Shown here piece after piece: positions 1-64,000 of a stretch of 64,000 bases of DNA. The stretch is from Motilimonas eburnea. Lineage in GTDB: Bacteria > Pseudomonadota > Gammaproteobacteria > Enterobacterales > CBDFNC01. The stretch lies in assembly GCF_021295345.1 (NCBI RefSeq), contig NZ_JAIMJB010000002.1:248001-312000 (forward strand), in the 5' to 3' direction. Position 1 is the stretch's first letter. Each line of letters begins with the position of its first letter. A program made the translations under genes and the position numbers. Below the pieces are notes generated by a model. The model saw nothing but the letters and a program-made list of their open reading frames with translations, ran no database searches and had not been told where the DNA came from.

Positions 1-652
1 GGCTGAGTTGATCGACTATTTCGTGCTGCGGTGGTTGCAAGCTTAAATCGATGCGGCCATCATTACGCACTTGTTTGATAAACGCTTGATGGCGTTGACC
101 CACGCGGATGGGCTTAAAAATTTCATTATTGTAAATCACGCCCCAAAAAGCATTATTAACGACCGCTTTGTAACCTAAATCTGTTCGCTGGGCGATAATG
201 ACATCCACTTGTTGGTGTTTTTTGAAACGCGGCTGTTTTTTGTCTAGGAAGCGATCTAGCTTAGTGGTGGCTGCAAGGCGCTGAGTTTGTTCATCACGAT
301 AAACATACACGACGTATTTTCTGCCCACTTCCATCGGCGTGCGTTGCTGGTTAAAAGGCACTAACAGGTCTTTGTCTAAGCCCCAATCTAAAAATGCACC
401 TGGGCCACTGTTGGCGACGACTTTTAAATAAGCAAACTGACCCACTTGAGCCAAGGTTTTTTGCGTGGTGGCAATGATCATGTCTTCTGAATCTGTGTAC
501 AGGAACACATCAAGCCAATCGCCAACCTCGCAATCGTTAGGCATGAACTTATTGGGTAATAACACTTCACCCAGATCACCTGCATCAAGGTAGGCACCAA
601 AAGGGACCAATTTGATCACCTGTAATGAGTTCGTTATTCCTGTCTTTGCCAT
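1..652 (-). CDS. cvfB: CvfB-family S1 RNA-binding protein (3' end outside window)
   Basis: The reading frame starts at the ATG at 652-650 and runs off the left edge, giving 217 residues. The N-terminus (MAKTGITNSLQVIKLVPFGA) and the later stretch SGPGAFLDWGLDKDLLVP are typical of CvfB/YitL proteins, which carry tandem S1-like OB folds and a C-terminal winged helix. They bind RNA and in Staphylococcus affect virulence gene expression; the role in gammaproteobacteria is unclear. Family members are about 280 residues, so roughly the last fifth, including the winged helix, lies outside. It is divergent from bluB, with about 90 bp between the two start codons. Confidence 0.85.
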   Translation of the reverse strand, partial: MAKTGITNSLQVIKLVPFGAYLDAGDLGEVLLPNKFMPNDCEVGDWLDVFLYTDSEDMIIATTQKTLAQVGQFAYLKVVANSGPGAFLDWGLDKDLLVPFNQQRTPMEVGRKYVVYVYRDEQTQRLAATTKLDRFLDKKQPRFKKHQQVDVIIAQRTDLGYKAVVNNAFWGVIYNNEIFKPIRVGQRHQAFIKQVRNDGRIDLSLQPPQHEIVDQLS

Positions 653-744
653 GTTCTACACCTATCTACAATTTTCGGCGCATTATAGCTTGAACTCTTT
701 TAAAATGCGCAGGTATTTATGCTGTTCTAATTGAAGAGGAAGTG

Positions 745-1470
745 ATGGATAAAAACGACAATGGCCCGTTTGATGCGCAGCACTTAGCGGGCGTTTATAA
801 AGCCATTTTTGGTCGGCGCGATGTGCGCGGACAATTCACGCCAAAGCCCATAACAGATGAGGTACTGAGCCGTGTGCTTTATGCCGCGCATCATGCACCG
901 TCGGTGGGCTTTGTGCAGCCATGGGACTTTGTTGTGATCCAATCCGATGATGTAAAAACGCAAATACACCAAGAATTTGTTAAAGCCAATGAACAAGCCC
1001 AAAACTTATTCGAAGGAGAAAAGCGCACGCTTTACTCATCACTAAAACTGCAAGGTATTCTGGAAGCCCCCATTAATCTGTGCATCACTTGCGATCGCCA
1101 GCGTGGCGGCCCCGTGGTATTGGGTAAAACATCCATTCCCACCATGGATCTATATAGCTCGGTATGTGCGGTGCAAAATTTCTGGCTGGCTGCAAGAGCC
1201 GAAGGCTTAGGTGTTGGCTGGGTCAGTATCCTTGATGAGCAAGCCATGAAGCGCATCTTAGGGTTGCCAGAACATGTTGTCCCTATTGCGTATTTATGTG
1301 TCGGTTATGTCAGTGAATTTTATGACCAACCCGAGCTGGCAACTAAGGGTTGGGCGACACGAAAACCCCTAGCCGAATTAGTGAGTTTTGACCAATATGG
1401 CCAGCACCAAACGGTTGATGAAAGCAGCCTGATACGCCAGATAGAGCAAGATAAAGTCCATTATCGCTAG
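745..1470 (+). CDS. bluB: 5,6-dimethylbenzimidazole synthase BluB
   Basis: BluB is a flavin-destroying nitroreductase-fold enzyme that fragments FMNH2 with oxygen to make 5,6-dimethylbenzimidazole, the lower ligand of cobalamin. The protein (241 aa) shows the family signatures FGRRDVRGQFTPKPI near the N-terminus, HAPSVGFVQPWDFVVI (FMN binding) and GLGVGWVSILDE. I chose the ATG at 745 over the in-frame GTG at 742 because GAGGA lies at 736-740, which suits 745 and is too close to 742. It stands alone, with no other cobalamin gene nearby. This fits either a scattered B12 pathway or lower-ligand remodelling of salvaged corrinoids. Confidence 0.9.
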   Translation: MDKNDNGPFDAQHLAGVYKAIFGRRDVRGQFTPKPITDEVLSRVLYAAHHAPSVGFVQPWDFVVIQSDDVKTQIHQEFVKANEQAQNLFEGEKRTLYSSLKLQGILEAPINLCITCDRQRGGPVVLGKTSIPTMDLYSSVCAVQNFWLAARAEGLGVGWVSILDEQAMKRILGLPEHVVPIAYLCVGYVSEFYDQPELATKGWATRKPLAELVSFDQYGQHQTVDESSLIRQIEQDKVHYR

Positions 1471-1555
1471 TTTAGTGTTTCCTGCTTGGGATCAGTGTTT
1501 ACCTCAGACTATTTGAGGTAAAATCCGTGCTCATTTTACCAAGGTGTGTTTTCCC

Positions 1556-2134
1556 ATGGCCCAGCTGTATTTTTATTACTCCACCATGAATGCAGGTAAA
1601 TCAACGTCTTTATTGCAATCAGCCTATAACTATTATGAGCGTGGCTTAAACAGTCAAATTTTTACCGCAGCTATTGATGATCGGGTACAAGTTGGCCAAG
1701 TTGCCTCGCGGATTGGACTGAGTCAACCGGCCCATGTATTTGATGCTGAAACCAATCTATTTACTGAGGTTGAACGATTACATCAGCAGCAAAAAATCGA
1801 TTGTCTATTGATAGATGAAAGTCAGTTTCTATCTAAAGCGCAAGTGAAGCAATTAACCCAAGTCGTTGATGAACTCGCCATCCCGACCCTTTGTTACGGA
1901 TTACGCACCGATTTTGTCGGGGAATTATTTCAAGGCAGCCAATACTTGTTGGCGTGGGCTGACAAATTGGTCGAGTTAAAAACCATTTGTCACTGTGGCC
2001 GTAAAGCCAATATGGTGGTGCGCGTCAACGAACAAGGTGATGTCCTTAGGCAGGGAAACCAAATTGAAATTGGCGGTAATGACAAATACATTTCTGTTTG
2101 CCGTAAGCATTATTATCAAGACAGATATCAATAA
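1556..2134 (+). CDS. tdk: Thymidine kinase
   Basis: This type II thymidine kinase phosphorylates thymidine with ATP in the salvage pathway. The 192-residue product has the Walker A loop STMNAGKST at residues 9-17, the Walker B-like DES at 87-89 and a zinc lasso built from C145, C147, C182 and H185. The ATG at 1556 is preferred over the upstream GTG at 1544 because AAGG at 1541-1544 is well spaced for it and because [16 protein letters not shown] is the usual family start. Length is close to E. coli Tdk (205 aa). A weak inverted repeat (2137-2142/2154-2159) follows the stop. Confidence 0.95.
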
Positions 2135-2243
2135 ACTAGCCTATAAGATCAAGAGGCTATACTGCGTTTCTTGATGGATAAGTTGGTAATAGCCAATAAA
2201 TCGGGTACACTTTTTTTACATTCATAAACAAGAGAAACACGCC

Positions 2244-2522
2244 ATGCCATTAGCCACAGCACGCCATATTTTGGTCGACACCGAACAGCAATGTAACGAA
2301 CTAAAATCACAAATCGAAGCCGGTGCTGATTTTGGCCAACTTGCCAAGCAACACTCTAACTGTCCATCGGGTGCCCAAGGGGGTGAGCTCGGTGAATTTG
2401 CTCCCGGTATGATGGTGCCAGAATTTGATAAAGTGGTCTTTAGTGCCCCAGTCAATACGGTGCAAGGTCCTGTAAAAACAGACTTTGGTTATCATTTGTT
2501 AGAAGTCACCAGCCGCAGCTAA
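2244..2522 (+). CDS. ppiC: Parvulin-type peptidyl-prolyl cis-trans isomerase
   Basis: The 92-residue protein is a single rotamase domain without signal peptide, the size of E. coli PpiC (93 aa). Hallmarks are ARHILVDTEQQCNELKSQI, GADFGQLAKQHSNCPSG, GGELGEFAPGMMVPEFDKV and the C-terminal FGYHLLEV. Parvulins of this type catalyse cis-trans isomerisation of prolyl bonds in the cytoplasm. It is transcribed alone and ends 6 bp before a strong intrinsic terminator. Confidence 0.93.
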   Translation: MPLATARHILVDTEQQCNELKSQIEAGADFGQLAKQHSNCPSGAQGGELGEFAPGMMVPEFDKVVFSAPVNTVQGPVKTDFGYHLLEVTSRS

Positions 2523-2528
2523 ACAGCA

Positions 2529-2559
2529 AGAAGGGAGCCTAAGCTCCCTTCTCTTTTTT
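2529..2559 (+). terminator. Intrinsic terminator after ppiC
   Basis: A perfect 10-bp stem (2529-2538 with 2543-2552), loop CTAA, then C and six T residues. It is placed directly after the ppiC stop. The convergent small gene ends at 2569, so the hairpin may also serve the minus strand. Confidence 0.9.
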
Positions 2560-2568
2560 GAACGGGAG

Positions 2569-2811
2569 TTAGTGAATAACAAAGTGCTCTCTGTCTATCT
2601 CGCCGTAACATTGGCCGTTTTTAAAGGTTTTACGATTAAAGTAACAAGATAAACAGCACATGGTTTGGTCTTTTTGTGGTGTTGGCGTACAAATTTGTAA
2701 AACCTTGACCGAGGAATGGGGGATCACATAGGTTTGTAACCACCCTCCTTTGGTTTGTTTTTGGGTGTGTAGCATGATCAAGGCATCGGAAAGCTTATGT
2801 GTTGTACGCAT
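2569..2811 (-). CDS. Small hypothetical protein with clustered cysteines
   Basis: An 80-residue protein starting at the ATG at 2811, supported by a GGAG motif about 8 nt upstream. The upstream ATG-like extension in the same frame has no ribosome binding site and is left out. I do not recognise a family. The visible feature is a cysteine group in the C-terminal half (one Cys, then CCLSCYF, then one more Cys), which might bind metal. There is no signal peptide or membrane segment. It is convergent with ppiC and monocistronic. A plausible real gene of unknown role. Confidence 0.55.
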   Translation of the reverse strand: MRTTHKLSDALIMLHTQKQTKGGWLQTYVIPHSSVKVLQICTPTPQKDQTMCCLSCYFNRKTFKNGQCYGEIDREHFVIH

Positions 2812-2952
2812 TATTAATTTCTCCACAAAGATGAATATTAACAAGTGCCTTCCCAACATTAGGCAACCTGTTACCCTTGGCCAAATTAGGCCGTAACATT
2901 CAAAATAGACGAGTAACTCACCCCTGCCAACGTACTAATTAATCAATTTTGT

Positions 2953-3168
2953 CTATTTAATAAACAACCCTCTTAGCGTGTTGATTTCAAACGAATGACG
3001 CTGATTTAAATTTTTTGTGACAAGCCGACAGCGCAAGTGTAATTGAACAGTGCGTGTCTCTGACAAAGTGAGCCCCATATATCGACAATAAGCATGATGG
3101 CATAACAATTCGTGTATTCCCATTGGTTGGATCATATCAAAGCCATGGGAGCCTAAAGCTGGCCCCAC
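2953..3168 (-). CDS. Doubtful small ORF downstream of tapT
   Basis: An open frame of 71 codons begins at a GTG 9 bp after the tapT stop and could be the last gene of that operon; internal ATG codons would also be possible starts. The product is rich in His, Cys and Arg with no motif I recognise, and no clear Shine-Dalgarno sequence is seen. It is listed only because the strand, spacing and uninterrupted frame allow it. It may be untranslated 3' sequence. Confidence 0.22.
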   Translation of the reverse strand: MGPALGSHGFDMIQPMGIHELLCHHAYCRYMGLTLSETRTVQLHLRCRLVTKNLNQRHSFEINTLRGLFIK

Positions 3169-3177
3169 AGTACAAGC

Positions 3178-3894
3178 TTAAGAATTTAAAACGGTTTCAA
3201 GTTGAGCCACTGCACCCGGCTTGGGAAGTTGCCGCTGCTTTTTTCCGGTTAGATAATGCTCTTTAAACACATCAAACCACGCATTCATAATGGCACTGTT
3301 TTTAGACTCGCCTAAGCTGTCGTAGACTAATGCCGCCACTTCTGCCGTGCCCAATTGATGGTCTTGCACACTTTTTCGGATCAGGTAACGCGACACTAAC
3401 TCAGGGGTGAAAGCCAACACAGGAAAATCATCAAGCCAGGGGCTTTTCTTAAACATCTTACGCGCTTGACTCCAACTGGCATCGAGCAAAATAAACAAGG
3501 GGATCTTGTCATTAGATACAAGGGGCTTATGCACTACCCTTTCCGGTTGGCAGTATTCTTGCGGGAACACGACATAGGGTTGATACTTCTCATCGTGTAA
3601 TAAGGCCAGCATGGCCGCATCGGGCTCGGTTCTAGACCATATATAGGCATGGCAATCAGCGGCAACATCCGCAATTAAACGCCCCGTATTGCTGGGTTTA
3701 AGGACTTCGTCGTCATAAAAAACCAATAAGAAGGCCGCTTGACTGTCGATCTTAGGTCGATATTCACATATACATAAGTGCAGATTGATCATGCACTTGG
3801 GGCACCTGACGACGTTTGCACCACGGGCTAAATAAGGCCGAGTAACTCGAGCCATGCGCTGCTTATAAAGCTGTTGTACTGCATGTTTTGTCAT
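3178..3894 (-). CDS. tapT: DTW-domain tRNA-uridine aminocarboxypropyltransferase
   Basis: TapT (YfiP) transfers the 3-amino-3-carboxypropyl group of S-adenosylmethionine to uridine 47 of some tRNAs (acp3U). The 238-residue protein has the zinc-binding Cys cluster CPKC at 31-34 and CIC at 41-43, and the family signature LDASWSQARKMF at about 137-148. The ATG at 3894 forms an ATGA overlap with the creA stop, so the two are translationally coupled; the longer in-frame start would overlap creA by 28 nt and is rejected. The C-terminal helix carries HQLGTAEVAALV, another family block. Confidence 0.9.
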   Translation of the reverse strand: MTKHAVQQLYKQRMARVTRPYLARGANVVRCPKCMINLHLCICEYRPKIDSQAAFLLVFYDDEVLKPSNTGRLIADVAADCHAYIWSRTEPDAAMLALLHDEKYQPYVVFPQEYCQPERVVHKPLVSNDKIPLFILLDASWSQARKMFKKSPWLDDFPVLAFTPELVSRYLIRKSVQDHQLGTAEVAALVYDSLGESKNSAIMNAWFDVFKEHYLTGKKQRQLPKPGAVAQLETVLNS

Positions 3895-4370
3895 TGTTGT
3901 TGGCTCGGCCCTTGCCAAGCATCACTGCCGTATAACGGCACGGTTGATAATGAATGCTTGTGACTGCCGTTCATTTCCTTGGTTGAATAACTGAGGTAAA
4001 GCAAGGTTTGATGTTCGGCATCAAATAACCTGCGTACTTTTAAGCTTTTGAAAAGTATGCTTTTTGAAGCGGTAAAAACCACCTCGCCACTTTTAGATTT
4101 ATCAATTTGGTTAATTTGCGCCAAGGTGATAGGCCCGGTTTGTCGACAAGCGATGCCCATATCCGATGGGTCGGCAAAATCTAAGTTTGCTTTTATATGA
4201 CTCAGATGGCATGTCACGCCCGGAATTTTAGGGTCGCTTAATGCTTCGATGTGGACATCTTTGGTGGTAAACAAACCTAAACTCACCTTACCCACATCGT
4301 CACTGCAACCAGCTAATCCAGCCACTAACACGGCAGCGGTAACCCCCTGTTTGCACTTATGTTTCATCAT
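3891..4370 (-). CDS. creA: CreA-family protein, probable lipoprotein
   Basis: The 159-residue product matches the CreA family: a signal peptide, then VGKVSLGLFTTKDVHIEAL, DPKIPGVTCHLSHIK, SDMGIACRQTGPI and a FKSLKVRRLFD block. CreA proteins are conserved, exported and functionally undefined, despite the name from the E. coli cre locus. Here the leader ends LAGLAGC, so C22 is a good lipobox cysteine and the protein is probably membrane-anchored. Two consecutive ATG codons follow an AGGAG; the first is used here. It lies 6 nt after the preceding gene and overlaps tapT by 4 nt, so all three form an operon. Confidence 0.85.
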   Translation of the reverse strand: MMKHKCKQGVTAAVLVAGLAGCSDDVGKVSLGLFTTKDVHIEALSDPKIPGVTCHLSHIKANLDFADPSDMGIACRQTGPITLAQINQIDKSKSGEVVFTASKSILFKSLKVRRLFDAEHQTLLYLSYSTKEMNGSHKHSLSTVPLYGSDAWQGPSQQQ

Positions 4371-4376
4371 ATTCTC

Positions 4377-5168
4377 CTAATTTTCACTGAGGCGGTTGAC
4401 CGTGGGTGTGGGCTTGGCGCGAAAACGTAAAACCTGTTGATGCCCTTGTTTTAACATCCCTCGTAAATGCGGTTTCAAATGCGGCCTAACTTGAGCAAGG
4501 GCAATGTTGTTTTGATAGCAGAACAAGGCTAGCGCATAACAAGCTTCAGCCTCCGATAACATGGCTTGACGGCCGAGTTTAGTATTATGACAACTGCCAC
4601 AGCCGCCGCCACGAAAGGTAAAGGCACTGTTTACCACCATCACACCTGCGCCTAAACTAATGGCTAACAGCTCGGTGGCTTGTTCACGCATAGCATCACC
4701 TGCGCCTTGTGCAAGTAAAGGCGATGACATCAACCATTGGCATAACTGAATGGCAAACACGGATACCAAGGCATTGGGGTTATTCAAGTGGCCAGGATGG
4801 TAATCAATATAAACCGGCTGCGTTAACACGTTGTGGGATGAATTGACGACCATAGGTTCGGTTAACTGGGCGCTGTATGGCGTTTGGTAATTCACAGGCG
4901 GCCTGATGGCAAACCCTTGTTGGCTCAAACCAAAATACAGCTGCAACTGACTTAAGGTTGCTTGCGCTAACTCATTGGCCGAAGTGGCCTTAGAAGGAAA
5001 ATCGGTCACCGTGGGCGTGATCAGCTTAGCTTTAAACTGATGGGATTGCGCATATTGCGAAAAAACGCCCATCATTTGTTCTATCCATGCTTGTTGAGTT
5101 GGCTCAATCAAATCTTGGGGTGAGAGCCATGATTTAATACGATCTTGTAAAGCCGAAAACACTGCCAC
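4377..5168 (-). CDS. Conserved hypothetical protein with CGSC motif
   Basis: A 263-residue soluble protein with no signal peptide; I cannot assign a function. The central block EQATELLAISLGAGVMVVNS resembles a motif I remember from uncharacterised bacterial proteins with a hydrophobic helix and a nearby acidic residue. It is followed by FRGGGCGSCHNTKLGR, a glycine-rich segment with two cysteines. It lacks HEXXH, so I do not call it a protease. It is the first gene of the operon with creA and tapT, with a weak AAGGAAAAGAAG-type ribosome binding region before the ATG. Confidence 0.7.
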   Translation of the reverse strand: MAVFSALQDRIKSWLSPQDLIEPTQQAWIEQMMGVFSQYAQSHQFKAKLITPTVTDFPSKATSANELAQATLSQLQLYFGLSQQGFAIRPPVNYQTPYSAQLTEPMVVNSSHNVLTQPVYIDYHPGHLNNPNALVSVFAIQLCQWLMSSPLLAQGAGDAMREQATELLAISLGAGVMVVNSAFTFRGGGCGSCHNTKLGRQAMLSEAEACYALALFCYQNNIALAQVRPHLKPHLRGMLKQGHQQVLRFRAKPTPTVNRLSEN

Positions 5169-5267
5169 TTCTTTTCCTTTTTGAAACTATTTGCTTAATG
5201 CCCTTTCTGACGTAACAATACCACCTTTTCGCCACTAGACGAATTAGAATCAACACAAGGAACCCCC

Positions 5268-5900
5268 ATGAGCGCCAGCGCAACAACGAGTCAAATTCAG
5301 CAAATGCTAGACATGCAGCATAAAATGAACACTAAGGTACACCCACAATGGTTTGACCAAGGCTTTGCTTGGCACCGTGCTATTTGGGTTGAGTGCGCAG
5401 AAATGCTGGATCACTACGGCTGGAAGTGGTGGAAAAAGCAAACGCCGGATACCGAGCAAGTGATGTTAGAGCTGGTCGATATATTTCACTTTGGTTTGAG
5501 TATGCGCATTGATGGCATCACGACTTTTGAGGCGATTGCCCAGCAATTGGCCCTTGAGCTCAGTGAGCCACAAACGGCAGCGGATTTCCCTCAAACTCTA
5601 GAGCAGCTTGCCAGTGCAGCCGTGGCCGAACAACGTTTTGATGGTTACGCTTTTGCCGGCTGCATGGCGCAAATTGGCCTTTCTTTTGACCAACTCTACC
5701 GTATGTATGTGGGTAAAAATACGTTGAATTTGTTTCGCCAAAATCACGGTTATCAAACCGGTGAATACATAAAAATTTGGCATGGTCGTGAAGATAACGA
5801 GCATTTAATGGACATTTTAAATCGACTCGATAGTCAATCCACTCAGTTTGCCAAGGAAGTTTACCTTGGCTTAGAGCAGGCCTATCCGAGCCAAGCTTAA
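5268..5900 (+). CDS. Dimeric (all-alpha) dUTP diphosphatase
   Basis: The 210-residue protein fits the dimeric dUTPase family (all-alpha NTP pyrophosphatase superfamily), which hydrolyses dUTP, and often dUDP, to dUMP. It shows QHKMNTKVHPQW, the motif WVECAEMLDHYGWKWWKK with the metal-binding acidic helix, and the second helix VMLELVDIFHFGLSM. KNTLNLFRQNHGYQTG and the following EDNEHL correspond to the C-terminal nucleotide-binding helices. AAGGAA precedes the ATG. It is a different fold from the trimeric Dut. It converges on an SSB-like gene 16 bp downstream. Confidence 0.87.
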   Translation: MSASATTSQIQQMLDMQHKMNTKVHPQWFDQGFAWHRAIWVECAEMLDHYGWKWWKKQTPDTEQVMLELVDIFHFGLSMRIDGITTFEAIAQQLALELSEPQTAADFPQTLEQLASAAVAEQRFDGYAFAGCMAQIGLSFDQLYRMYVGKNTLNLFRQNHGYQTGEYIKIWHGREDNEHLMDILNRLDSQSTQFAKEVYLGLEQAYPSQA

Positions 5901-5916
5901 CTCCGAAAGCATCAAG

Positions 5917-6495
5917 CTAAAAACAAACACAAGTATGGCCATCTAACCAATAATGACGCTCAAAGGCATCTTTTACCTTAGTTGACTTTGAGCTTATCGC
6001 GCCTTCAACTAACAAATGGCTTTGTAAACTCAATTTATCACGCATTAATTTCGCGGTTTTACCCCGCAGGTTGACTTCCATTTGGTGATGTTCAAGTTGC
6101 AGGTGAACTTTCGTGTAATCAAGATCGTTCACGGTTTTAAGGTGCTCAATCTTCACCACTTCACCGCAGCAATAAGCTTGATTCCAATACAGGTTATTTT
6201 TACCCGCGATACGAATTTGGGTTGCATCCAAATACTTGCCGAGGATGCCTTGCACAAAAATAGCATCGCCGGCTTGTAGGCCTAAGGCCACCTCTTGTGC
6301 TAATTGGTCAAGGGCGCGAACGGTGAAAAAGCTCTCTTGGATCTTTTGCTCACCTTGGGCTGATGTCCAGGTTTTCTTGACCACTATATCCAGTAGTAAT
6401 ATCGCGGTGCCATCAGCAAAATAGCGTACCGTGTTTTGTTTTGACACTAAGTGGCCAAGGAGCGTAACTTGGCAAGCTAACTTCTGATCTTTCAT
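5917..6495 (-). CDS. SSB-like OB-fold protein
   Basis: The N-terminal ~110 residues (CQVTLLGHLVSKQNTVRYF, ILLLDIVVKKTW, FFTVRALDQLAQEVALGLQAGDAIFVQG) look like an SSB or PriB OB fold for single-stranded DNA. The rest of the 192 residues, including VNLRGKTAKLMRDKLSLQSH followed by LLVEGAI, may be a second, diverged OB fold. It lacks the acidic DDDIPF-type tail used by SSB to recruit partners and instead ends CVCF. It is therefore an accessory SSB-like protein rather than the replicative SSB. AAGG precedes the ATG. Confidence 0.65.
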   Translation of the reverse strand: MKDQKLACQVTLLGHLVSKQNTVRYFADGTAILLLDIVVKKTWTSAQGEQKIQESFFTVRALDQLAQEVALGLQAGDAIFVQGILGKYLDATQIRIAGKNNLYWNQAYCCGEVVKIEHLKTVNDLDYTKVHLQLEHHQMEVNLRGKTAKLMRDKLSLQSHLLVEGAISSKSTKVKDAFERHYWLDGHTCVCF

Positions 6496-6786
6496 CTCAT
6501 TACCTTAATTGCTATCAGCACTAGGATACTCATTAAAGATTGAGATTCAATCGCTGATTTTAGTGCAAATAGGGATGATGACACGATCGCGATGACAGCC
6601 CATCCACGTTGGCGAAAAAATCACAAAGAAATAAAATCATGGCGCTTAATAAGGCAAAAACTGTGTGCTTACCTAATATAACAAGAGACAAAGGTAGCAG
6701 AATGTCAATTTAGTCATTCCCAATTACGCCTAGATGACATATATAAATACCTAGATCATTAATAAACAGCTGATACGGGAAGATAA

Positions 6787-7470
6787 ATGAGAAAAACAGA
6801 AATAGTAACCACAGACGACATACTGTTGGTGTTATGTAAATCCGTTACCAGCGTGCTGTCCAGTGCAACAGCTAGCGATATTAACTATTCAGCCATGGTA
6901 CAAAAAATAAACAAAACCTGTCTTAAACCCGATATAGGCTGTTTTGTGCTATTTGATGGCGGCTTTTCAGGCTTAGTCCTGATCAACTTCTCTGCCGCAG
7001 CCGCACTGGAGATTTACCACAATTACATGGTGAATATGGGGATCCCCAAAGAGGAACTGGCCACCATGCATACCTCCGACGACGTTGGTAATGTCATGGG
7101 CGAGTTGATGAACCAAATTGTGGGTGACTTCACTGGTGCCATTGGTAAAGAACTACATACTTCCATAACCCAAAACCAACCTAAGATGCTAACCATTAAT
7201 AAACAAGTGGTGGTGTCAATCGATACGAACTTAGATCGCCCACAAGCGCGCCGCGTCACCTTTACCACAGCCAAGCATAATATCTTCTATCTTGAACTGG
7301 CGATGGATAAAACCGAGTTTATTAAACTGCACGATGTGGATCCTCAGGACGATATTGATCCTGACCAAATCATTAACGACACACAAAATTCAGCCGCATC
7401 ACAATCTAAACCAGCACCGGCGCCTACGGTGGACATAGATCAAGACTTACTCGACGAGCTTGGCATTTAA
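6787..7470 (+). CDS. DUF3334 protein, CheX/CheC-like
   Basis: The 227-residue cytoplasmic protein has the block DDVGNVMGELMNQIVGDFTG, the same pattern as the phosphatase helix of CheC/CheX/FliY proteins (E/N residues in GELxNQxxG). I place it in the DUF3334 family of Vibrio and Shewanella relatives. CheX-type proteins dephosphorylate CheY-P; this activity is inferred, not shown. The last ~45 residues are acidic and Pro/Ala rich (DPQDDIDPDQ and TVDIDQDLLDELGI), probably a flexible partner-binding tail. No other chemotaxis gene is adjacent, and it ends in a very strong hairpin. Confidence 0.8.
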   Translation: MRKTEIVTTDDILLVLCKSVTSVLSSATASDINYSAMVQKINKTCLKPDIGCFVLFDGGFSGLVLINFSAAAALEIYHNYMVNMGIPKEELATMHTSDDVGNVMGELMNQIVGDFTGAIGKELHTSITQNQPKMLTINKQVVVSIDTNLDRPQARRVTFTTAKHNIFYLELAMDKTEFIKLHDVDPQDDIDPDQIINDTQNSAASQSKPAPAPTVDIDQDLLDELGI

Positions 7471-7484
7471 ATTTTACCCTCGCA

Positions 7485-7517
7485 GATAAAGCTAACCTAA
7501 GGTTAGCTTTATCATTT
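7485..7517. terminator. Hairpin terminator after DUF3334 gene
   Basis: A perfect 13-bp stem (7485-7497 with 7501-7513) with loop TAA, followed by ATTT and a T-rich stretch on the plus strand. It insulates the DUF3334 gene from the polyamine leader. The T run is imperfect, so efficiency is uncertain. Confidence 0.8.
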
Positions 7518-7653
7518 CTTTTGCGAATCATTTTGGCCGTCTAAACATCCCATTTTCCCTCGCCAGCAACCTAGCATAACCCTATGAAACATAAGGGATA
7601 ATTGAGCTTACTATTTTTAACGTAAATTTTTCTCGTTTCTATTAAAAATATAC

Positions 7654-7681
7654 TTGCACATTTAGTCATATGTGGTATTTT
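7654..7681 (+). promoter_or_regulatory. Candidate promoter of the polyamine operon
   Basis: TTGCAC at 7654-7659 and TATTTT at 7676-7681 are separated by 16 bp. A start near 7688 would give a leader of about 450 nt before dat, covering all the hairpins and the leader peptide. It was found by eye and other starts are possible. Confidence 0.4.
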
Positions 7682-7915
7682 TGCGCCGCTTTTTAACATC
7701 CGTCATGTTAATCTTAACGACGAAAAAGTGTGAGATAGGAAGATCGCTTAGCTTGATAAACGTCAAGTTGGTGATAAAATGAGCAGCCCTTGCTGTGCGG
7801 CCTTAATCTGCACAGACAAGATAATCGGTATGGGGTAACCAGCCCCCGTAATAGTAGGGATAGTGAACGGACTGGATGACTCCAGCTCTATCATTAACAG
7901 ATTTAGGAGCCCGAA

Positions 7916-7987
7916 ATGATTATGATCTCTCAACAGACCAACCTATATCCGGCCATCAGTCTATTTTGCCTGATGCCAGAGCCTTGA
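7916..7987 (+). CDS. Candidate regulatory leader peptide (23 aa, ends Pro-stop)
   Basis: ATG at 7916 is preceded by TTTAGGAG with 6-7 nt spacing. The frame encodes 23 residues starting MIMISQQTNLYPAIS and ending CLMPEP, then UGA. A terminal Pro before UGA is the hallmark of the TnaC arrest peptide, where slow RF2-dependent release is the sensor step. Here the setting is a polyamine biosynthesis operon, and polyamines are known to act on leader-peptide termination in other systems. The last codons form a hairpin (7951-7959 with 7970-7977) that a stalled ribosome would melt. Function is inferred from position, start signal and ending. Confidence 0.55.
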   Translation: MIMISQQTNLYPAISLFCLMPEP

Positions 7988-8071
7988 TCGCCCCTTACTC
8001 AATTTAAATTTCTCCCTTCTGTATCGCTTTGTGATAAGCATTGCTTTATGCAGGGGTTTTCCTTTTTATTC

Positions 8072-8107
8072 GCTAATTGCCGATACCTACATTGGCAGGC
8101 AATTAGC
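8072..8107 (+). promoter_or_regulatory. Perfect 10-bp inverted repeat upstream of dat
   Basis: GCTAATTGCC (8072-8081) and GGCAATTAGC (8098-8107) form a stem with a 16-nt loop, 30 nt before the dat ATG. It has no T run on the plus strand, so it is not a simple terminator for the operon. It could be an RNA stem affecting dat translation or a protein-binding operator. Confidence 0.5.
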
Positions 8108-8137
8108 ACAAAAAATTTATTGTTGGGATAAACCAGT

Positions 8138-9541
8138 ATGAATAACGTTGTTAACCTAGGGGTTGAGGAGCTAATCCAAGACCAAATGATCCCTGAATTC
8201 AAAGAAGTGTATGACTTAACACCAGATAATGTATTGTTAAGCCAGGAGCACTATGAATCAGAAGTACGCTCTTACCCAAGACGTTTCCCGATTGCTATTG
8301 GGCACGCAAAAGGGGTGCTGGTACAAGATACTAAAGGCCAAACTTTCCTAGATTGTTTAGCGGGAGCCGGTGCATTACCGCTGGGCTACAATCACCCTGA
8401 AATTAATCAGGAAATCATTGCCAAATTAAATTCGGGCGTGCCTTATCAAACCCTTGATATAACAACACCGACCAAGGATGCCTTCATCAAGGAAGTCATG
8501 GACTTTTTGCCATCTGAATTTGCCAAAGAAGCATGTATTCAGTTTTGTGGTCCATCAGGAGCCGATGCGGTAGAAGCGGCGATCAAGCTCGCTAAACTTT
8601 ACACAGGTCGCAACACCATTGCCTCTTTCCACGGCGCTTACCACGGTATGACTAATGGTTCACTGGCATTAACAGGCAACCTAAACGCGAAAGAGCGTCG
8701 CACAGGTCTGATGTCTGACGTGCACTTCTTCCCGTTTCCATACTCATTGCGTTGTAAGTTTGGTTTAGGCGGTGAAGCCGGTGATAAAGCCTCTATTCGC
8801 TATATTGAATCGGTATTACATGACCAAGAAAGCGGTATTGTTAAGCCAGCGGCTATCATCCTTGAGCCAATTCAAGGTGAAGGCGGTGTTATTCCTGCCT
8901 CTGTTACTTGGCTAAAAGAGTTAAGACGCATTACCGAAGAGCTAGGTATTCTATTGATTTTCGATGAAATTCAATGTGGTGTTGGTCGTTCGGGCCGTAA
9001 CTTTGCATTTGAATACGCAGGGGTTGAGCCAGATGTCGTGATCATGTCTAAAGCCATTGGTGGTGGTCTACCCCTGTCATGTTTAGTATTTAAGAAAAAA
9101 TTTGACCGCTGGAATGCCGGTGAACATACCGGGACGTTCCGTGGAAACCAACTAGCCATGGCCACCGGCACAAAAGCCCTACAAATAATCAAGCGCGATA
9201 ATCTGGTTGAAAACGCCCTGAACATGGGTCAGCGTTTAACCGAGAAACTTAACGAATTACAAGCTGAACAAGCGTGTATTGCAGAAGTACGCGGTAAAGG
9301 CCTAATGATAGGCATTGAAATCGTTAAACCGGGTGAAGTCAATGCTTTAGGTGAGCCACTAGCTAACCCAGAACTAGCTGCGCGTATTCAACGCGCCGCC
9401 CTAGAGCGTGGTTTGATCATTGAAAAAGGCGGTCGTCACGGCGCGGTATTACGTTTCTTACCTCCTTTGATCATTAACGAAGAACAAATTGACTATGCAG
9501 CATGGGCATTTGCTGAAGCAGTTAAAGTGTGCGCGGAGTAA
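8138..9541 (+). CDS. dat: L-2,4-diaminobutyrate:2-oxoglutarate aminotransferase
   Basis: This class III PLP aminotransferase makes L-2,4-diaminobutyrate from aspartate 4-semialdehyde with glutamate as donor, the first step toward 1,3-diaminopropane and norspermidine. The 467-residue protein shows LAGAGALPLGYNHPE, the PLP phosphate site CGPSGADAVEAAIKLA, EPIQGEGGVIP, the cofactor aspartate in IFDEIQCGVGR and the Schiff-base lysine in SKAIGGGLPLSC. Assignment among class III enzymes rests on the adjacent diaminobutyrate decarboxylase. In Vibrio I recall these two activities on one fused polypeptide; here they are separate genes 5 nt apart in different frames. Confidence 0.93.
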   Translation: MNNVVNLGVEELIQDQMIPEFKEVYDLTPDNVLLSQEHYESEVRSYPRRFPIAIGHAKGVLVQDTKGQTFLDCLAGAGALPLGYNHPEINQEIIAKLNSGVPYQTLDITTPTKDAFIKEVMDFLPSEFAKEACIQFCGPSGADAVEAAIKLAKLYTGRNTIASFHGAYHGMTNGSLALTGNLNAKERRTGLMSDVHFFPFPYSLRCKFGLGGEAGDKASIRYIESVLHDQESGIVKPAAIILEPIQGEGGVIPASVTWLKELRRITEELGILLIFDEIQCGVGRSGRNFAFEYAGVEPDVVIMSKAIGGGLPLSCLVFKKKFDRWNAGEHTGTFRGNQLAMATGTKALQIIKRDNLVENALNMGQRLTEKLNELQAEQACIAEVRGKGLMIGIEIVKPGEVNALGEPLANPELAARIQRAALERGLIIEKGGRHGAVLRFLPPLIINEEQIDYAAWAFAEAVKVCAE

Positions 9542-9546
9542 GTTAA

Positions 9547-11004
9547 GTGAATAATTGGCAACAACATTTTATTCAAGTTGGCCAACACGGTAGCGACAGC
9601 TACCGTGACGCAATGCAGCAAAGTGTTGCACAACTTGTGCAGTTATTTGAAACAACCGAAAAGCCCTACTCTGCGATGGACGCCAATACACTGCAACAAG
9701 CCGTGTATAATTTGTCCTTAGACCAAGCACAGGTTGCTCCCTTATCACAAGTGATTGCGGAAACCGCCGAAATCGTTGCCCGCAATGCCATTGTTGTGCA
9801 ACACCCTGACTGTATTGCTCATTTACATACGCCTCCCCTGATTGCGGGTATTGCTGCCGAGAACTTTATTGCTGCGCAAAACCAATCGATGGATTCATGG
9901 GATCAATCAGCGTCAGCGACTTACGTTGAACAATACGTCACGGATTGGTTATGCAACAAGTTTGGCTTTGACCAACACAGTGATGGGGTATTCACCAGTG
10001 GTGGCACCCAAAGTAACATCATGGCGCTGTTGATGGCACGCGATTGGGCTGCCGATGTGATGTCCGGTCATAACATTCAAAAAGATGGGTTACCGGAATA
10101 CGCCAGTAAATTGCGTATCTTATGTTCAACCAAAAGCCATTTCACCGTTAAAAAAGCAGCATCTATCATGGGCTTAGGTGAGGAAGCAGTGGTGCGTGTG
10201 CCAACCAACCGCGATGGCACAATAATTATCAGTGCGTTATCTGACACCCTAGCGCAATTAAAAGAAGCTGAGCTGATCCCATTTGTTGTTGTTGGCACGG
10301 CTGGCACAACCGATCATGGCGCCATTGATAACCTGACAGCCATCCGTGAACTGGCTGACCAATACAAAATTTGGTTCCATGTTGACGCGGCTTATGGTGG
10401 TGCCTTGATGTTAAGTCAAGCTAAAACACGCCTAGCGGGGATTGAAACAGCGGATTCGATCACGGTGGATTTTCACAAACTGTGGTTTCAACCAGTCAGT
10501 TGTAGTGCAGTCATGCTTAAAGATAAGTCTAACTTTAAGTACTTATTGCACCATGCTGACTACTTAAACCGTGAAAGTGATGACTTGCCAAACTTGGTGG
10601 ACAAAACCATCTCGACCACACGTCGATTTGATGCATTGAAAGTGCTTATGACGCTACGGGCGGTGGGCAGTGACACCTTAGGAGCCATGATCGATCACTT
10701 GTTGGCACAATCTCAGCAAGTGGCGGCTTTGGTCAACGCCCACCCTGAGTTTGAGTTATTAACCGAGCCGCCTTTATCAACCATACTGTTTCGCTACGTT
10801 GGCCAATGCAACTCAAATAACATTGACGAATTTAACCGTCAATTACGGGTGCAATTGCTAAAAGCAGGTATAGCGGTTTTAGGGGAAACAACCGTAGATG
10901 GTCAAGCTGCATTAAAGCTCACCATTTTAAACCCTTGTTTAACACTGAACAATTTTAACGAGCTATTCGATAAGATCGTCAAATTTGCGAAAGCGCTTAA
11001 ATAA
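9547..11004 (+). CDS. ddc: L-2,4-diaminobutyrate decarboxylase
   Basis: A group II PLP decarboxylase of 485 residues that converts L-2,4-diaminobutyrate to 1,3-diaminopropane. It shows FTSGGTQSNIMALLMARDW (PLP phosphate binding), FHVDAAYGGALML with the cofactor aspartate, and the Schiff-base lysine in VDFHKLWFQPVSCSA. The start is GTG at 9547. GGAG at 9535-9538, inside the last codons of dat, is its ribosome binding site, so the two are translationally coupled. The substrate is inferred from family and operon, since glutamate and aromatic decarboxylases share the fold. Confidence 0.93.
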   Translation: MNNWQQHFIQVGQHGSDSYRDAMQQSVAQLVQLFETTEKPYSAMDANTLQQAVYNLSLDQAQVAPLSQVIAETAEIVARNAIVVQHPDCIAHLHTPPLIAGIAAENFIAAQNQSMDSWDQSASATYVEQYVTDWLCNKFGFDQHSDGVFTSGGTQSNIMALLMARDWAADVMSGHNIQKDGLPEYASKLRILCSTKSHFTVKKAASIMGLGEEAVVRVPTNRDGTIIISALSDTLAQLKEAELIPFVVVGTAGTTDHGAIDNLTAIRELADQYKIWFHVDAAYGGALMLSQAKTRLAGIETADSITVDFHKLWFQPVSCSAVMLKDKSNFKYLLHHADYLNRESDDLPNLVDKTISTTRRFDALKVLMTLRAVGSDTLGAMIDHLLAQSQQVAALVNAHPEFELLTEPPLSTILFRYVGQCNSNNIDEFNRQLRVQLLKAGIAVLGETTVDGQAALKLTILNPCLTLNNFNELFDKIVKFAKALK

Positions 11005-11019
11005 TTTTTAGGAAATACT

Positions 11020-12240
11020 ATGTCAGTTTTACAAATAGGAGCCGGCGGGGTCGGATGGGTAATTGCACATAAATGTGCTCAAAATAACGATGTTTTTGGT
11101 GATATTACCATCGCCTCGCGCAATATTGAGAAGTGTGAAAAGATCATTTCATCTATTGCGTTACGCGATAATCAAAAAGACAAAAATGCAAGTATCACGG
11201 CAGCACAAGTGGATGCCGACGATTTAGACGCATTAGTTAAACTGATTAAAGAAGTACAGCCAAAACTGGTCATTAATGCAGGGCCGCCGTGGGTGAATGT
11301 CACCATCATGGAAGCCTGTTATCAAACCAAATCGGCTTATTTAGATACCTCGGTTGCCACTGATTTATGCAGCCCAGGCCAACAAGTACCAGAAGCGTAC
11401 GATCCACAATGGGCATTTCGTGAGAAATTCGCGCAGGCTGGTATCACAGGTATTCTCGGCGCAGGCTTTGATCCAGGCGTGGTCAGTGTGTTTGCTACCT
11501 ACGCGCACAAACACCTGTTTGACGAGATTGACTCCATTGATGTAATGGATGTCAATGCTGGCGATCACGGTCGTAAATTCGCGACCAACTTCGACCCAGA
11601 AACCAACATGCTGGAAATTCAAGGTGATTCATTCTACTTTGAAAACAATGAATGGCATCAAGTACCTTGTCATAGCCGCGTATTAGAATTTGATTTCCCT
11701 GTTGTCGGTAAACAAAAAGTGTATTCGATGGCACACGATGAAGTCCGTTCACTGGCCGAGTTTATCCCAGCCAAACGTATTGAATTTTGGATGGGCTTCT
11801 CAGATCGCTATCTGAACTACTTCAATGTCATGCGCGACATTGGCTTACTCAGTCCAGATCCCATTAATGTTGACGGCGTTGAAATCCAGCCCCTTCGCGT
11901 ACTTAAAGCCTTGTTGCCCGATCCTACTTCGTTAGCACCCGGTTATACAGGTAAAACCTGTATCGGTACTTGGCTACAAGGTAAAAAAGACGGCCAGCCT
12001 CGCAGCGTCTTTATTTACAACATTTGTGACCACGCTGAGGCTTATCAAGAAGTAGAACATCAGGCCATTTCTTACACCACAGGTGTACCGGCCATCACGG
12101 CGGCACTTTTATACTTCAAAGGTAAGTGGTCAGAGTCTGGCTTGTTCAATGTCGAACAACTCAACCCTGATGACTTCCTTGAGCTGATGCCTGAAATCGG
12201 CTTAAGCTGGGAAGTTCAAGAGCTGACGCCTAGCGCGTAA
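11020..12240 (+). CDS. Carboxynorspermidine (carboxyspermidine) dehydrogenase
   Basis: A saccharopine-dehydrogenase-like enzyme of 406 residues. It reductively condenses aspartate semialdehyde with diaminopropane (or putrescine) to carboxynorspermidine (or carboxyspermidine) using NADPH. The N-terminal Rossmann loop is VLQIGAGGVGWVIAHKCAQ; LVINAGPPWVNVTIMEAC and GILGAGFDPGVVSVFATYA are family blocks. An AGGAAA motif precedes the ATG, 15 nt after ddc. An intrinsic terminator follows immediately, so nspC may be expressed at a lower level. Confidence 0.92.
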   Translation: MSVLQIGAGGVGWVIAHKCAQNNDVFGDITIASRNIEKCEKIISSIALRDNQKDKNASITAAQVDADDLDALVKLIKEVQPKLVINAGPPWVNVTIMEACYQTKSAYLDTSVATDLCSPGQQVPEAYDPQWAFREKFAQAGITGILGAGFDPGVVSVFATYAHKHLFDEIDSIDVMDVNAGDHGRKFATNFDPETNMLEIQGDSFYFENNEWHQVPCHSRVLEFDFPVVGKQKVYSMAHDEVRSLAEFIPAKRIEFWMGFSDRYLNYFNVMRDIGLLSPDPINVDGVEIQPLRVLKALLPDPTSLAPGYTGKTCIGTWLQGKKDGQPRSVFIYNICDHAEAYQEVEHQAISYTTGVPAITAALLYFKGKWSESGLFNVEQLNPDDFLELMPEIGLSWEVQELTPSA

Positions 12241-12245
12241 CTAAC

Positions 12246-12272
12246 AAAGCTCCCAACTGGGGGCTTTTTTTT
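12246..12272 (+). terminator. Intra-operon intrinsic terminator before nspC
   Basis: A 7-bp stem (12248-12254 with 12259-12265, one G-U pair), loop AACT, followed by eight T residues. It sits in the 55-bp gap between the carboxynorspermidine dehydrogenase gene and nspC, so it should cause partial termination inside the operon. Confidence 0.8.
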
Positions 12273-12295
12273 CAACCAGATATTAGAGCTAAATC

Positions 12296-13423
12296 ATGAA
12301 CGAACTTGCAACCCCCTACTTCATGATCCATGAAGACAAATTAATTGAAAACCTTGAAAAGTGTCAGCGCTTAAAAGAATTAAGTGGCGTTAAATTGGTT
12401 CTTGCCCTGAAATGCTTTTCGACTTGGGGTGTGTTTAAAACCATCGAGCCTTACCTTGATGGCACAACCAGTAGTGGCCCTTATGAAGTGATGCTTGGCT
12501 ACGAAACCTTTGGTAAAGAAACCCATGCTTACAGCGTAGGTTACAGTGAGCAAGATGTTATTGATGTTGCAGACAAAAGTGACAAAATCATATTTAACTC
12601 GCAATCGCAGCTGTCTCGTTACGCCCATTTAGTGCCTGATACTTGTAAAATTGGCCTGCGCATCAACCCGGAGCGTAGCGCCGCCGGTCAAGACTTGGCG
12701 GATCCCGCTCGTCCATTTTGTCGTTTGGGTGTAAAAAAGTCGGCATTAGAAAAAGACATCGCCAATAAACTGTCCGGTGTTATGTTTCACATGAATTGCG
12801 AAAATAAATCCGTTGCTTCATTCAGTGCCCTACTTGACCATATCAGTGAGAACTTTTCTGATTTACTTGAGCAATTAGAATGGGTCAGCTTAGGGGGCGG
12901 CGTCTTCTTCACCTACCCAGGCTATGATTTAGAAGGGCTCGCGGCCAAACTTAAAGCCTTTAGTGAACTACACGGGGTGCAACTTTATCTCGAGCCCGGT
13001 GAAGCCGTGATCACACGCACCACAGATCTGGTTGTTACCGTGGTTGATATCGTTGAAAACAAAAAACTGACGGCCATTGTTGATAGTGCCACCGAAGCTC
13101 ACCGCCTAGATACCTTGATATACAATGAGCCAGCGACCGTGGCTGAAGCCAGTGAAGAAGGATCACATGCTTACGTGATTGGTTCTTGCTCATGTTTGGC
13201 AGGGGATCAGTTCTGCGAAGCCAAGTTTGAAGCGCCTTTAAGTATCGGCCAACGCTTAACCATTGCTGATAGCGGCGGTTATACCATGGTTAAACTTAAT
13301 TGGTTCAACGGCATCAAGATGCCCGCTATTTATTGTCAGCGTACCGATGGGCAGATAGAGCTATTGAACAAGTTTGACTACCAAGACTTTAAACGCACAC
13401 TGTCAACTCACTCCATCAGCTAA
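12296..13423 (+). CDS. nspC: Carboxynorspermidine decarboxylase
   Basis: A fold III (alanine-racemase-like) PLP decarboxylase of 375 residues that removes CO2 from carboxynorspermidine or carboxyspermidine to give the finished triamine. The PLP lysine lies in [13 protein letters not shown] near residue 40, GLRINPERS and FHMNCENKS are substrate-side blocks, [15 protein letters not shown] binds the phosphate, and [14 protein letters not shown] holds the catalytic cysteine region. It is the last gene of the pathway. In Vibrio cholerae this gene is needed for normal biofilm formation. It follows a terminator, so its level may be set by read-through. Confidence 0.95.
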
Positions 13424-13441
13424 CCGCGTATCTGAATAAGC

Positions 13442-13473
13442 TTCCCCCCGGTATGCTCTCGCGACTGGGGGAA
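13442..13473. other. Hairpin after nspC
   Basis: TTCCCCC (13442-13448) pairs with GGGGGAA (13467-13473) around an 18-nt loop. No T run follows on either strand, so it could protect the mRNA 3' end or assist Rho-dependent termination rather than act as a classic terminator. Confidence 0.4.
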
Positions 13474-13547
13474 ATGGTTACCACTCACCTATTCAACTAA
13501 CCGCATCTTGTATCCGCGTTCTCAGCAAGCACTTGCTACGAGGTAAT

Positions 13548-14150
13548 TTATGCGGCTGTTTGGGCCATGTTGCTGCTAGCTTGTTCTTCTTTACCGTACT
13601 TAGCTAATAAACTGGCTGACGCGGCTAATAGCGCTGTTTCCAACGTTGGCGTGTAGGGTTGCACTGTCACCGGCTCATTATCACTCTCTTGCTCTTCGCC
13701 GCTCGATTGCTGCATATAACTTTGCGCTAAGCTTGCTTGGGATTGAGCCGCCATCACCATCACCGTTTGCTCTCTGGCCTGATCATTATTCGCAAGGTAA
13801 TGAACAGATGACGCGGATAAGCCTTGTGAATTACCTGTTGCCAAGTTAACTGCATCGGAAGCAACCTTATATTTGTACTGTGTCTGTTTCAGTGCGATAT
13901 AATCCCCTTTGATATCCGCATCAGACGGTTTTTCAGGTAAGGGTACGGGGCGTTCAACTAGGCCTCGCTCGACTTGTGCACTTAATTCTCTTGCAGCCGT
14001 TGACAAGGTCACCTTATCCGCATAGCTAATGGCTTGAGGTTTGGTTTGATTAGGAGCTGAGGATGCCTGGCCATTATTCGCACCTGGGATTGACGCGCTG
14101 CTCGGCATACGATGTGCGTGTGTGTAACTGGCAGTATTTGAAATTTGCAT
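13548..14150 (-). CDS. Hypothetical low-complexity protein with DKVTLS motif
   Basis: A 200-residue protein starting at the ATG at 14150, set by a perfect AGGAGGT five bases upstream. The first half is Ser/Ala/Asn/Gln rich, then comes ISYADKVTLSTAARELSAQ, a D-x-V-x-L-S pattern that also appears in FlgM-like and flagellar hook-associated proteins. Later segments are predicted helical (DYIALKQTQYKYKVASDAV) and Ala/Gln rich. There is no signal peptide or membrane helix. I do not assign a function; a secreted or appendage-associated helical protein is one possibility. Confidence 0.7.
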   Translation of the reverse strand: MQISNTASYTHAHRMPSSASIPGANNGQASSAPNQTKPQAISYADKVTLSTAARELSAQVERGLVERPVPLPEKPSDADIKGDYIALKQTQYKYKVASDAVNLATGNSQGLSASSVHYLANNDQAREQTVMVMAAQSQASLAQSYMQQSSGEEQESDNEPVTVQPYTPTLETALLAASASLLAKYGKEEQASSNMAQTAA

Positions 14151-14244
14151 AATCACCTCCTAAATCATAGTGATTATGTTACTTGCATTTAGCTGAATAT
14201 TAACTGAACACAGTTTAACTAATTGGCGTTTGTCCACCCCAATA

Positions 14245-14778
14245 TCAGTGCAAGGTTTTCGCAACACGATGAAATTGTAATTGATTGCGCCATTTGCCAT
14301 GAGCATCACCGGCTAAATAAAAGCCTGTTTCGATGACCACGGGCTCGACCAAGTGTAAAAAATGGTCAATGCGCATCTTGATCATTTGCTCATGGGCGCC
14401 GGCATTAAAATAAACCCAAGGCTGAGATTCGAGCGCTTTTGCCATGTAAACAGGCAAATGAAATAGCGGGCCTAAGGGCGGGATGGCCCCAAGCTCGCAT
14501 TGGCTAAACAAGGGCATAAACTCTTGCTCACAAGCTAATAATACTCGACTCGCGCCAATTTCTTTCGCTAAAGCATGAATGTCGAGTTTATACGGCGCCG
14601 GCACCACCACCATAGCCAGATGTTCATCTTGATTAATGATCACGGCTTTCGCTAAGGCAAATCCAGTGACATGTGCATTTTCGGCGCGGTGCTGCGATGT
14701 ATATGCAGGTGAAAACTCGGCAATATAATAAGAGACGTGATGCGCTTGCAATAAGCGATGAAGTTTAGTTTGGATCAT
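14245..14778 (-). CDS. YbaK/aminoacyl-tRNA-deacylase domain protein
   Basis: A 177-residue protein with a YbaK/ProX-type fold: early FALAKAVIINQDEHLAMVVV (with the conserved lysine), PAPYKLDIHALAKEIGASRV, then a CELGAIPPLGPLFHLPVYM block typical of the family. Such proteins hydrolyse mischarged aminoacyl-tRNAs. It is clearly different from the second YbaK homologue at 32201-32674, being longer and with a distinct C-terminus. The tRNA specificity cannot be told. The ATG at 14778 follows a weak ribosome binding site. Confidence 0.8.
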   Translation of the reverse strand: MIQTKLHRLLQAHHVSYYIAEFSPAYTSQHRAENAHVTGFALAKAVIINQDEHLAMVVVPAPYKLDIHALAKEIGASRVLLACEQEFMPLFSQCELGAIPPLGPLFHLPVYMAKALESQPWVYFNAGAHEQMIKMRIDHFLHLVEPVVIETGFYLAGDAHGKWRNQLQFHRVAKTLH

Positions 14779-14841
14779 ACCCTATACTCCTACACAGCCA
14801 TCAACCCGGTACCAAATGGATTGATGAGCTTGATCTAAGTA

Positions 14842-14862
14842 TATACCCAATCAGCTGAAGGT
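14842..14862. repeat. Solo remnant of the TATACCCAATC repeat end
   Basis: TATACCCAATC at 14842-14852 followed by a TGAAGG-like tail matches the terminal repeat of the element at 15927-16192. No matching second end is visible nearby, so it looks like a decayed copy in the gap before the S49 peptidase gene. Confidence 0.45.
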
Positions 14863-14902
14863 TTAGCCTGTCAAGCTAAGCCCTCAGCCGAGGAGCTGTC
14901 AC

Positions 14903-15850
14903 TTATTGCAGTGAATATTGACTATGCACCAACTGTTGGCTTATTCCCTGCCCCAAAGCCAAGCCGAGTTTCTTAGTAAACGCATCCAGTGGAGAGGGTT
15001 GTACCGTGTAATTAACGATATCTTCGGCCTTAATAATATCGCGCGCGACTTTACCTGCGCTGCCCAAACCATCGATAAGACCGAGTTCAAGGGCTTGCTC
15101 ACCATTCCAAATCAGGCCGCTAAAGAGAGTGTCATCGGCATGACTCACCAAGCGCTCCCCCCGGCCTTGTTTTACAACATCAATAAATTGCTGATGTGTT
15201 TTGTCGAGCACTTGCTGCCAAAATGCTTTTTCATCTTGTTTTAGCGGTGAGAAAGGGTCAAGAAATGCTTTGTGCTCGCCGGCAGTAAAGTGGCGCCGCT
15301 CAACCCCCAGTTTCTCCATCGTTTCGGTAAAGCCAAAACTGGACGCGGTCACCCCAATGGACCCAACTAAACTGGCCTTGTCAGCATAGATATGATCAGC
15401 GGCAGCGGCAATATAATAGCCGCCCGAAGCACCCAGCTCAGATATCACTGCATAAACCAGTTTATTCGGATAAATACCTCGTAGGCGTTTGATTTCATCA
15501 TAAACATAACCGGCCTGTACTGGGCTTCCCCCAGGACTATTGATATGGATAATCACCGCTTGACTCATCTCATTTTCAAAGGCACGACGCAAGCCTGTCA
15601 CAATAGCATTAGCATTGGCGTCTTGATCTGCGGCTATCATGCCATGTACCTGCACTAAGCCGGTATGGGGCTCATCAGCCCCCTTTTTTCCTTTACCTGC
15701 TGAGAAGTCGATAAACAGATACAGGCCGATAAACAGGTAAGCGAAGGTCAGTAGCTTAAAGACAACCCCCCAGCGCCGAGAGCGCTTTTGCTCTGAAAAA
15801 CTCTCCTTCATGTACTGCTTGATCCACTGCTCTTCGTTATCTTGACTCAC
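14903..15850 (-). CDS. S49-family membrane serine peptidase (SppA/SohB-like)
   Basis: A 315-residue protein with one N-terminal membrane helix (VVFKLLTFAYLFIGLYLFI, about residues 25-43) and a periplasmic S49 domain. The core is HINSPGGSPVQAGYVYDEI, then ELGASGGYYIAAAADHIYA with the catalytic serine in ASGGYY, and SLVGSIGV. It is a short SppA-type enzyme with one S49 domain, as in Bacillus SppA, that would degrade signal peptides or membrane protein fragments; the lysine partner was not located with confidence. GTG at 15850 is chosen because GGAG sits 6 nt upstream. Confidence 0.88.
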   Translation of the reverse strand: MSQDNEEQWIKQYMKESFSEQKRSRRWGVVFKLLTFAYLFIGLYLFIDFSAGKGKKGADEPHTGLVQVHGMIAADQDANANAIVTGLRRAFENEMSQAVIIHINSPGGSPVQAGYVYDEIKRLRGIYPNKLVYAVISELGASGGYYIAAAADHIYADKASLVGSIGVTASSFGFTETMEKLGVERRHFTAGEHKAFLDPFSPLKQDEKAFWQQVLDKTHQQFIDVVKQGRGERLVSHADDTLFSGLIWNGEQALELGLIDGLGSAGKVARDIIKAEDIVNYTVQPSPLDAFTKKLGLALGQGISQQLVHSQYSLQ

Positions 15851-15926
15851 GCATCGCTCCAAGTATGACTGACTGATTAGTTGCCTGTTTTAACACGTTG
15901 GCGTAGCCGATAACAAGTCCTCTGAA

Positions 15927-16192
15927 TATACCCAATCTACTTGAAGATGCATGTTTCAGAGCGCCACCGTGCTTTCAATACTAGGCACGATAATGTAGGA
16001 ATGTAAGCACCTTCTAAATTAGCGTAACAACGTAGTGGAAGTACGGTGGCGCTCCCAAAGGGCAAGTTTTACAGGCGTTTATGCCGCGTTATTGATTTTG
16101 ATAAGGGAACAACCATTACCTGCAATCAATGCCTTGCCTAAACGCCTGTAAACGCTTGCTGAAATCAAGCATCTCCAGGTTGATTGGGTATA
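15927..16192. mobile_element. MITE-like element with TATACCCAATC ends
   Basis: A 266-bp element bounded by imperfect inverted repeats of about 33 bp, each starting TATACCCAATC and continuing into a GAGATGC/GAAGATGC core and TTTCAG. Inside are two further perfect inverted repeats: a 12-bp pair (15959-15970/16043-16054) and a 12-bp pair (16069-16080/16140-16151). It can therefore fold into two large side-by-side hairpins. It has no coding capacity. It sits between the S49 peptidase and add, and a solo end lies 1.1 kb away. A non-autonomous transposon is the likely explanation; a TA target duplication is possible but cannot be separated from the repeat itself. Confidence 0.7.
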
Positions 16193-16198
16193 ATGGAC

Positions 16199-16223
16199 AA
16201 AAAAGCCGCTGTAACAGCGGCTT
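16199..16223 (-). terminator. Intrinsic terminator of add
   Basis: On the minus strand a 9-bp stem (16223-16215 with 16211-16203), loop of three bases, is followed by six T residues (A run at 16199-16204 on the plus strand). It lies about 30 bp after the add stop and just outside the MITE. Confidence 0.85.
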
Positions 16224-16253
16224 GAGCTTATTTATTACAAAAACCCGGCATAC

Positions 16254-17252
16254 TTAACTCCTTTTAAGCTCGATCAAGGCTTGCCTTTCAGAATTTGAAA
16301 GAAAAGCCATGGCTAAACCATTTTGCTGCAGGGTCCATAACTGGGCTTCATTCAAGCCAATTTCGTTTGCAGCAACCGCATATTCGTGGGCTATATCGAT
16401 ATTGCTTACACCAGGATCATCTGTGTTTAAACTGACTAATACGCCTTTTTCAAGGAAGGTTTTGATCGGGTGAGTCCCATAATCGGCCACCGTTGACGTG
16501 TGTAAATTACTGGTAGGGCAAGACTCAACACCAATATTATGTTGCGCCATGTAAGCAAGTAACTTCTCATCAGTCACCGCTTTAACCCCATGGCCAATAC
16601 GGGTGGCGCCTAATTCATTAATCGCTTGCCAAATACTTTCGCTGCCTGCGGCCTCGCCAGCATGTACCGTGATGGCTAAATCGCTGGCTCTCACCTTAGC
16701 AAAATGTTCATTAAACAGCGCACCCGGAAAACCCAGCTCGTCACCCGCTAAATCGATCGCGACTAAATGCTGCTTACAAGCTAATAAGGCGTTTAACTCA
16801 TCAAGACAAGCTTGCTGACCAAAGGTGCGCGACATAATACCAATCAGGTTTATCTTAACCGTGTGATCTTTCAAACCCGCTTTGACACCGTCGACCACAG
16901 CTTCCACTACCCCTTGCAGCGGCAGTTTGTGACTCATCGCCATGTAGTAAGGACTAAAACGTAATTCAGCGTAGTCAAGTCCAGATAGGGCCGCATCGGC
17001 CACATTTTCATAAGCGATGCGCTTAACCGCATCAAGGTCAGCTAATACCCCCACCATCCAATCTAGTTTCGCAAGAAAAGCCACTAGGCTAGATTCTTTA
17101 CCTTGAATTTGAACATGAGGGGCAAGGTCTGCCAACGAATTGGCCGGTAATGCAATGTTGTGTTGTTGCGCCAGCTCCCAAATGGTGTTGACTCGGACGT
17201 TTCCATCAAGGTGACGATGTAGATCCACGAGAGGAAAGTGTTTATTGATCAT
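16254..17252 (-). CDS. add: Adenosine deaminase
   Basis: Adenosine deaminase converts adenosine and deoxyadenosine to inosine and deoxyinosine in the cytoplasm. The 332-residue protein carries the zinc-binding HxH (H12 and H14) in [26 protein letters not shown] with another zinc histidine and the catalytic glutamate region, GHGVKAV, and the zinc aspartate in [11 protein letters not shown]. Length equals that of the E. coli enzyme (333 aa). It fits with the OmpK/Tsx-like channel upstream and the deo operon beyond. An intrinsic terminator follows. Confidence 0.96.
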
Positions 17253-17345
17253 GTTTACTGTCCTTATTGGTATTAATTAGCGCTGATTGACCACGGTTAC
17301 AGGCCCGGTACAAAAAGTCAGGCCGTAGCCTGACTTTGCATCTAT

Positions 17346-17611
17346 TAGGGCCTGTTGATCTTTCGTGCTGGTTTTTGCAGCGATTTGTTGGGTATTTATA
17401 CCAGGCAGCGGCTTTGTGGCATAGTCACCTACGCGAAAAGGCGCTAACGCAGTAGAAATGACCAACAAACGCTGTCCTACGGATTCGGCTAAAAGCGTTT
17501 TGTTCGTCGTTGAGCAGTATTTACTTAGAATGCTAAGCTTCACACTGCTCGCCTTGCCCAAAACGCTTTTATCTCGAACAAAAATCAACCATCAAAGATC
17601 AACAGGCCCTA
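17346..17611. mobile_element. MITE-like element, TA-flanked, copy 1
   Basis: The ends are perfect 17-bp inverted repeats, AGGGCCTGTTGATCTTT at 17347-17363 and its complement at 17594-17610, flanked by TA. The interior (blocks such as AAAAGCGTTTTG, GAGCAGTATTTACTTAGAATGC and CAACAAACGCTGTCC) recurs in inverted orientation at 35847-36154. No transposase is encoded; an open frame across it (17277-17588, minus) is fortuitous. TA flanks point to a Tc1/mariner or IS630-type mobilising enzyme elsewhere in the genome. It lies between add and the porin gene. Confidence 0.75.
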
Positions 17612-17643
17612 TCAATGATGGCTCATTGATTAATCGTTAAGGC

Positions 17644-18387
17644 TTAAAAGTTATAGCGTAAAGAGTAGATCAATGCATTTTGGTTACCGCTGGTGCCTAG
17701 CTTGTTATAAGCATAGCGGTATTGTAGGCCTGCCGTAATAGCATCGGTTGCATTCCACCAAAAACCCACCGCACCGTTCATTGACGTATCATCGCTTTCA
17801 CCGGATACCGCTAGGTAGTCATCATCGCGACCAAATTCCATCTCGTGCCAGTTTGATACCCAGAAGTTTTGGTCAAATGCGGTGAAGTTATAGACTGCAG
17901 TCCAACCCGCCATACCACCGTTGAAATCAGAAAAACCGTTGTTCCAGGCTGGGTTAGTGATGGTGTAATGGGCACCGATCCAAGGTGCAACAAACCAACC
18001 TTGACCTTCAAAACGGTACTGGCCACCTAGCACCGTGTTGCTAGCTGAGAAGAATTGACCGTCGGTTGCGTAATGTTGCGCGTAGGCACGAAAACCTGAT
18101 TCACCCAGTTTGTAAGCGACTGAACCTTTGTAAGATGTACGCAGTTCGTCAGATCCTTCTTGTACGTTTTCAACATCGAAGAAGCCGTATATTTCGCCCC
18201 AAGTAAAACCCGCTCCGCCTTCTAGCTCTAAATAGACGAAGTCTTCTTGGTGTCCTGCGCGTTGCTCGGTCCCTTTTGACCAATCAAGGTAGTTGGCACT
18301 GATGTTACCGAAACCGTATAAGTATTCAGCACTCGCTGGTGCACTTAGACCCATGGTTACTGCGGCTGCGATGGCAATTTTTTTCAT
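17644..18387 (-). CDS. OmpK/Tsx-family nucleoside-specific outer membrane porin
   Basis: A 247-residue outer membrane protein. The start at 18387 gives a clean signal peptide MKKIAIAAAVTMGLSAPASA; GGGA sits 8 nt upstream. The mature part is a 12-stranded Tsx-like barrel with alternating aromatic strands: EYLYGFGNISANYLDW, FVYLELEGGAGFTWGEIYGF, WFVAPWIGAHYTI and a C-terminal strand ending in Phe (ALIYSLRYNF). Tsx/OmpK proteins pass nucleosides and serve as vibriophage receptors. The position next to add and near deoD/deoB supports nucleoside uptake. Confidence 0.9.
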   Translation of the reverse strand: MKKIAIAAAVTMGLSAPASAEYLYGFGNISANYLDWSKGTEQRAGHQEDFVYLELEGGAGFTWGEIYGFFDVENVQEGSDELRTSYKGSVAYKLGESGFRAYAQHYATDGQFFSASNTVLGGQYRFEGQGWFVAPWIGAHYTITNPAWNNGFSDFNGGMAGWTAVYNFTAFDQNFWVSNWHEMEFGRDDDYLAVSGESDDTSMNGAVGFWWNATDAITAGLQYRYAYNKLGTSGNQNALIYSLRYNF

Positions 18388-18779
18388 TGTTATTCCCTGT
18401 CTTTGCTTACGGTATTGAATATGCAATGTACATTTACAATGTCGTGATTGATGTAGGTGTACTTGCGTTGACAGGGGCTGAGTTTATAGTGCGTCAATCA
18501 AATAAAGCGGCTTTAAATCACATTTTTTACTGTTTTTATATCGTGTTTTTTAGGTGTTAACCTCTGGTGTTTATTTGTTAATTAAACATAAAACCTATAC
18601 TTTTTATAAATTCTAGGACTTTGAACTATATACCTCAAGCTAATTGACTAAAACATAATCAAAAAACATGACTTGGACATGAGATAGGTTGGGAAGGCTT
18701 AAACTATTTATCAACTCGACGATTCCGATGTTTTACCTCGATATCATCGAGCTAGCTCCATTTGTAGAAATATAACCAT
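18388..18779. other. Gene-free region upstream of the porin gene
   Basis: About 390 bp with no convincing gene. On the minus strand there is a TATAAA box (18488-18483) and, centred about 40 bp before the inferred start, a TGTGA half-site (18522-18518) that could be a weak class II CRP site for the porin. The rest is AT-rich with no repeat I can support. Confidence 0.4.
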
Positions 18780-20144
18780 TCAATGAGTGTGCTCAAGGCG
18801 CTTTATGGCTGCCGTTAATAAGTCCGTTAGACTCATTTTTTGTTGGCTTAAGCCTAAACGCATGGCCGGAGTTTGTTGGTTTTTTTGCGGCTGACAAAAA
18901 TTGTATAGGCAACGCTGGATTTCAATTAACGGATCCAACGGCTTGGCACTTTTTAAATTTAAACATTGCTGCTGTTGGAGCCATTGATGCACAGATTTAG
19001 GGCCGTCAGCATCAAATAATGAAAAAGGAACCTTGTATTTATTTCGGTAAGTAATTGGACAATAGGCCCCATAATGGGTGCCATACCAACGGTCACTCCA
19101 CCACCCTATGTTATTGCCATTAACGGGGAGCTCCTGCCCGCCTGTAAAATGGCGATAAACAAAATAAACCTCCGCTTGTTCGGCAAATATTTCTTCACTA
19201 CACGCCATCAAGGCGGCACCGCGAATAGCACTTTCATGCTCAATGTAGTGATGGAAATGGGGTGAACTCGCCGTCATTAAGCCAAGCAATTGAAAATGCG
19301 CATAGGCCAAAATACTCGGCTTGATATATTGGGCTCCACGAATATTAGCCAATTGGCCATAATGTAAAGACTCAAAGTGCTGGCGGCGCATCGTGCTTTG
19401 GTAACGTTCGGTCAAGGCGGCAAGAATCGACGGTAATTTGGGCGTAGGTAATACACTCGATTGACCACCAAGATAGGCTTCAGCTAACGTTTCCTGAAGC
19501 AGAAGATTATGGCTGTATAACAGGCAATAGCCGGATTGCGCTTCTGTTGTCGCAATGCACCACAAGGCTTTGTTTCCAGCATACTGGCTCACTGCACTTT
19601 CGGTGTGTAACGCTAAAAAGTCCCGCTGCAGGGCAGCTTGCTCTTTTTGCCTACTAAACTCACGTAGTAAATTCGATAAACGAGTGAGTAATTGATAATA
19701 AATTTTGGGGGCACAATCTAATGCGGTGATCACCTGAGTTGTCGGCGTTTGCTTGGCGATATGCTCTAGTAGCAATAACAATTTGTCGGCGTGCTTAATG
19801 GCTTTGACCGTGTAGACTTGACTACATTGTTGACATTTCAACCTTTGCTGGCCCGCTTTAGTGTGGCCATAACGATTGGATTTGACGAGCCCTTTTCCAT
19901 GATCAAAGTATAAAGTTTGGCATTGCGGACACCCGGTTAAACTGCGACTGAAGTGGCGTGCAATCTTCTCATGTATTACTTTGGCGACACTTTCATCGTC
20001 CACCAAAGGGGGGTAACTGCCACATGCTTTACAATGAATGGCCGGGTAACCTAAATGGTTGCTTTCCATCTCATATTCATCACTTTCCACAACTCCTAAA
20101 TTATGGCAAGGATAACTTTTACAGCAGTTAAATTGACTTCTCAT
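18780..20144 (-). CDS. Zinc-ribbon orphan protein, transposase-like N-terminus
   Basis: A 454-residue protein with many cysteines at the N-terminus: FNCCKSYPC, then AIHCKACGSYPP, then CPQC about residue 92 and CQQC about residue 124. The segment between the last pair (SNRYGHTKAGQQRLKCQQC) resembles the InsA-type zinc finger of IS1-family transposases. The C-terminal ~300 residues (SQYAGNKALWCIATTEAQSG, HYIEHESAIRGAALMACSEE, GWWSDRWYGTHYGAYCPIT) have no clear DDE triad that I can assign. I recall similar proteins of unknown function in Vibrio. No inverted repeats flank it. It is probably a domesticated DNA-binding protein. Confidence 0.7.
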   Translation of the reverse strand: MRSQFNCCKSYPCHNLGVVESDEYEMESNHLGYPAIHCKACGSYPPLVDDESVAKVIHEKIARHFSRSLTGCPQCQTLYFDHGKGLVKSNRYGHTKAGQQRLKCQQCSQVYTVKAIKHADKLLLLLEHIAKQTPTTQVITALDCAPKIYYQLLTRLSNLLREFSRQKEQAALQRDFLALHTESAVSQYAGNKALWCIATTEAQSGYCLLYSHNLLLQETLAEAYLGGQSSVLPTPKLPSILAALTERYQSTMRRQHFESLHYGQLANIRGAQYIKPSILAYAHFQLLGLMTASSPHFHHYIEHESAIRGAALMACSEEIFAEQAEVYFVYRHFTGGQELPVNGNNIGWWSDRWYGTHYGAYCPITYRNKYKVPFSLFDADGPKSVHQWLQQQQCLNLKSAKPLDPLIEIQRCLYNFCQPQKNQQTPAMRLGLSQQKMSLTDLLTAAIKRLEHTH

Positions 20145-20354
20145 CGCGGCCTATCCTTAAAAACACAGCCCGGTTCATTACACCATTGGCTTTTTTAAGT
20201 TTTAGCTTTCCTTTACCACCAAAACAACATTTATGGTTAATATTTAGAAATAAATAAATATTTAGGAATAATTATGTGACCAAGATCGCTATACGACACA
20301 CCCTTGCGCTCTATTCTGAATATAACAAAACAACACAGCCAAGCAGGGATAGAT

Positions 20355-20525
20355 ATGAACGAAGTCATTTTAGCAATGTTAGCCGGCTTTATTGTCGGTG
20401 TGATATTTAGCGCGCTTAAGCTGCCTATTCCTGCTCCACCGGTGCTGAGTGGGATCATGGGTATTGTCGGTGTTTACTTGGGCGGTAAAGCCTACGCGAT
20501 GATCATTGAACGCTTTTTTTCGTAA
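20355..20525 (+). CDS. XapX-domain small membrane protein
   Basis: A 56-residue protein with two hydrophobic segments and the family signature ILAMLAGFIVGVIFSALKLP followed by PIPAPPVLSGIMGIVGVYLGG. The ATG at 20355 has AGGGA upstream; a longer in-frame start at 20304 is rejected. XapX domains were named from a protein linked to the xanthosine operon, and no activity is known. It lies 32 bp upstream of deoD on the same strand, so it may be cotranscribed with the nucleoside genes. Confidence 0.85.
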   Translation: MNEVILAMLAGFIVGVIFSALKLPIPAPPVLSGIMGIVGVYLGGKAYAMIIERFFS

Positions 20526-20557
20526 CACGAATTTAGATATAACAAAGGATTTTTAAC

Positions 20558-21268
20558 ATGGCTACTCCACATATTAATGCTAACCCAGGTGATTTTGCTG
20601 AAACGGTTTTAATGCCGGGCGACCCGCTGCGCGCTAAGTTTATTGCTGAAACCTACCTAGAAAACGTAAAGCAAGTGACCGATGTGCGTAACATGCTTGG
20701 CTTTACTGGCGAATACAAGGGCAAACGCATTTCGGTAATGGGCCACGGTATGGGGATTCCATCTTGTTCTATCTATACCCATGAATTGATCAGCGAATAC
20801 GGTGTTAAAAACATCATTCGCATTGGTAGCTGTGGCGCTATCAGTGAAGACGTGAAATTGATGGATGTGATTGTTGCCATGGGCGCAAGCACCGACTCAA
20901 AAATTAACCGCATGCGTTTTAAAGATCATGACTTTGCTGCCATTGCCGATTACAACATCTTAGAGAAAGCCGTTAACAATGCTCGCGCTCAAGAAATTAA
21001 TGTGCGTGTGGGTAACGTTTTTTCAGCCGACCTATTCTACACACCACAACCTGAAATGTTTGATGTGATGGAGAAATACGGCATTTTAGGTGTGGAAATG
21101 GAAGCGGCTGCGCTATACGGTGTAGCGGCTGAGTTAGGCGCCAATGCCCTTTGTATTTTAACCGTATCGGATCATATCCGCCGCGGCGAGAAACTGTCTG
21201 CCGAACTAAGACAAACCTCATTTAATGACATGATGCAAGTTGCCCTCGCGACTGCGATTGAGCTGTAA
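20558..21268 (+). CDS. deoD: Purine-nucleoside phosphorylase
   Basis: DeoD phosphorolyses purine (deoxy)nucleosides to base and (deoxy)ribose-1-phosphate. The 236-residue protein matches the hexameric type I enzyme in length (E. coli 239). Motifs include [20 protein letters not shown], the phosphate site [37 protein letters not shown] and the catalytic aspartate in [17 protein letters not shown] precedes the ATG. It is the first enzyme gene of the deoD-talB-deoB operon. Confidence 0.97.
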
Positions 21269-21277
21269 GGAGCAAAC

Positions 21278-22234
21278 ATGGCTAATCAATTAGCGCAACT
21301 AAGCAAACTGACTTCTGTGGTTGCTGACACCGGCGACCTTAATGCCATCAAGCAATTTAAGCCGGAAGATGCCACGACTAACCCGTCGCTAATCTTAAGT
21401 GCTTCAAAATTACCTGAGTATGAAGCCGTGTTTGACTCAGCCATCGCTTATGCCAAAGAGAGCAGTTCAGAGCTTGAACAACAAATCGATGCCGCAAGTG
21501 ATTACCTAGCAGTTGCTATTGGCGCTGAAATTGTCAATCAAGTACCGGGCTTAATTTCAACGGAAGTGGACGCAAGATTATCTTACGACACCGATGCCAG
21601 TATCGCTAAAGCGAAACAATTGATTAGCCTTTACCAAGCCAAAGGCATAGATAAAAGCCGTGTTTTGATCAAACTGGCTTCGACTTGGCAAGGCATTAAA
21701 GCCGCGGAACAACTAGAGCGTGAAGGCATACGTTGTAACCTGACATTATTGTTCTCATTTGCCCAAGCACAAGCCTGTGCACAGGCTAACGTCTATCTGG
21801 TATCGCCTTTCGTGGGCCGTATCTACGATTGGTATAAAAAGCAAAATAACATTGAATACACAGCCGAAAATGATCCCGGTGTGGCGTCGGTGACTAAGAT
21901 TTACAACTTCTATAAACAACACGGTTACAACACGGTCGTGATGGGTGCAAGTTTCAGAAACATTGGCCAAATCATTGCCCTAGCCGGCTGTGATAAATTA
22001 ACCATAGGCCCAGGTTTGCTTGCACAACTTGAGCAAAGTGAAGATGCTGTAACGCCTAAATTAACGCCAGCTGCTGAGCAAACAGCTAAGCCGACTGCAT
22101 TAACAGAAGCTGAGTTCTATTGGCAACATAATCAAGATCCGATGGCCGTTGAGAAACTCGCCGAAGGCATCCGCTTATTCGCTGCGGACCAAGAAAAATT
22201 GGCGGCAATGATTAAAGCACGTCTTGAAGATTAA
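21278..22234 (+). CDS. talB: Transaldolase
   Basis: Transaldolase moves a dihydroxyacetone unit between sedoheptulose-7-phosphate and erythrose-4-phosphate in the non-oxidative pentose phosphate pathway. The 318-residue protein has [27 protein letters not shown], the Schiff-base lysine in [26 protein letters not shown] and [10 protein letters not shown]. It starts 9 nt after deoD with its own AAGGAG. Insertion of talB between deoD and deoB is unusual and would help drain pentose phosphates released from nucleosides. Confidence 0.96.
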
Positions 22235-22268
22235 TAACAAAAGCCAGCCGCATAACGAGGTAATAACC

Positions 22269-23489
22269 ATGAAAAGAGCCATTATTTTAGTCGCCGATTC
22301 ATTTGGTATCGGTGCCAGCGCTGATGCTGAAAAATTTGGTGACCAAGGTAGCGATACATTTGGTCATATTGCACAGCAATGTGCGGCGGGCCTTTGCGAT
22401 ACTGCAGAGCGCAGCGGCGCTATCAAACTTCCTCATTTGGAGCAGTTAGGTCTTGGCCTAGCCGCTAAAGAATCGACCGGTAAGTTGCCAGCGGGCTGCA
22501 GCGAATCAGCCAATATCATCGGCGCTTATGGTTACGCTGCCGAGTTATCGACAGGTAAAGACACGCCATCGGGCCATTGGGAAATTGCCGGTGTGCCAGT
22601 GCTATTCGATTGGGGCTATTTTGAGCAAAAGAAAAACAGCTTTCCAACCGAGCTATTAGAGAAAATCGTCGAGCGCGCTAACCTGCCGGGGTATTTGGCT
22701 AATTGCCATGCCTCGGGTACCCAAGTGCTGGATGATTTTGGCGAAGAGCATATGCAAAGCGGCAAGCCAATATTTTATACCTCGGCAGACTCAGTATTTC
22801 AGATTGCTTGTCATGAAGAAACCTTTGGTCTTGATCGTTTACTTGAGCTTTGTTTAATCGTTCGTGAAGAGCTTGAGCCTTACAACATAGGCCGCGTCAT
22901 TGCGCGTCCGTTTATTGGTGAAGGTGCAGGTAAATTTGCCCGCACCGGTAACCGCCGTGATTACTCCCTTGAGCCACCTGCGCCAACCGTGTTGGATAAG
23001 CTGGTAGATGAAGGTAAAGGTGAAGTGATTTCGGTCGGTAAAATTGCCGATATCTATGCTCACTGCGGCATTACCAAGAAAACCAAGGCAACCGGCATAG
23101 GTCCGTTATTAGATGCCACCCTAGCAGAGATGGCCACGGCACCTGCCAACAGCATTGTTTTCACCAACTTAGTTGATTTTGATTCGGCTTACGGCCATCG
23201 CCGCGACGTGGCGGGTTACGCCCAAGCGTTAGAGTATTTCGACAGCCGTTTGCCAGAAATTATCCGTGCCATGCAAGCCGACGACATTTTGATTATCACG
23301 GCCGATCATGGCTGTGACCCAACGTGGCAAGGCACAGATCATACTCGAGAACATATCCCAGTTTTGATCTACGGCGAAAAAGTGAAACCCGGCTTTTTGG
23401 GCAAAAGTGAAACCTTTGCCGACATAGGCCAAACGTTAGCCAGTTATTTTGGCTTAAGCGCCATGGATTACGGTGTAAATAAGCTGTAA
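22269..23489 (+). CDS. deoB: Phosphopentomutase
   Basis: DeoB converts (deoxy)ribose-1-phosphate to the 5-phosphate, feeding nucleoside-derived sugar into central metabolism. The 406-residue alkaline-phosphatase-superfamily protein has the metal-binding N-terminus [25 protein letters not shown], the phosphothreonine region in [14 protein letters not shown], and the C-terminal metal ligands in [11 protein letters not shown] and [10 protein letters not shown]. The ATG at 22269 follows GAGG by about 9 nt; the longer frame from 22224 would overlap talB and is rejected. An intrinsic terminator closes the operon. Confidence 0.97.
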
Positions 23490-23540
23490 TTAGCCAATTG
23501 ATATAGACTCCAATCCTTTTCCTTTGTGTTACTTCCCCTT

Positions 23541-23572
23541 TTGCCAGTCTGTCCATTGACTGGCTTTTTTTT
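23541..23572 (+). terminator. Intrinsic terminator of the deo operon
   Basis: A 7-bp stem GCCAGTC/GACTGGC (23543-23549 with 23558-23564), 8-nt loop, followed by eight T residues. Confidence 0.93.
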
Positions 23573-23594
23573 GTCTATTTTATAGTAACCAAAT

Positions 23595-24251
23595 TCATGA
23601 CTTGGGCAGTTGCTCTAGCGTATGCCCTAGCTTGTCTACCCATACTTTGAGTATTTTTTTAATTTCTTGTTCTGGATCTATGATGTTATCCAAACTTTTA
23701 TCACCAGCTGTAGGATCAATAGCGGCGAACAGTGGCTCTCCTGTTTCCCCATCGGAGATCAATACTTCGATCCTTGCCGTTGTCACATTGGTGTGCTCCC
23801 CGGTGGCAAGCAGAGAGGCGAATGAAATAGCGAGCCCAACCGGAAGCACTGTACTGGTTACAGCCAATATAGAATTTGGCGTTTCAACATTCACAAGTGC
23901 AAACTGCACATTAAGGCCATTAACTTGGGGAGCGGATACGGGGGTTTTGTAAGCACCTAACTTTTTTTGAGCCTCAGACTCTAAGAAGTTGGCAAACTCT
24001 CTGAGCTCCGCTTCGGTAAACTCGGATTCTTGCACTGCCAACTGGGTTGGCGCGATATAAAAGCTCTGATACGTCGCGAACTTCTTTTTTAATAAGGCTG
24101 GCTCTGAATACGCGTCGGGTAGCCAAACGTACCGCCATGAATCAGAGTTACTATTGACCTGATAATGGTAATCGTTGTGCTGCGAGCGCTCTGGTAAAGC
24201 ACTGCATGCAACCAGCATAGAAGTTAATCCTAACAGTATTAGTTTTCTCAT
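23595..24251 (-). CDS. DUF3313-like lipoprotein
   Basis: A 218-residue lipoprotein with leader MRKLILLGLTSMLVAC, lipobox cysteine at C16. The mature part (FYIAPTQLAVQESEF, AELREFANFLESEAQKKLG, ARIEVLISDGETGEPLFAAID) fits the DUF3313 group of envelope lipoproteins, which resemble components that assemble at the outer membrane; the function is unknown. It follows the RND genes on the same strand after an 85-bp gap with a hairpin (24293-24311), so it may or may not be part of that operon. Confidence 0.75.
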   Translation of the reverse strand: MRKLILLGLTSMLVACSALPERSQHNDYHYQVNSNSDSWRYVWLPDAYSEPALLKKKFATYQSFYIAPTQLAVQESEFTEAELREFANFLESEAQKKLGAYKTPVSAPQVNGLNVQFALVNVETPNSILAVTSTVLPVGLAISFASLLATGEHTNVTTARIEVLISDGETGEPLFAAIDPTAGDKSLDNIIDPEQEIKKILKVWVDKLGHTLEQLPKS

Positions 24252-24336
24252 TTCATATTTCCTAGTTTAATTTAGTATGGTAGCGGGTTGTGAGGGCATC
24301 TTGGTTATGCCCCCAATATGATTTATGTCTATGGCG

Positions 24337-27300
24337 CTAATCTCTAACCTCGACGCGGTAGAAAATGCTATACAGCACAGGGACCAATATCAGCGTCAAT
24401 AATGTGGAGAAGATTAACCCTGCAATAATTGCAATCGCCATGGTTTGCCACATAGCGCCGCCAGTGAGAAGCAGCGGGATCATGCCTAGTACGGTCGTTA
24501 ACGCGGTGAGCAAAATGGGTTTCATCCGTCGCTCACCAGCTGAAATCAGTGCCTTAACAGCACACTGACTAGAGCCCAGCTCGATATCAACTTGCTCTAA
24601 AAAGACAATCGCATTATTGATAACGATCCCAGCGAGCGATATCACCCCCAGCAAGGTCATAAATCCGAAAAAGCTATTGCCGACTAATAAGCCAACTACA
24701 ACCCCAATAAATGAAATTGGGATCGCGGTAAGAACAATGAGGGGTTTTCTAAATGAGTTAAACTGTGCTATCAACAAAGCAATAATGGCAAATAATGCTA
24801 AGGGGATATTTTCGCTAATACTGCCAGAGGATTGTTTAGATTTTTCAAACTCGCCGCCTATTTCAAAAAAGGTATTGCTAGGCCATGTCTTAGACTCTGC
24901 TTCTAACCAAGGCAAGATGGCATTGAGTCCTTCATTTGCTGTATAGCCAGGCTCAAGTTGTGCACCTATGGTGACCGTTTTGTAGCTGTTGCGACGATAG
25001 ATCTTGGCGTTTTGCCAAACGATATCAACATCTGCAATTTGCGAGAGCGCTATGCTTGCCGTAGGTGTATAGATGGGGAGCGCGAGAATGTGTTCGATAT
25101 TTAATTTTTCACGATCCACATGAGTCAGAACAATCGGAATATTGACAATGCCGTCGCGAAACTCACTCAAGTTTTTCCCTACTAACGAAGACTGTAGGCT
25201 AAGTGCAATATCTCGGTTACTCACCCCTGCTAATGCTGCTTTTTGCTGATCAATAATGACGCGGACGGTTTTGGTTTTTTGTCCCCAATCATCCGTCATG
25301 TCCTTTAAGCCCGCGATGCTCGCCAGTTTTGCTTTCACCCCTTGAGTAATCTCCAACACCTTTTCTTGGTTCACGCCATTAATTCGAATTTCAACAGGGT
25401 TCAAAATGGCTGCCCCGTTTTCAATTAGCCTTGTGGTTGCGATAGCGTCTGGATGATGCTCATAAACATAAGCCTCGATACGCTGCATCAATTCTGGGTT
25501 GTCACGATAATCATGTGTATTGATAATCCAAAATGAATATTCAGGGCTCGACGTTCGCGATGAGTGCGGCAAAATGTAACGAGGTCCGCTATAGCCGACA
25601 TACACAGACCAGCTATTTATGCCTTGATTCGTCGGTGCTAGCGTCGTAATTTGACGTTCAGCATCATCAGACTCACGACTGCTCAAGGTAGATAAGAACT
25701 GCTCTATATCAGCAACAACTTCTTGGCTATGCTCAATGGAGGTGCCCATTGGTAACGTTACTTCCATTTTAAAAAAATTACGTTCAGACGGTGGGAAGAA
25801 AATAGTAGGAATGAGCTTCATAGCTTGGAAGCCGATTAGGGTCACGATTGCCATGGTGCCCATAGTTAACCAACGATAACGAATCACCCACTTGAGTATA
25901 TTGGCATACCAAGTGAACCGAGTAAGCGTAACTGGCTCAGTCTGCTTTAATAACAAAACACAAAGCAAAGGGATCAATACCAAGCTTAATACCCACGAAG
26001 CCAATAGTGTAATAGAGACCACCACAAACAGCGCGCCAGTGTATTCCCCCATATTCGATTGCGCTAAATAAATGGGCAGAAAGGCCGCAGAAGTTGTTAA
26101 TGATGACGTCAGAAGAGGAAATTTAAGCTCATTGGCGCTGTCAATGGCTGCCGTCACTTTATCTACACCTTGGTTGAACCTAACTAAGATGTTTTCTGAC
26201 ATCACGATACCATTGTCGACCAACATACCTAATGCAATGATAAGTGCCGCCAGCGAGATTTGATCTAAGCCTAATCCTATCTTCGACATGACTAAAATCG
26301 TGGTCAACATACTGATGGGGATTAATAGAGACACAATTAAGCCTGTTCTCCAACCTAAAAAGATGAACATGACCAAGCCAACCACAAGCATCGACTGCAC
26401 TAAACTTAATACAAACTGATTTACTTTTTCTTCGACTTCTATAGGCGCAAAATAAACTTTACTAATCTCAAGCCCAAGCGGCAGCGTGCGAGAAAACGCG
26501 TCAATATAGTCGTTAACTTGGTCGCCTAATCGAACATTGTTTCCCCCTTCAACCATCGCAATAGCAACATTAACCGACGGTGTTCCGGAAAATGATACGG
26601 GATTGTTAACGGGGAATTCATAACCTGATTCTATGGTGACAAGTGTATCTAAACGCACGGTTTTACCACTATTGGGCAGAGTCACTAAGGTGCCATTTAT
26701 CTCTTCAGGTGTGACGTAGTTGCCCGATGGCTCAAGCGGCAGACGCTCTTGACCAAAGGCGACGTTGCCCCCACTCAATACAATATTTTGCTTTGCTAAC
26801 ATATCCGCGAGCTGATTTGGTGTGAGCTCATAAGTCGCTAAAGCATTGGCGTCGAATTTAAGCTTGATTTGCTCTTGTTGCACGCCATGCAGATCCACTT
26901 TAGCTACGTCATCAAGTAAAAACAGACCACTACGAAGATCTTCAGCGGTTTGCTTTAACTCTCGATAAGAAAAACCTTCACCATGAATAGCCAGTACAAT
27001 GCCAAACACATCACCAAATTCATCATTGACAACAGGAGTCCCCACCCCTTCAGGCAGTTGTATCGCAGCCCGTTCAATTTTCCGGCGTAACTTATCCCAG
27101 ATAGGTTGAAGCTCTGAATATTCATCTTTAATGGCCACAGTGAGTATCGAAACGCCATTTTTTGATTGGCTTTTCACATAATCTAACTCTGCTAGCTCTA
27201 ACACGGCTTTTTCCAGTGGGTCAGAGACCAGCTCCTCAACTCGCTTTGGGCTAGCACCAGGAAACTGGGTTATCACCTGTGCACTTCGTATCGTAAAACC

Positions 27301-27414
27301 TGGGTCATAGGCTTCAGGAATAGTATTAAACGCCTGAATGCCCAAAAAGGTGAGCACAGCAATAAGAAATAGTGTGATGCGACTGTTATTCAGCGAAAAA
27401 GAGGTCATCGACAT
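24337..27414 (-). CDS. RND efflux transporter, inner membrane permease
   Basis: A 1025-residue RND (AcrB-superfamily) permease with the typical two-fold layout: an N-terminal membrane helix, a large periplasmic loop, six helices, then the repeat. Motifs are FPGASPKRVEELVSDPLEKAV, the helix 4 motif ALGMLVDNGIVMSENI and the C-terminal SLAGIVINNAIVFLEQ. Helix 4 has Asp-Asn where AcrB has Asp-Asp, as in several other RND subfamilies, so the proton relay differs slightly. The ATG overlaps the adaptor stop by one base (TAATG). No outer membrane TolC-like gene is present, so the pump must borrow one. The substrate is not predictable. Confidence 0.92.
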   Translation of the reverse strand: MSMTSFSLNNSRITLFLIAVLTFLGIQAFNTIPEAYDPGFTIRSAQVITQFPGASPKRVEELVSDPLEKAVLELAELDYVKSQSKNGVSILTVAIKDEYSELQPIWDKLRRKIERAAIQLPEGVGTPVVNDEFGDVFGIVLAIHGEGFSYRELKQTAEDLRSGLFLLDDVAKVDLHGVQQEQIKLKFDANALATYELTPNQLADMLAKQNIVLSGGNVAFGQERLPLEPSGNYVTPEEINGTLVTLPNSGKTVRLDTLVTIESGYEFPVNNPVSFSGTPSVNVAIAMVEGGNNVRLGDQVNDYIDAFSRTLPLGLEISKVYFAPIEVEEKVNQFVLSLVQSMLVVGLVMFIFLGWRTGLIVSLLIPISMLTTILVMSKIGLGLDQISLAALIIALGMLVDNGIVMSENILVRFNQGVDKVTAAIDSANELKFPLLTSSLTTSAAFLPIYLAQSNMGEYTGALFVVVSITLLASWVLSLVLIPLLCVLLLKQTEPVTLTRFTWYANILKWVIRYRWLTMGTMAIVTLIGFQAMKLIPTIFFPPSERNFFKMEVTLPMGTSIEHSQEVVADIEQFLSTLSSRESDDAERQITTLAPTNQGINSWSVYVGYSGPRYILPHSSRTSSPEYSFWIINTHDYRDNPELMQRIEAYVYEHHPDAIATTRLIENGAAILNPVEIRINGVNQEKVLEITQGVKAKLASIAGLKDMTDDWGQKTKTVRVIIDQQKAALAGVSNRDIALSLQSSLVGKNLSEFRDGIVNIPIVLTHVDREKLNIEHILALPIYTPTASIALSQIADVDIVWQNAKIYRRNSYKTVTIGAQLEPGYTANEGLNAILPWLEAESKTWPSNTFFEIGGEFEKSKQSSGSISENIPLALFAIIALLIAQFNSFRKPLIVLTAIPISFIGVVVGLLVGNSFFGFMTLLGVISLAGIVINNAIVFLEQVDIELGSSQCAVKALISAGERRMKPILLTALTTVLGMIPLLLTGGAMWQTMAIAIIAGLIFSTLLTLILVPVLYSIFYRVEVRD

Positions 27415-28463
27415 TATTTATCCTCAACGCTTACTTGCTGCCCTTCTCTAACTTGGCTGACACCAGCGACAACCACTCGTTCCCCCTCTAATAGCCCATT
27501 GGAAATGGTAATGCCTTGCTCACTCATACCTGCCACGGTCACGGCACGTTGTTTAAGCACATTTGTCTCAGGATCAACGATAAATACATAATGCCCTTGA
27601 CCATGACTCAGCACGGTATGACTCGGTAGTACCACAGTTTGGGCCATGCCAACTGCTTCGGCCGTGACTTTAACCGTTGTCCCTGTAAATAACCTGTGCC
27701 CTAACGGAGGCTGCATCACTAGCGATACTTGGAGCTGTTGGCTACTTTGTTGGCTAATACTAAGTTCATCAATTTCGAGCTGTAAGGGTTTCGAGATACC
27801 TTCAATGTTCGCACTCAGCTTCACATCCCTTGCAGATTGCAGCCTAACAAACTGAGATTGGGGTACCGTAATGGTGATTCTGTATTGTTGTACATCTTGT
27901 AAGGTGAGAACCTTGGTCGAAGCGGTCACTTTGGTAAAGTTATCGACATGTCGTTGGCTTACCACACCGTTAAATGGCGCGATTAATGATGTATATTCAA
28001 GATCTTCTAAACTTTGTTCATAAGCGGCTTGGGCTGAAATATACTGAGATTCTAACAGTTCTAAATTTGACTCACTGATGACATTTTTAAGGTTAAGTTT
28101 TAGGCCTCGCTGATATTCCGCTTTGGCTTGCTTTAAAGCGGCGCCACGCGATTTTTTGTTGATCCGCTGCTGGTGATCATCGAGCTGAGCTAAAAGCTGT
28201 CCCTTTTCAACGTGTTGTCCAGACTTAATAGGTAGGTCGGTGAGCTCTCCTTGAATTCTGAAGTTCATGTCAATGGTCTTATTGGCTTCTATCACCCCAG
28301 TGAAATGCCTAATTTGGTATTGTTTATGGTTCACTATGAGGGTTTTAACCGGTTTAATTGGTGCAGTAATATCTTGAGAAACTGCTGCTTTTTCACACCC
28401 CACAAGCGGGAGTACCCACATTAAGACCATGATTTCTTTTTTAAAACTGCGTGACACTTTCAT
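27414..28463 (-). CDS. RND periplasmic adaptor (membrane fusion protein), lipoprotein
   Basis: A 349-residue membrane fusion protein whose signal peptide ends LPLVGC, so C23 should be lipidated and anchored in the inner membrane. It shows the split lipoyl domain (IQGELTDLPIKSGQHVEKGQLLAQLDD and, after the hairpin, LIAPFNGVVSQRHV), a coiled-coil hairpin between about residues 95 and 145, a beta-barrel and a membrane-proximal domain (SHTVLSHGQGHYVFIVD). The ATG at 28463 is chosen because the extra upstream residues precede the leader. It is divergent from the LytS-type kinase gene. Confidence 0.9.
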   Translation of the reverse strand: MKVSRSFKKEIMVLMWVLPLVGCEKAAVSQDITAPIKPVKTLIVNHKQYQIRHFTGVIEANKTIDMNFRIQGELTDLPIKSGQHVEKGQLLAQLDDHQQRINKKSRGAALKQAKAEYQRGLKLNLKNVISESNLELLESQYISAQAAYEQSLEDLEYTSLIAPFNGVVSQRHVDNFTKVTASTKVLTLQDVQQYRITITVPQSQFVRLQSARDVKLSANIEGISKPLQLEIDELSISQQSSQQLQVSLVMQPPLGHRLFTGTTVKVTAEAVGMAQTVVLPSHTVLSHGQGHYVFIVDPETNVLKQRAVTVAGMSEQGITISNGLLEGERVVVAGVSQVREGQQVSVEDK

Positions 28464-28552
28464 TTCTACCAACCATAACAACGCTAATTTCTCGCCATGG
28501 TAATGAGTTCATTGAAGTTAGATACAAGAAAGCGTACGTTTGGCACAATTTA

Positions 28553-28594
28553 GGTCATGATTGGGTCAACAGATGGCATTGCTTCACATATAAT
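28553..28594 (+). promoter_or_regulatory. Promoter of the LytS/LytTR operon with GGTCA direct repeats
   Basis: A consensus TATAAT lies at 28589-28594; the matching -35 (TCAACA at 28566-28571) is poor. Two GGTCA repeats at 28553-28557 and 28564-28568, 11 bp apart, overlap the upstream edge of the -35. This is the layout of an activator-dependent promoter. The start would be near 28601, just before the TTG start codon of the kinase. The same 160-bp region also separates the divergent pump operon. Confidence 0.5.
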
Positions 28595-28624
28595 GCGAAA
28601 CACTTAAATCATCGAGAGCCTATT

Positions 28625-29668
28625 TTGAAGTCACTGATACCGAAGCTGTCCCTTACTCGACAAGATCTGCTCTTACTCGTCGTGTGGCCTTTAGTTAACT
28701 CTATTATTGTGTACACAGCCCTTTATTATGTCATGTTCGTATTGGATAACCCTCGGGCCCCGACCTATGCCCTTCGTGTACTTGCGACAATATTTACAAT
28801 TTGCGCATTATTCTGGTTTTTCCGTAGGTTAATTGAAGCAAACAATAACGCAATTTTTCGATATAGGCTGATCTATCAGGTGATGATCAACTTAGGGTTG
28901 GTTTCATTAGCCATTGCTATCGCATCTTACAGCTTCACGCTACCTCAAACATTCGATAGCGTAACCGTGTTTCAGATATTTCGTCTAAAATTCCTCATCT
29001 ATCTCAACATGCTACTTCAAGTAGCTGTTTATACGATGGTTATTCACAGTTGGCAGCTGAAAGAAAAAGCACTAGAGTTGGAAATGTCGTTAAAACAATC
29101 TGAGATTTCTTTGTTACGAATTCAAACAAATCCACATTTCTTGTTTAATACCCTAAACCTACTCCACAGTGAAATTCCCGAGCGTCCAGAGTTAGCTCAG
29201 GAGCTTATCTTTGAACTTAGTGATCTACTTCGGGGGACCATCGCAGTTGCGGATAAAAAACGTATCTCACTCCATGATGAGGTGGCGTTGATCGAGCACT
29301 ACTTGGCAATCCAAAAGGCTCGCTTTACCGAGCGATTAGATGTCAAGATGGATATTGATCGGGCTAGCCAATCGCTTCAAATCCCCCCGATGTTAATTTT
29401 GCCACTGGTAGAAAACGTCATAAAACATGCGCTTAGCAAGACCATAAACAAGATTTACCTCGAAGTAAAAACACGTTATGTCGATGGTGTGCTCTCAATT
29501 TTAGTGAACAACACTTGGTCTGAAAGCGCCATACCTCAGTTTGAAGCAGGCAGTGGCCATGGCAATATCAGCGAAACCTTGGGTTTAGAATACGACAACG
29601 CCAACTTTTCAATAAGCTTTGCCAATCAAGTTACCTCGGCTGTCATCACTATTCGTCCTGATTTTTAA
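28625..29668 (+). CDS. LytS-type membrane sensor histidine kinase
   Basis: A 347-residue kinase with four predicted membrane helices in the first ~140 residues (for example LLLLVVWPLVNSIIVYTALY and VLATIFTICALFWFF) and a short coiled coil. A His_kinase domain follows, with the phospho-acceptor block RIQTNPHFLFNTLNLLHSE, and then an HATPase domain with LPLVENVIKHAL. The start is inferred as TTG at 28625: the open frame continues upstream, but the promoter lies at 28589-28594 and no ATG precedes the first helix. The cognate regulator follows 10 nt later. Its position opposite the RND genes suggests pump control. Confidence 0.88.
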   Translation: MKSLIPKLSLTRQDLLLLVVWPLVNSIIVYTALYYVMFVLDNPRAPTYALRVLATIFTICALFWFFRRLIEANNNAIFRYRLIYQVMINLGLVSLAIAIASYSFTLPQTFDSVTVFQIFRLKFLIYLNMLLQVAVYTMVIHSWQLKEKALELEMSLKQSEISLLRIQTNPHFLFNTLNLLHSEIPERPELAQELIFELSDLLRGTIAVADKKRISLHDEVALIEHYLAIQKARFTERLDVKMDIDRASQSLQIPPMLILPLVENVIKHALSKTINKIYLEVKTRYVDGVLSILVNNTWSESAIPQFEAGSGHGNISETLGLEYDNANFSISFANQVTSAVITIRPDF

Positions 29669-29678
29669 GGAGGTCCCT

Positions 29679-30404
29679 GTGTATCGAGTTTTGTTAATTG
29701 ATGACGAGCCCGCCGCGACTAAAGCTTTGCAGCGCAGTTTAAATGCGTTTGAACAGCTAGAAGTGATAGGTTGCTATCAGGATCCACAACAAGGTATTGA
29801 TGCCATCTGTGAACTGACACCCGACATCGTATTTATGGATATTGAGATGCCTGGATTGGACGGTTTAATGGTTGCCAAAGCAACTGAACATATTCCGTAT
29901 CACCTCATCTATGTCACGGCTTATGCCGAATACGCTTTAAGCGCTTTTGAAACCAAAGTCATCGATTATCTATTAAAGCCCGTGAGACCAATTAGAATTG
30001 AGCGTTGTCTTGAAAAAATTGAGCAATTATCTTCTCAAGTAAGCGCTGAAATTGCCTCCGAAATATTGATTTTTGACGGTAAAACAACCTACAGGTTGGC
30101 TGATAAAGATATCAGTTTTATCGAAAGTATCGGACGCTACCAGCAGGTTAACCTAACCCCGCTAGCCGCGGAAAAATTTCAACTAAAAACCATAGTCACC
30201 GAAGCGACTATGGCAAGTTTTGAAGCCGATTTTGCTTCAAATAAATTAGTGAGAGTCCATCGTAGTTATATCGTTAACTTGAACCTTGTAATACGCGTTC
30301 ACCGTGAATCTCGAAATACCTTGCTCTCATTAATGGATGTAACCAAAAGCATCCCCGTTGCTAGAGCGAAAGTGGCTTTGATCAATCAATATTTTGATAA
30401 TTAA
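29679..30404 (+). CDS. LytTR-family response regulator
   Basis: A 241-residue regulator with an N-terminal receiver (YRVLLIDDEPAATKAL, phospho-acceptor D54 in FMDIEMPGLDG, conserved lysine in YLLKPVRPIR) and a C-terminal LytTR DNA-binding domain (KDISFIESIGRYQQVNL, LVRVHRSYIVNLNLV, IPVARAK). The start is GTG at 29679, after a perfect GGAGG; the longer frame from 29619 would overlap the kinase gene. LytTR proteins bind pairs of short direct repeats, which are visible in the divergent promoter region upstream. Confidence 0.93.
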   Translation: MYRVLLIDDEPAATKALQRSLNAFEQLEVIGCYQDPQQGIDAICELTPDIVFMDIEMPGLDGLMVAKATEHIPYHLIYVTAYAEYALSAFETKVIDYLLKPVRPIRIERCLEKIEQLSSQVSAEIASEILIFDGKTTYRLADKDISFIESIGRYQQVNLTPLAAEKFQLKTIVTEATMASFEADFASNKLVRVHRSYIVNLNLVIRVHRESRNTLLSLMDVTKSIPVARAKVALINQYFDN

Positions 30405-30894
30405 CGGGATTTAACTATAGCATTCTGCGATTGCTCCCTAACTTATCTGTGTTGGCAGTAGAAACTTCAAAAACGCCTGATGAAGCATAAACCATACGCA
30501 AGAGATGGTTTATGCTGCATTGTTCACCAACATCGGCTTACCTATATAGTGAATGTTTTAATGAGGCTGGTCAGGTTACACTTTCCTTTATAAACCGATT
30601 GAATGAATATCTACCTAGTTCCCCAAGCAACACCTTTGGTAAATATCAAAACAAATTCCCGCCATCAGCCTCAAAAGTGTGAAGCATAAAAGAAATCTGT
30701 GCTTGTATTTCAGGCATATTTCACTGGAGTTTTTAGAGAGGGGATATCCCTCGGCTAAACATGTTTTGCTAGCTATTTTATGTATTGGATAGCTACCTTA
30801 CAGTGAAGAAAACTAGTAAACGGCTAATATTAAGATTAAACGTAGACCCGCCAGTTTGGCAGCACATAGATTAACGATATAAAAAGGAACTAAT
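30405..30894. other. Gene-free region upstream of nupC, with 11-bp inverted repeat
   Basis: About 490 bp without a credible gene. GCATAAACCAT (30485-30495) and its perfect complement (30505-30515) form an 11-bp stem with a 9-nt loop. It has no T run, so it could be a weak terminator of the upstream operon or an operator. The remainder should hold the nupC promoter; I see no clear CRP or CytR site. Confidence 0.5.
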
Positions 30895-32133
30895 ATGGCA
30901 GCAATAATGAGTCTTATAGGGATAGGTGCACTGCTCTTCATTGCCTATCTTTTAAGTGATAACAAAAAAGCAATCAATTACCGCACTATTTTTGGGGCGT
31001 TTGCGATTCAAGCGGGTCTTGGTGCATTTGTACTGTATGTCCCATTTGGTAAAGATGTACTAGAAAGCATTTCTGGTGCAGTACAAGCTATCATTGATAG
31101 CGCACAAGCCGGTATCGACTTTCTATTCGGTGGCCTAGTGAGCGGTAAGATGTTTGAAGTATTTGGCGGTGGCGGCTTCGTATTCGCGTTCCGTGTACTT
31201 CCTATCATTATCTTCTTCTCTTCATTGATTGCGGTACTTTACTACCTTGGCGTAATGCAATGGATCATCAAGCTAATCGGTGGTGCACTACACAAAGTGC
31301 TACGCATCAGCCGCCCAGAAGCCATGTCTGCAACGGCAAACATCTTCGTAGGTCAAACTGAAGCTCCTCTCGTTGTTCGCCCCTACATTCCAAAGATGAC
31401 TCAGTCTGAGCTATTTGCCATCATGGTAGGTGGTCTAGCGAGTGTGGCAGGCTCTGTACTAGCAGGTTACGCTGGCCTTGGCGTAGAGCTAAAATACCTT
31501 ATCGCTGCATCATTCATGGCGGCGCCAGGTGGTCTATTAATGGCGAAAATGATCAAGCCTGAAGTTGACCAAGTGGTAGACATGGACTCAGCCATTGCTG
31601 AACAAGACAAAGAAAATGCTAACGTGATTGATGCTGCAGCGTCAGGTGCTTCTTCTGGTCTACAACTGGCGCTTAACGTAGGTGCTATGTTACTTGCCTT
31701 CATCGGTCTAATCGCACTGATGAACAACATGGTCGGTTACATCGGTGGTCTATTCGGCGCTGAAAACTTCACTATCCAATTAATCCTAGGTTACGTGTTC
31801 GCACCTGTTGCTTGGTTAATCGGTGTGCCATGGGCAGAAGCAGTACAAGCTGGTAGCTTCATCGGTCAAAAACTGATCCTAAACGAATTCGTTGCTTACA
31901 TCGACTTCGTTGGCGTACGCGACACGCTATCAATGAACACTCAAGTTATCGTGACCTTTGCGCTATGTGGTTTCGCTAACCTGGCGTCAGTGGCTATCCT
32001 ACTGGGTGGTCTAGGTACGATGGCACCAACACGTCGTCATGACATCGCTCGCTTAGGTATGAAAGCAGTAGCGGCGGCTTCATTAGCTAACTTAATGAGT
32101 GCTGCACTAGCTGGCTTCTTTATTGCGCTATAA
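30895..32133 (+). CDS. nupC: Concentrative nucleoside transporter NupC
   Basis: A 412-residue inner membrane cation/nucleoside symporter of the CNT family. Features include the N-terminal helices, the gate-like [35 protein letters not shown] (nucleoside site), [37 protein letters not shown] and the C-terminal [20 protein letters not shown]. Codon use is more uniform and highly expressed-like than in its neighbours. It completes the uptake route with the OmpK/Tsx-like porin, add, deoD and deoB. AAGGAAC precedes the ATG. Confidence 0.95.
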
Positions 32134-32161
32134 TTTCAACTTAGCAAGATAAACTACAACG

Positions 32162-32187
32162 AACCGGCCCTAAAGGCCGGTTTTTTT
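32162..32187 (+). terminator. Intrinsic terminator of nupC
   Basis: A 7-bp stem ACCGGCC/GGCCGGT (32163-32169 with 32175-32181) with a 5-nt loop, followed by seven T residues. Confidence 0.93.
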
Positions 32188-32200
32188 ATGCCTGCTAAAA

Positions 32201-32674
32201 TTAACCCTTTATGTCAGCTAACACCGCACCGGTAGCTTGGTTTAAGGCTTGATAGCTTAGCCCAATGTCTAGCCCTCTTCGGCCCCCGCTAACATAAATC
32301 TGCTCAAACTGCTGGGCCGAACTGTCGACAAATGTCGGCAAACGCTTCTTTTGCCCTATGGGGCTAATGCCGCCTACGATATAGCCTGTTACGCGCTCCG
32401 CATCTGCTGGCTGTGCCATCACCATTTTTTTCAGCTTAGCGGCCTTGGCCAGCGCTTTAAGATCTAACATGCCTGAAACAGGCACAATCGCAACCACCAT
32501 TTTATGTTTGTCGCTGGCATCACAGGCCAGTAAGGTTTTAAACACAGCTTCTGGCGCTAAACCTAGTTTATCGGCGGCTTCTTTACCAAAGTCCTGATTG
32601 GATTTGTCGTGTTCATATTCGAGCAACTCAAATGGGATCTTTTTCTTATGCAACAAGTTAACTGCCGGTGTCAT
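32201..32674 (-). CDS. ybaK: Cys-tRNA(Pro)/Cys-tRNA(Cys) deacylase YbaK
   Basis: YbaK hydrolyses Cys-tRNA(Pro) made in error by prolyl-tRNA synthetase. The 157-residue protein has the family hallmarks MTPAVNLLHKKKIPFELLEYEHD, VFKTLLACDA with the catalytic lysine, VSGMLDLKALAKAAKLKKM, VTGYIVGGISPIGQKKRLPT and ISGGRRG-type VSGGRRGLDI. Length matches E. coli YbaK (159 aa). It is transcribed alone, convergent with nupC. Confidence 0.93.
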   Translation of the reverse strand: MTPAVNLLHKKKIPFELLEYEHDKSNQDFGKEAADKLGLAPEAVFKTLLACDASDKHKMVVAIVPVSGMLDLKALAKAAKLKKMVMAQPADAERVTGYIVGGISPIGQKKRLPTFVDSSAQQFEQIYVSGGRRGLDIGLSYQALNQATGAVLADIKG

Positions 32675-32757
32675 GCTGTTCTCTGTATTTGTTGAACTTT
32701 TTCTTGTTATAGCAAGACTGGCGGTTGGAGAAAAGTAGCGGATTTGAATTGTTAAGC

Positions 32758-32784
32758 AAAAAAAAGCCCCAACTGAGTGGGGCT
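32758..32784 (-). terminator. Intrinsic terminator of the chitinase gene
   Basis: On the minus strand a 7-bp stem (32784-32778 with 32771-32765) and 6-nt loop is followed by eight T residues (A run 32758-32765). It lies 27 bp past the chitinase stop. Confidence 0.92.
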
Positions 32785-32810
32785 TGAATGATTAATACGT
32801 TAACTTAGGA

Positions 32811-35171
32811 TTATTTTGTTACTGGCGGTAACGTGTCAAAGTAGCTTGCATGTCCATTAACAAACTTACTGCCTTGAGTGCGGTCCCAGTTAATTGACCA
32901 TGTCATCACACCACGTAGGTTGTTGTAACCTTCAGGGTTTTGCAGTACGTATTTACCGCCAAAGCTCTTACCTGAAATCAGGTAATCCATGGCTTTTTGC
33001 GTATCAGCCACACTGACGTAACCGCCGGAAGGTGCTGCTGCAGGGATAGAAGGTAGACCTATAGCCACTTGATCAGGACGTAGGCCCGGGAAGAAGTGGT
33101 CGCCAACCTTAAAGCCAGCTAGCATCATTTCTGTCATGGCGACGATAAAGTCGGGTGTACCTTGACCGTAAGCTTGTCCATCCAGCGCATTGATACTGCC
33201 TGTGTTGTATAGCTGAACGTGAATAACCGTTAACTCATCACGTAGAGCGTGAATAATCGGTAGGTAAGCCCCTTCCAACGGGCCATATGCACGGTAACCG
33301 CTTTGGACGTATAGGGTTTCTGGTGCCATGGTTAAGATCAAATCACCATTAAAGTGAGCGATAATGTCTTTCACCGCACGGATCATATTAACCGTTGTGA
33401 CTGTGGTTGGGTTGCGGAAGTCTTTATCATTAGAATCTAACGCAAGTGTTGAACCACCTTCTAAGTCGATATCCAGACCATCGAAACCGTAGTTTTCGAT
33501 CATGCGGATCATGCTGGTGGTAAACTCTTCACGCTCAGCATCGGATTTCAATTTCACATGGGCATTTGCACCACCAATTGAAATTAACACTTTTTGGCCA
33601 CGGGCTTGAACAAATTCAATGTCCGCTTTCATTTGCGCTTCACTATGACCTAGCTTAGTTTGGATATCTAAGATCATGTCAGATTCGCTGCCACGTTTTG
33701 GCTCAGCAAACGACACGTTGATGATATCCCATTCAGGTGATACTTCTGGAAGTAGCGGGAAGCCACTGCCGTTTTCAAAGTTGTGCCAGTAACCAATCAC
33801 GGCGCGATCTGCTAGCGGTGGAATGCTGGTTGCTTTGATTGTTTTAGTCGCTTCGGCTTGGTTCGCCTTGCTATCCGTTGCGACCACTTTCACTGTGTGA
33901 TCACCGTCGGTGTTAAACACAAGGTTGTAGCTGTATGGGTAGCTGGTATCTGTGCCTACTAGGGCGCCATCTTGATAGAAGTCAACCTTAGTAATAGTGG
34001 CAGGGATAGATTCAGCGGCGACTTCAACTGCCACCGGTTTACCTGTGTTCACCTTGGCTTTACTTGGCTCGGTGATGCTAACAACAACAGGTTGATCACT
34101 TACCTTGATATTGCTAAGAGCAACACCGGTTAGGTTTTTGCTGTCTGTAGCAACGGCCTTAAGCGCAATATCGCCTAAGTCCATGGCTTGATAGCTGGCC
34201 GTGAACGGTGCATTGGTATCAACACCAATTGATGCGCCATTGGCAAAAAATTCAACACTGGTAATAGTGCGATTAGCATCGGTTGATTTCGCATTTACCG
34301 CTAAATCAATCAAGCTACCTTGTAAGTACGCGCTGCCCTTCGCGGGGGCGGTAAAGCTTACTTCAGTAACAACAGCAGGACACGCTTTAACTTCTACCCA
34401 AGCGTCTTGCCATGCGCTGCCCACGCCAGGCTCGTAATAGAAACCTTGGTCAGAAGAACACCAACCACCGATGACACACTCATAGCCTTTTTCGTTGTTT
34501 TGAACGATATCACCGGCTGCATATACAGTGCCTGCTTTGTACATAGGCTCATCACATACGCCTGATGATGGCGGTGGAGTTGGCTCTTGGGTCGGCTCTT
34601 GAGTCGGCTCTTGAGTTGGCTCTTGAGTCGGCTCTTGAGTCGGCTCTTGAGTTGGCTCTTGAGTTGGCTCTTGAGTCGGCTCTTGTGTCGGCGTTACACC
34701 GCTACAGCTAATTTCATTCCAGAACCAGTTGCCACCCGCTACCGGGGTTTCCCAGCTGCCAGGGTTGTTTTTAGCTTCGAAACACAAGCCGTTATAGGTC
34801 ACTTGGTCGCCATTACTGACCTTAGTTTTACCAGGCACCCAAACAATCATATCGACTGGAGGCTGACTTGGCTCAACGGTTGGCTCAACGGTTGGCTCTG
34901 ATGTAGGCGGAACACTTGGCTCAGCGGTAGGCTCTTGGGTAGGAGTTGTGCCACAGCTTGCCGCATCCCAAAACCAAGAGGTGGCCGTCGGGGTTTCCCA
35001 CGTACCTGGGTTGTTTTTCGCCACGTAACAGCTGTCTTTATAAATGACTAAATCGCCGTTACTTACTTTTGTTTTACCTGCTTGCCATTGAATTGGCTCA
35101 GCAGCGAGTGCTTGTGAACTTACACAAGCGCCAATCACCAAAGAGGCGATGGCCGTTAATTTCATCTTCAT
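32811..35171 (-). CDS. Secreted multidomain GH18 chitinase
   Basis: A 786-residue exported chitinase. The signal peptide ends AQALA-like at SSQALA|AEP. Two CBM5/12 chitin-binding modules follow (about residues 27-75 and 108-157; both have KTKVSNGD and AKNNPG..WETP), then a PTQE repeat linker, a third CBM5/12-like module (about 205-262), two Ig-like modules (about 265-445) and a GH18 barrel. The catalytic motif DGLDIDLE lies at 564-571 with the acid E571. It would hydrolyse insoluble chitin outside the cell. ATG at 35171 is preferred over the one at 35180 because AGGA is well spaced only for the former. It has its own terminator. Confidence 0.92.
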   Translation of the reverse strand: MKMKLTAIASLVIGACVSSQALAAEPIQWQAGKTKVSNGDLVIYKDSCYVAKNNPGTWETPTATSWFWDAASCGTTPTQEPTAEPSVPPTSEPTVEPTVEPSQPPVDMIVWVPGKTKVSNGDQVTYNGLCFEAKNNPGSWETPVAGGNWFWNEISCSGVTPTQEPTQEPTQEPTQEPTQEPTQEPTQEPTQEPTQEPTPPPSSGVCDEPMYKAGTVYAAGDIVQNNEKGYECVIGGWCSSDQGFYYEPGVGSAWQDAWVEVKACPAVVTEVSFTAPAKGSAYLQGSLIDLAVNAKSTDANRTITSVEFFANGASIGVDTNAPFTASYQAMDLGDIALKAVATDSKNLTGVALSNIKVSDQPVVVSITEPSKAKVNTGKPVAVEVAAESIPATITKVDFYQDGALVGTDTSYPYSYNLVFNTDGDHTVKVVATDSKANQAEATKTIKATSIPPLADRAVIGYWHNFENGSGFPLLPEVSPEWDIINVSFAEPKRGSESDMILDIQTKLGHSEAQMKADIEFVQARGQKVLISIGGANAHVKLKSDAEREEFTTSMIRMIENYGFDGLDIDLEGGSTLALDSNDKDFRNPTTVTTVNMIRAVKDIIAHFNGDLILTMAPETLYVQSGYRAYGPLEGAYLPIIHALRDELTVIHVQLYNTGSINALDGQAYGQGTPDFIVAMTEMMLAGFKVGDHFFPGLRPDQVAIGLPSIPAAAPSGGYVSVADTQKAMDYLISGKSFGGKYVLQNPEGYNNLRGVMTWSINWDRTQGSKFVNGHASYFDTLPPVTK
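34579..34686. repeat. 12-bp tandem repeat encoding the PTQE linker
   Basis: Nine back-to-back copies of a 12-bp unit (GTYGGCTCTTGR on the plus strand) encode PTQE nine times in the chitinase linker. Single-base differences among units suggest recent expansion. The unit is a multiple of three, so copy-number change alters linker length without frameshift. Confidence 0.95.
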
Positions 35172-35420
35172 AATTTTCATCCTGAAAGTGTCACAATAAG
35201 ATCCTTTATTGCCATTTCATCATAAATCAATTTTGTCCGCGTTAACCAATTGGGACCGGCAAAATTAGATCAGACTCAACTTTTTACATTCAAAACAATC
35301 ACATTTTCCAACAGCTGGGAATGTAACTCACACTTTTGGCCGATTCGCCCCCCATTTCATCTGATTAATAATCCTTTAGAATCAGGTACAATGAGGCTTA
35401 AAAAAATAAGGAAGCTAACC

Positions 35421-35849
35421 ATGACTTCAACCATTATTCGCTGCCCCCATTGCGCCGCCAACAATCGCATTGACAATCAAAAACTCGTGGATCACCCCAA
35501 GTGCGGTAAATGTAAGAAGAGTTTGCTGTTTGGCGCCCCTATCGAGGCAACACAAGATAACTTCAATGCCTTAATCCATAGCGGCCTGACGGTGGTGGTG
35601 GATTTCTGGGCCAGTTGGTGTGGCCCATGTATGCAATTTGCGCCGACATTTAAGGCTGCAGCAGCAGAATTTGGACAAAAGGTGGTATTTGTCAAGGTTA
35701 ATACCGAAGAGCAAACCGCCTTAAGCAGTGAATACCGTATTCGTAGCATTCCAACGTTAATGATTTTTCAGAGCGGAGCAATTAGACAGCAGCTTGCCGG
35801 CGCATTGCCACCGAGCCAATTCAATCAGTGGTTAGCGCAAAATAGTTAG
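35421..35849 (+). CDS. trxC: Thioredoxin 2
   Basis: TrxC is a cytoplasmic protein disulfide reductase with an extra zinc finger. The 142-residue protein has the N-terminal zinc site CPHC and CGKC, then a thioredoxin domain with FWASWCGPCMQF and the cis-proline loop IRSIPTLMIF. The ATG at 35421 is preceded by AAGGAAG; a much longer upstream frame is rejected. The TAG stop at 35847-35849 coincides with the left TA flank and first base of a MITE, so the element inserted exactly at the gene end. Confidence 0.95.
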   Translation: MTSTIIRCPHCAANNRIDNQKLVDHPKCGKCKKSLLFGAPIEATQDNFNALIHSGLTVVVDFWASWCGPCMQFAPTFKAAAAEFGQKVVFVKVNTEEQTALSSEYRIRSIPTLMIFQSGAIRQQLAGALPPSQFNQWLAQNS

Positions 35850-36154
35850 GGCCTGTTGACCTTTCGTGGTTAATTTTTGTTCGGGTGGGAGACACCCTGT
35901 CTAAAAGCGTTTTGAGCAAGGCGAGTAGTGTGTAGCTTAGCATTCTAAGTAAATACTGCTCAACGACGCGTAGAATGCTTACGCCCGAAGGGCTTTAGCC
36001 GAATCCAAAGGACAGCGTTTGTTGGTCATTTCTACTACGTTAGCGCCTTTTCGCGTAGTTTACTATGCCACAAAGATGCTGCCCACAACGATTGTTTTGT
36101 ATAAATACCCAACAAATCGCTGCAAAAACAAGCTCCAAAGATCAACAGGCCCTA
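35847..36154. mobile_element. MITE-like element, TA-flanked, copy 2
   Basis: About 308 bp with 17-bp inverted ends AGGGCCTGTTGA(C/T)CTTT (35848-35864 and 36137-36153, one mismatch), flanked by TA. Its interior matches the copy at 17346-17611 in reverse orientation, with an extra ~40 bp around 35970-36010 (ACGCCCGAAGGGC stretch). It encodes nothing credible. The left end abuts and contributes to the trxC stop codon. Confidence 0.78.
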
Positions 36155-36208
36155 GCCTAGGCCATGACAACAACCGAGTCGCCATTGCCTTGGCGCCCAA
36201 TGAGCGAC

Positions 36209-36403
36209 TCACACCTGCTTAAATTGATTATTCTTCGCGACGTAATGCCAGCCAGCATCATTGAGCCTTTGCTCTAACGCACTTTGCTGCATGTCGTAAC
36301 GATGACATAAAGCGTCAATATCACCTTCCTCATCTCTTAACTTCATATTGACTATGCTTAATAAGATATTGATATCCATTGTTAAATAATTATCTAAGTT
36401 CAT
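36209..36403 (-). CDS. DUF4250 small protein
   Basis: A 64-residue protein with the family pattern MNLDNYLTMDINILLSIVNM, KLRDEEGDIDALCHRYDM and a short C-terminal helix ending NNQF. DUF4250 proteins are small, cytoplasmic and uncharacterised. The start ATG has only weak ribosome binding sequence. It lies next to, and on the same strand as, the membrane protein gene at 36411, but the short spacing (7 bp) makes a shared transcript likely. Confidence 0.8.
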   Translation of the reverse strand: MNLDNYLTMDINILLSIVNMKLRDEEGDIDALCHRYDMQQSALEQRLNDAGWHYVAKNNQFKQV

Positions 36404-36410
36404 ATGATTA

Positions 36411-36764
36411 TCATTTTGTGAGTTTTAATGACCATGCGATAGACAAAATGCCGCCGCAACAAAATGTGACTAATAATATCACCACTATAGATGAAGAAAC
36501 ATGCTCTAAGTACCCACTTTGCGCTTTTCCTGCACGGGAGTGTAATGGGCTTTTTAATGGGTTACCCAATGGATGGCTGGCATAGTTAACGCTCGCCGCC
36601 GTTATCGGCCAGTCTGTTGGCGCAGCCCGTTGCCGTTCGGTTTCGCCTTGCCAAGTGGCGGCCTTAAGGGGGGTGAGCATATTGGTTAAAAAAAACATGA
36701 TCAAGGTGACTAAGAGGGCTTGAAATCCTTTGCGTAATAAGCTTTTACCGAATTGATGGTTCAT
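36411..36764 (-). CDS. Hypothetical membrane protein, two predicted helices
   Basis: A 117-residue protein with a hydrophobic N-terminal segment (ALLVTLIMFFLTNML) that may be a signal anchor, a polar middle rich in Ser, Pro and Gln, and a C-terminal helix (SIVVILLVTFCCGGILSIAW). I do not recognise a family. The ATG at 36764 has AAGGAT nine bases upstream and is preferred over two earlier in-frame starts. It precedes the DUF4250 gene by 7 bp on the same strand. Confidence 0.55.
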   Translation of the reverse strand: MNHQFGKSLLRKGFQALLVTLIMFFLTNMLTPLKAATWQGETERQRAAPTDWPITAASVNYASHPLGNPLKSPLHSRAGKAQSGYLEHVSSSIVVILLVTFCCGGILSIAWSLKLTK

Positions 36765-37048
36765 CTTTGTTATCCTTTTCATCTTTGGGATAGCAAACAG
36801 TAAACCATTCAAATGGGGTTATTTCAGAGACCAAAAAAGGCACTTTCACGGACAAAAATGGCAAATTATGTCACTTAATTAACGCTCAAAGCCGGCTTCT
36901 AGGCAAGCCTCTAGGTAAATTCGCAGTGCAAGCTTATTTAAATATGGTGCATAAGTATTGTTTAATCGTGCTCTCAGATTGCAATAATGTGCCCTTTTCC
37001 TTATTATTCTGGCCAGAAATTAGGATGTAGCGCAAGCTAAGGAAAACA

Positions 37049-38155
37049 ATGAAAAACTATAAAATCGCATTACTTGCCGGTGACGGTATCGGCCCAGAGG
37101 TAATGAAAGAAGCGGTAAAAGTACTTAAATTGGTAGAACAGCGTAACCAAGACGTCTCTTTTGAACTTAATGACGTGCTTTTCGGCGCTGCTGCATATTT
37201 CGCCACGGGCAAGTCATTCCCAGAAGAAACCATCAAAGCTTGTGATGAAGCGGATGCCATTCTTAAAGGTACTATCGGCCTTAGCCATGAAGAATCGAAA
37301 AAAATCCCTGTAGACGAGCAACCTGAGCGTGGTGCCCTACTTCCGCTTCGTCGTCGTTACAATACTTACGCCAATTTCCGTCCAGTGTACTTGCCAAAAG
37401 CCTTGTCTCACTTCTCACCCCTTAAACAAGAAGTGATCGGTGAAGGCATCGACATCATGATCATCCGCGAATTGGTTGGTGGTTTGTACTTCGGTCATAA
37501 AGAAGTCGGCATTGACGAAAACGGCAAACGCTATGTGCGTGAAGTGCTTGAATATGATGAAGACCAGATTCGTCAAATCATCAAGGTAGGCTTTGAAGTA
37601 GCGCAAAAGCGTAAAAAAGTACTGCACAACATCCACAAGTCAAACGTCCTAAAATCGTCTGTTCTGTGGAATGAAATCGTCGATGAAGTCGCTAAAGACT
37701 TCCCTGAAGTAGAAGTGAAAAACATCCTAGTTGATGCGGCAGCGACCTACCTATGTCTAAACCCTGCTCAGTTTGACGTGATGGTAATGGAAAACATGTT
37801 TGGTGACATTTTAAGTGACCAAGGCGGCGGTATTCTTGGTTCACTGGGTCTAATGCCATCAGCTTGTAAAGGTCCTGAGAAATCTTACTACGAGCCATCT
37901 CACGGCAGTGCACCCGATATTGCGGGTCAAGGTATTGCTAACCCTTACTCTATGATTGGCTCGGTTGCGCTTATGCTAGAAATGAGCTTTGGTATGGAGC
38001 AAGAAGCGAAGAACCTTTGGGCAGCGATGCAAAGCGTCTTTGCGGCGGGCTACTCAACACCGGATCTGTCTAAAGACAGCGAAGCAACCTTGATCACGAC
38101 CGAAAAATTCGGTGATATGGTATGTGAAGCGTTGGCAAAAATGCCTGTTGCTTAA
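37049..38155 (+). CDS. Isopropylmalate/isocitrate dehydrogenase-family enzyme (LeuB-like)
   Basis: A 368-residue beta-decarboxylating dehydrogenase. It shows IALLAGDGIGPEVMKEAV, the substrate arginines in LLPLRRRYNTYANFRP, IIRELVGGLYFGHKE, the catalytic Lys region HNIHKSNVL, MVMENMFGDILSDQGGG and the NAD-binding YEPSHGSAPDIAGQGIANP. The RELxGGxYFG pattern favours isopropylmalate over isocitrate. However, it stands alone, away from leuA/leuC/leuD, so it could be a paralogue acting on another malate-type substrate. Codon use suggests high expression. A terminator follows. Confidence 0.85.
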   Translation: MKNYKIALLAGDGIGPEVMKEAVKVLKLVEQRNQDVSFELNDVLFGAAAYFATGKSFPEETIKACDEADAILKGTIGLSHEESKKIPVDEQPERGALLPLRRRYNTYANFRPVYLPKALSHFSPLKQEVIGEGIDIMIIRELVGGLYFGHKEVGIDENGKRYVREVLEYDEDQIRQIIKVGFEVAQKRKKVLHNIHKSNVLKSSVLWNEIVDEVAKDFPEVEVKNILVDAAATYLCLNPAQFDVMVMENMFGDILSDQGGGILGSLGLMPSACKGPEKSYYEPSHGSAPDIAGQGIANPYSMIGSVALMLEMSFGMEQEAKNLWAAMQSVFAAGYSTPDLSKDSEATLITTEKFGDMVCEALAKMPVA

Positions 38156-38175
38156 CCCAGATCATGCATCTAACA

Positions 38176-38203
38176 AAGCGCGCTTATACAAGTGCGCTTT
38201 TTT
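38176..38203 (+). terminator. Intrinsic terminator of the LeuB-like gene
   Basis: A 9-bp stem (38176-38184 with 38191-38199, one G-U pair), loop TATACA, followed by a run of T residues to 38203. Confidence 0.88.
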
Positions 38204-38223
38204 ATTGGCTTTTTTATTTATAT

Positions 38224-38252
38224 TTGACAAAATGTCTGCGACTTTCTAACTT
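38224..38252 (+). promoter_or_regulatory. Candidate promoter of the L,D-transpeptidase gene
   Basis: A consensus TTGACA at 38224-38229 is followed at 17 bp by TAACTT (38247-38252), a weak -10. It lies about 110 bp before the GTG start. Confidence 0.35.
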
Positions 38253-38361
38253 GTGCAATATAAAAATAAAGTGCACAGTTGCACACCCATTGGCACAATA
38301 ATACAATTTTAAGCTCTCCAACCTTTGGCCTTTGCCGTTTTTATTTTTTGGAGTTATAACA

Positions 38362-39978
38362 GTGAAACCTTTCTTCGTCGCCTGCGCATCATTATTGCTC
38401 AGCCCGGTCGTACTTGCCGACCCCAGTGTTAGCTTTCCCAGTGAATGGCCAAGCCGACAAGACCTATCCAGTGTCAGCTTACAAGCGCAAAACTTTCAAA
38501 TGCTCATGCATCGTGCTACTTGGCAGGATGCAAGCAATTTAACAGCCGCGAGACAACAAATCACCATGGCTGGACAAGCACGCGTTGATGATAAACTGAC
38601 TCAAAACTGGCTTGAGCTAGAATTACAGGACTTTGCTTTAGAGACCGCAGAGCAACGCCGTTTGTTCGCTAATTCATTGCTTTATGTATTACGCTATAAG
38701 GGGTCAATGGCTCAAGTTGGCGTAGATTGGTTCTTTCAACCTAATTCATCCAGCAAACAAAAAGTGCACACGCTTCCACCCAGAGAGCAAGCTTACGCGC
38801 TTTATAAAAGCTTACAGCAAAATCAATTCTCCGATTTTGTTGAGCAACATCAGGCTCACTACAGTCAATACCAACAAATGGCAGCGGTTAAAGAGCACTT
38901 CAAAAGCCTAGCCGATGTCAGTTGGCCGCAGGTACACGAAGACGTACGAGTCGTACGTGATAATGATCCACTCAATTCTGCCGAGCAAATTATCGATATC
39001 TTGTTACTGCTTGGCGATATAGATGAAACCCAAGCGCAGCAATTGAGAGAGCAACACCTAACGTATCTGTCTAACACATTACAAGAGCATATCCGCGTAT
39101 TCCAGCGTCGCCATGGCCTCTACCCCGATGGCTTGCTCGGCCCTAAAACCATAGGCTGGCTCAATGCCAATATTGAAAAGCGTGAGCAGCTACTTGCTCT
39201 AAACATGCTTCGCCTTTCCTTATGGCCTGAGGATAAAAAAGGCATTATCGTCGTCAATGTCCCAGCATTTGAAATGGACGTATGGGTTGAACAAGAGCGC
39301 GTTTTTGAAGCCAGGGTCATCGTCGGTAAACCCAGTCGCCAGACCCCTATTTTCACTACACGTCTCGATTCCATCGTATTTAACCCAGGCTGGAATATAC
39401 CTGTTAAGATCATGCGTGAAGATATTTTGCCAAAAGCAAAACGCGATCAAAGCTATTTATCGAGCAAAGGGTATCAAGTATTGGCCAGCTGGAGTGCCAA
39501 TGCCCCCGTTATTCCACCCGAAGAAATTGATTGGGACACCCTCAACCCGAAACGCTTCCCTTATCGCATGCGCCAACCGCCAGGCAACCTTAATGCACTA
39601 GGGCGATACAAGTTTAATACACCCAATGACATGGCGATTTACCTGCATGATACACCGGGAAAATCCCTATTCAATAAAGAAAACCGTTCATTAAGTTCGG
39701 GGTGTGTGCGGGTTGAAAATGCCAATAAATTTGCCCAAACCTTATTAACCTTGAACAAAAAGAACCCTAAAGATTACGATTACCTTCAAGGTAACGAAGG
39801 GGAAATTAAGACCAAAGCCATTTCGTTAAGGCTAAAATTGCCCGTTCACACCATCTATCAAACGGCTTGGGTTGACGGACAAGGTAAAGTCAATTTTAGA
39901 AAAGATATTTACGACTTTGATCAACCAGTTAGTAATATTTCTATTAGCAATTTGGTAAGCAATACGCAAAACCTTTAG
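38362..39978 (+). CDS. ldtD: L,D-transpeptidase, YcbB/LdtD-type
   Basis: A 538-residue periplasmic L,D-transpeptidase that forms 3-3 cross-links in peptidoglycan. It has a signal peptide (cleavage after SPVVLA), a long N-terminal scaffold, a peptidoglycan-binding domain (FQRRHGLYPDGLLGPKTIGW, about residues 250-270) and a YkuD catalytic domain. The active-site motif is SSGCVRVEN with nucleophile C448, and its histidine partner lies in IYLHDTPGKSLF. The GTG start at 38362 has GGAG 8 nt upstream. Its neighbour is a MepK-type endopeptidase, the same pairing as E. coli ycbB-ycbK. Confidence 0.92.
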   Translation: MKPFFVACASLLLSPVVLADPSVSFPSEWPSRQDLSSVSLQAQNFQMLMHRATWQDASNLTAARQQITMAGQARVDDKLTQNWLELELQDFALETAEQRRLFANSLLYVLRYKGSMAQVGVDWFFQPNSSSKQKVHTLPPREQAYALYKSLQQNQFSDFVEQHQAHYSQYQQMAAVKEHFKSLADVSWPQVHEDVRVVRDNDPLNSAEQIIDILLLLGDIDETQAQQLREQHLTYLSNTLQEHIRVFQRRHGLYPDGLLGPKTIGWLNANIEKREQLLALNMLRLSLWPEDKKGIIVVNVPAFEMDVWVEQERVFEARVIVGKPSRQTPIFTTRLDSIVFNPGWNIPVKIMREDILPKAKRDQSYLSSKGYQVLASWSANAPVIPPEEIDWDTLNPKRFPYRMRQPPGNLNALGRYKFNTPNDMAIYLHDTPGKSLFNKENRSLSSGCVRVENANKFAQTLLTLNKKNPKDYDYLQGNEGEIKTKAISLRLKLPVHTIYQTAWVDGQGKVNFRKDIYDFDQPVSNISISNLVSNTQNL

Positions 39979-40022
39979 CTTTTTCATAAAAAAATGACGG
40001 TGAAATAGTTCACAAACTACTC

Positions 40023-40053
40023 AAAAGGGTCAAATCTGATTTGACCCTTTTTT
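40023..40053 (+). terminator. Strong intrinsic terminator after the L,D-transpeptidase
   Basis: A perfect 13-bp stem (40023-40035 with 40039-40051) with a 3-nt loop, ending in six T residues. Confidence 0.95.
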
Positions 40054-40190
40054 GTGCAATCGTTATGGTGGCGGGGCATGGAACGCCTCATACTTTTCTA
40101 ATCAACATGCTTGATAGAAAGTCAGTTGTACTCTTTGGCAACTAAATTGCATTCCACGTTTTACCCATCCATAACAGTTGAGTAGTATTT

Positions 40191-40736
40191 ATGGCTTCGT
40201 TAAACCGTAGACAATTTTTAGTCATGAGTGGGCTGACAGCAGCCTCAAGCATCTTGCCAAACACCGCTTTCGCAAGTAAAAGCGTGGCGCCGAGCCCACG
40301 TATATTAACCCTATCAAGTATCCACACGGGTGAAACAGCCCGCACCGAGTATTTTGATGGCCAACATTACCTTGGCGAAGGCCTAGCCCAATTAAACCAT
40401 ATTTGTCGAGATTTTAGACAAGATGAAGCCACGATGATGGATCGTCGACTCTATGACAAACTCAACGCCATCCGGCTAAAACTGAATGTGGGTGATGCCC
40501 CCATTAAGATCATTGGCGGATACCGCTCTCCTGCGACCAATAATATGTTGCGTAAGAAATCTTCAAAAGTTGCCAAGAAAAGCTTTCATATGACGGGTCA
40601 GGCCATCGATTTTTACATTGAGGGGGTACCTATGAGCCAAGTGCATAAAGCTGCATTATCTCTGCGCTCAGGGGGCGTTGGCCGATACAGTCGCTTTATT
40701 CACATCGATACCGGGCCAACACGCAGCTGGGGTTAA
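40191..40736 (+). CDS. mepK: MepK-type peptidoglycan endopeptidase (DUF882), Tat-exported
   Basis: A 181-residue protein with a twin-arginine leader (NRRQFLVMSG and a cleavage near NTAFA) and an M15-like DUF882 domain. Zinc ligands and catalytic residues lie in GGYRSPATNNMLR, SFHMTGQAIDFYIEG and a final IHIDTGPTRSW. In E. coli MepK (YcbK) cleaves 3-3 cross-links made by L,D-transpeptidases, so it functionally matches the gene upstream. A strong terminator between them means it has its own promoter. Confidence 0.92.
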   Translation: MASLNRRQFLVMSGLTAASSILPNTAFASKSVAPSPRILTLSSIHTGETARTEYFDGQHYLGEGLAQLNHICRDFRQDEATMMDRRLYDKLNAIRLKLNVGDAPIKIIGGYRSPATNNMLRKKSSKVAKKSFHMTGQAIDFYIEGVPMSQVHKAALSLRSGGVGRYSRFIHIDTGPTRSWG

Positions 40737-40746
40737 CCCAGCTGGC

Positions 40747-41202
40747 TTAACTCATTGAGTTTGTTGTATGCTGTGCTTGCAACTTGGTTTGAATAAAGTC
40801 GCAGTGTTTAAGGTAAAGCAGATCAGAAATTTTACGGATGATATGATCTTCATAGGGATCAAGCTGCTGATCAACGTACGCAAGCAGCCACATTGCGCGT
40901 ACAAAGCGCACCCTGTCTGCATAGATTAGTTTTTCACTTAGCACACGTGTATAGGTTTGCACTGACACCGAGTCATGTTGTAACTCAATGGCTTGCTCAA
41001 CTAAGGCTGACGCCCTTAAATTATCGAGTTCAAACCCTTTAACCAACATTTGGCCGACCTTTATTTTTTCATCTTCGCTGATGTGCATATCTGCATTGGC
41101 CACTTCCATCAACAAAACCGCAACAGCTAAGGGTAAATCAACAATTTTTTGCTGATCTTGCTGTGACAACTCAGCAAAAAAACTTTTCAACGCGGCTATC
41201 AT
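40747..41202 (-). CDS. TerB-like protein
   Basis: A 151-residue all-helical cytoplasmic protein of the TerB/DjlA-like group: LPLAVAVLLMEVANADMHIS, DEKIKVGQMLVKGF and VRFVRAMWLLAYVDQQLDPY, EDHIIRKISDLLYL. TerB proteins bind metal through such acidic helices and are linked to tellurite resistance operons and envelope stress. No other ter gene is adjacent. It converges on mepK with a 10-bp gap. Confidence 0.85.
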   Translation of the reverse strand: MIAALKSFFAELSQQDQQKIVDLPLAVAVLLMEVANADMHISEDEKIKVGQMLVKGFELDNLRASALVEQAIELQHDSVSVQTYTRVLSEKLIYADRVRFVRAMWLLAYVDQQLDPYEDHIIRKISDLLYLKHCDFIQTKLQAQHTTNSMS

Positions 41203-41313
41203 TTATCTACTCCGACCGACTGTAAAACCAAAAGTTAAGGTTACTCAATACGATAATCTCAAGCAACCGTAAGGTGTAACACCTTCGGCGCAGACAAATG
41301 AAAAACAAGGTCA

Positions 41314-41331
41314 AAAGGTCAACAGGACCTA
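41314..41331. repeat. Solo remnant of the TA-flanked MITE end
   Basis: AAAGGTCAACAGGACCTA matches the right end of the MITEs at 17346 and 35847 with one base changed. No partner end or interior is found, so it is a decayed copy. A short hairpin (AAGGTG/CACCTT, 41271-41285) lies just upstream. Confidence 0.5.
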
Positions 41332-41381
41332 TTTACTTGGCTATAATTTAATAAACTGTTTTTTCGACTAAAGGTGATCCT

Positions 41382-42245
41382 ATGTGGTCTGATATTTGTA
41401 ATAATATTCGTAATTCGATTGACAGTGACTTTCATCCTATCGAGCGAAAGCCGTTGTTAAACGGCAACATTTCTCATACTTACCGACTCAGTAGCCACAA
41501 TAAACAATATTTTGTCAAAATTAATGATTTAGACAAAGTCGATTTATATGTTTGCCAAGCTGATAACTTAAACCAAATCGCCAAAAGCCAAACCATTCAG
41601 TGCCCTCAAGTTATCTGTTATGGCACCACCCGTGCATTTAGCTACTTAGTGTTAGAGTATTTTAACTTTAGCCAGCATGCCCATGCCAACTGGTTTAGCA
41701 CAGGCGAACAAATTGCTCGATTACATCAATTTGGCGAACAGAAAATGTTTGGCTGGGATACAGATAATTATATCAGCGCGCTGGTTCAACCCAACCGCTG
41801 GGCTAAGCGTTGGTCTAGTTTCTTTGCTGAACAACGGATCGGCTGGCAACTGGAACTCGCCATGGAAAACGGCATGGCTTTTGGACGAATCGACTCCATT
41901 GTTGAACAAGCTCAGCAGGTATTGCAACACCATAAACCCACCCCAAGTTTATTACATGGAAACTTGTGGCTAGGTAACTTAGGTTTTAGTCACGCAGAGC
42001 CTGTCATCTTTGATAGTGCCTCGTATTGGGGTGATCGTGAAGCTGAAATTGCCCGAAGTCGCCTATTACAATCCTTTCCTGATAGTTTTTATCAAGGTTA
42101 CCAGCAAGCTTTCCCCCTTGCTCACGACTATACAGACAGAGAATTGGTATATCAGTTATATTATTTACTGGCCATGTGTAACCAAGATGGCAGTGATCAT
42201 CAACTGAAAACCGAGATGGTGGTTAAACGGATCATGATGTTATAA
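41382..42245 (+). CDS. Fructosamine-kinase-family protein with altered catalytic motif
   Basis: A 287-residue protein of the fructosamine-3-kinase/aminoglycoside phosphotransferase-like fold, related to E. coli YniA. It has LNGNISHTYRLSSHNKQYFV, YLVLEYFNF, GEQIARLHQFG and WGDREAEIARSRLL. The brackets LLHGNLWLGNLGF and PVIFDSASYWGDRE hold the active site. Family members read HGDLW; here Asp is replaced by Asn (N194, codon AAC), while the metal-binding Asp in the second block is kept. The protein may be a weak kinase or a pseudokinase. ATG at 41382 has AAAGG upstream. Confidence 0.85.
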   Translation: MWSDICNNIRNSIDSDFHPIERKPLLNGNISHTYRLSSHNKQYFVKINDLDKVDLYVCQADNLNQIAKSQTIQCPQVICYGTTRAFSYLVLEYFNFSQHAHANWFSTGEQIARLHQFGEQKMFGWDTDNYISALVQPNRWAKRWSSFFAEQRIGWQLELAMENGMAFGRIDSIVEQAQQVLQHHKPTPSLLHGNLWLGNLGFSHAEPVIFDSASYWGDREAEIARSRLLQSFPDSFYQGYQQAFPLAHDYTDRELVYQLYYLLAMCNQDGSDHQLKTEMVVKRIMML

Positions 42246-42258
42246 GGCTGGTGTAGTG

Positions 42259-42450
42259 ATGATTAATTTTTACCAAACCGAGATTACCTGCCCGAGTTGC
42301 GGTCATCACACCGAAGTGACCCTTGATGCCAGCAATGGTGATCAAGACTTTTATGAAGATTGTCATCAATGTTGTAACCCCATACATATTCAATTACATG
42401 CCAATGAGCTTACTAATAAGCTTGAGGTGAATGTCTCCAGCGACGATTGA
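42259..42450 (+). CDS. CPXCG-motif cysteine-rich protein
   Basis: A 63-residue zinc-ribbon protein with ITCPSCGHHTEVTLD and CHQCCNPIHIQL, matching the CPXCG family of small proteins. The function is unknown. It begins 13 bp after the fructosamine-kinase-like gene on the same strand, so it is probably cotranscribed. ATG at 42259 is used; a GTG three bases upstream is an alternative. Confidence 0.85.
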   Translation: MINFYQTEITCPSCGHHTEVTLDASNGDQDFYEDCHQCCNPIHIQLHANELTNKLEVNVSSDD

Positions 42451-42695
42451 CCTGTTGCGCAGAAAATCCCTCTAGATTTTACTGCTATATACGGGCACAA
42501 ATTGACATAAAACAAACAGAATTTAGAATTTTTATTCAATCTTTCTAACAAGGCCATTTCTTTGTTGCACTTTCTTTTTGCTATCTATATTGTTCGCGCA
42601 CCTACTCACAATAGATCCAACTAACGCTTAGGTTTATCTCAGGTTTATCTTTTGCGAAAGACGGCTTTAACAAACTATCCAACAAGAGGCATGCA

Positions 42696-44111
42696 TTGCA
42701 AAAACAACTCGGACTCCCCTCATTAGTAGCATTGGTGATCAGCACCATGATCGGCGCAGGCATATTTAGTCTACCGCAAAATATCGCCGCCAATGCGTCA
42801 GCCGGTGCCGTTTTAATTGCTTGGATCATTACCGCGGTCGGCATGGGTGCGTTAGTCTTGGTCTTTCATCGGCTCGCATGTCAGCGCCCCGAGCTTGATG
42901 CTGGCTTATTTGACTATGCCAAAGCGGGCTTTGGTCACTTTATGGGGTTTAATTCTGCTTGGGGCTATTGGATCTGTAACCTATTAGCCAATGTATCCTA
43001 TGCCGTGGTCTTTTTCGGTGCGTTAAGTATTTTTACCGACACGGCAGACGTTCAACTCTTTGGCCAAGGTAATACCGCAGCCGCTATTTTGGGTGCCTCT
43101 GTCTTAATATGGACCATGCACTTTTTAGTGCTTCGCGGTGTCCAATTAGCAGCCGCCGTCAATATCGTTGCCACTATCGCCAAACTGTTACCCATCTTAG
43201 TCTTTATTGTGGCGGTGATACTCGCAAGTGAATGGGATAAGTTTAGCTTTGACTTTTGGGGGCAACAAACACCTGCGCTGGGTAGCGTGTTAGATCAGGT
43301 AAAATCATCCATGATGGTAACACTGTGGGTCTTTATTGGTATTGAAGGCGCTGTCATCGTGTCGGCGCGAGCCAAATTGCGCAGTGATGTCGGCAAAGCA
43401 ACGATTATCGCCCTTTTATGTGCCTTATGCCTTTATATCATGGTTACGTTATTCACTTTTGGAGTGATGACACAACCCGAAATTGCCCAGTTACATAATC
43501 CGTCAATGGGCCAGATCCTCGCGCACATCCTCGGACCTTGGGGAGCAAAATTTGTCAGCGCAGGCTTGGTTATCTCGGTTTCTGGCGCACTATTGAGTTG
43601 GACCGTGGTGTCCGCAGAAGCGCCTTTTGTCGCGGCTAAATCCGGCTTATTTCCTAAACGTTTTAGTCAAGAGAACAGGCATGGTTCAGCTTCGTTTTCG
43701 CTGTGGATGTCGACCTTGTTAGTGCAACTCTTCTTGATCTTAACCTTAGTTCAGGAAAGTACGTATTTAGCACTGGTGTATATTGCCACCTCGGCAGTAT
43801 TGTTACCCTATTTATTAGCTGCCGCTTATGCACTCAAAAGTGGCTACAGCAAGCATAACCCGATAGGTAATAAGCCCATCGCTATTATCGCAACCCTATA
43901 CAGTATTTGGCTAGTCTATGCTGCGGGTTTAGACTCCTTACTTCTTTGTGCCCTACTTTATGCCCCGGGAATATGGGTTTACCGCCAAGCTTGTAAAGAG
44001 CAAGGCCACCCCTTTTTATCCAATACAGCAGAGCGCGGGTTTGCTTTACTCTTGCTAATTATGGCTATCACAGCCCTATATAGCATAGTTTCTGGCACCA
44101 TCACACTTTAA
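42696..44111 (+). CDS. APC-family amino acid permease (basic amino acid antiporter type)
   Basis: A 471-residue inner membrane transporter with about 12 helices. The helix 1 motif is VISTMIGAGIFSLPQN, followed by VFHRLACQRPELDAGLFDYA and FGHFMGFNSAWGYWIC, as in the arginine/ornithine and lysine antiporters (ArcD/YdgI/AdiC group). The start appears to be TTG at 42696, with AGAGG 6 nt upstream. Substrate is inferred as a basic amino acid or polyamine precursor; no metabolic neighbour confirms it. Confidence 0.85.
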   Translation: MQKQLGLPSLVALVISTMIGAGIFSLPQNIAANASAGAVLIAWIITAVGMGALVLVFHRLACQRPELDAGLFDYAKAGFGHFMGFNSAWGYWICNLLANVSYAVVFFGALSIFTDTADVQLFGQGNTAAAILGASVLIWTMHFLVLRGVQLAAAVNIVATIAKLLPILVFIVAVILASEWDKFSFDFWGQQTPALGSVLDQVKSSMMVTLWVFIGIEGAVIVSARAKLRSDVGKATIIALLCALCLYIMVTLFTFGVMTQPEIAQLHNPSMGQILAHILGPWGAKFVSAGLVISVSGALLSWTVVSAEAPFVAAKSGLFPKRFSQENRHGSASFSLWMSTLLVQLFLILTLVQESTYLALVYIATSAVLLPYLLAAAYALKSGYSKHNPIGNKPIAIIATLYSIWLVYAAGLDSLLLCALLYAPGIWVYRQACKEQGHPFLSNTAERGFALLLLIMAITALYSIVSGTITL

Positions 44112-44122
44112 CTCAGTCCCCT

Positions 44123-44147
44123 GCCGGTCTACGCTAGGCCGGCTTTA
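44123..44147 (+). terminator. Terminator-like hairpin after the permease
   Basis: A 9-bp stem (44123-44131 with 44135-44143, one G-U pair) and 3-nt loop followed by TTTA. The T run is short. Confidence 0.55.
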
Positions 44148-44205
44148 CTTGTTGCGCCTTTGCAACCAATGTTAAGCTGTTATTTTTCTCCATTTACCCA
44201 ATATT

Positions 44206-44991
44206 ATGGATATCTTGATCTACCCGTTGCTCGGCGCTGTCGCTGGAACCATTGCTGGCTTATTTGGTTTAGGCGGTGGCATTATTATCGTCCCCGTATT
44301 GATATTCGCTTTTGGCATACTTGGTATGCCAACGAGTATTTTAGTTCACATGGCTGTCGGCACTTCTCTCGCCACCATTATTATCACCTCAACCAGTTCA
44401 GTGTTAGCTCACCACAAGCTGAAGGCCATCCATTGGACCGCTGTCAAACACATGAGCTTAGGCATAATTTTTGGCACGTTACTCGGTGCAGTTGCGGCCG
44501 ATTATGTTTCAGGTGAGCAGTTTAAAAAGCTCATAGGCTTATTCTCTTTGCTGGTCGCTTTGCAAATGGCGCTCAATTTAAAGCCCAAAGCGGCGCGTAG
44601 CTTACCTAACCAATCAGGACAAACCCTAGTGGGAACCATCATAGGCTCAGTGTCCGCTTTATTCGGCATTGGTGGTGGCTCGTTATCCGTGCCTTACTTT
44701 TCTTATTGCAGCGTCCCCATCGCCAACGCCATCGCTACCTCATCAGCACTGGGCTTGCCCATCGCCATCTTTGGCACCTTGGGCCATATTTATGCGGGCT
44801 GGGATGCCGCGAACCTTCCCGAATACAGCTTAGGCTACGTCTATTTACCCGCTTGGTTTGGCATCATCCTAACCAGCGCAATCTTTGCCAAGCTAGGGGC
44901 AAAATTAGCCCATCAGTTTCCGCCACTGCTGATGAAGCGCCTATTTGCCCTATTACTTTGCTTAGTTGCTGTTAAGTTTTTGTTTTTTTAA
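44206..44991 (+). CDS. TSUP-family (TauE/SafE) membrane permease
   Basis: A 261-residue membrane protein with 7-8 helices. The two family half-repeats are AGTIAGLFGLGGGIIIVPVL and SVSALFGIGGGSLSVPYFS, with VHMAVGTSLATIIITSTSS and IATSSALGLPIAI as the matching second motifs. TSUP proteins such as YfcA export or import sulfur-containing or small organic anions; the substrate here is unknown. The ATG has no good ribosome binding sequence. Confidence 0.9.
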   Translation: MDILIYPLLGAVAGTIAGLFGLGGGIIIVPVLIFAFGILGMPTSILVHMAVGTSLATIIITSTSSVLAHHKLKAIHWTAVKHMSLGIIFGTLLGAVAADYVSGEQFKKLIGLFSLLVALQMALNLKPKAARSLPNQSGQTLVGTIIGSVSALFGIGGGSLSVPYFSYCSVPIANAIATSSALGLPIAIFGTLGHIYAGWDAANLPEYSLGYVYLPAWFGIILTSAIFAKLGAKLAHQFPPLLMKRLFALLLCLVAVKFLFF

Positions 44992-45062
44992 TTCAGCACC
45001 GCCTAAACTTGCAACACATTGACGCATCTTTAGGCGGTTAAACAAAAATGTAAGAATATATA

Positions 45063-45091
45063 TTGAAATCAGCCAGCCCATACGCAATAAT
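45063..45091 (+). promoter_or_regulatory. Candidate promoter of 4.5S RNA
   Basis: TTGAAA (45063-45068) and AATAAT (45086-45091) are separated by exactly 17 bp. A start near 45098 would give a 5' leader of about 23 nt before the mature RNA, like the RNase P-cleaved leader of E. coli pre-4.5S RNA. Confidence 0.5.
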
Positions 45092-45120
45092 GCGCATTGT
45101 TGCGAAAGCAATGTATCTAT

Positions 45121-45233
45121 GGTGACCCTAGGGTCCTCTCGCATTGATACTCCGTGAACTCGGCCAGGACCGGAAGGTAGCAACCGCAGCGGATGACTCA
45201 AGTGCCGGGATGTGGCTTTAGGGTTACCACCCA
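45121..45233 (+). ncRNA. ffs: Signal recognition particle 4.5S RNA
   Basis: The conserved SRP apical region is clear: GGCCAGGACCGGAAGGTAGC followed by AACCGCAGCGGATGACTC and GTGCCGGGATGTGGC, matching helix 8 of bacterial SRP RNA with its GGAA tetraloop. The 5' end GGTGACCCTA (45121-45130) pairs with TAGGGTTACC (45219-45228) to close the long hairpin. Length of about 113 nt fits E. coli 4.5S RNA (114 nt). It binds Ffh and directs cotranslational membrane insertion. Ends are estimated from the closing stem. Confidence 0.95.
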
Positions 45234-45553
45234 AACTCCCAAAAAACTTCGTTCGAAATCATAAGTTCAATTCCCTCGTATCAGAAAGCTGCATAAATCT
45301 ATACACTAGTACCGCCTTTGTCCACGACATCAGCTCCACAGCAGCTTACAGGCTAAAACCGGCTAGTTATTTTGGGAGCCTGTCTGACTCGTACCACGGT
45401 TTTAGGCCCTTATAACCCCACTTCTTTAAGTACTCTATTTGACAAGGGTCACCAAGATGATGATCATGCCTATGGACAAAGTAGCGTTAACCTTAGCCTT
45501 CTGTTGCCATAAGGCCAATCTTGTTTGAACACTGATGTAAGACGGAACAAACT
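45234..45553 (+). other. Gene-free region between ffs and the nitroreductase
   Basis: About 320 bp. I looked for a tRNA and for a second RNA gene and saw neither. No strong terminator hairpin follows ffs. The last ~60 bp should hold the nitroreductase promoter; the ATG at 45554 has a weak GGAAC upstream. Confidence 0.5.
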
Positions 45554-46207
45554 ATGCACCCTATTCTTGAAGATTTAAATAAACGTTACACCTCAAAACG
45601 TTATGATCCAACTAAGCGCATTCCAGCAGAAGATCTAGCGGTGATTTATGAAGCCATGCGCTTATCGTCGTCTTCTATTAACTCTCAACCTTGGAAGTTT
45701 ATCGTCATTGAAAGTGATGCCGCGAAACAGCGCATGCACGACACCTTTGCCAATAAATTTCAATTTAATCAACCTCATATCAAGGCCGCATCACATATCG
45801 TGTTGTTTGCTCATAATCCAAAATACACGCGTGAGGATTATGCCAAGGTGGTTGATAAGGGCATTAAAGATGGCCGCACTCAACCCGAAGACAGAGAGAA
45901 AGCCTTTGGCAGTTTTGCGTTTGCTACTTTAAACACAGATGAAAATGGCAATACGGCGGCGTGGACCAAGGCGCAAACCTATTTAGCCTTAGGTAATACC
46001 TTGCATACCTTAGCGCGTTTAGGGATAGATTCAACCTGCTTAGAGGGCGTCGACAGCGCCATGATCAGCGAGATCTTTAAAGATGAACTTGATGGTTATG
46101 TCTGTGAAGTGGGTCTGGCCATGGGTTACCACCACCCAGAGGAAGACTATAATGCCAAGCTACCGAAATCCCGTTTAGCTGCCGAAGACGTAATCAAAAT
46201 CCTTTGA
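45554..46207 (+). CDS. NAD(P)H nitroreductase, NfsB-like
   Basis: A 217-residue FMN-dependent reductase of the NfsB/nitroreductase family, acting on nitroaromatics or quinones. It has the flavin site RYTSKRYDPTKRIP, MRLSSSSINSQPWKFIVI, and GNTLHTLARLGIDSTCLEGVD with the C-terminal ECGLAMGY-type CEVGLAMGYHHPEED. It is about the length of E. coli NfsB (217 aa). It is transcribed alone and converges on the mazG-like gene. Confidence 0.92.
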   Translation: MHPILEDLNKRYTSKRYDPTKRIPAEDLAVIYEAMRLSSSSINSQPWKFIVIESDAAKQRMHDTFANKFQFNQPHIKAASHIVLFAHNPKYTREDYAKVVDKGIKDGRTQPEDREKAFGSFAFATLNTDENGNTAAWTKAQTYLALGNTLHTLARLGIDSTCLEGVDSAMISEIFKDELDGYVCEVGLAMGYHHPEEDYNAKLPKSRLAAEDVIKIL

Positions 46208-46303
46208 GCTGACATAGTGTTACTCAGCTCTATTTAACTCTTGGTTAGGGTGAGCTTGTATTTGCCTTATTCGCCGAGCAAGCTCGCCTCCCACAAGGTT
46301 AGT

Positions 46304-46345
46304 TAATTCTTAAGCCCAGTTCAGAACGAGCAGGCTTAAGAATTA
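46304..46345. other. Perfect 13-bp inverted repeat between convergent genes
   Basis: TAATTCTTAAGCC (46304-46316) and its complement (46333-46345) with a 16-nt loop. The right arm covers the stop codon of the mazG-like gene on the minus strand. It could serve as a transcription end for both converging genes, though no long T run is seen. Confidence 0.5.
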
Positions 46346-46737
46346 TCATCATCTAACCCAAGTTGGTCGTTGTTGATAGCCGCTTGCTCCTGCGCTAAAG
46401 CCACTTTTTGCTTAGCTTTCACCTCATCCCAATCGATGCCATGCTCAATGGCCGAAATACGCTCTTCGTACTTCTGACACGCTCTTTTTACAATCGCGTC
46501 AAGTTTCACACCTGTCTCTTTTTCAAGAGCAAACACGGCATTCAAGTAGTCCCACAGAACATCGCCAAGCTCTTCTTCCAGATAACATATTCGATTATTG
46601 GGAATTTCTTCGATGACTTCATCCACTTCTTTTTTAATCTCGGCTAAATAGGTGGATGATCCAGCGTACCAAGTATTGTCTTTATCATACTCGGATTTAC
46701 GCTTAACAAGGGCAATCAATGGGTCAAAGTCTGGCAT
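46336..46737 (-). CDS. MazG-like nucleotide pyrophosphohydrolase
   Basis: A 133-residue all-alpha NTP pyrophosphohydrolase related to MazG. Metal-binding acidic helices are in EIKKEVDEVIEEI and CYLEEELGDVLWDYLNAVF, followed by CQKYEERI. Such enzymes cleave NTPs, often non-canonical or dNTPs, to NMP and pyrophosphate. It is a single-domain form, half the size of E. coli MazG. It follows the racemase gene by 17 bp on the same strand. Confidence 0.88.
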   Translation of the reverse strand: MPDFDPLIALVKRKSEYDKDNTWYAGSSTYLAEIKKEVDEVIEEIPNNRICYLEEELGDVLWDYLNAVFALEKETGVKLDAIVKRACQKYEERISAIEHGIDWDEVKAKQKVALAQEQAAINNDQLGLDDDNS

Positions 46738-46754
46738 TATTCTGTTCCATCATG

Positions 46755-47450
46755 TTATCGCGATAGCGCCCATTGTATCCCCTGCTCTGCGTGGATCGCA
46801 GTGGTATCATATAAGGGCACGTCAGTGTCGCCTTGGTTTATCAATAAAGCAATTTCCGTACAGCCCAAAATAATGCCTTGAGCTCCTTTCTGATGTAACA
46901 GACTGATTATATTCGAATATATGTCCTTTGACTCTGGCTTTATAACACCTTGGCATAGTTCATTGTAAATAATGTCGTGGATCTGGGTTTGTTCATCTTC
47001 AGTAGGAACCAAGACTTCAATATCAAAGTGCTGGCTTATTCTTCCCTTATAAAAGTCTTGAGCCATGGTAAAACGCGTTCCCAGCAATCCCACCTTAGTG
47101 ATACCGTCGTCTTTTAGCTTTGTACCTGTCGCATCGGCAATATGTAAGATGGGAATGGAGATGTTGGCGGCTATTTCTGGGGCCACTTTATGCATAGTAT
47201 TTGTGCAAATCATTAAAAAGTCTGCGCCTGCACGCTCTACTGCTTGGGCGGCGTCCGTTAAGATTTGAGTCATCTTAGGCCAATCACCTTGACGCTGTAA
47301 TTTTTCAATTTCATCGAAATCAAGGCTAAACAAGCACAGTTTAGCCGAATGCAAACCACCCATCTGTGCTTTTACGCCTCGATTGAGGGCTTGGTAATAA
47401 CTAACGGTGGACTCCCAACTCATGCCGCCGATTAACCCTATGGTCTTCAT
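46755..47450 (-). CDS. Aspartate/glutamate racemase-family protein
   Basis: A 231-residue Asp/Glu racemase superfamily protein, YgeA-like. The two catalytic cysteine regions are in MICTNTMHKVAPEI and IILGCTEIALLINQ, and IGLIGGMSWESTVSYYQALN is the usual start. It may interconvert L- and D-amino acids; the substrate (Asp, Glu or a hydrophobic one) cannot be told. It heads a two-gene unit with the MazG-like gene. Confidence 0.9.
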   Translation of the reverse strand: MKTIGLIGGMSWESTVSYYQALNRGVKAQMGGLHSAKLCLFSLDFDEIEKLQRQGDWPKMTQILTDAAQAVERAGADFLMICTNTMHKVAPEIAANISIPILHIADATGTKLKDDGITKVGLLGTRFTMAQDFYKGRISQHFDIEVLVPTEDEQTQIHDIIYNELCQGVIKPESKDIYSNIISLLHQKGAQGIILGCTEIALLINQGDTDVPLYDTTAIHAEQGIQWALSR

Positions 47451-47501
47451 CTTACCTCCCGCTTAAAGTTGAACATCACTGTCATTGATGGAAATACGTT
47501 A

Positions 47502-47906
47502 CTAAGCACCCAGTAAAGGTAAGTGCTTTCGCTGCTGATAAGTGAGAGCCAAGGTCAGGCAATGCCTAATCGGGGCTTCGGGTAACGGCTGAGTTAATGA
47601 CAACACAATGGCTCGATTACCTTCAAAGCGTAATTGCTCACCATAAAGCTCACGAAAGGTATCGACTAGCTTAGTTTGGCAATGAAAAAACAGGTAGTAA
47701 TGATCAGGTGTGTTTGGTTTCCAATCGATCCTGACAGGGCTTCCTGTTTTAACGCGATAACTCGGCTCACCCCATTTTAAACTTTCTTCTACTGGCTCCG
47801 CCGTTAGCTGCTCGGCAAGCGCAAAGATGAGTGCGCGCATTTTTACTAGCGGCGCGCTTACATGGTCGGGATAAGTTGCGAAATGGGCTTTTACCACTGG
47901 GTTCAT
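47502..47906 (-). CDS. DUF1801 protein
   Basis: A 134-residue cytoplasmic protein of the DUF1801 (YdhG-like) group: MRALIFALAEQLTAEPVEESL, KWGEPSYRVKTGSPVRIDW, YYLFFHCQTKLVDTFRELYG and an acidic-hydrophobic C-terminus. The family folds like iron-sulfur assembly frataxin-like proteins but has no defined activity. It is transcribed alone, 51 bp upstream of the racemase gene. Confidence 0.85.
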   Translation of the reverse strand: MNPVVKAHFATYPDHVSAPLVKMRALIFALAEQLTAEPVEESLKWGEPSYRVKTGSPVRIDWKPNTPDHYYLFFHCQTKLVDTFRELYGEQLRFEGNRAIVLSLTQPLPEAPIRHCLTLALTYQQRKHLPLLGA

Positions 47907-47958
47907 TCATCACCACCTTGGAAAGCTGATCGTAAATTAAGCAAGCTGCAAGCTCAGA

Positions 47959-48711
47959 TTACGCTGGAAACGGCAGCTCACCATTAATTAAAAAGTCATT
48001 GATACTAAAGCGCACAACTTGGTTTTGGTGTAGCAGTTTAAACGCCACCGTGTCGGCATCAATTTCACACAAAATGCCAAAGGTCGCAAGGGGCTGGCGT
48101 TGAACTAAGGCTTGTGGCTCAAACAAACCCACGCAAATATCCCCTGTTTTACCTCGGGCAGATTGATATTCAAAAGCAATCACACCCGCTTCACGCATGG
48201 CTGAGCCTAATTGCTGGCAAATACGGTAATCGGTGGGGTTTACCAGGTCGCTATGCCCGTCAAATGGAGCTTGGTGCAGCTTAATACCTTTGTCGGTTTG
48301 ATAGCCAACGGTAAATAAGGTGTGCTCCGTGCGCATCTTGGCTTTGATGGGCGGGGCGTCCATCGCATACCAAAACACAAAGCGATAATAGGCTGACTCA
48401 ATTAGCGTGGCCTGCTCTGATGCGCCGCCGTAGAAAATACTTGGCTCATGGGTTTGACCAAAGCGAGAGCCCCATTGCAGGGGTGGATAACGAAACGGGG
48501 TTTTTAACAAATAATGCAGATCGCCGTGGGCTAAATCTTGGCTCGGGTAGTCTGGCTTGGCCTGTTCGAGCAAATCTTCAAGGATGGCTTGTTCATCAAG
48601 GTTATCGACCAGTGACAAGGTAGCAATTTGCTCTTGGCTTTCAACCAAACGATATAATACCCCGTCAACGGGCGTGATGGCTTTTTCACCTTGGCATGCT
48701 TGCCACAACAT
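47959..48711 (-). CDS. RES-domain toxin of a Xre-RES toxin-antitoxin pair
   Basis: A 250-residue RES-domain protein. RES toxins kill or stop cells by degrading NAD+, using conserved Arg, Tyr, Glu and Ser residues. Candidate active-site segments are VLYRLVES, WGSRFGQTHEPSIFYGG, ATLIESAYYRFVFWY and VIAFEYQSARG. Its ATG overlaps the antitoxin stop by one base (TAATG), giving coupled translation. It is longer than many RES proteins (about 150-230 aa) because of an extra ~50 residues at the N-terminus. Confidence 0.87.
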   Translation of the reverse strand: MLWQACQGEKAITPVDGVLYRLVESQEQIATLSLVDNLDEQAILEDLLEQAKPDYPSQDLAHGDLHYLLKTPFRYPPLQWGSRFGQTHEPSIFYGGASEQATLIESAYYRFVFWYAMDAPPIKAKMRTEHTLFTVGYQTDKGIKLHQAPFDGHSDLVNPTDYRICQQLGSAMREAGVIAFEYQSARGKTGDICVGLFEPQALVQRQPLATFGILCEIDADTVAFKLLHQNQVVRFSINDFLINGELPFPA

Positions 48712-49073
48712 TAAAGCTTGCCTCGCATACCATCAAGGTAACGTAATACGGTCATCAAACCCTGAATGGACTTGATTTGCTCTTTAGGCACACCCCGGGT
48801 GATTTTATTGTGGCTTTGCATAAAATGTTGCATCCACTGCTTATCCCCCCCGGTTGACGCATAAAGTGCACGTGCTAGCCGGATCAATAACAGGGCCAAC
48901 TCACCTTGTTTCGACTTAGGGTCGAGCGCTGTTAATCGGCTTAAGCCGGTACGGTGGATGCCAATGACCGCCGCAAGTTCTGTTTTGTTTAACGCAAGTT
49001 GCTCACCTACGTTGAGTAGTGCCTTAGCCAATACTTGATTTGGTGTCACCACAGCTTGTTCTAATGCAGCCAT
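48711..49073 (-). CDS. Xre/MbcA/ParS-type antitoxin
   Basis: A 120-residue antitoxin with an Xre-like helix-turn-helix (LALNKTELAAVIGIHRTGLS, about residues 28-47) and a C-terminal DUF2384/MbcA region (LIRLARALYASTGGDKQWMQ, FMQSHNKITRGVPKEQI) that binds the RES toxin. AGGAGATATG gives a good ribosome binding site. Its promoter carries a perfect 8-bp inverted repeat around the -10, typical for autorepression. Antitoxin-first order with a TAATG overlap is normal for this family. Confidence 0.9.
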   Translation of the reverse strand: MAALEQAVVTPNQVLAKALLNVGEQLALNKTELAAVIGIHRTGLSRLTALDPKSKQGELALLLIRLARALYASTGGDKQWMQHFMQSHNKITRGVPKEQIKSIQGLMTVLRYLDGMRGKL

Positions 49074-49095
49074 ATCTCCTCCGTCTAAATGTCAC

Positions 49096-49134
49096 TTTTG
49101 CACATATTATAGCGCCAGCGTGCAAAATTAACAA
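49096..49134 (-). promoter_or_regulatory. Promoter and operator of the Xre-RES operon
   Basis: On the minus strand a TTGTTA -35 (49134-49129) and a consensus TATAAT -10 (49111-49106) are spaced 17 bp. A perfect 8-bp inverted repeat TTTTGCAC/GTGCAAAA (49096-49103 with 49120-49127, 16 bp apart) brackets the -10. It is the expected autoregulatory operator for the antitoxin. Confidence 0.75.
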
Positions 49135-49364
49135 ACCTATCCAGAAGCAGGCCACAACCAGCTAACAGAAAACCCATTTCCGCTATATGTTGGTACGAAT
49201 GCCTATATCAACTTGATGGCGCACTTGTGAAGGGCACACTTTACAGATTGCTTGGATTTTTGGGTTTTGCGAGAAGAGACAAGGATGCACGCTCGGGGAT
49301 CCCATCACCACATGTACTGCGGCGAGTAGGCTCAAGCGAGCACCTTAACAACCTTTGAAGGGGA

Positions 49365-49934
49365 TTATTCTGCTAACGCAAACTGGCGATACTGAGGGTC
49401 AACCAGATCTTGATCTAAGGTAAGATCATTGAGGCTCGCTAACGGCTCAACCACGGCAAACTTCCAGGTAAAACCAGCCGCTTTAGCCTTAGCCACATAA
49501 GCCTCACCTGCAGCACTCACCTCACGGGGTTTACCTGGCTCTTTTGCTGTTTGTAAGCCTAACTGCTCCAACAAGGTGTTAATTTTTGCCGCGCCAACAT
49601 CAAATAGCTTACCTAACAAAGTCGGTGTAAACTCATCTTTTTCAATTGCTTTTTCAATTGCAGTGATGGTGTCTAGGGGGTGGTTAACAGAAAATGTTGA
49701 CGCAACACTTGGCTCACTTTCAGTTTTTTCCACTGCCGCAGGCTGCGCTGGCTCGACAGATTGAGTCGCTTGTTGGATTGGCTCTACAACCGGCTCGGCC
49801 TTAGGTTTTTGGGCAACCGCGGGACGACTTGCGTTTTGTTTACGCTCAGCTAATCGCTGCGCTTTTAAGGCTTTTTGCTGGTTGTATTTTTGTTTTTTGT
49901 TCTTGGCTCGTGCTTGACGTTTAGCTAACTTCAT
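49365..49934 (-). CDS. Hypothetical basic protein with C-terminal helical domain
   Basis: A 189-residue protein. The first ~40 residues are very lysine/arginine/glutamine rich (AKRQARAKNKKQKYNQQKAL), suggesting nucleic acid or ribosome contact. A Pro/Glu/Ala linker follows to about residue 80. The last ~100 residues (FTPTLLGKLFDVGAAKINTL, LEQLGLQTAKEPGKPREVSA, EAYVAKAKAAGFTWKFAVVE) look like a compact winged-helix-like domain. I do not recognise the family. A good promoter lies 90 bp upstream (TTGCCG, 16 bp, TATAAT). Confidence 0.7.
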   Translation of the reverse strand: MKLAKRQARAKNKKQKYNQQKALKAQRLAERKQNASRPAVAQKPKAEPVVEPIQQATQSVEPAQPAAVEKTESEPSVASTFSVNHPLDTITAIEKAIEKDEFTPTLLGKLFDVGAAKINTLLEQLGLQTAKEPGKPREVSAAGEAYVAKAKAAGFTWKFAVVEPLASLNDLTLDQDLVDPQYRQFALAE

Positions 49935-50020
49935 TACTACTTTATTCCATTGGCGATGCAGGTAACTGACACAAATGTGCCAACGCGTCCGTTTCGGCTT
50001 GCGCTAAATTTAAGCCGTGC

Positions 50021-50048
50021 ATTATAAAGCATGATTCACGCGCGGCAA
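50021..50048 (-). promoter_or_regulatory. Promoter upstream of the basic hypothetical protein
   Basis: On the minus strand TTGCCG (50048-50043) and TATAAT (50026-50021) are separated by 16 bp. A start near 50014 would give a leader of about 80 nt before the ATG at 49934. The gene-free stretch from 50049 to 50324 otherwise shows nothing I can support. Confidence 0.55.
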
Positions 50049-50324
50049 ATTGCGCCTGCTCAAGCTTGCGGCAGATCTCATTATCACAATACCGTGCTAA
50101 CACAGAGAGCTAAGATACAGCGCTAAAGCCAAGAGCGACAACCAAAGACAAGCTAAGGACGATTTCAGGAGCAAGTCTAGAGATAAGTCAATAGACTAGT
50201 CTAAAGCGTAACCTGATTTTTGCCCCGCCAAATAACTGCCTCATCCTATTAGTTTATTGCCTAATCTGTTACCAAGTTTGGTATTGGATATGAGTCATCA
50301 ATACAAAAAAGCATGATGGCATAA

Positions 50325-50726
50325 TTATTCTTTGTCATATACCTTGTAACCTTTTTGTTCTAAGCAATTGCGTAATACTAAGGCTTGTTGCTTGGTTGCG
50401 TCATTGGCGCCGCCTAACGCCCCTGCACCCGCACCGATCGCACTGCCTATTGCTGCGCCAATTAACGCGCCTTCTAAGCCTTCGTCAATCGCACCCGCCA
50501 CGCCACCAACCAATGCCCCCGATACCGCACCATTGATCCCTTCTGTTTTAGCGTATTCTTGCTTGTCTAATTGTTCGGCGTAGCTTTCGCAATATTCGCG
50601 ATCGGCTTGATATTGCTGCGGATCCACTTTTGTCATATCCACCACAGGCGCCCTGTTATAAGAACATCCCATGGTCGACACCGCCAGCCCCCCCACTAAA
50701 GATAAAGCAATCATTCGACATTTCAT
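50325..50726 (-). CDS. Glycine-zipper lipoprotein
   Basis: A 133-residue lipoprotein (leader ending VSTMGC, C21) with a conserved N-terminal segment VDPQQYQADREYCESYAEQL and a glycine-zipper membrane region (GINGAVSGALVGGVAGAIDE, then GLEGALIGAAIGSAIGAGAG). It ends with a Cys and KGYKVYDKE. Such proteins insert in the outer membrane; their function is unclear. It is transcribed alone. Confidence 0.85.
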   Translation of the reverse strand: MKCRMIALSLVGGLAVSTMGCSYNRAPVVDMTKVDPQQYQADREYCESYAEQLDKQEYAKTEGINGAVSGALVGGVAGAIDEGLEGALIGAAIGSAIGAGAGALGGANDATKQQALVLRNCLEQKGYKVYDKE

Positions 50727-50931
50727 AACATCACTCCGTTGTTAAACTATGAACACAATAGCGCCACCAGCAAGATGGATCTGTGGTCTTTTTGTTATCA
50801 AATGTATGAAAGTGTAATGATGAAGAGACAAAAGGGATCAAACCGGGTGCAGTGAAGGTGCAACGAGCGTGAAGCCAGACCAATTAAGGTTCAGGCAACA
50901 CAACCCGTAAAGATAAAGAACTGAAAGTGCC

Positions 50932-51546
50932 CTACTCTTGTTTTAGTTCTATCATAGGTCGCCACATCTCAAGCAGCTCAGCTTCACTTGGAATTTCTCC
51001 ATGTTCAATCTTTCGGATCACTTTACACGGGGAGCCAACGGCCAAGCAGTCCTCGGGGATGTCTTTTGTCACCACACTGCCCGCGCCAATCACGCTGCGC
51101 GCCCCTATGGTAACCCCGCCTAATACGATGACGCCAGCCCCCAACCAAACACTGTCACCAATGTTGATAGGGTTACCGGTGGCAAAAGGTAAAACGCGAT
51201 CAGCCATATCCAAAGGATGGCCTGCGGTGCTGATCACCGAGTTAGGGCCAATTTGCACATAACGACCAAAATGCACGGGTGCGATATCTAATATTTTAAC
51301 CCCTGCATTTAAAAAGCCCCCCTCAGCAAAATGAATATTTTTGCCCATATCGCAATAAAATGGCGGCACAATGTTAGCGCCATTATGGCTGCCAAGCAGT
51401 GAAGACAAAATGTTGCTTTTGAGTTTATGCTGGGACGGCCTAGCATGATTAAAATCGTAAAGCTTTTCTTTCACTTGGGTTTGAAAGGCAAACAATTCAG
51501 GGGAGATGGGGATTTTAACCTCAAAGTCATCAAGTGAATGGCTCAT
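50932..51546 (-). CDS. Maa/LacA-type hexapeptide-repeat acetyltransferase
   Basis: A 204-residue left-handed beta-helix acetyltransferase resembling maltose or galactoside O-acetyltransferase. The C-terminal domain has isoleucine-patch repeats: DIAPVHFGRYVQIGPNSVIS, AGHPLDMADRV, NIGDSVWLGAGVIVLGGVTI and GARSVIGAGSVVTKDIPEDC. The catalytic histidine is probably that of TAGHPLD. The N-terminal ~55 residues form the usual helical cap. Acceptor substrate unknown. Confidence 0.85.
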   Translation of the reverse strand: MSHSLDDFEVKIPISPELFAFQTQVKEKLYDFNHARPSQHKLKSNILSSLLGSHNGANIVPPFYCDMGKNIHFAEGGFLNAGVKILDIAPVHFGRYVQIGPNSVISTAGHPLDMADRVLPFATGNPINIGDSVWLGAGVIVLGGVTIGARSVIGAGSVVTKDIPEDCLAVGSPCKVIRKIEHGEIPSEAELLEMWRPMIELKQE

Positions 51547-51638
51547 CGTCTTGTCGCTCCAGCTAGGTACTCATTTGCATCCTAGCTATAAATCGCCCCT
51601 TCAACAACATAAATATCTAAATTTTAAGGGCTATGTCA

Positions 51639-51782
51639 TCAGCTTGATTTATTATTTCGGCATCGCACCGAACAGTATTTAACGTGTTCCCAGTCTCGTT
51701 GCCATTTTTTTCGCCAACTAAAAGGACGCTGGCAAACACAGCATATTTTGGTCGGCAATTGAGACTTGCGCGTCATTTTCAT
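51639..51782 (-). CDS. DUF2256 small zinc-ribbon protein
   Basis: A 47-residue protein overlapping the cryptochrome stop by 4 nt (ATGA). It reads [20 protein letters not shown] and then VKYCSVRC, the standard DUF2256 pattern with paired CxxC/CxxxC zinc ligands. DUF2256 genes are commonly next to photolyase/cryptochrome genes, so a supporting role there is likely; the function is otherwise unknown. GGGGGAAGG precedes the ATG. A second in-frame ATG six bases later is also possible. Confidence 0.85.
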
Positions 51783-53371
51783 TGCCTTCCCCCTGAATGA
51801 TGCTGCTTAACCGCTTTTGGTTTACGCTTACTTGACATTGATTTAGGCTGAACATGGCGCCGTAATATGCCAGCCACCTGCTGCTTCACAATGGGCATGT
51901 TTCGCCAATGCCACAGCTTGGTCTGAGCCGCTTGGTAGCTTTGTTTGATGTCCACGATGGGAAACGGATAATCGGCCCCTAAATCAACTTGATAAAATAG
52001 CCGCTCCATCTGCGTCATTTGCCAAGGTGTATGGATCAGTTCATTAGGTAACTGGGCAAGCTCAGGGCACCAGCGCCTTACAAATTCTCCCTCACTGTCT
52101 TGATCAGCCCCTTGTTTGATGGGGTTGTAGATCCGAATGGTGTTGATGCCGGTAATGCCTGCTTGCATATGAAATTGGCTGTAGTGAATACCGGGTTCAA
52201 AATCGAGAAACACACTGGCGAGATGCTTGACCCCTCGTTGCCAATTCACATCAAGGTGGTGGCACAAAAAACTGACCAACATGGCTCGCATGCGAAAGTT
52301 GAGGTAGCCCGTTGCCAACAAGCAGCGCATACAGGCATCCACCATAGGAATACCCGTTTGGCCCTGTTGCCAGGCCAGCAATCGCTGGTCGGCTAGCTCG
52401 CCTTCTATGTATGGCATGGTTTGATAGCCCTCATTCATTGGCTCAAATTCAATCTCTGACTGACTTTCGAATTTTTGAATAAAGTGGCAATGCCAATGTA
52501 AACGTGAACTAAAGGCAACCAAACTTCGCCGCCAGCCCTGTTGCTGCCAATGGGTCAAGGTTGCCTGATAAACCTGACGAAGGCTCAGGTTTCCCCATGC
52601 CAAATAAGCCGATAACCTTGAGCAATGTGTTTGACTACGAGTGGGGCTAGACAAAGAGTAGTAATAAGGTTTGCCTCGCTCGTTGAAAAAACTCGCCAGA
52701 GCTTGATGAGCATGGCGCTCACCGCCTTGTTGAAACTCACCGGTTTGTTCATCAAAACGCACTTGTTTGTCATGGGCTTTGGCCACGTGTTTTTGCAGTT
52801 CACCGATGTTGACTTGACGGGGGCGAGTCAATCCCAACGATTGCCATGTTGTAGCGGGCAAACACAACCAGTTCACTTGGTTAAGAACGCAATTTTTACA
52901 TTCGGATCGCATCACTGCGTGCCAATTTTTTTGCCAGTTATCACGTTGCGATAGCCCACGGATCACACTGGCATAGGGGCTTTGGTGCCAGTTGACTTGA
53001 TGCCTTTGACACCAAGTTGCCATGTCTTTATCCCGTTGATAGGTATTTGCTAGCCCCACCTCTTGATGAGAAAAAATCGCGCTAATGGGCACTGCTTGAT
53101 GCAAATGATTCAGTGTTGAAACGGCGTCTTGCTCACTTACCACCAAGGCATATTCTGGAAGTTGTGCTGCCATGTCCTGTAATGATTGCAACACAAATAG
53201 CCAATGGCGCCAACGGTAGTGCTCATCTTCAAGCTGGAACGGTTCGAAACAATACAGCATGAGTACACGAAAACCCGATTGTGCGGCTTTAAGCAAGGGC
53301 TCATGATCCCGTAGGCGTAGATCGCGCTTTAACCAAACCACCGCCACGGGCATCTCTTTAGGGGTTGTCAT
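51779..53371 (-). CDS. Cryptochrome/photolyase-family flavoprotein
   Basis: A 530-residue FAD protein. The N-terminal photolyase domain ([40 protein letters not shown]) binds an antenna cofactor, and the C-terminal FAD domain has [40 protein letters not shown] and [20 protein letters not shown]. It is longer than standard CPD photolyase, with a basic C-terminal tail. It groups in my memory with bacterial cryptochrome-like proteins rather than PhrB, so DNA repair activity is uncertain. The DUF2256 gene overlaps its stop. Confidence 0.87.
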
Positions 53372-53512
53372 CTGAATGGCTCATCCTACTAACAAGATAT
53401 CTGCTAGGGTTTACGCCTTGATCGCGGCTTTGGTTTAATCGCCGACTTCTGCCGGCTACCAATCTTTGTTATGATGCCCGCCAGATCAATCAGCATAGAT
53501 AGGAAGTCGTTG

Positions 53513-53890
53513 ATGAAGTTAATACGTTGGCTACTTGGTCGCATTATTTTATTGGTTAATGCGTTAACTCCACCCAAAAGCCTTCAGCGAACGCCAGAGC
53601 GCCAGCAGCAAGTTGACAAGCAAACTCAATCTTTGGCCTTGTATCAATTTGAAGCTTGCCCGTTTTGTGTCAAAGTCAGACGCCAAATCAAGCGTTTGGG
53701 CTTAGGCATTGAACTGCGTGATGCGAAAAATGATTTGCAGCATCAAGCCGAGCTGCAAGCAGGTGGCGGCCGTGTCAAGGTGCCCTGTTTGCGAATTGAC
53801 CAACGTAACGAGCAAGGCGAGATACAAACCATTTGGATGTATGAGTCATCGGACATTAATGCTTATTTAGCCAAGGAATTTGCTAATTAG
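53513..53890 (+). CDS. Glutaredoxin-like protein with N-terminal membrane anchor
   Basis: A 125-residue protein starting at the ATG at 53513 (AGGAAG upstream). The first ~20 residues (LIRWLLGRIILLVNAL) form a membrane anchor. The rest is a glutaredoxin fold with the active site EACPFCVKVRRQIKR, the cis-proline loop GRVKVPCLRI and MYESSDINAYL. It is a membrane-tethered thiol reductase or glutathione-linked protein. It is divergent from the cryptochrome gene. Confidence 0.88.
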   Translation: MKLIRWLLGRIILLVNALTPPKSLQRTPERQQQVDKQTQSLALYQFEACPFCVKVRRQIKRLGLGIELRDAKNDLQHQAELQAGGGRVKVPCLRIDQRNEQGEIQTIWMYESSDINAYLAKEFAN

Positions 53891-53971
53891 TTCAATGATT
53901 AGGTTAATACATCACTATTTTTACACTGCGAGCCAACGCTATCACGCTCGCCATGACAACAGGAACGCCTT

Positions 53972-54370
53972 ATGTCTTTAGCGCAAAATCAGCTCGACGC
54001 CATCGCCAGCTATGATGCGGAGCAACGATATCAATACCTAGTTAAAGAAACCGTCAAGCAGCAGCAATTGTGGATCCTAACCGACCAACATGGCTGTGTC
54101 ATGCTCAATACCGATGATGAGGATTGTGTTCCTGTGTGGCCAAGCCAAGCCTTTGCACAAGATTGGGCCACCGGCGATTGGCAAGACTGCGAAGCCAAAG
54201 CCATTTCCCTCAAAGATTGGCAAGCACGCTGGACACCCGGTTTAGAAGACGACCAACTGGCGATTGTTGTGTTTCCAAAAATCGATGAAGAAGGCCTCGT
54301 TATTACCCCTGACGAGCTCGACTTTGAGCTGAGCAAACAACAACAAAAGAAAAACAAATCACGCAAATAA
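53972..54370 (+). CDS. DUF2750 protein
   Basis: A 132-residue acidic cytoplasmic protein with the DUF2750 pattern: QRYQYLVKETVKQQQLWILT, VPVWPSQAFAQDWATGDW, AKAISLKDWQARWTPGLEDD and IVVFPKIDEEGLVITPDELD. It ends in a charged tail (QQQKKNKSRK). The function is unknown. It precedes yibL by 20 bp on the same strand. Confidence 0.88.
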   Translation: MSLAQNQLDAIASYDAEQRYQYLVKETVKQQQLWILTDQHGCVMLNTDDEDCVPVWPSQAFAQDWATGDWQDCEAKAISLKDWQARWTPGLEDDQLAIVVFPKIDEEGLVITPDELDFELSKQQQKKNKSRK

Positions 54371-54390
54371 GCCTGAGCAGAGATAACCCA

Positions 54391-54747
54391 ATGAATGTAA
54401 ATAAAGAGCTACAAAACTGGAACAACAAGCTTGATAAATTTAAGCACAAGCTCAATGCCGCTTATGAGCGCGATGATGTGGCCATGATCAAACAATTTAA
54501 ACTTGAAATTGCCAAAGCAGAGAAAAAGATTAAAAACCTCAAAGGCAAGCAAGCGTATGAGATTGGTAATCAGGGCAGTGCCGTTTTAAAAATGCCTTTT
54601 AAACGCGTGCTTACCAAGCAAGAGCAAGCTGACATGGGCGCACTGAAAAAGTCGGTAAAAGGTCTGATTGTGGTGCACCCAATGACGGCGCTCGGCAGAG
54701 ATTTAGGGATAAAAGAGGTAACGGGTTTCGCACCAAAACCGTTTTAA
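54391..54747 (+). CDS. yibL: YibL-family ribosome-associated protein
   Basis: A 118-residue basic protein with the family pattern ELQNWNNKLDKFKHKLNAAY, MIKQFKLEIAKAEKKIKNLK and a conserved C-terminal VVHPMTALGRDLGIKEVTGF. YibL copurifies with ribosomes in E. coli; its role is unclear. It probably shares a transcript with the DUF2750 gene and converges on the SDR gene. Confidence 0.92.
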   Translation: MNVNKELQNWNNKLDKFKHKLNAAYERDDVAMIKQFKLEIAKAEKKIKNLKGKQAYEIGNQGSAVLKMPFKRVLTKQEQADMGALKKSVKGLIVVHPMTALGRDLGIKEVTGFAPKPF

Positions 54748-54757
54748 CCCCCCCACC

Positions 54758-56278
54758 TTACCTCGCTGGTCGAGAGGCAGCCTCGTGAGGCGACTTACGA
54801 GGAGCCATCGAAGCCTCTTGCGCTAATGGTATAGGCTCAGCTTGCTGTAATTGCTGGGCTAAGCTAGCTATTTTATCAGCCATGCCATGCAGTAATAATG
54901 CATGCCAAGGGGCAAAGAAATACCAATAGGCTAACCCCCAAAACCCCGCAGGGTGCCACAACAGCTCGATACTCAGTTCACATTCTGGCTTGGCCGGCTC
55001 GTTGTTTGTCGGCGTGATGCTCAATTGCATACCGCCACCGCCTGGGGCTTTCATACCAAATTTCATCACCAATAGCCGCTCAGGGATCACACTTAATATA
55101 CGCCAAGAATCCACTCGCTCTCCCACCACAAACTGTGTTTTATCATCACGACCGTGCTGTCGCCCACCCCCACCAGCAAGGTGATCCATCCATTCACGCA
55201 TTGCCCACAACCCATTGGCATAAAAATACCTGTCTTCACCACCAAGGCGGTTTAATACTTGCCATATTTTAGCGGGGTGCGCCTTAATTGAGATCGTATG
55301 GGCCGCGCGTTTTGCATAAAAGCCATGTAACGGGGAAAAATTACGAAACTCGGGAATGCCGTCTTGCCAGCGTTTCGGGTAACTCGGGGTCTGCTCTGTG
55401 GCCAGCACCGCGTCCACCCCTTGCTCAATACTTAACAAGGGTTGCGGGATCAAAGTTTGCAAACGTAATCCACTGCCTTGTAATGGCTCTTCTAACCCGG
55501 CTAATAAAGCCTTAGCTAATGGTTTTGGCACCGAGGTAATGATACCAAGCACCCATTGGGTCCAGCTTACCGGCAAGCCCTTAATGGCGATAATTTGACA
55601 AGGCTTGGCCAATTTTTTTGCAATAACTTGCATCATATGCTGATAACTGATCCACTCAGGGCCAGTGGCATCATAAATTTGACCGGCTGAATCGGGATGA
55701 TTAAGTAGCTCAACCAGGTAAAAGATGAGGTTGTCTATCGCAATGGGCGGAGCAAGATGCTTAATACTACGGGGGGCAAAAAAGATCGGGATATGACCCA
55801 CGACATCACGCATCACTTCAAATGCCGCCGAGCCCGGCGCAACAATAATGCCCGCCCTTATCTCGGTCACCGGGATCGCCGACCCAGCTAAAATATGCCC
55901 TGTGGTCACCCGTGACTTCATGTGCTCAGATTGTGGGTTTCCCGAGACTAGGCTACCCAAATAGATAATACGCTTGACCTGAGTGCCTTGTACCGCCATC
56001 ACCAAATTACGCGCGGCTTGCTGTTCGGTGTCACTGTAATGTTGGCCATCCGTCATGCCGTGCATTAAATAGTAAACCACCTCGATATTATCAAGGGCAC
56101 AAGCGATGGAATCAGGCTTAAGTAAGTCAAGGGTGAAACGCTGGCAAGGCAGATCTGGCCAAGGAACGGGTTTGCTAGCACTGCGTGAAGTGATGCTGAC
56201 ATGATGGCCCCTTGCAACCAACTGCGGTACTAAATGGCGCCCTACGGTTCCTAAGGCACCTATGACTAATATATTCAC
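54758..56278 (-). CDS. SDR (NAD(P)-binding) protein with DUF2867 domain
   Basis: A 506-residue fusion: an atypical short-chain dehydrogenase (ILVIGALGTVGRHLVPQLVA, VYYLMHGMTDGQHYSDTEQQ, RIIYLGSLVSGN) to about residue 290, then a DUF2867 domain (HAPAK-type start KAHPAKIWQVLNRLGG, RVDSWRILSVIPERLLVMKF, ELLWHPAGFWGLAYWYFFAP). This SDR plus START-like arrangement is common in proteobacteria; a role in lipid or quinone chemistry is guessed. The catalytic Tyr is not in the usual YxxxK form. Confidence 0.87.
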   Translation of the reverse strand: MNILVIGALGTVGRHLVPQLVARGHHVSITSRSASKPVPWPDLPCQRFTLDLLKPDSIACALDNIEVVYYLMHGMTDGQHYSDTEQQAARNLVMAVQGTQVKRIIYLGSLVSGNPQSEHMKSRVTTGHILAGSAIPVTEIRAGIIVAPGSAAFEVMRDVVGHIPIFFAPRSIKHLAPPIAIDNLIFYLVELLNHPDSAGQIYDATGPEWISYQHMMQVIAKKLAKPCQIIAIKGLPVSWTQWVLGIITSVPKPLAKALLAGLEEPLQGSGLRLQTLIPQPLLSIEQGVDAVLATEQTPSYPKRWQDGIPEFRNFSPLHGFYAKRAAHTISIKAHPAKIWQVLNRLGGEDRYFYANGLWAMREWMDHLAGGGGRQHGRDDKTQFVVGERVDSWRILSVIPERLLVMKFGMKAPGGGGMQLSITPTNNEPAKPECELSIELLWHPAGFWGLAYWYFFAPWHALLLHGMADKIASLAQQLQQAEPIPLAQEASMAPRKSPHEAASRPAR

Positions 56279-56355
56279 CGTTTACTCCTTATGCTTAAGG
56301 CTTGAGTCAGTTACAATGTTGCCCATCGACACTACGACAATATGATAACAATCTG

Positions 56356-56574
56356 ATGAACAGAAAGAAGAAAATCAACCAAGAATTAAAGAAACGCCAA
56401 AAAAGAGCCAATGCGAAACAGCGCCACAGTAATAAACCTAAGTATATTTCCAAAGCAGAGCGAGCAAAACTTGAGCTCAACAGCCCAACACCCTCACAGC
56501 CAGATAACGGCCCGTTAGACGCAAGTGCAACGTCAGAGAATCCAACAGAGACAAACAGCCACTTAGCGCAATAG
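56356..56574 (+). CDS. DUF2986 small basic protein
   Basis: A 72-residue protein starting at the ATG at 56356. It has the family signature NRKKKINQELKKRQKRANAK followed by KPKYISKAERAKLE, very basic at the N-terminus. The C-terminal half is Asn/Ser/Glu rich and disordered. DUF2986 proteins are uncharacterised; the basic N-terminus suggests nucleic acid contact. The longer frame from 56302 has no family match. Divergent from the SDR gene and convergent with the response regulator. Confidence 0.85.
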   Translation: MNRKKKINQELKKRQKRANAKQRHSNKPKYISKAERAKLELNSPTPSQPDNGPLDASATSENPTETNSHLAQ

Positions 56575-56585
56575 TCCTTTACATG

Positions 56586-57797
56586 TTATGTTTGCGCAGC
56601 CAACACCGAGTGGACTTTTTTCAATAAGGTGTCGGCGTTGGTGGGTTTAACGATATAGTCTACGGCACCGGTTTCTAAGCACATTTTAAAGTGCTCTTTG
56701 TCTGAAAAACTCGTCAACATAATAATAGGAACCTGTGCCAAATTTGGAATTTTTTTACAAGCCTTAATGGTTTCTATCCCATTCAAGATCGGCATATCAA
56801 TATCAAGCAACATAAGGTCGGGCACAACCACTTTTGCCTTCATTAACGCTTCTGCCCCATTTGAGGCTGTTTCAACCTTAAATCCATTGGGTTGTAAGAT
56901 TGAGCATAAAATTTTCAACAGCACGGGCTGATCATCGGCCACGACGATGGTCATGGGTTTACTTTCTTTGGCCGGCTTTTCCTTGGGGCTGGTTAACACC
57001 GACACCGATTGGCTTAGGGGCTCGGTCGAGGCTGTTTTTTTCACTGGGCTAACAGCACTCTGTAGCGCTTGAAAAGATTGCTCATTATTTTTCTTAAGCT
57101 TGTTCAATTCTGGCGCAATCGACACTGACTTAAGTACGTCCAGTAAACGCGCCATGTCTTGCCCTGATAAGTTTCCCGCCACTTTCTTTAAAGATTGACT
57201 GAATTCTTGTGCGGTAATTTTACCCAGTAGGCCTTCGGTATGACTAATAACTTCGTCAAATAACTTGGATTGATCAACTTGAGCATGGCGAATAGACGCG
57301 CACAGGCTCTCAAGGGATTGTTCCTTGCCTTGCTTAAGCTTTGCAAGCTCTCGCTTTTGCAAGGTGAATTGGATGTCCGCTTTGATCACCTCAATGGCTC
57401 GGCGTAGTGCGAGATTAACCTTGTTGTTGTCGTAGATGGGCTTGATGGTCTCAAAACTGTAGAAGTTATCTTGGGCGCAAAGCTGATAGGCTAACTCACG
57501 ATGTGATTTGTCACACATAAGAAAAAAGCCATGGGCCAATTTGAAAATAGGTGCGAGGGAGGTATTTTTTAGCAAACTTTTCTTCAGCATGAGGGACTCA
57601 TGAGGGTCGTCATAGGCAAACACAAACAAGAAGCTATGATGGTGCTGGCGAAAGCAAAGCAAGTATTCCTTTGGGTCAAGTCGGGTATCGACATAAAAAA
57701 CATGATGAAAGCTGGGCTGGACCACGGCTTTTAACGTGTCTTGTGTTTCATGAGATTGGTGAAACACGATAATACTGGTTTGCTTACGCTTCTCCAT
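56586..57797 (-). CDS. Response regulator with N-terminal pseudo-receiver
   Basis: A 403-residue protein with three parts. The first ~130 residues (TSIIVFHQSHETQDTLKAVV, FLFVFAYDDPHESLMLKKSL) look like a degenerate receiver. A coiled-coil and helical region follows to about residue 270. The C-terminal canonical receiver has VVADDQPVLLKILC, phospho-acceptor D332 in LLDIDMPILNG, LTSFSD and the lysine in IVKPTNADTL. It lacks a DNA-binding domain, so output is probably by protein contact. It follows the hybrid kinase gene by 36 bp. Confidence 0.85.
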   Translation of the reverse strand: MEKRKQTSIIVFHQSHETQDTLKAVVQPSFHHVFYVDTRLDPKEYLLCFRQHHHSFLFVFAYDDPHESLMLKKSLLKNTSLAPIFKLAHGFFLMCDKSHRELAYQLCAQDNFYSFETIKPIYDNNKVNLALRRAIEVIKADIQFTLQKRELAKLKQGKEQSLESLCASIRHAQVDQSKLFDEVISHTEGLLGKITAQEFSQSLKKVAGNLSGQDMARLLDVLKSVSIAPELNKLKKNNEQSFQALQSAVSPVKKTASTEPLSQSVSVLTSPKEKPAKESKPMTIVVADDQPVLLKILCSILQPNGFKVETASNGAEALMKAKVVVPDLMLLDIDMPILNGIETIKACKKIPNLAQVPIIMLTSFSDKEHFKMCLETGAVDYIVKPTNADTLLKKVHSVLAAQT

Positions 57798-57833
57798 TGT
57801 GGCTCCACCTTGTTGTCATGCGCTGCTGTTTGC

Positions 57834-60800
57834 TCATTGCCCAAACACCCCATCTGCTTGTAATTGCGCTTTAAGTCTCGCCAGCTCTTTATCTATGCGG
57901 GCCAGACAGCGCGTGACCTCTGCCTGATCCTCATGGGCCCCTTCTACTTGTTTAAATAGCTTAGCAAGTACTAAGGCACCACTTGAATGACAAGCCCCCT
58001 TCGCCCCGTGTGCCAGCTGCTTTAAACGAGCCGCGTTGTGCTCTGTTTCAGCCAAGATGAGTTGATGGATTTGGTTAACGTCTTGGCTTAGGTTTTGCCA
58101 AAACAATAACAAAATTTCATTGATGAGCTGCTTGTCATCCATCCCAATCACTGAGATCAAATAAGGGTAATCTATGGGTGAAGGCTCAACCTCTTGCGTT
58201 AGGGGCTCAGATTGTGGATTCGCTTCTTCAGGATAGATATGTACATGCTGATCTTGAACTTGCTGAGTCTGGTTTAACACTTCATCATCAGACGCACTGG
58301 ACAGATTGTCATAGAGGCATTCCAGCCAAGTAAATAAAGTCTCTTTTAACGCCAACATCTCCAATGGCTTGGTTAAATAATCATTAAAACCGAGCGCAAT
58401 GGCCTGCTCAGCCTGCTCTGCTATGGCATTGGCCGTGATGGCAATGATCACGCACGGGGGGGTGACAGAGTTGGCCATCTCGGCAGCGCGTTGTTGTTCA
58501 GCTGAGCGGATCCGGCGGGTTAATTCGTAGCCATCCATATTGGGCATATGGCAATCTGTTAATATCAAAGGGTAATGCCCTTGTTGCCAGCACTGCCATG
58601 CTTGTGCGCCATCCTCACACATTTTGAAAGCAACCCCAAGCTGTTCAAGTTGGCTAGCGAGCACCTTGCGGTTAGTGGGATGATCTTCAGCCACCAGCAG
58701 CGTGAATTCAGCGGGGACACAAAATGGCGCATCCAAATGCGACTGCGGGTTGCTATGATGGTCTTGTAGCTCGTTTATATCAGGGTTGGTTAAGCTTTGT
58801 ATAGCACGAAGCAATTCACTGGGTTTGATAAAATTAACCCGCATCTGATACTGATCGGGTGCGACAATGGCCGTGCTATCTTCCCCCATGTTACGGGCCT
58901 TAGGTAACAGATGAATATGGTAATGTTGCGCGGTTTTAGGCAGATCATGATCCGAGATCACTAAGGCCTTATGTGTTATCTCGTCTGGAATCGTCGTCGT
59001 GTCATCGCCCATTAACTTGACCTTCAATCCTAAGGCAGTTAACACGCCATGGCAATTTTGGCGTAACACATTATCTTTGATGGCAACTAATACAGGCTGG
59101 GCTAGCCCAAGGGCATCTTGATTAAAGATGGTGGCTTGGTGCTCAAGATCAACTGGAATCATCACCGTAAAGCGACTTCCTACCCCCAATTCACTGCGCA
59201 CTTCAATGCGACCGCCCATCATTTCCACTAAAGAGTGGGTAATGGTCAGCCCCAATCCCGTGCCACCGAATTTTCGTGTGGTGGACGAGTCTGCTTGGGT
59301 AAAAGGGCTAAATAAACTGTCAACCTGCTCGGGCGTCATGCCCACACCATCATCTTCAACTTGGATTTTAAGGGTATTCAATGGGGGGTTGCTATGGTCT
59401 GTATGAACATCCAAGCTGACCTGTAACAGGCCGAGCTTATCCACACTGGAGCGAGAGAACTTAATACTGTTAGCCATCAGGTTTAATAAGATCTGACGTA
59501 CTCTCACGGGGTCGAGTAACAATTTTTGCGGCAAATTTGGCGTGGCCGTCAGGCGAATATTGACGTGGTTTTCTTGGGCATTGACCCAAAGCGCATCGCA
59601 CGTTTTTTCGGTAAGTTGCAATAACGCACAGGGCACCTTATCCAACACCATTTTTCCCGCTTCGATTTTGGAAAAATCTAACACGTCATTAATGATATCG
59701 AGTAAGGCAAATGATGAATCACGCATGGTGTTAACCATATCGGCTTGACTGGCATTAAGCGGCGTTTTCTTTAGCAGATCTATCATGCCAACCACCCCAT
59801 TCATCGGGGTGCGAATTTCGTGGCTCATGGTCGCTAAAAACCGCGATTTAGCTTCATTGGCTTGCTCTGCTTTTTGTGCCTGCTGCTGTAATAATGCGCG
59901 CACCTCATGCTCTTTAGTCACATCCACATTAACACCATAAGCCTCGATAGCCTCGCCTTGCTCGTATAACACAAACGCCGCAGCCTTGATCACGCGTATG
60001 TCCCCTGTGGTTTGATTAACTATTCTAAACTCGCAATCAAAGGGCGTTTTGTTTGCTATGCTGTGAAAGAAAGCTTGCTCCGTCACCTCGACATCCTCTG
60101 GGTGAACCGTATCGCGCCAATGCTGATAGGTAAGGTTTTCCTGCATCGGCACCCCATACATCTCGAACATATGCTGATCCCAATCCAAAGCGAGGGTGGT
60201 TAAGTTGATGGACCAATTACAAATACCACCGGCTTCTGATGCTAACGAGCGGCAATTAAGTAAATGTTCACGCTCGAGTTTGGCTTGTTTTAATTCTTTT
60301 TCGGTTTCCTTACTGGCATCAATGTCTTCCACCATGAGGGTGAGATACATGGGCTTACCATTCGCGTGCGTCACGAGTGAGGTGGTCAGCAGAGCCCAGA
60401 ATTGCGTGTTATTGCGTCGCGTGATCAAGGTTTCAAAACGATAAGAACTAATTTCTTTGTCGTTTAATGCCTTAAGTACCGCCATCAGACTTTCTTGTTT
60501 CGTCGATATCACCTCAAGGAGGTTTAAGCTCAGTAACTCTATTTCACTGAAATTTAAGTGCTGACAGAGCCGCTGATTGACCTCGATAAATGCCCCCGTT
60601 AGATCAAGGCGCGCAATGCCAATGGCCGCTTGACTAAACACACTGTGGTACAAACGCTCGCGCTCGGCTAATTGCTCTAATAGCAGTTCGGTTAATGACA
60701 GTTGCCCCCCACCTGCTACGTCATTGTCACGACTTAACGCCTGAAATTGCAGCAAGCTAAAATTAACCGTGTCGCCTTGCCAATGGATAGGGTTAATTTG

Positions 60801-61109
60801 GATGATGATTTTTTGTTCCGTGTCTTGGGACAAATTACATTGCAAAGCGCGACCGGTTCGCACACTTTCATTGAGGGCGGCAAAGGCTTTTTCAGCAGCG
60901 CGCCAAGGCAAAAAGTCGACAAAGGTATAATGGGATATGTCCGCTTTATTTATGACCAAGTCATTGAATAATTGCTCGAAAGCCGGGTTAATCAAGCAAA
61001 AGTGAAACTCCGTTGTACTGGCCTCACATACCAATGCGGGATGCGGCATCGCCGCGAGCATTTTTTCTATCCACGGCTGTACCTGAGTATCCATTTTCGG
61101 CAGCACCAT
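57834..61109 (-). CDS. Hybrid sensor kinase (PAS-PAS-PAS-HisKA-HATPase-REC-HPt)
   Basis: A 1091-residue soluble hybrid kinase. Three PAS domains occupy the first ~420 residues. Then come HisKA (FLATMSHEIRTPMNGVVGMI), HATPase (NLMANSIKFSR, DDGVGMTPEQ, GGTGLGLTI), a degenerate receiver (about 680-780), a canonical receiver (LLVAEDHPTNRKVL, DCHMPNMDGYELT, LTKPLEM) and a C-terminal HPt with the phospho-histidine in LAHGAKGACHSSGA. This is an ArcB/BvgS-like phosphorelay but without membrane segments. ATG at 61109 has AAGGGA nine bases upstream. Its partner is the regulator downstream. Confidence 0.92.
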   Translation of the reverse strand: MVLPKMDTQVQPWIEKMLAAMPHPALVCEASTTEFHFCLINPAFEQLFNDLVINKADISHYTFVDFLPWRAAEKAFAALNESVRTGRALQCNLSQDTEQKIIIQINPIHWQGDTVNFSLLQFQALSRDNDVAGGGQLSLTELLLEQLAERERLYHSVFSQAAIGIARLDLTGAFIEVNQRLCQHLNFSEIELLSLNLLEVISTKQESLMAVLKALNDKEISSYRFETLITRRNNTQFWALLTTSLVTHANGKPMYLTLMVEDIDASKETEKELKQAKLEREHLLNCRSLASEAGGICNWSINLTTLALDWDQHMFEMYGVPMQENLTYQHWRDTVHPEDVEVTEQAFFHSIANKTPFDCEFRIVNQTTGDIRVIKAAAFVLYEQGEAIEAYGVNVDVTKEHEVRALLQQQAQKAEQANEAKSRFLATMSHEIRTPMNGVVGMIDLLKKTPLNASQADMVNTMRDSSFALLDIINDVLDFSKIEAGKMVLDKVPCALLQLTEKTCDALWVNAQENHVNIRLTATPNLPQKLLLDPVRVRQILLNLMANSIKFSRSSVDKLGLLQVSLDVHTDHSNPPLNTLKIQVEDDGVGMTPEQVDSLFSPFTQADSSTTRKFGGTGLGLTITHSLVEMMGGRIEVRSELGVGSRFTVMIPVDLEHQATIFNQDALGLAQPVLVAIKDNVLRQNCHGVLTALGLKVKLMGDDTTTIPDEITHKALVISDHDLPKTAQHYHIHLLPKARNMGEDSTAIVAPDQYQMRVNFIKPSELLRAIQSLTNPDINELQDHHSNPQSHLDAPFCVPAEFTLLVAEDHPTNRKVLASQLEQLGVAFKMCEDGAQAWQCWQQGHYPLILTDCHMPNMDGYELTRRIRSAEQQRAAEMANSVTPPCVIIAITANAIAEQAEQAIALGFNDYLTKPLEMLALKETLFTWLECLYDNLSSASDDEVLNQTQQVQDQHVHIYPEEANPQSEPLTQEVEPSPIDYPYLISVIGMDDKQLINEILLLFWQNLSQDVNQIHQLILAETEHNAARLKQLAHGAKGACHSSGALVLAKLFKQVEGAHEDQAEVTRCLARIDKELARLKAQLQADGVFGQ

Positions 61110-61393
61110 TGCACTTCGTCCCTTAACGTTTTTTAGGGTCATGCCGCGAAACATGGCCGTACTGCAATGTGCCAAATCCGTCTGTGACCTGTTTCTTATC
61201 CGTATTTACAATATAGTTGATAAAATCCAGATAGGACCAAGGTCGCGCACTAAAAGGCTGAAAAAAACCCTTTAGTACATAGATTTAAGCATGGCGATTG
61301 GGGGGGCGTGAAGATCGGAGAGTTAAATGGACACTGGCAATCACGCAAGGGGATTGCCAGTTTAAGAAGTCATAGCAAGGTTAAGTAAATGCT

Positions 61394-62629
61394 TTAGAAA
61401 GCGCGACTGTATTGCACACCGACTAGCACCGCATCAGCACGTGTCTTACCTTCTAACTGGGAATACGGAGATTGCTCGGTCACCTTCACATCTTCACCCA
61501 TCAAGTAGGTTGCGCCTACATCAATGGCTGAATTTGCATTTAGATGGTAGCTAAAGCCTGCTGAGAACCAATTACGATCTGAGTCAGGAACGGAAATGGA
61601 CGTGATCTTGTCTTGGGCACTGGTATCATGCATATAGCCTGCACGTAAGGTCCAGCTTGAGTTAAGCTCATAAGTCGCGCCAATGGCGTAATGAAAACCA
61701 TCTTGCCACTCATAGCGGTTTATCACGCCATGTCCATCGGATTTAAGCACATCAAACGCATCCCATCCAATCCACTGGACACTGTAATGCAGGGCCCACT
61801 GTGCACTAACGCGATGATAGCCAGAAAATTCGATCATATCGGGCAGCGGCATATACAGCTTGTCGTTTTTAATCAAGGGGTTCGCTTGATTAGGGGCATA
61901 CAAGATGTCGCCTTTGGCCTCCAGTTTAGGGCTATAGCGGTAAGATAATCCAAACCGGTTATTGGCATTTAACTCAAACATTGCCCCCAGATTAAAACCA
62001 AGGGCAAAGCCGTCGGCGTCGATATCTAATAAAGGTTGTTGGCCCGCCGGCGTGTTTAGGGCGCGGCGCATCTTGCCTTTGCCGTAAACTAAGTCTAATC
62101 CAGCGCCTAAACTCCACTGCTCATTAATGCGATAAGCTAAGCTGGCGCCTAAGTTGAAGCTTTTAACATCGGTTTTACCACCAAACTCAGGGGCAACATA
62201 GTTAGCGTCAAATTCCGTTTTGGTGCCGAAATTGCTGTAAAGGTTCGCACCCCAAACCCATTGGTCATTAATCGGTACGATCACATGCAAGTTAGGGGCA
62301 ACAGAAGTATCACCGGCATCACTAAAATCAGCAGAAAAAGATTGTCCCGGAGCAAAAACACTGGTGTATTGTGAATTTTTTACTTTGATATCCGTATCTA
62401 GCACAATAAAACCAAGGGACATGGCCGCGCTGTCAAACAAGGTCATGGCCGCGGCATTACGCGCCATCACAGAGGCATTGTCACCGATCACGGCATCGCC
62501 TGCAAATGCACGGCCTAAGCCGGTCGCTGATTGCGAGTTAAGTTGAAAGCCAGCTGCCCAACTTGGGCCTGCGATACAAGCCAGAGACAACACTCCAAGA
62601 CGTTTGGCAAGGGATTTAGTTACGACCAT
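61394..62629 (-). CDS. fadL: FadL-family outer membrane transporter
   Basis: A 411-residue 14-stranded outer membrane barrel for long-chain fatty acids or other hydrophobic compounds. The leader ends GPSWAAGF, with AGFQLNSQSATGLGRAFAGD as the classic N-terminal hatch segment. Later strands include WSLGAGLDLVYGKGKMRRAL, NNRFGLSYRYSPKLEAKGD and a C-terminal VGVQYSRAF. ATG at 62629 has AGGACAG upstream; a TTG 15 bp earlier is rejected. Divergent from the region upstream of icd. Confidence 0.93.
   Translation of the reverse strand: MVVTKSLAKRLGVLSLACIAGPSWAAGFQLNSQSATGLGRAFAGDAVIGDNASVMARNAAAMTLFDSAAMSLGFIVLDTDIKVKNSQYTSVFAPGQSFSADFSDAGDTSVAPNLHVIVPINDQWVWGANLYSNFGTKTEFDANYVAPEFGGKTDVKSFNLGASLAYRINEQWSLGAGLDLVYGKGKMRRALNTPAGQQPLLDIDADGFALGFNLGAMFELNANNRFGLSYRYSPKLEAKGDILYAPNQANPLIKNDKLYMPLPDMIEFSGYHRVSAQWALHYSVQWIGWDAFDVLKSDGHGVINRYEWQDGFHYAIGATYELNSSWTLRAGYMHDTSAQDKITSISVPDSDRNWFSAGFSYHLNANSAIDVGATYLMGEDVKVTEQSPYSQLEGKTRADAVLVGVQYSRAF

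Positions 62630-64000
<1,371 letters not shown>

Follow-up and report, generated by a model that had tools for sequence, protein, structure and literature searches.

The window analysed here, a stretch of 64,000 nucleotides, carries an operon for the synthesis of norspermidine, a main polyamine of vibrios, and between the terminator-like hairpin of the upstream gene and the first gene of the operon, dat, lies a structured leader with a short open frame that has its own ribosome-binding site. The four genes, dat, ddc, carboxynorspermidine synthase and nspC, constitute the diaminobutyrate route to norspermidine. The preliminary description of this DNA had read the gene context in the same way, and the assignment holds, as carboxynorspermidine synthase and nspC both score over the NCBI cut-offs. 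The features are as follows.

7485-7513, forward strand: terminator-like hairpin of the upstream gene (13 pairs, T-rich tail), the upstream limit of the leader
7654-7681, forward strand: probable promoter, TTGCAC (7654-7659), 16 nt, TATTTT (7676-7681)
7690-7904, forward strand: structured untranslated leader with several hairpins
7827-7860, forward strand: best kept untranslated element in the genus, GGTATGGGGTAACCAGCCCCCGTAATAGTAGGGA, without a match to RF02951
7905-7909, forward strand: Shine-Dalgarno (SD) sequence AGGAG of the leader frame, six bases before the ATG and identical in 4/4 genus genomes
7916-7987, forward strand: leader peptide frame MIMISQQTNLYPAISLFCLMPEP-UGA of 23 codons (ATG 7916, TGA 7985-7987)
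7951-7977, forward strand: hairpin over the last codons of the frame (arms 7951-7959 and 7970-7977)
7988-8028, forward strand: C-rich, G-poor tract after the stop, a candidate Rho loading site
8072-8107, forward strand: perfect 10-bp inverted repeat upstream of dat, arms GCTAATTGCC (8072-8081) and GGCAATTAGC (8098-8107)
8138-9541, forward strand: dat, diaminobutyrate--2-oxoglutarate transaminase (TIGR00709, over cut-off)
9547-11004, forward strand: ddc, probable L-2,4-diaminobutyrate decarboxylase (best match NF052646, below its cut-off)
11020-12240, forward strand: carboxynorspermidine synthase (NF043000, over cut-off)
12296-13423, forward strand: nspC, carboxynorspermidine decarboxylase (TIGR01047, over cut-off)
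45128-45224: bacterial small signal recognition particle RNA (RF00169)

For the comparison within the genus we used four genomes, namely the window genome (G000), two close congeners and a more diverged fourth genome. The boxes of the promoter at 7654-7681 were read from the letters themselves and line up with those of the two close congeners, and the Psychromonas leaders are preceded by a similar CTTGCC...GATAGAAT; we count this promoter as inferred because it is absent from the output of the consensus promoter scan. The stretch from 7690 to 7916 folds better than 199 of 200 shuffled sequences (z -2.5). Several features noticed earlier were found again in the letters: the strong terminator before a dat leader of ~450 nt (the terminator-like hairpin at 7485-7513, with dat starting at 8138), four leader hairpins (7752-7767, 7793-7815, 7832-7846 and 7872-7885), the hairpin over the last codons of the frame and the perfect inverted repeat before the dat start, both with the arms given above, and a C-rich, G-poor stretch after the stop. 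Aligning the leader with its relatives had been proposed as a way to find a conserved peptide and covarying stems. The end of the peptide is kept. In the stem at 7793-7815, three pairs differ in a compensatory way between the window and its two close congeners, but in the fourth genus genome this stem and the one at 7752-7767 were both not seen at the aligned place. Between the window and the fourth genome the leader has mostly diverged, and what is kept comprises the element at 7827-7860, the ribosome-binding site with the first codons of the frame, and the last codons with the stop. The element reads GGTATGGGG(6 nt)GCCCCCGTAATAGTAGGGA, and its core, CCCGTAATAGTAGGG, occurs with up to 1 mismatch once per genome in 4/4 genus genomes, only in the leader.

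The leader frame and its Glu-Pro-UGA end

The 23-codon frame with a good ribosome-binding site and the end CLMPEP-UGA, claimed from the window alone, is seen in the sequence, with the start of the frame now corrected to 7916. In the window the peptide ends with Met-Pro-Glu-Pro-UGA; the peptide of the two close congeners is MIMISQQTNLHPVTSQFCLVPEP-UGA and that of the fourth genome MIIFSTTNQYLKVKRTFIIVPEP-UGA, and AGGAGCCCGAAATG precedes the leader frame in the congeners and the fourth genome alike. By script count, the EP-UGA end occurs in the 64-kb window in one frame alone among 33 SD-led short-frame matches, a number that includes the leader frame twice as two SD patterns match it. In its own genome a pattern of SD, start and EP-UGA matches once, at the leader locus, and the reversed-pattern control also gives 1. 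Applied to 10 genomes, the same pattern, whose spacing is too short for most Psychromonas frames, shows the leader in 4/4 genus genomes, with one further match in G001 and two in G003, and the reversed controls in the four genus genomes give 1 to 6. Weak support for the hairpin at 7951-7977 comes from a single compensatory exchange, T-A to C-G, found in the two close congeners; both of the affected codons change nonsynonymously.

We searched for GARCCNTGA within about 1.1 kb upstream of dat homologues. Among the named loci, which are the best 80 of 588 dat matches, a Glu-Pro-UGA frame precedes dat at 50/50 loci from Psychromonas, Photobacterium, Vibrio, Enterovibrio and Grimontia, and at 0/30 of the others (Massilia, Pseudomonas, Nitrospira etc.; one of these, L012 of Massilia frigida, was left out of the 50/50). 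The antisense strand of the same 50 loci contains 2 GARCCNTGA matches in 57,560 bases. In the genomes of the order, Glu-Pro-UGA stands at dat in 4/4 genomes of the window's family f1 (those of the window genus), at 23 of the 24 primary dat copies of family f12, and at 22/22 fetched of the 29 in family f21, whose remaining 7 genomes also carry the frame; the other families show it at 0/18 dat loci (five families; 18 of the 50 genomes with a dat match), and two paralogous dat copies (L169, L170) at 0/2. The counts of named loci and of order genomes must not be added because the two sets overlap, and the dat loci are related by descent. The invariance of the letters among the matches follows by construction because the search required GARCCNTGA, and the hit rate alone is independent. 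The f12 exception, L153, has no Glu-Pro-UGA end in 367 nt and belongs to a fragmented genome, and L130 has the Glu-Pro-UGA end and lacks a clear in-frame start. In family f2 (L214-L217), where the same four genes are arranged as ddc, synthase, nspC and dat, no Glu-Pro-UGA was found in the 1.4-1.8 kb before ddc at 4/4 loci. Absence of the frame and its last residues from relatives had been set beforehand as one part of the grounds for refutation; both are kept, with Glu-Pro-UGA running across three families, and the earlier reading of the leader as a polyamine sensor is thereby supported in part. The observation of a Pro-UGA leader frame is confirmed, and its conservation is stronger than could be seen from the window alone.

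In three clades the leader frame shows the substitution pattern of coding sequence, with pN/pS at 0.33-0.39 compared with 0.8-2.0 in shifted frames. The calculation covered Photobacterium/Enterovibrio, the window genus, a single type of Psychromonas frame and, from Vibrio, the frames with 28 codons. For the Vibrio frames (23 distinct), pN/pS is 0.35 over codons 2-28 and 0.79 and 2.03 in the shifted frames; selection on the peptide is strongest at the C-terminus, with 0.23 over codons 13-28 vs 0.58 over codons 2-12. The values are 0.39 for Photobacterium/Enterovibrio (15 distinct; shifted 1.62 and 1.08) and 0.33 for Psychromonas (9 distinct; shifted 1.07 and 1.27). In the window genus the contrast is weak (0.73 vs 0.87 and 1.20, from three distinct sequences), and the case there therefore rests on the common start and end of the frame.

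The codons themselves vary among 85 distinct leaders. The codon before Glu encodes Thr in 73 (using all four codons), Val in 9 and Pro in 3, Glu is written as GAA in 62 and GAG in 23, and the final Pro as CCT in 76, CCG in 7 and CCC in 2, while the UGA stop and the C-terminal Pro are present in 85/85 by construction of the search. With a permissive test that took the best of all in-frame starts, an SD-like match and an in-frame start were found in 88 of 89 distinct leaders, the one without being L130, and the starts are TTG in 44, ATG in 27 and GTG in 17; part of Vibrio has a second candidate start, an ATG in the same frame that precedes the TTG by 15 nt. The peptides are about 21 to 52 codons long, and from one clade to another the N-terminal two thirds differ. 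The motif ..SFVLPxC..ITEP is common to many vibrio peptides and was not found in the Psychromonas and window-genus peptides examined. Psychromonas peptides fall into several unlike forms, and Glu-Pro-UGA is the sole part common to the peptides of all clades.

The pattern searches made no second operon with the same peptide evident. The pattern ATHACNGARCCNTGA occurs at 14 places in 8 genomes, 7 of which are the dat leader (reversed control, 9). The sole Met-starting short frame among the other 7 places, L239, lies by eye inside a chemotaxis-receptor gene and was rejected. For ACCCAAC..GARCCTTGA, 31 places were listed over 394 genomes; coordinates and sequence identify 9 of them as the vibrio dat leader.

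RF02951 upstream of the frame and the sequence downstream of it

At ten loci tested, the Rfam family RF02951 (DABA-DC-AT), an orphan RNA, matches 6/6 Vibrionaceae leaders with 66.5 to 148.4 bits against a gathering score of 56.1, and has no match at the two Psychromonas and two congener loci. At 6/6 Vibrionaceae loci the model ends on the base before the TTG/GTG start of the frame, and because it ends there the RNA reaches over the ribosome-binding site of the frame, which is contained in the conserved 3' GGGAAACCCAACA (L031, L032, L040, L049, L020, L026, L089-L104). RF02951, catalogued as a free-standing RNA motif, thus borders directly on the start codon of a conserved leader frame. Among the genomes of the order it is present in 16 of 247, all of them f21, and a Glu-Pro-UGA frame follows 15 of these 16 copies. 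At the sixteenth copy (L101, in G218) the RNA and the frame start are still present, and the frame end, dat and part of ddc have been lost; this locus is a decayed norspermidine operon, the remainder of which has broken frames. At L099 (G153) dat has largely disappeared, with a short remnant continuing into ddc, and both RF02951 and the Glu-Pro-UGA frame are kept; the presence of the frame is therefore not tied to dat as such.

We also built a covariance model of the 3' part of RF02951 from 27 Vibrionaceae leaders. The window leader was rejected as a member of the family by both models: the Rfam model gives no match at E up to 10 (7600-8200), and with our 3'-part model the best sense-strand score is 5.4 bits, which is no match. 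RF02951 was found in 0/4 genomes of the window genus, and neither model found it in the Psychromonas leaders tested. Because the RNA was not found outside vibrios, where the frame persists, the frame is the wider shared part, and by this comparison of sequences RF02951 would be a vibrio addition, or would have changed beyond recognition elsewhere. No paper was found in the open-access literature under the motif name DABA-DC-AT.

After the stop, the 40 nt from 7989 to 8028 have a C excess (C minus G) of 11 and 3 G, a value that 0.7% of the 40-nt windows on both strands reach, the length having been chosen post hoc; over 80 nt after the stop the C excess is reached by 15% of windows and is unremarkable. 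Across loci, the mean C/G contents in these 80 nt are 0.23/0.14 in the window genus (4), 0.22/0.11 in Psychromonas (29), 0.26/0.20 in the Enterovibrio group (8), 0.22/0.18 in Photobacterium (8) and 0.20/0.20 in Vibrio (50), compared with 0.23/0.15, 0.29/0.21 and 0.24/0.21 after E. coli tnaC, speFL and mdtU. The case for a Rho step is weakened in Vibrio because C is not above G there. No intrinsic terminator consistently follows the frame across the 99 loci scanned; a weak hairpin with a T-rich stretch was found in 12 of them, including three of the window genus. Between the stop and the dat start there are 97-361 nt. Among 20 chosen Vibrio leaders, covariation supports a hairpin that begins about 18-22 nt past the stop: each of its six pairs has changes on both sides (a result equalled in 27 of 500 shuffles), the share of paired cells is 79.8%, and the covariation score is reached by 0/500 shuffles. 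Its consensus fold is weak (-0.08 kcal/mol) and no consistent T-run stands behind it.

A putative ribosome-based switch and its alternatives

Judged from these comparisons, the leader frame is very probably a ribosome-based switch for polyamine synthesis that responds to a putative signal. The observed base of this model is the frame with its ribosome-binding site, the selection on the peptide in three clades and the near-invariant Glu-Pro-UGA in three families. We think it reasonably probable that slow release at Glu-Pro-UGA reports the polyamine or pathway status and thereby controls premature, probably Rho-dependent, termination in the manner of TnaC. The working part of the frame would be its end. 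A ribosome that has made the peptide would hold peptidyl-tRNA(Pro) in the P site with UGA in the A site, release by RF2 would be slow, and the polyamine or pathway state of the cell would set the time the ribosome dwells there. A ribosome that stays could cover the C-rich stretch after the stop and/or alter the leader fold, and RNA polymerase would continue into dat; once the ribosome leaves, Rho, or a fold hiding the dat start, would shut the operon off. The simplest sign for a biosynthetic operon would be that a shortage of polyamine, or a high level of precursor, makes the ribosome stay and turns the operon on. In this model we infer that the frame is translated and that the ribosome stalls, as well as the ligand, the direction of the response and the part played by Rho.

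Most weight falls on release-controlled premature termination because the anatomy, with its SD-led short frame, fixed Pro-UGA and, in the window genus, post-stop composition, resembles the TnaC, mdtU and SpeFL leaders. Glu-Pro belongs to the dipeptides that, at the C-terminus, promote trans-translation at stop codons, which indicates slow release (PMC3985003). If RF2 is unable to act, TnaC arrests the ribosome with Pro24 in the P site and UGA in the A site, and this stalled ribosome hides a Rho site (PMC8429421). E. coli mdtUJI is controlled by a leader frame, spermidine and Rho (PMC7815308). The leader described here is similar to TnaC of E. coli in its length (23 vs 24 codons), in its Pro-UGA with the same CCT-TGA end, in the C-rich, G-poor stretch after the stop and in its control of an amino-acid-derived pathway. 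The two differ in the penultimate residue, which is Glu here and Arg in TnaC, and no sequence relation was seen by eye; the operon is biosynthetic here and catabolic in TnaC, the stall here is putative, and TnaC has critical sensor residues, whereas the leader peptides share no Trp/Asp sensor residues with it and, by eye, those examined have no TnaC sensor motif of the WFNID type (PMC8429421). SpeFL (ornithine, speF) and MdtU (spermidine, mdtJI) are alike in that their leader frames tie a polyamine or precursor level to premature termination, but they serve other genes and neither ends in Glu-Pro-UGA, SpeFL ending NAR-UAG and MdtU RNAL-stop; a relationship of the leader to E. coli MdtU was rejected on this ending. 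The leader is a candidate of the TnaC/SpeFL type, with a short frame led by a ribosome-binding site and with selection on the peptide, and its ligand-responsive stall is putative. RF02951 shares with it the operon in Vibrionaceae, directly before the same frame, but that family's model stops before the frame and has no match in the window, the congeners or the tested Psychromonas. In the yeast HOL1 leader, which ends in Pro-Ser-stop, polyamine likewise acts at release from a fixed C-terminal motif and stop; HOL1, however, involves eukaryotic scanning and ribosome queuing, an importer gene and another dipeptide.

A further possibility, which we hold tentatively, is that termination itself is the sensor: polyamine would be read through the release rate at Glu-Pro-UGA, by way of RF2, EF-P or polyamines at the peptidyl-transferase centre, with no ligand pocket in the peptide, and in vibrios RF02951 would gate initiation to make a two-layer switch. 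This reading was kept because no sensor residues run through the clades. Less plausible than the main model, in our estimate, is that within the exit tunnel the peptide binds a pathway compound, be it 2,4-diaminobutyrate, 1,3-diaminopropane or aspartate semialdehyde, which would make the switch one of substrate induction and not of end-product sensing. SpeFL offers a precedent, as ornithine stalls release at its stop (PMC8429421 and PMC7815308), and the ..SFVLPxC..ITEP of many Vibrionaceae peptides would suit a binding part, but the examined Psychromonas and window-genus peptides lack the motif despite serving the same operon.

Two other explanations appear unlikely, each to about the same degree. 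In the first, an excess of polyamine would slow release at Glu-Pro-UGA and the stalled ribosome would silence the operon, with the dat start either blocked or refolded, much as at HOL1, where release at PS* is impaired and translation falls when polyamine is high (PMC11550727, a review). The dat ribosome-binding site does lie in a small CCUU...AAGG-type hairpin in several predicted Psychromonas folds; however, the distance between the stop and the dat start is too great for direct blocking, and the bacterial stop-codon precedents, TnaC and SpeFL, switch expression on. In the predicted folds of L011, L015, L115, L129 and L130, it is the AAGGA of this site that pairs with an upstream CCUU-like stretch, which may possibly block dat translation. 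In the second, the frame would merely keep the leader translated, and control would lie with the RNA ahead of it, RF02951 in vibrios and a different fold in the window genus, as a riboswitch acting on initiation of the frame. The position of RF02951 immediately before the start at 6/6 Vibrionaceae loci would suit such an arrangement, and riboswitches combined with leader frames are known in mycobacteria (PMC11260477), yet no such RNA was found in the tested Psychromonas leaders, which keep Glu-Pro-UGA, and a mere keeper of translation would need no fixed end. That the conserved letters at the frame end form an RNA pairing element and do not act as peptide is highly improbable: the predicted consensus fold of 25 Vibrio leaders pairs ACUGAACCUU with AGGGUAGGUA of RF02951, in pairs almost invariant and so uninformative for covariation, but the codons vary synonymously with pN/pS well below 1 and no such partner was found in Psychromonas.

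Little was found in the open-access literature on the control of the cellular norspermidine level, and among the open-access matches listed there was no report of a leader peptide at a norspermidine operon. Set against those matches, the leader would represent a new family of leader peptides that acts on a new target, has a minimal invariant end and is joined in vibrios by an RNA partner. A leader peptide kept in three families at one operon is a directly testable switch, and it gives the Rfam RNA RF02951, which is without a known function, a conserved leader frame as a partner. If release at Glu-Pro-UGA is the sensor, the leader would be a bacterial counterpart of the polyamine-controlled termination at yeast HOL1, and if the two-layer reading is true, RF02951 would have a role in vibrios. 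Two observations concern the dat homologues themselves. L012, in a record from the betaproteobacterium Massilia frigida, has a dat 74% identical to that of the window, without the Glu-Pro-UGA frame, and is possibly a transfer or a contamination. In family f21 the open frames that contain the primary dat match are 964-1001 aa long, as a dat-ddc fusion would be expected to be; dat and ddc are separate in the window.
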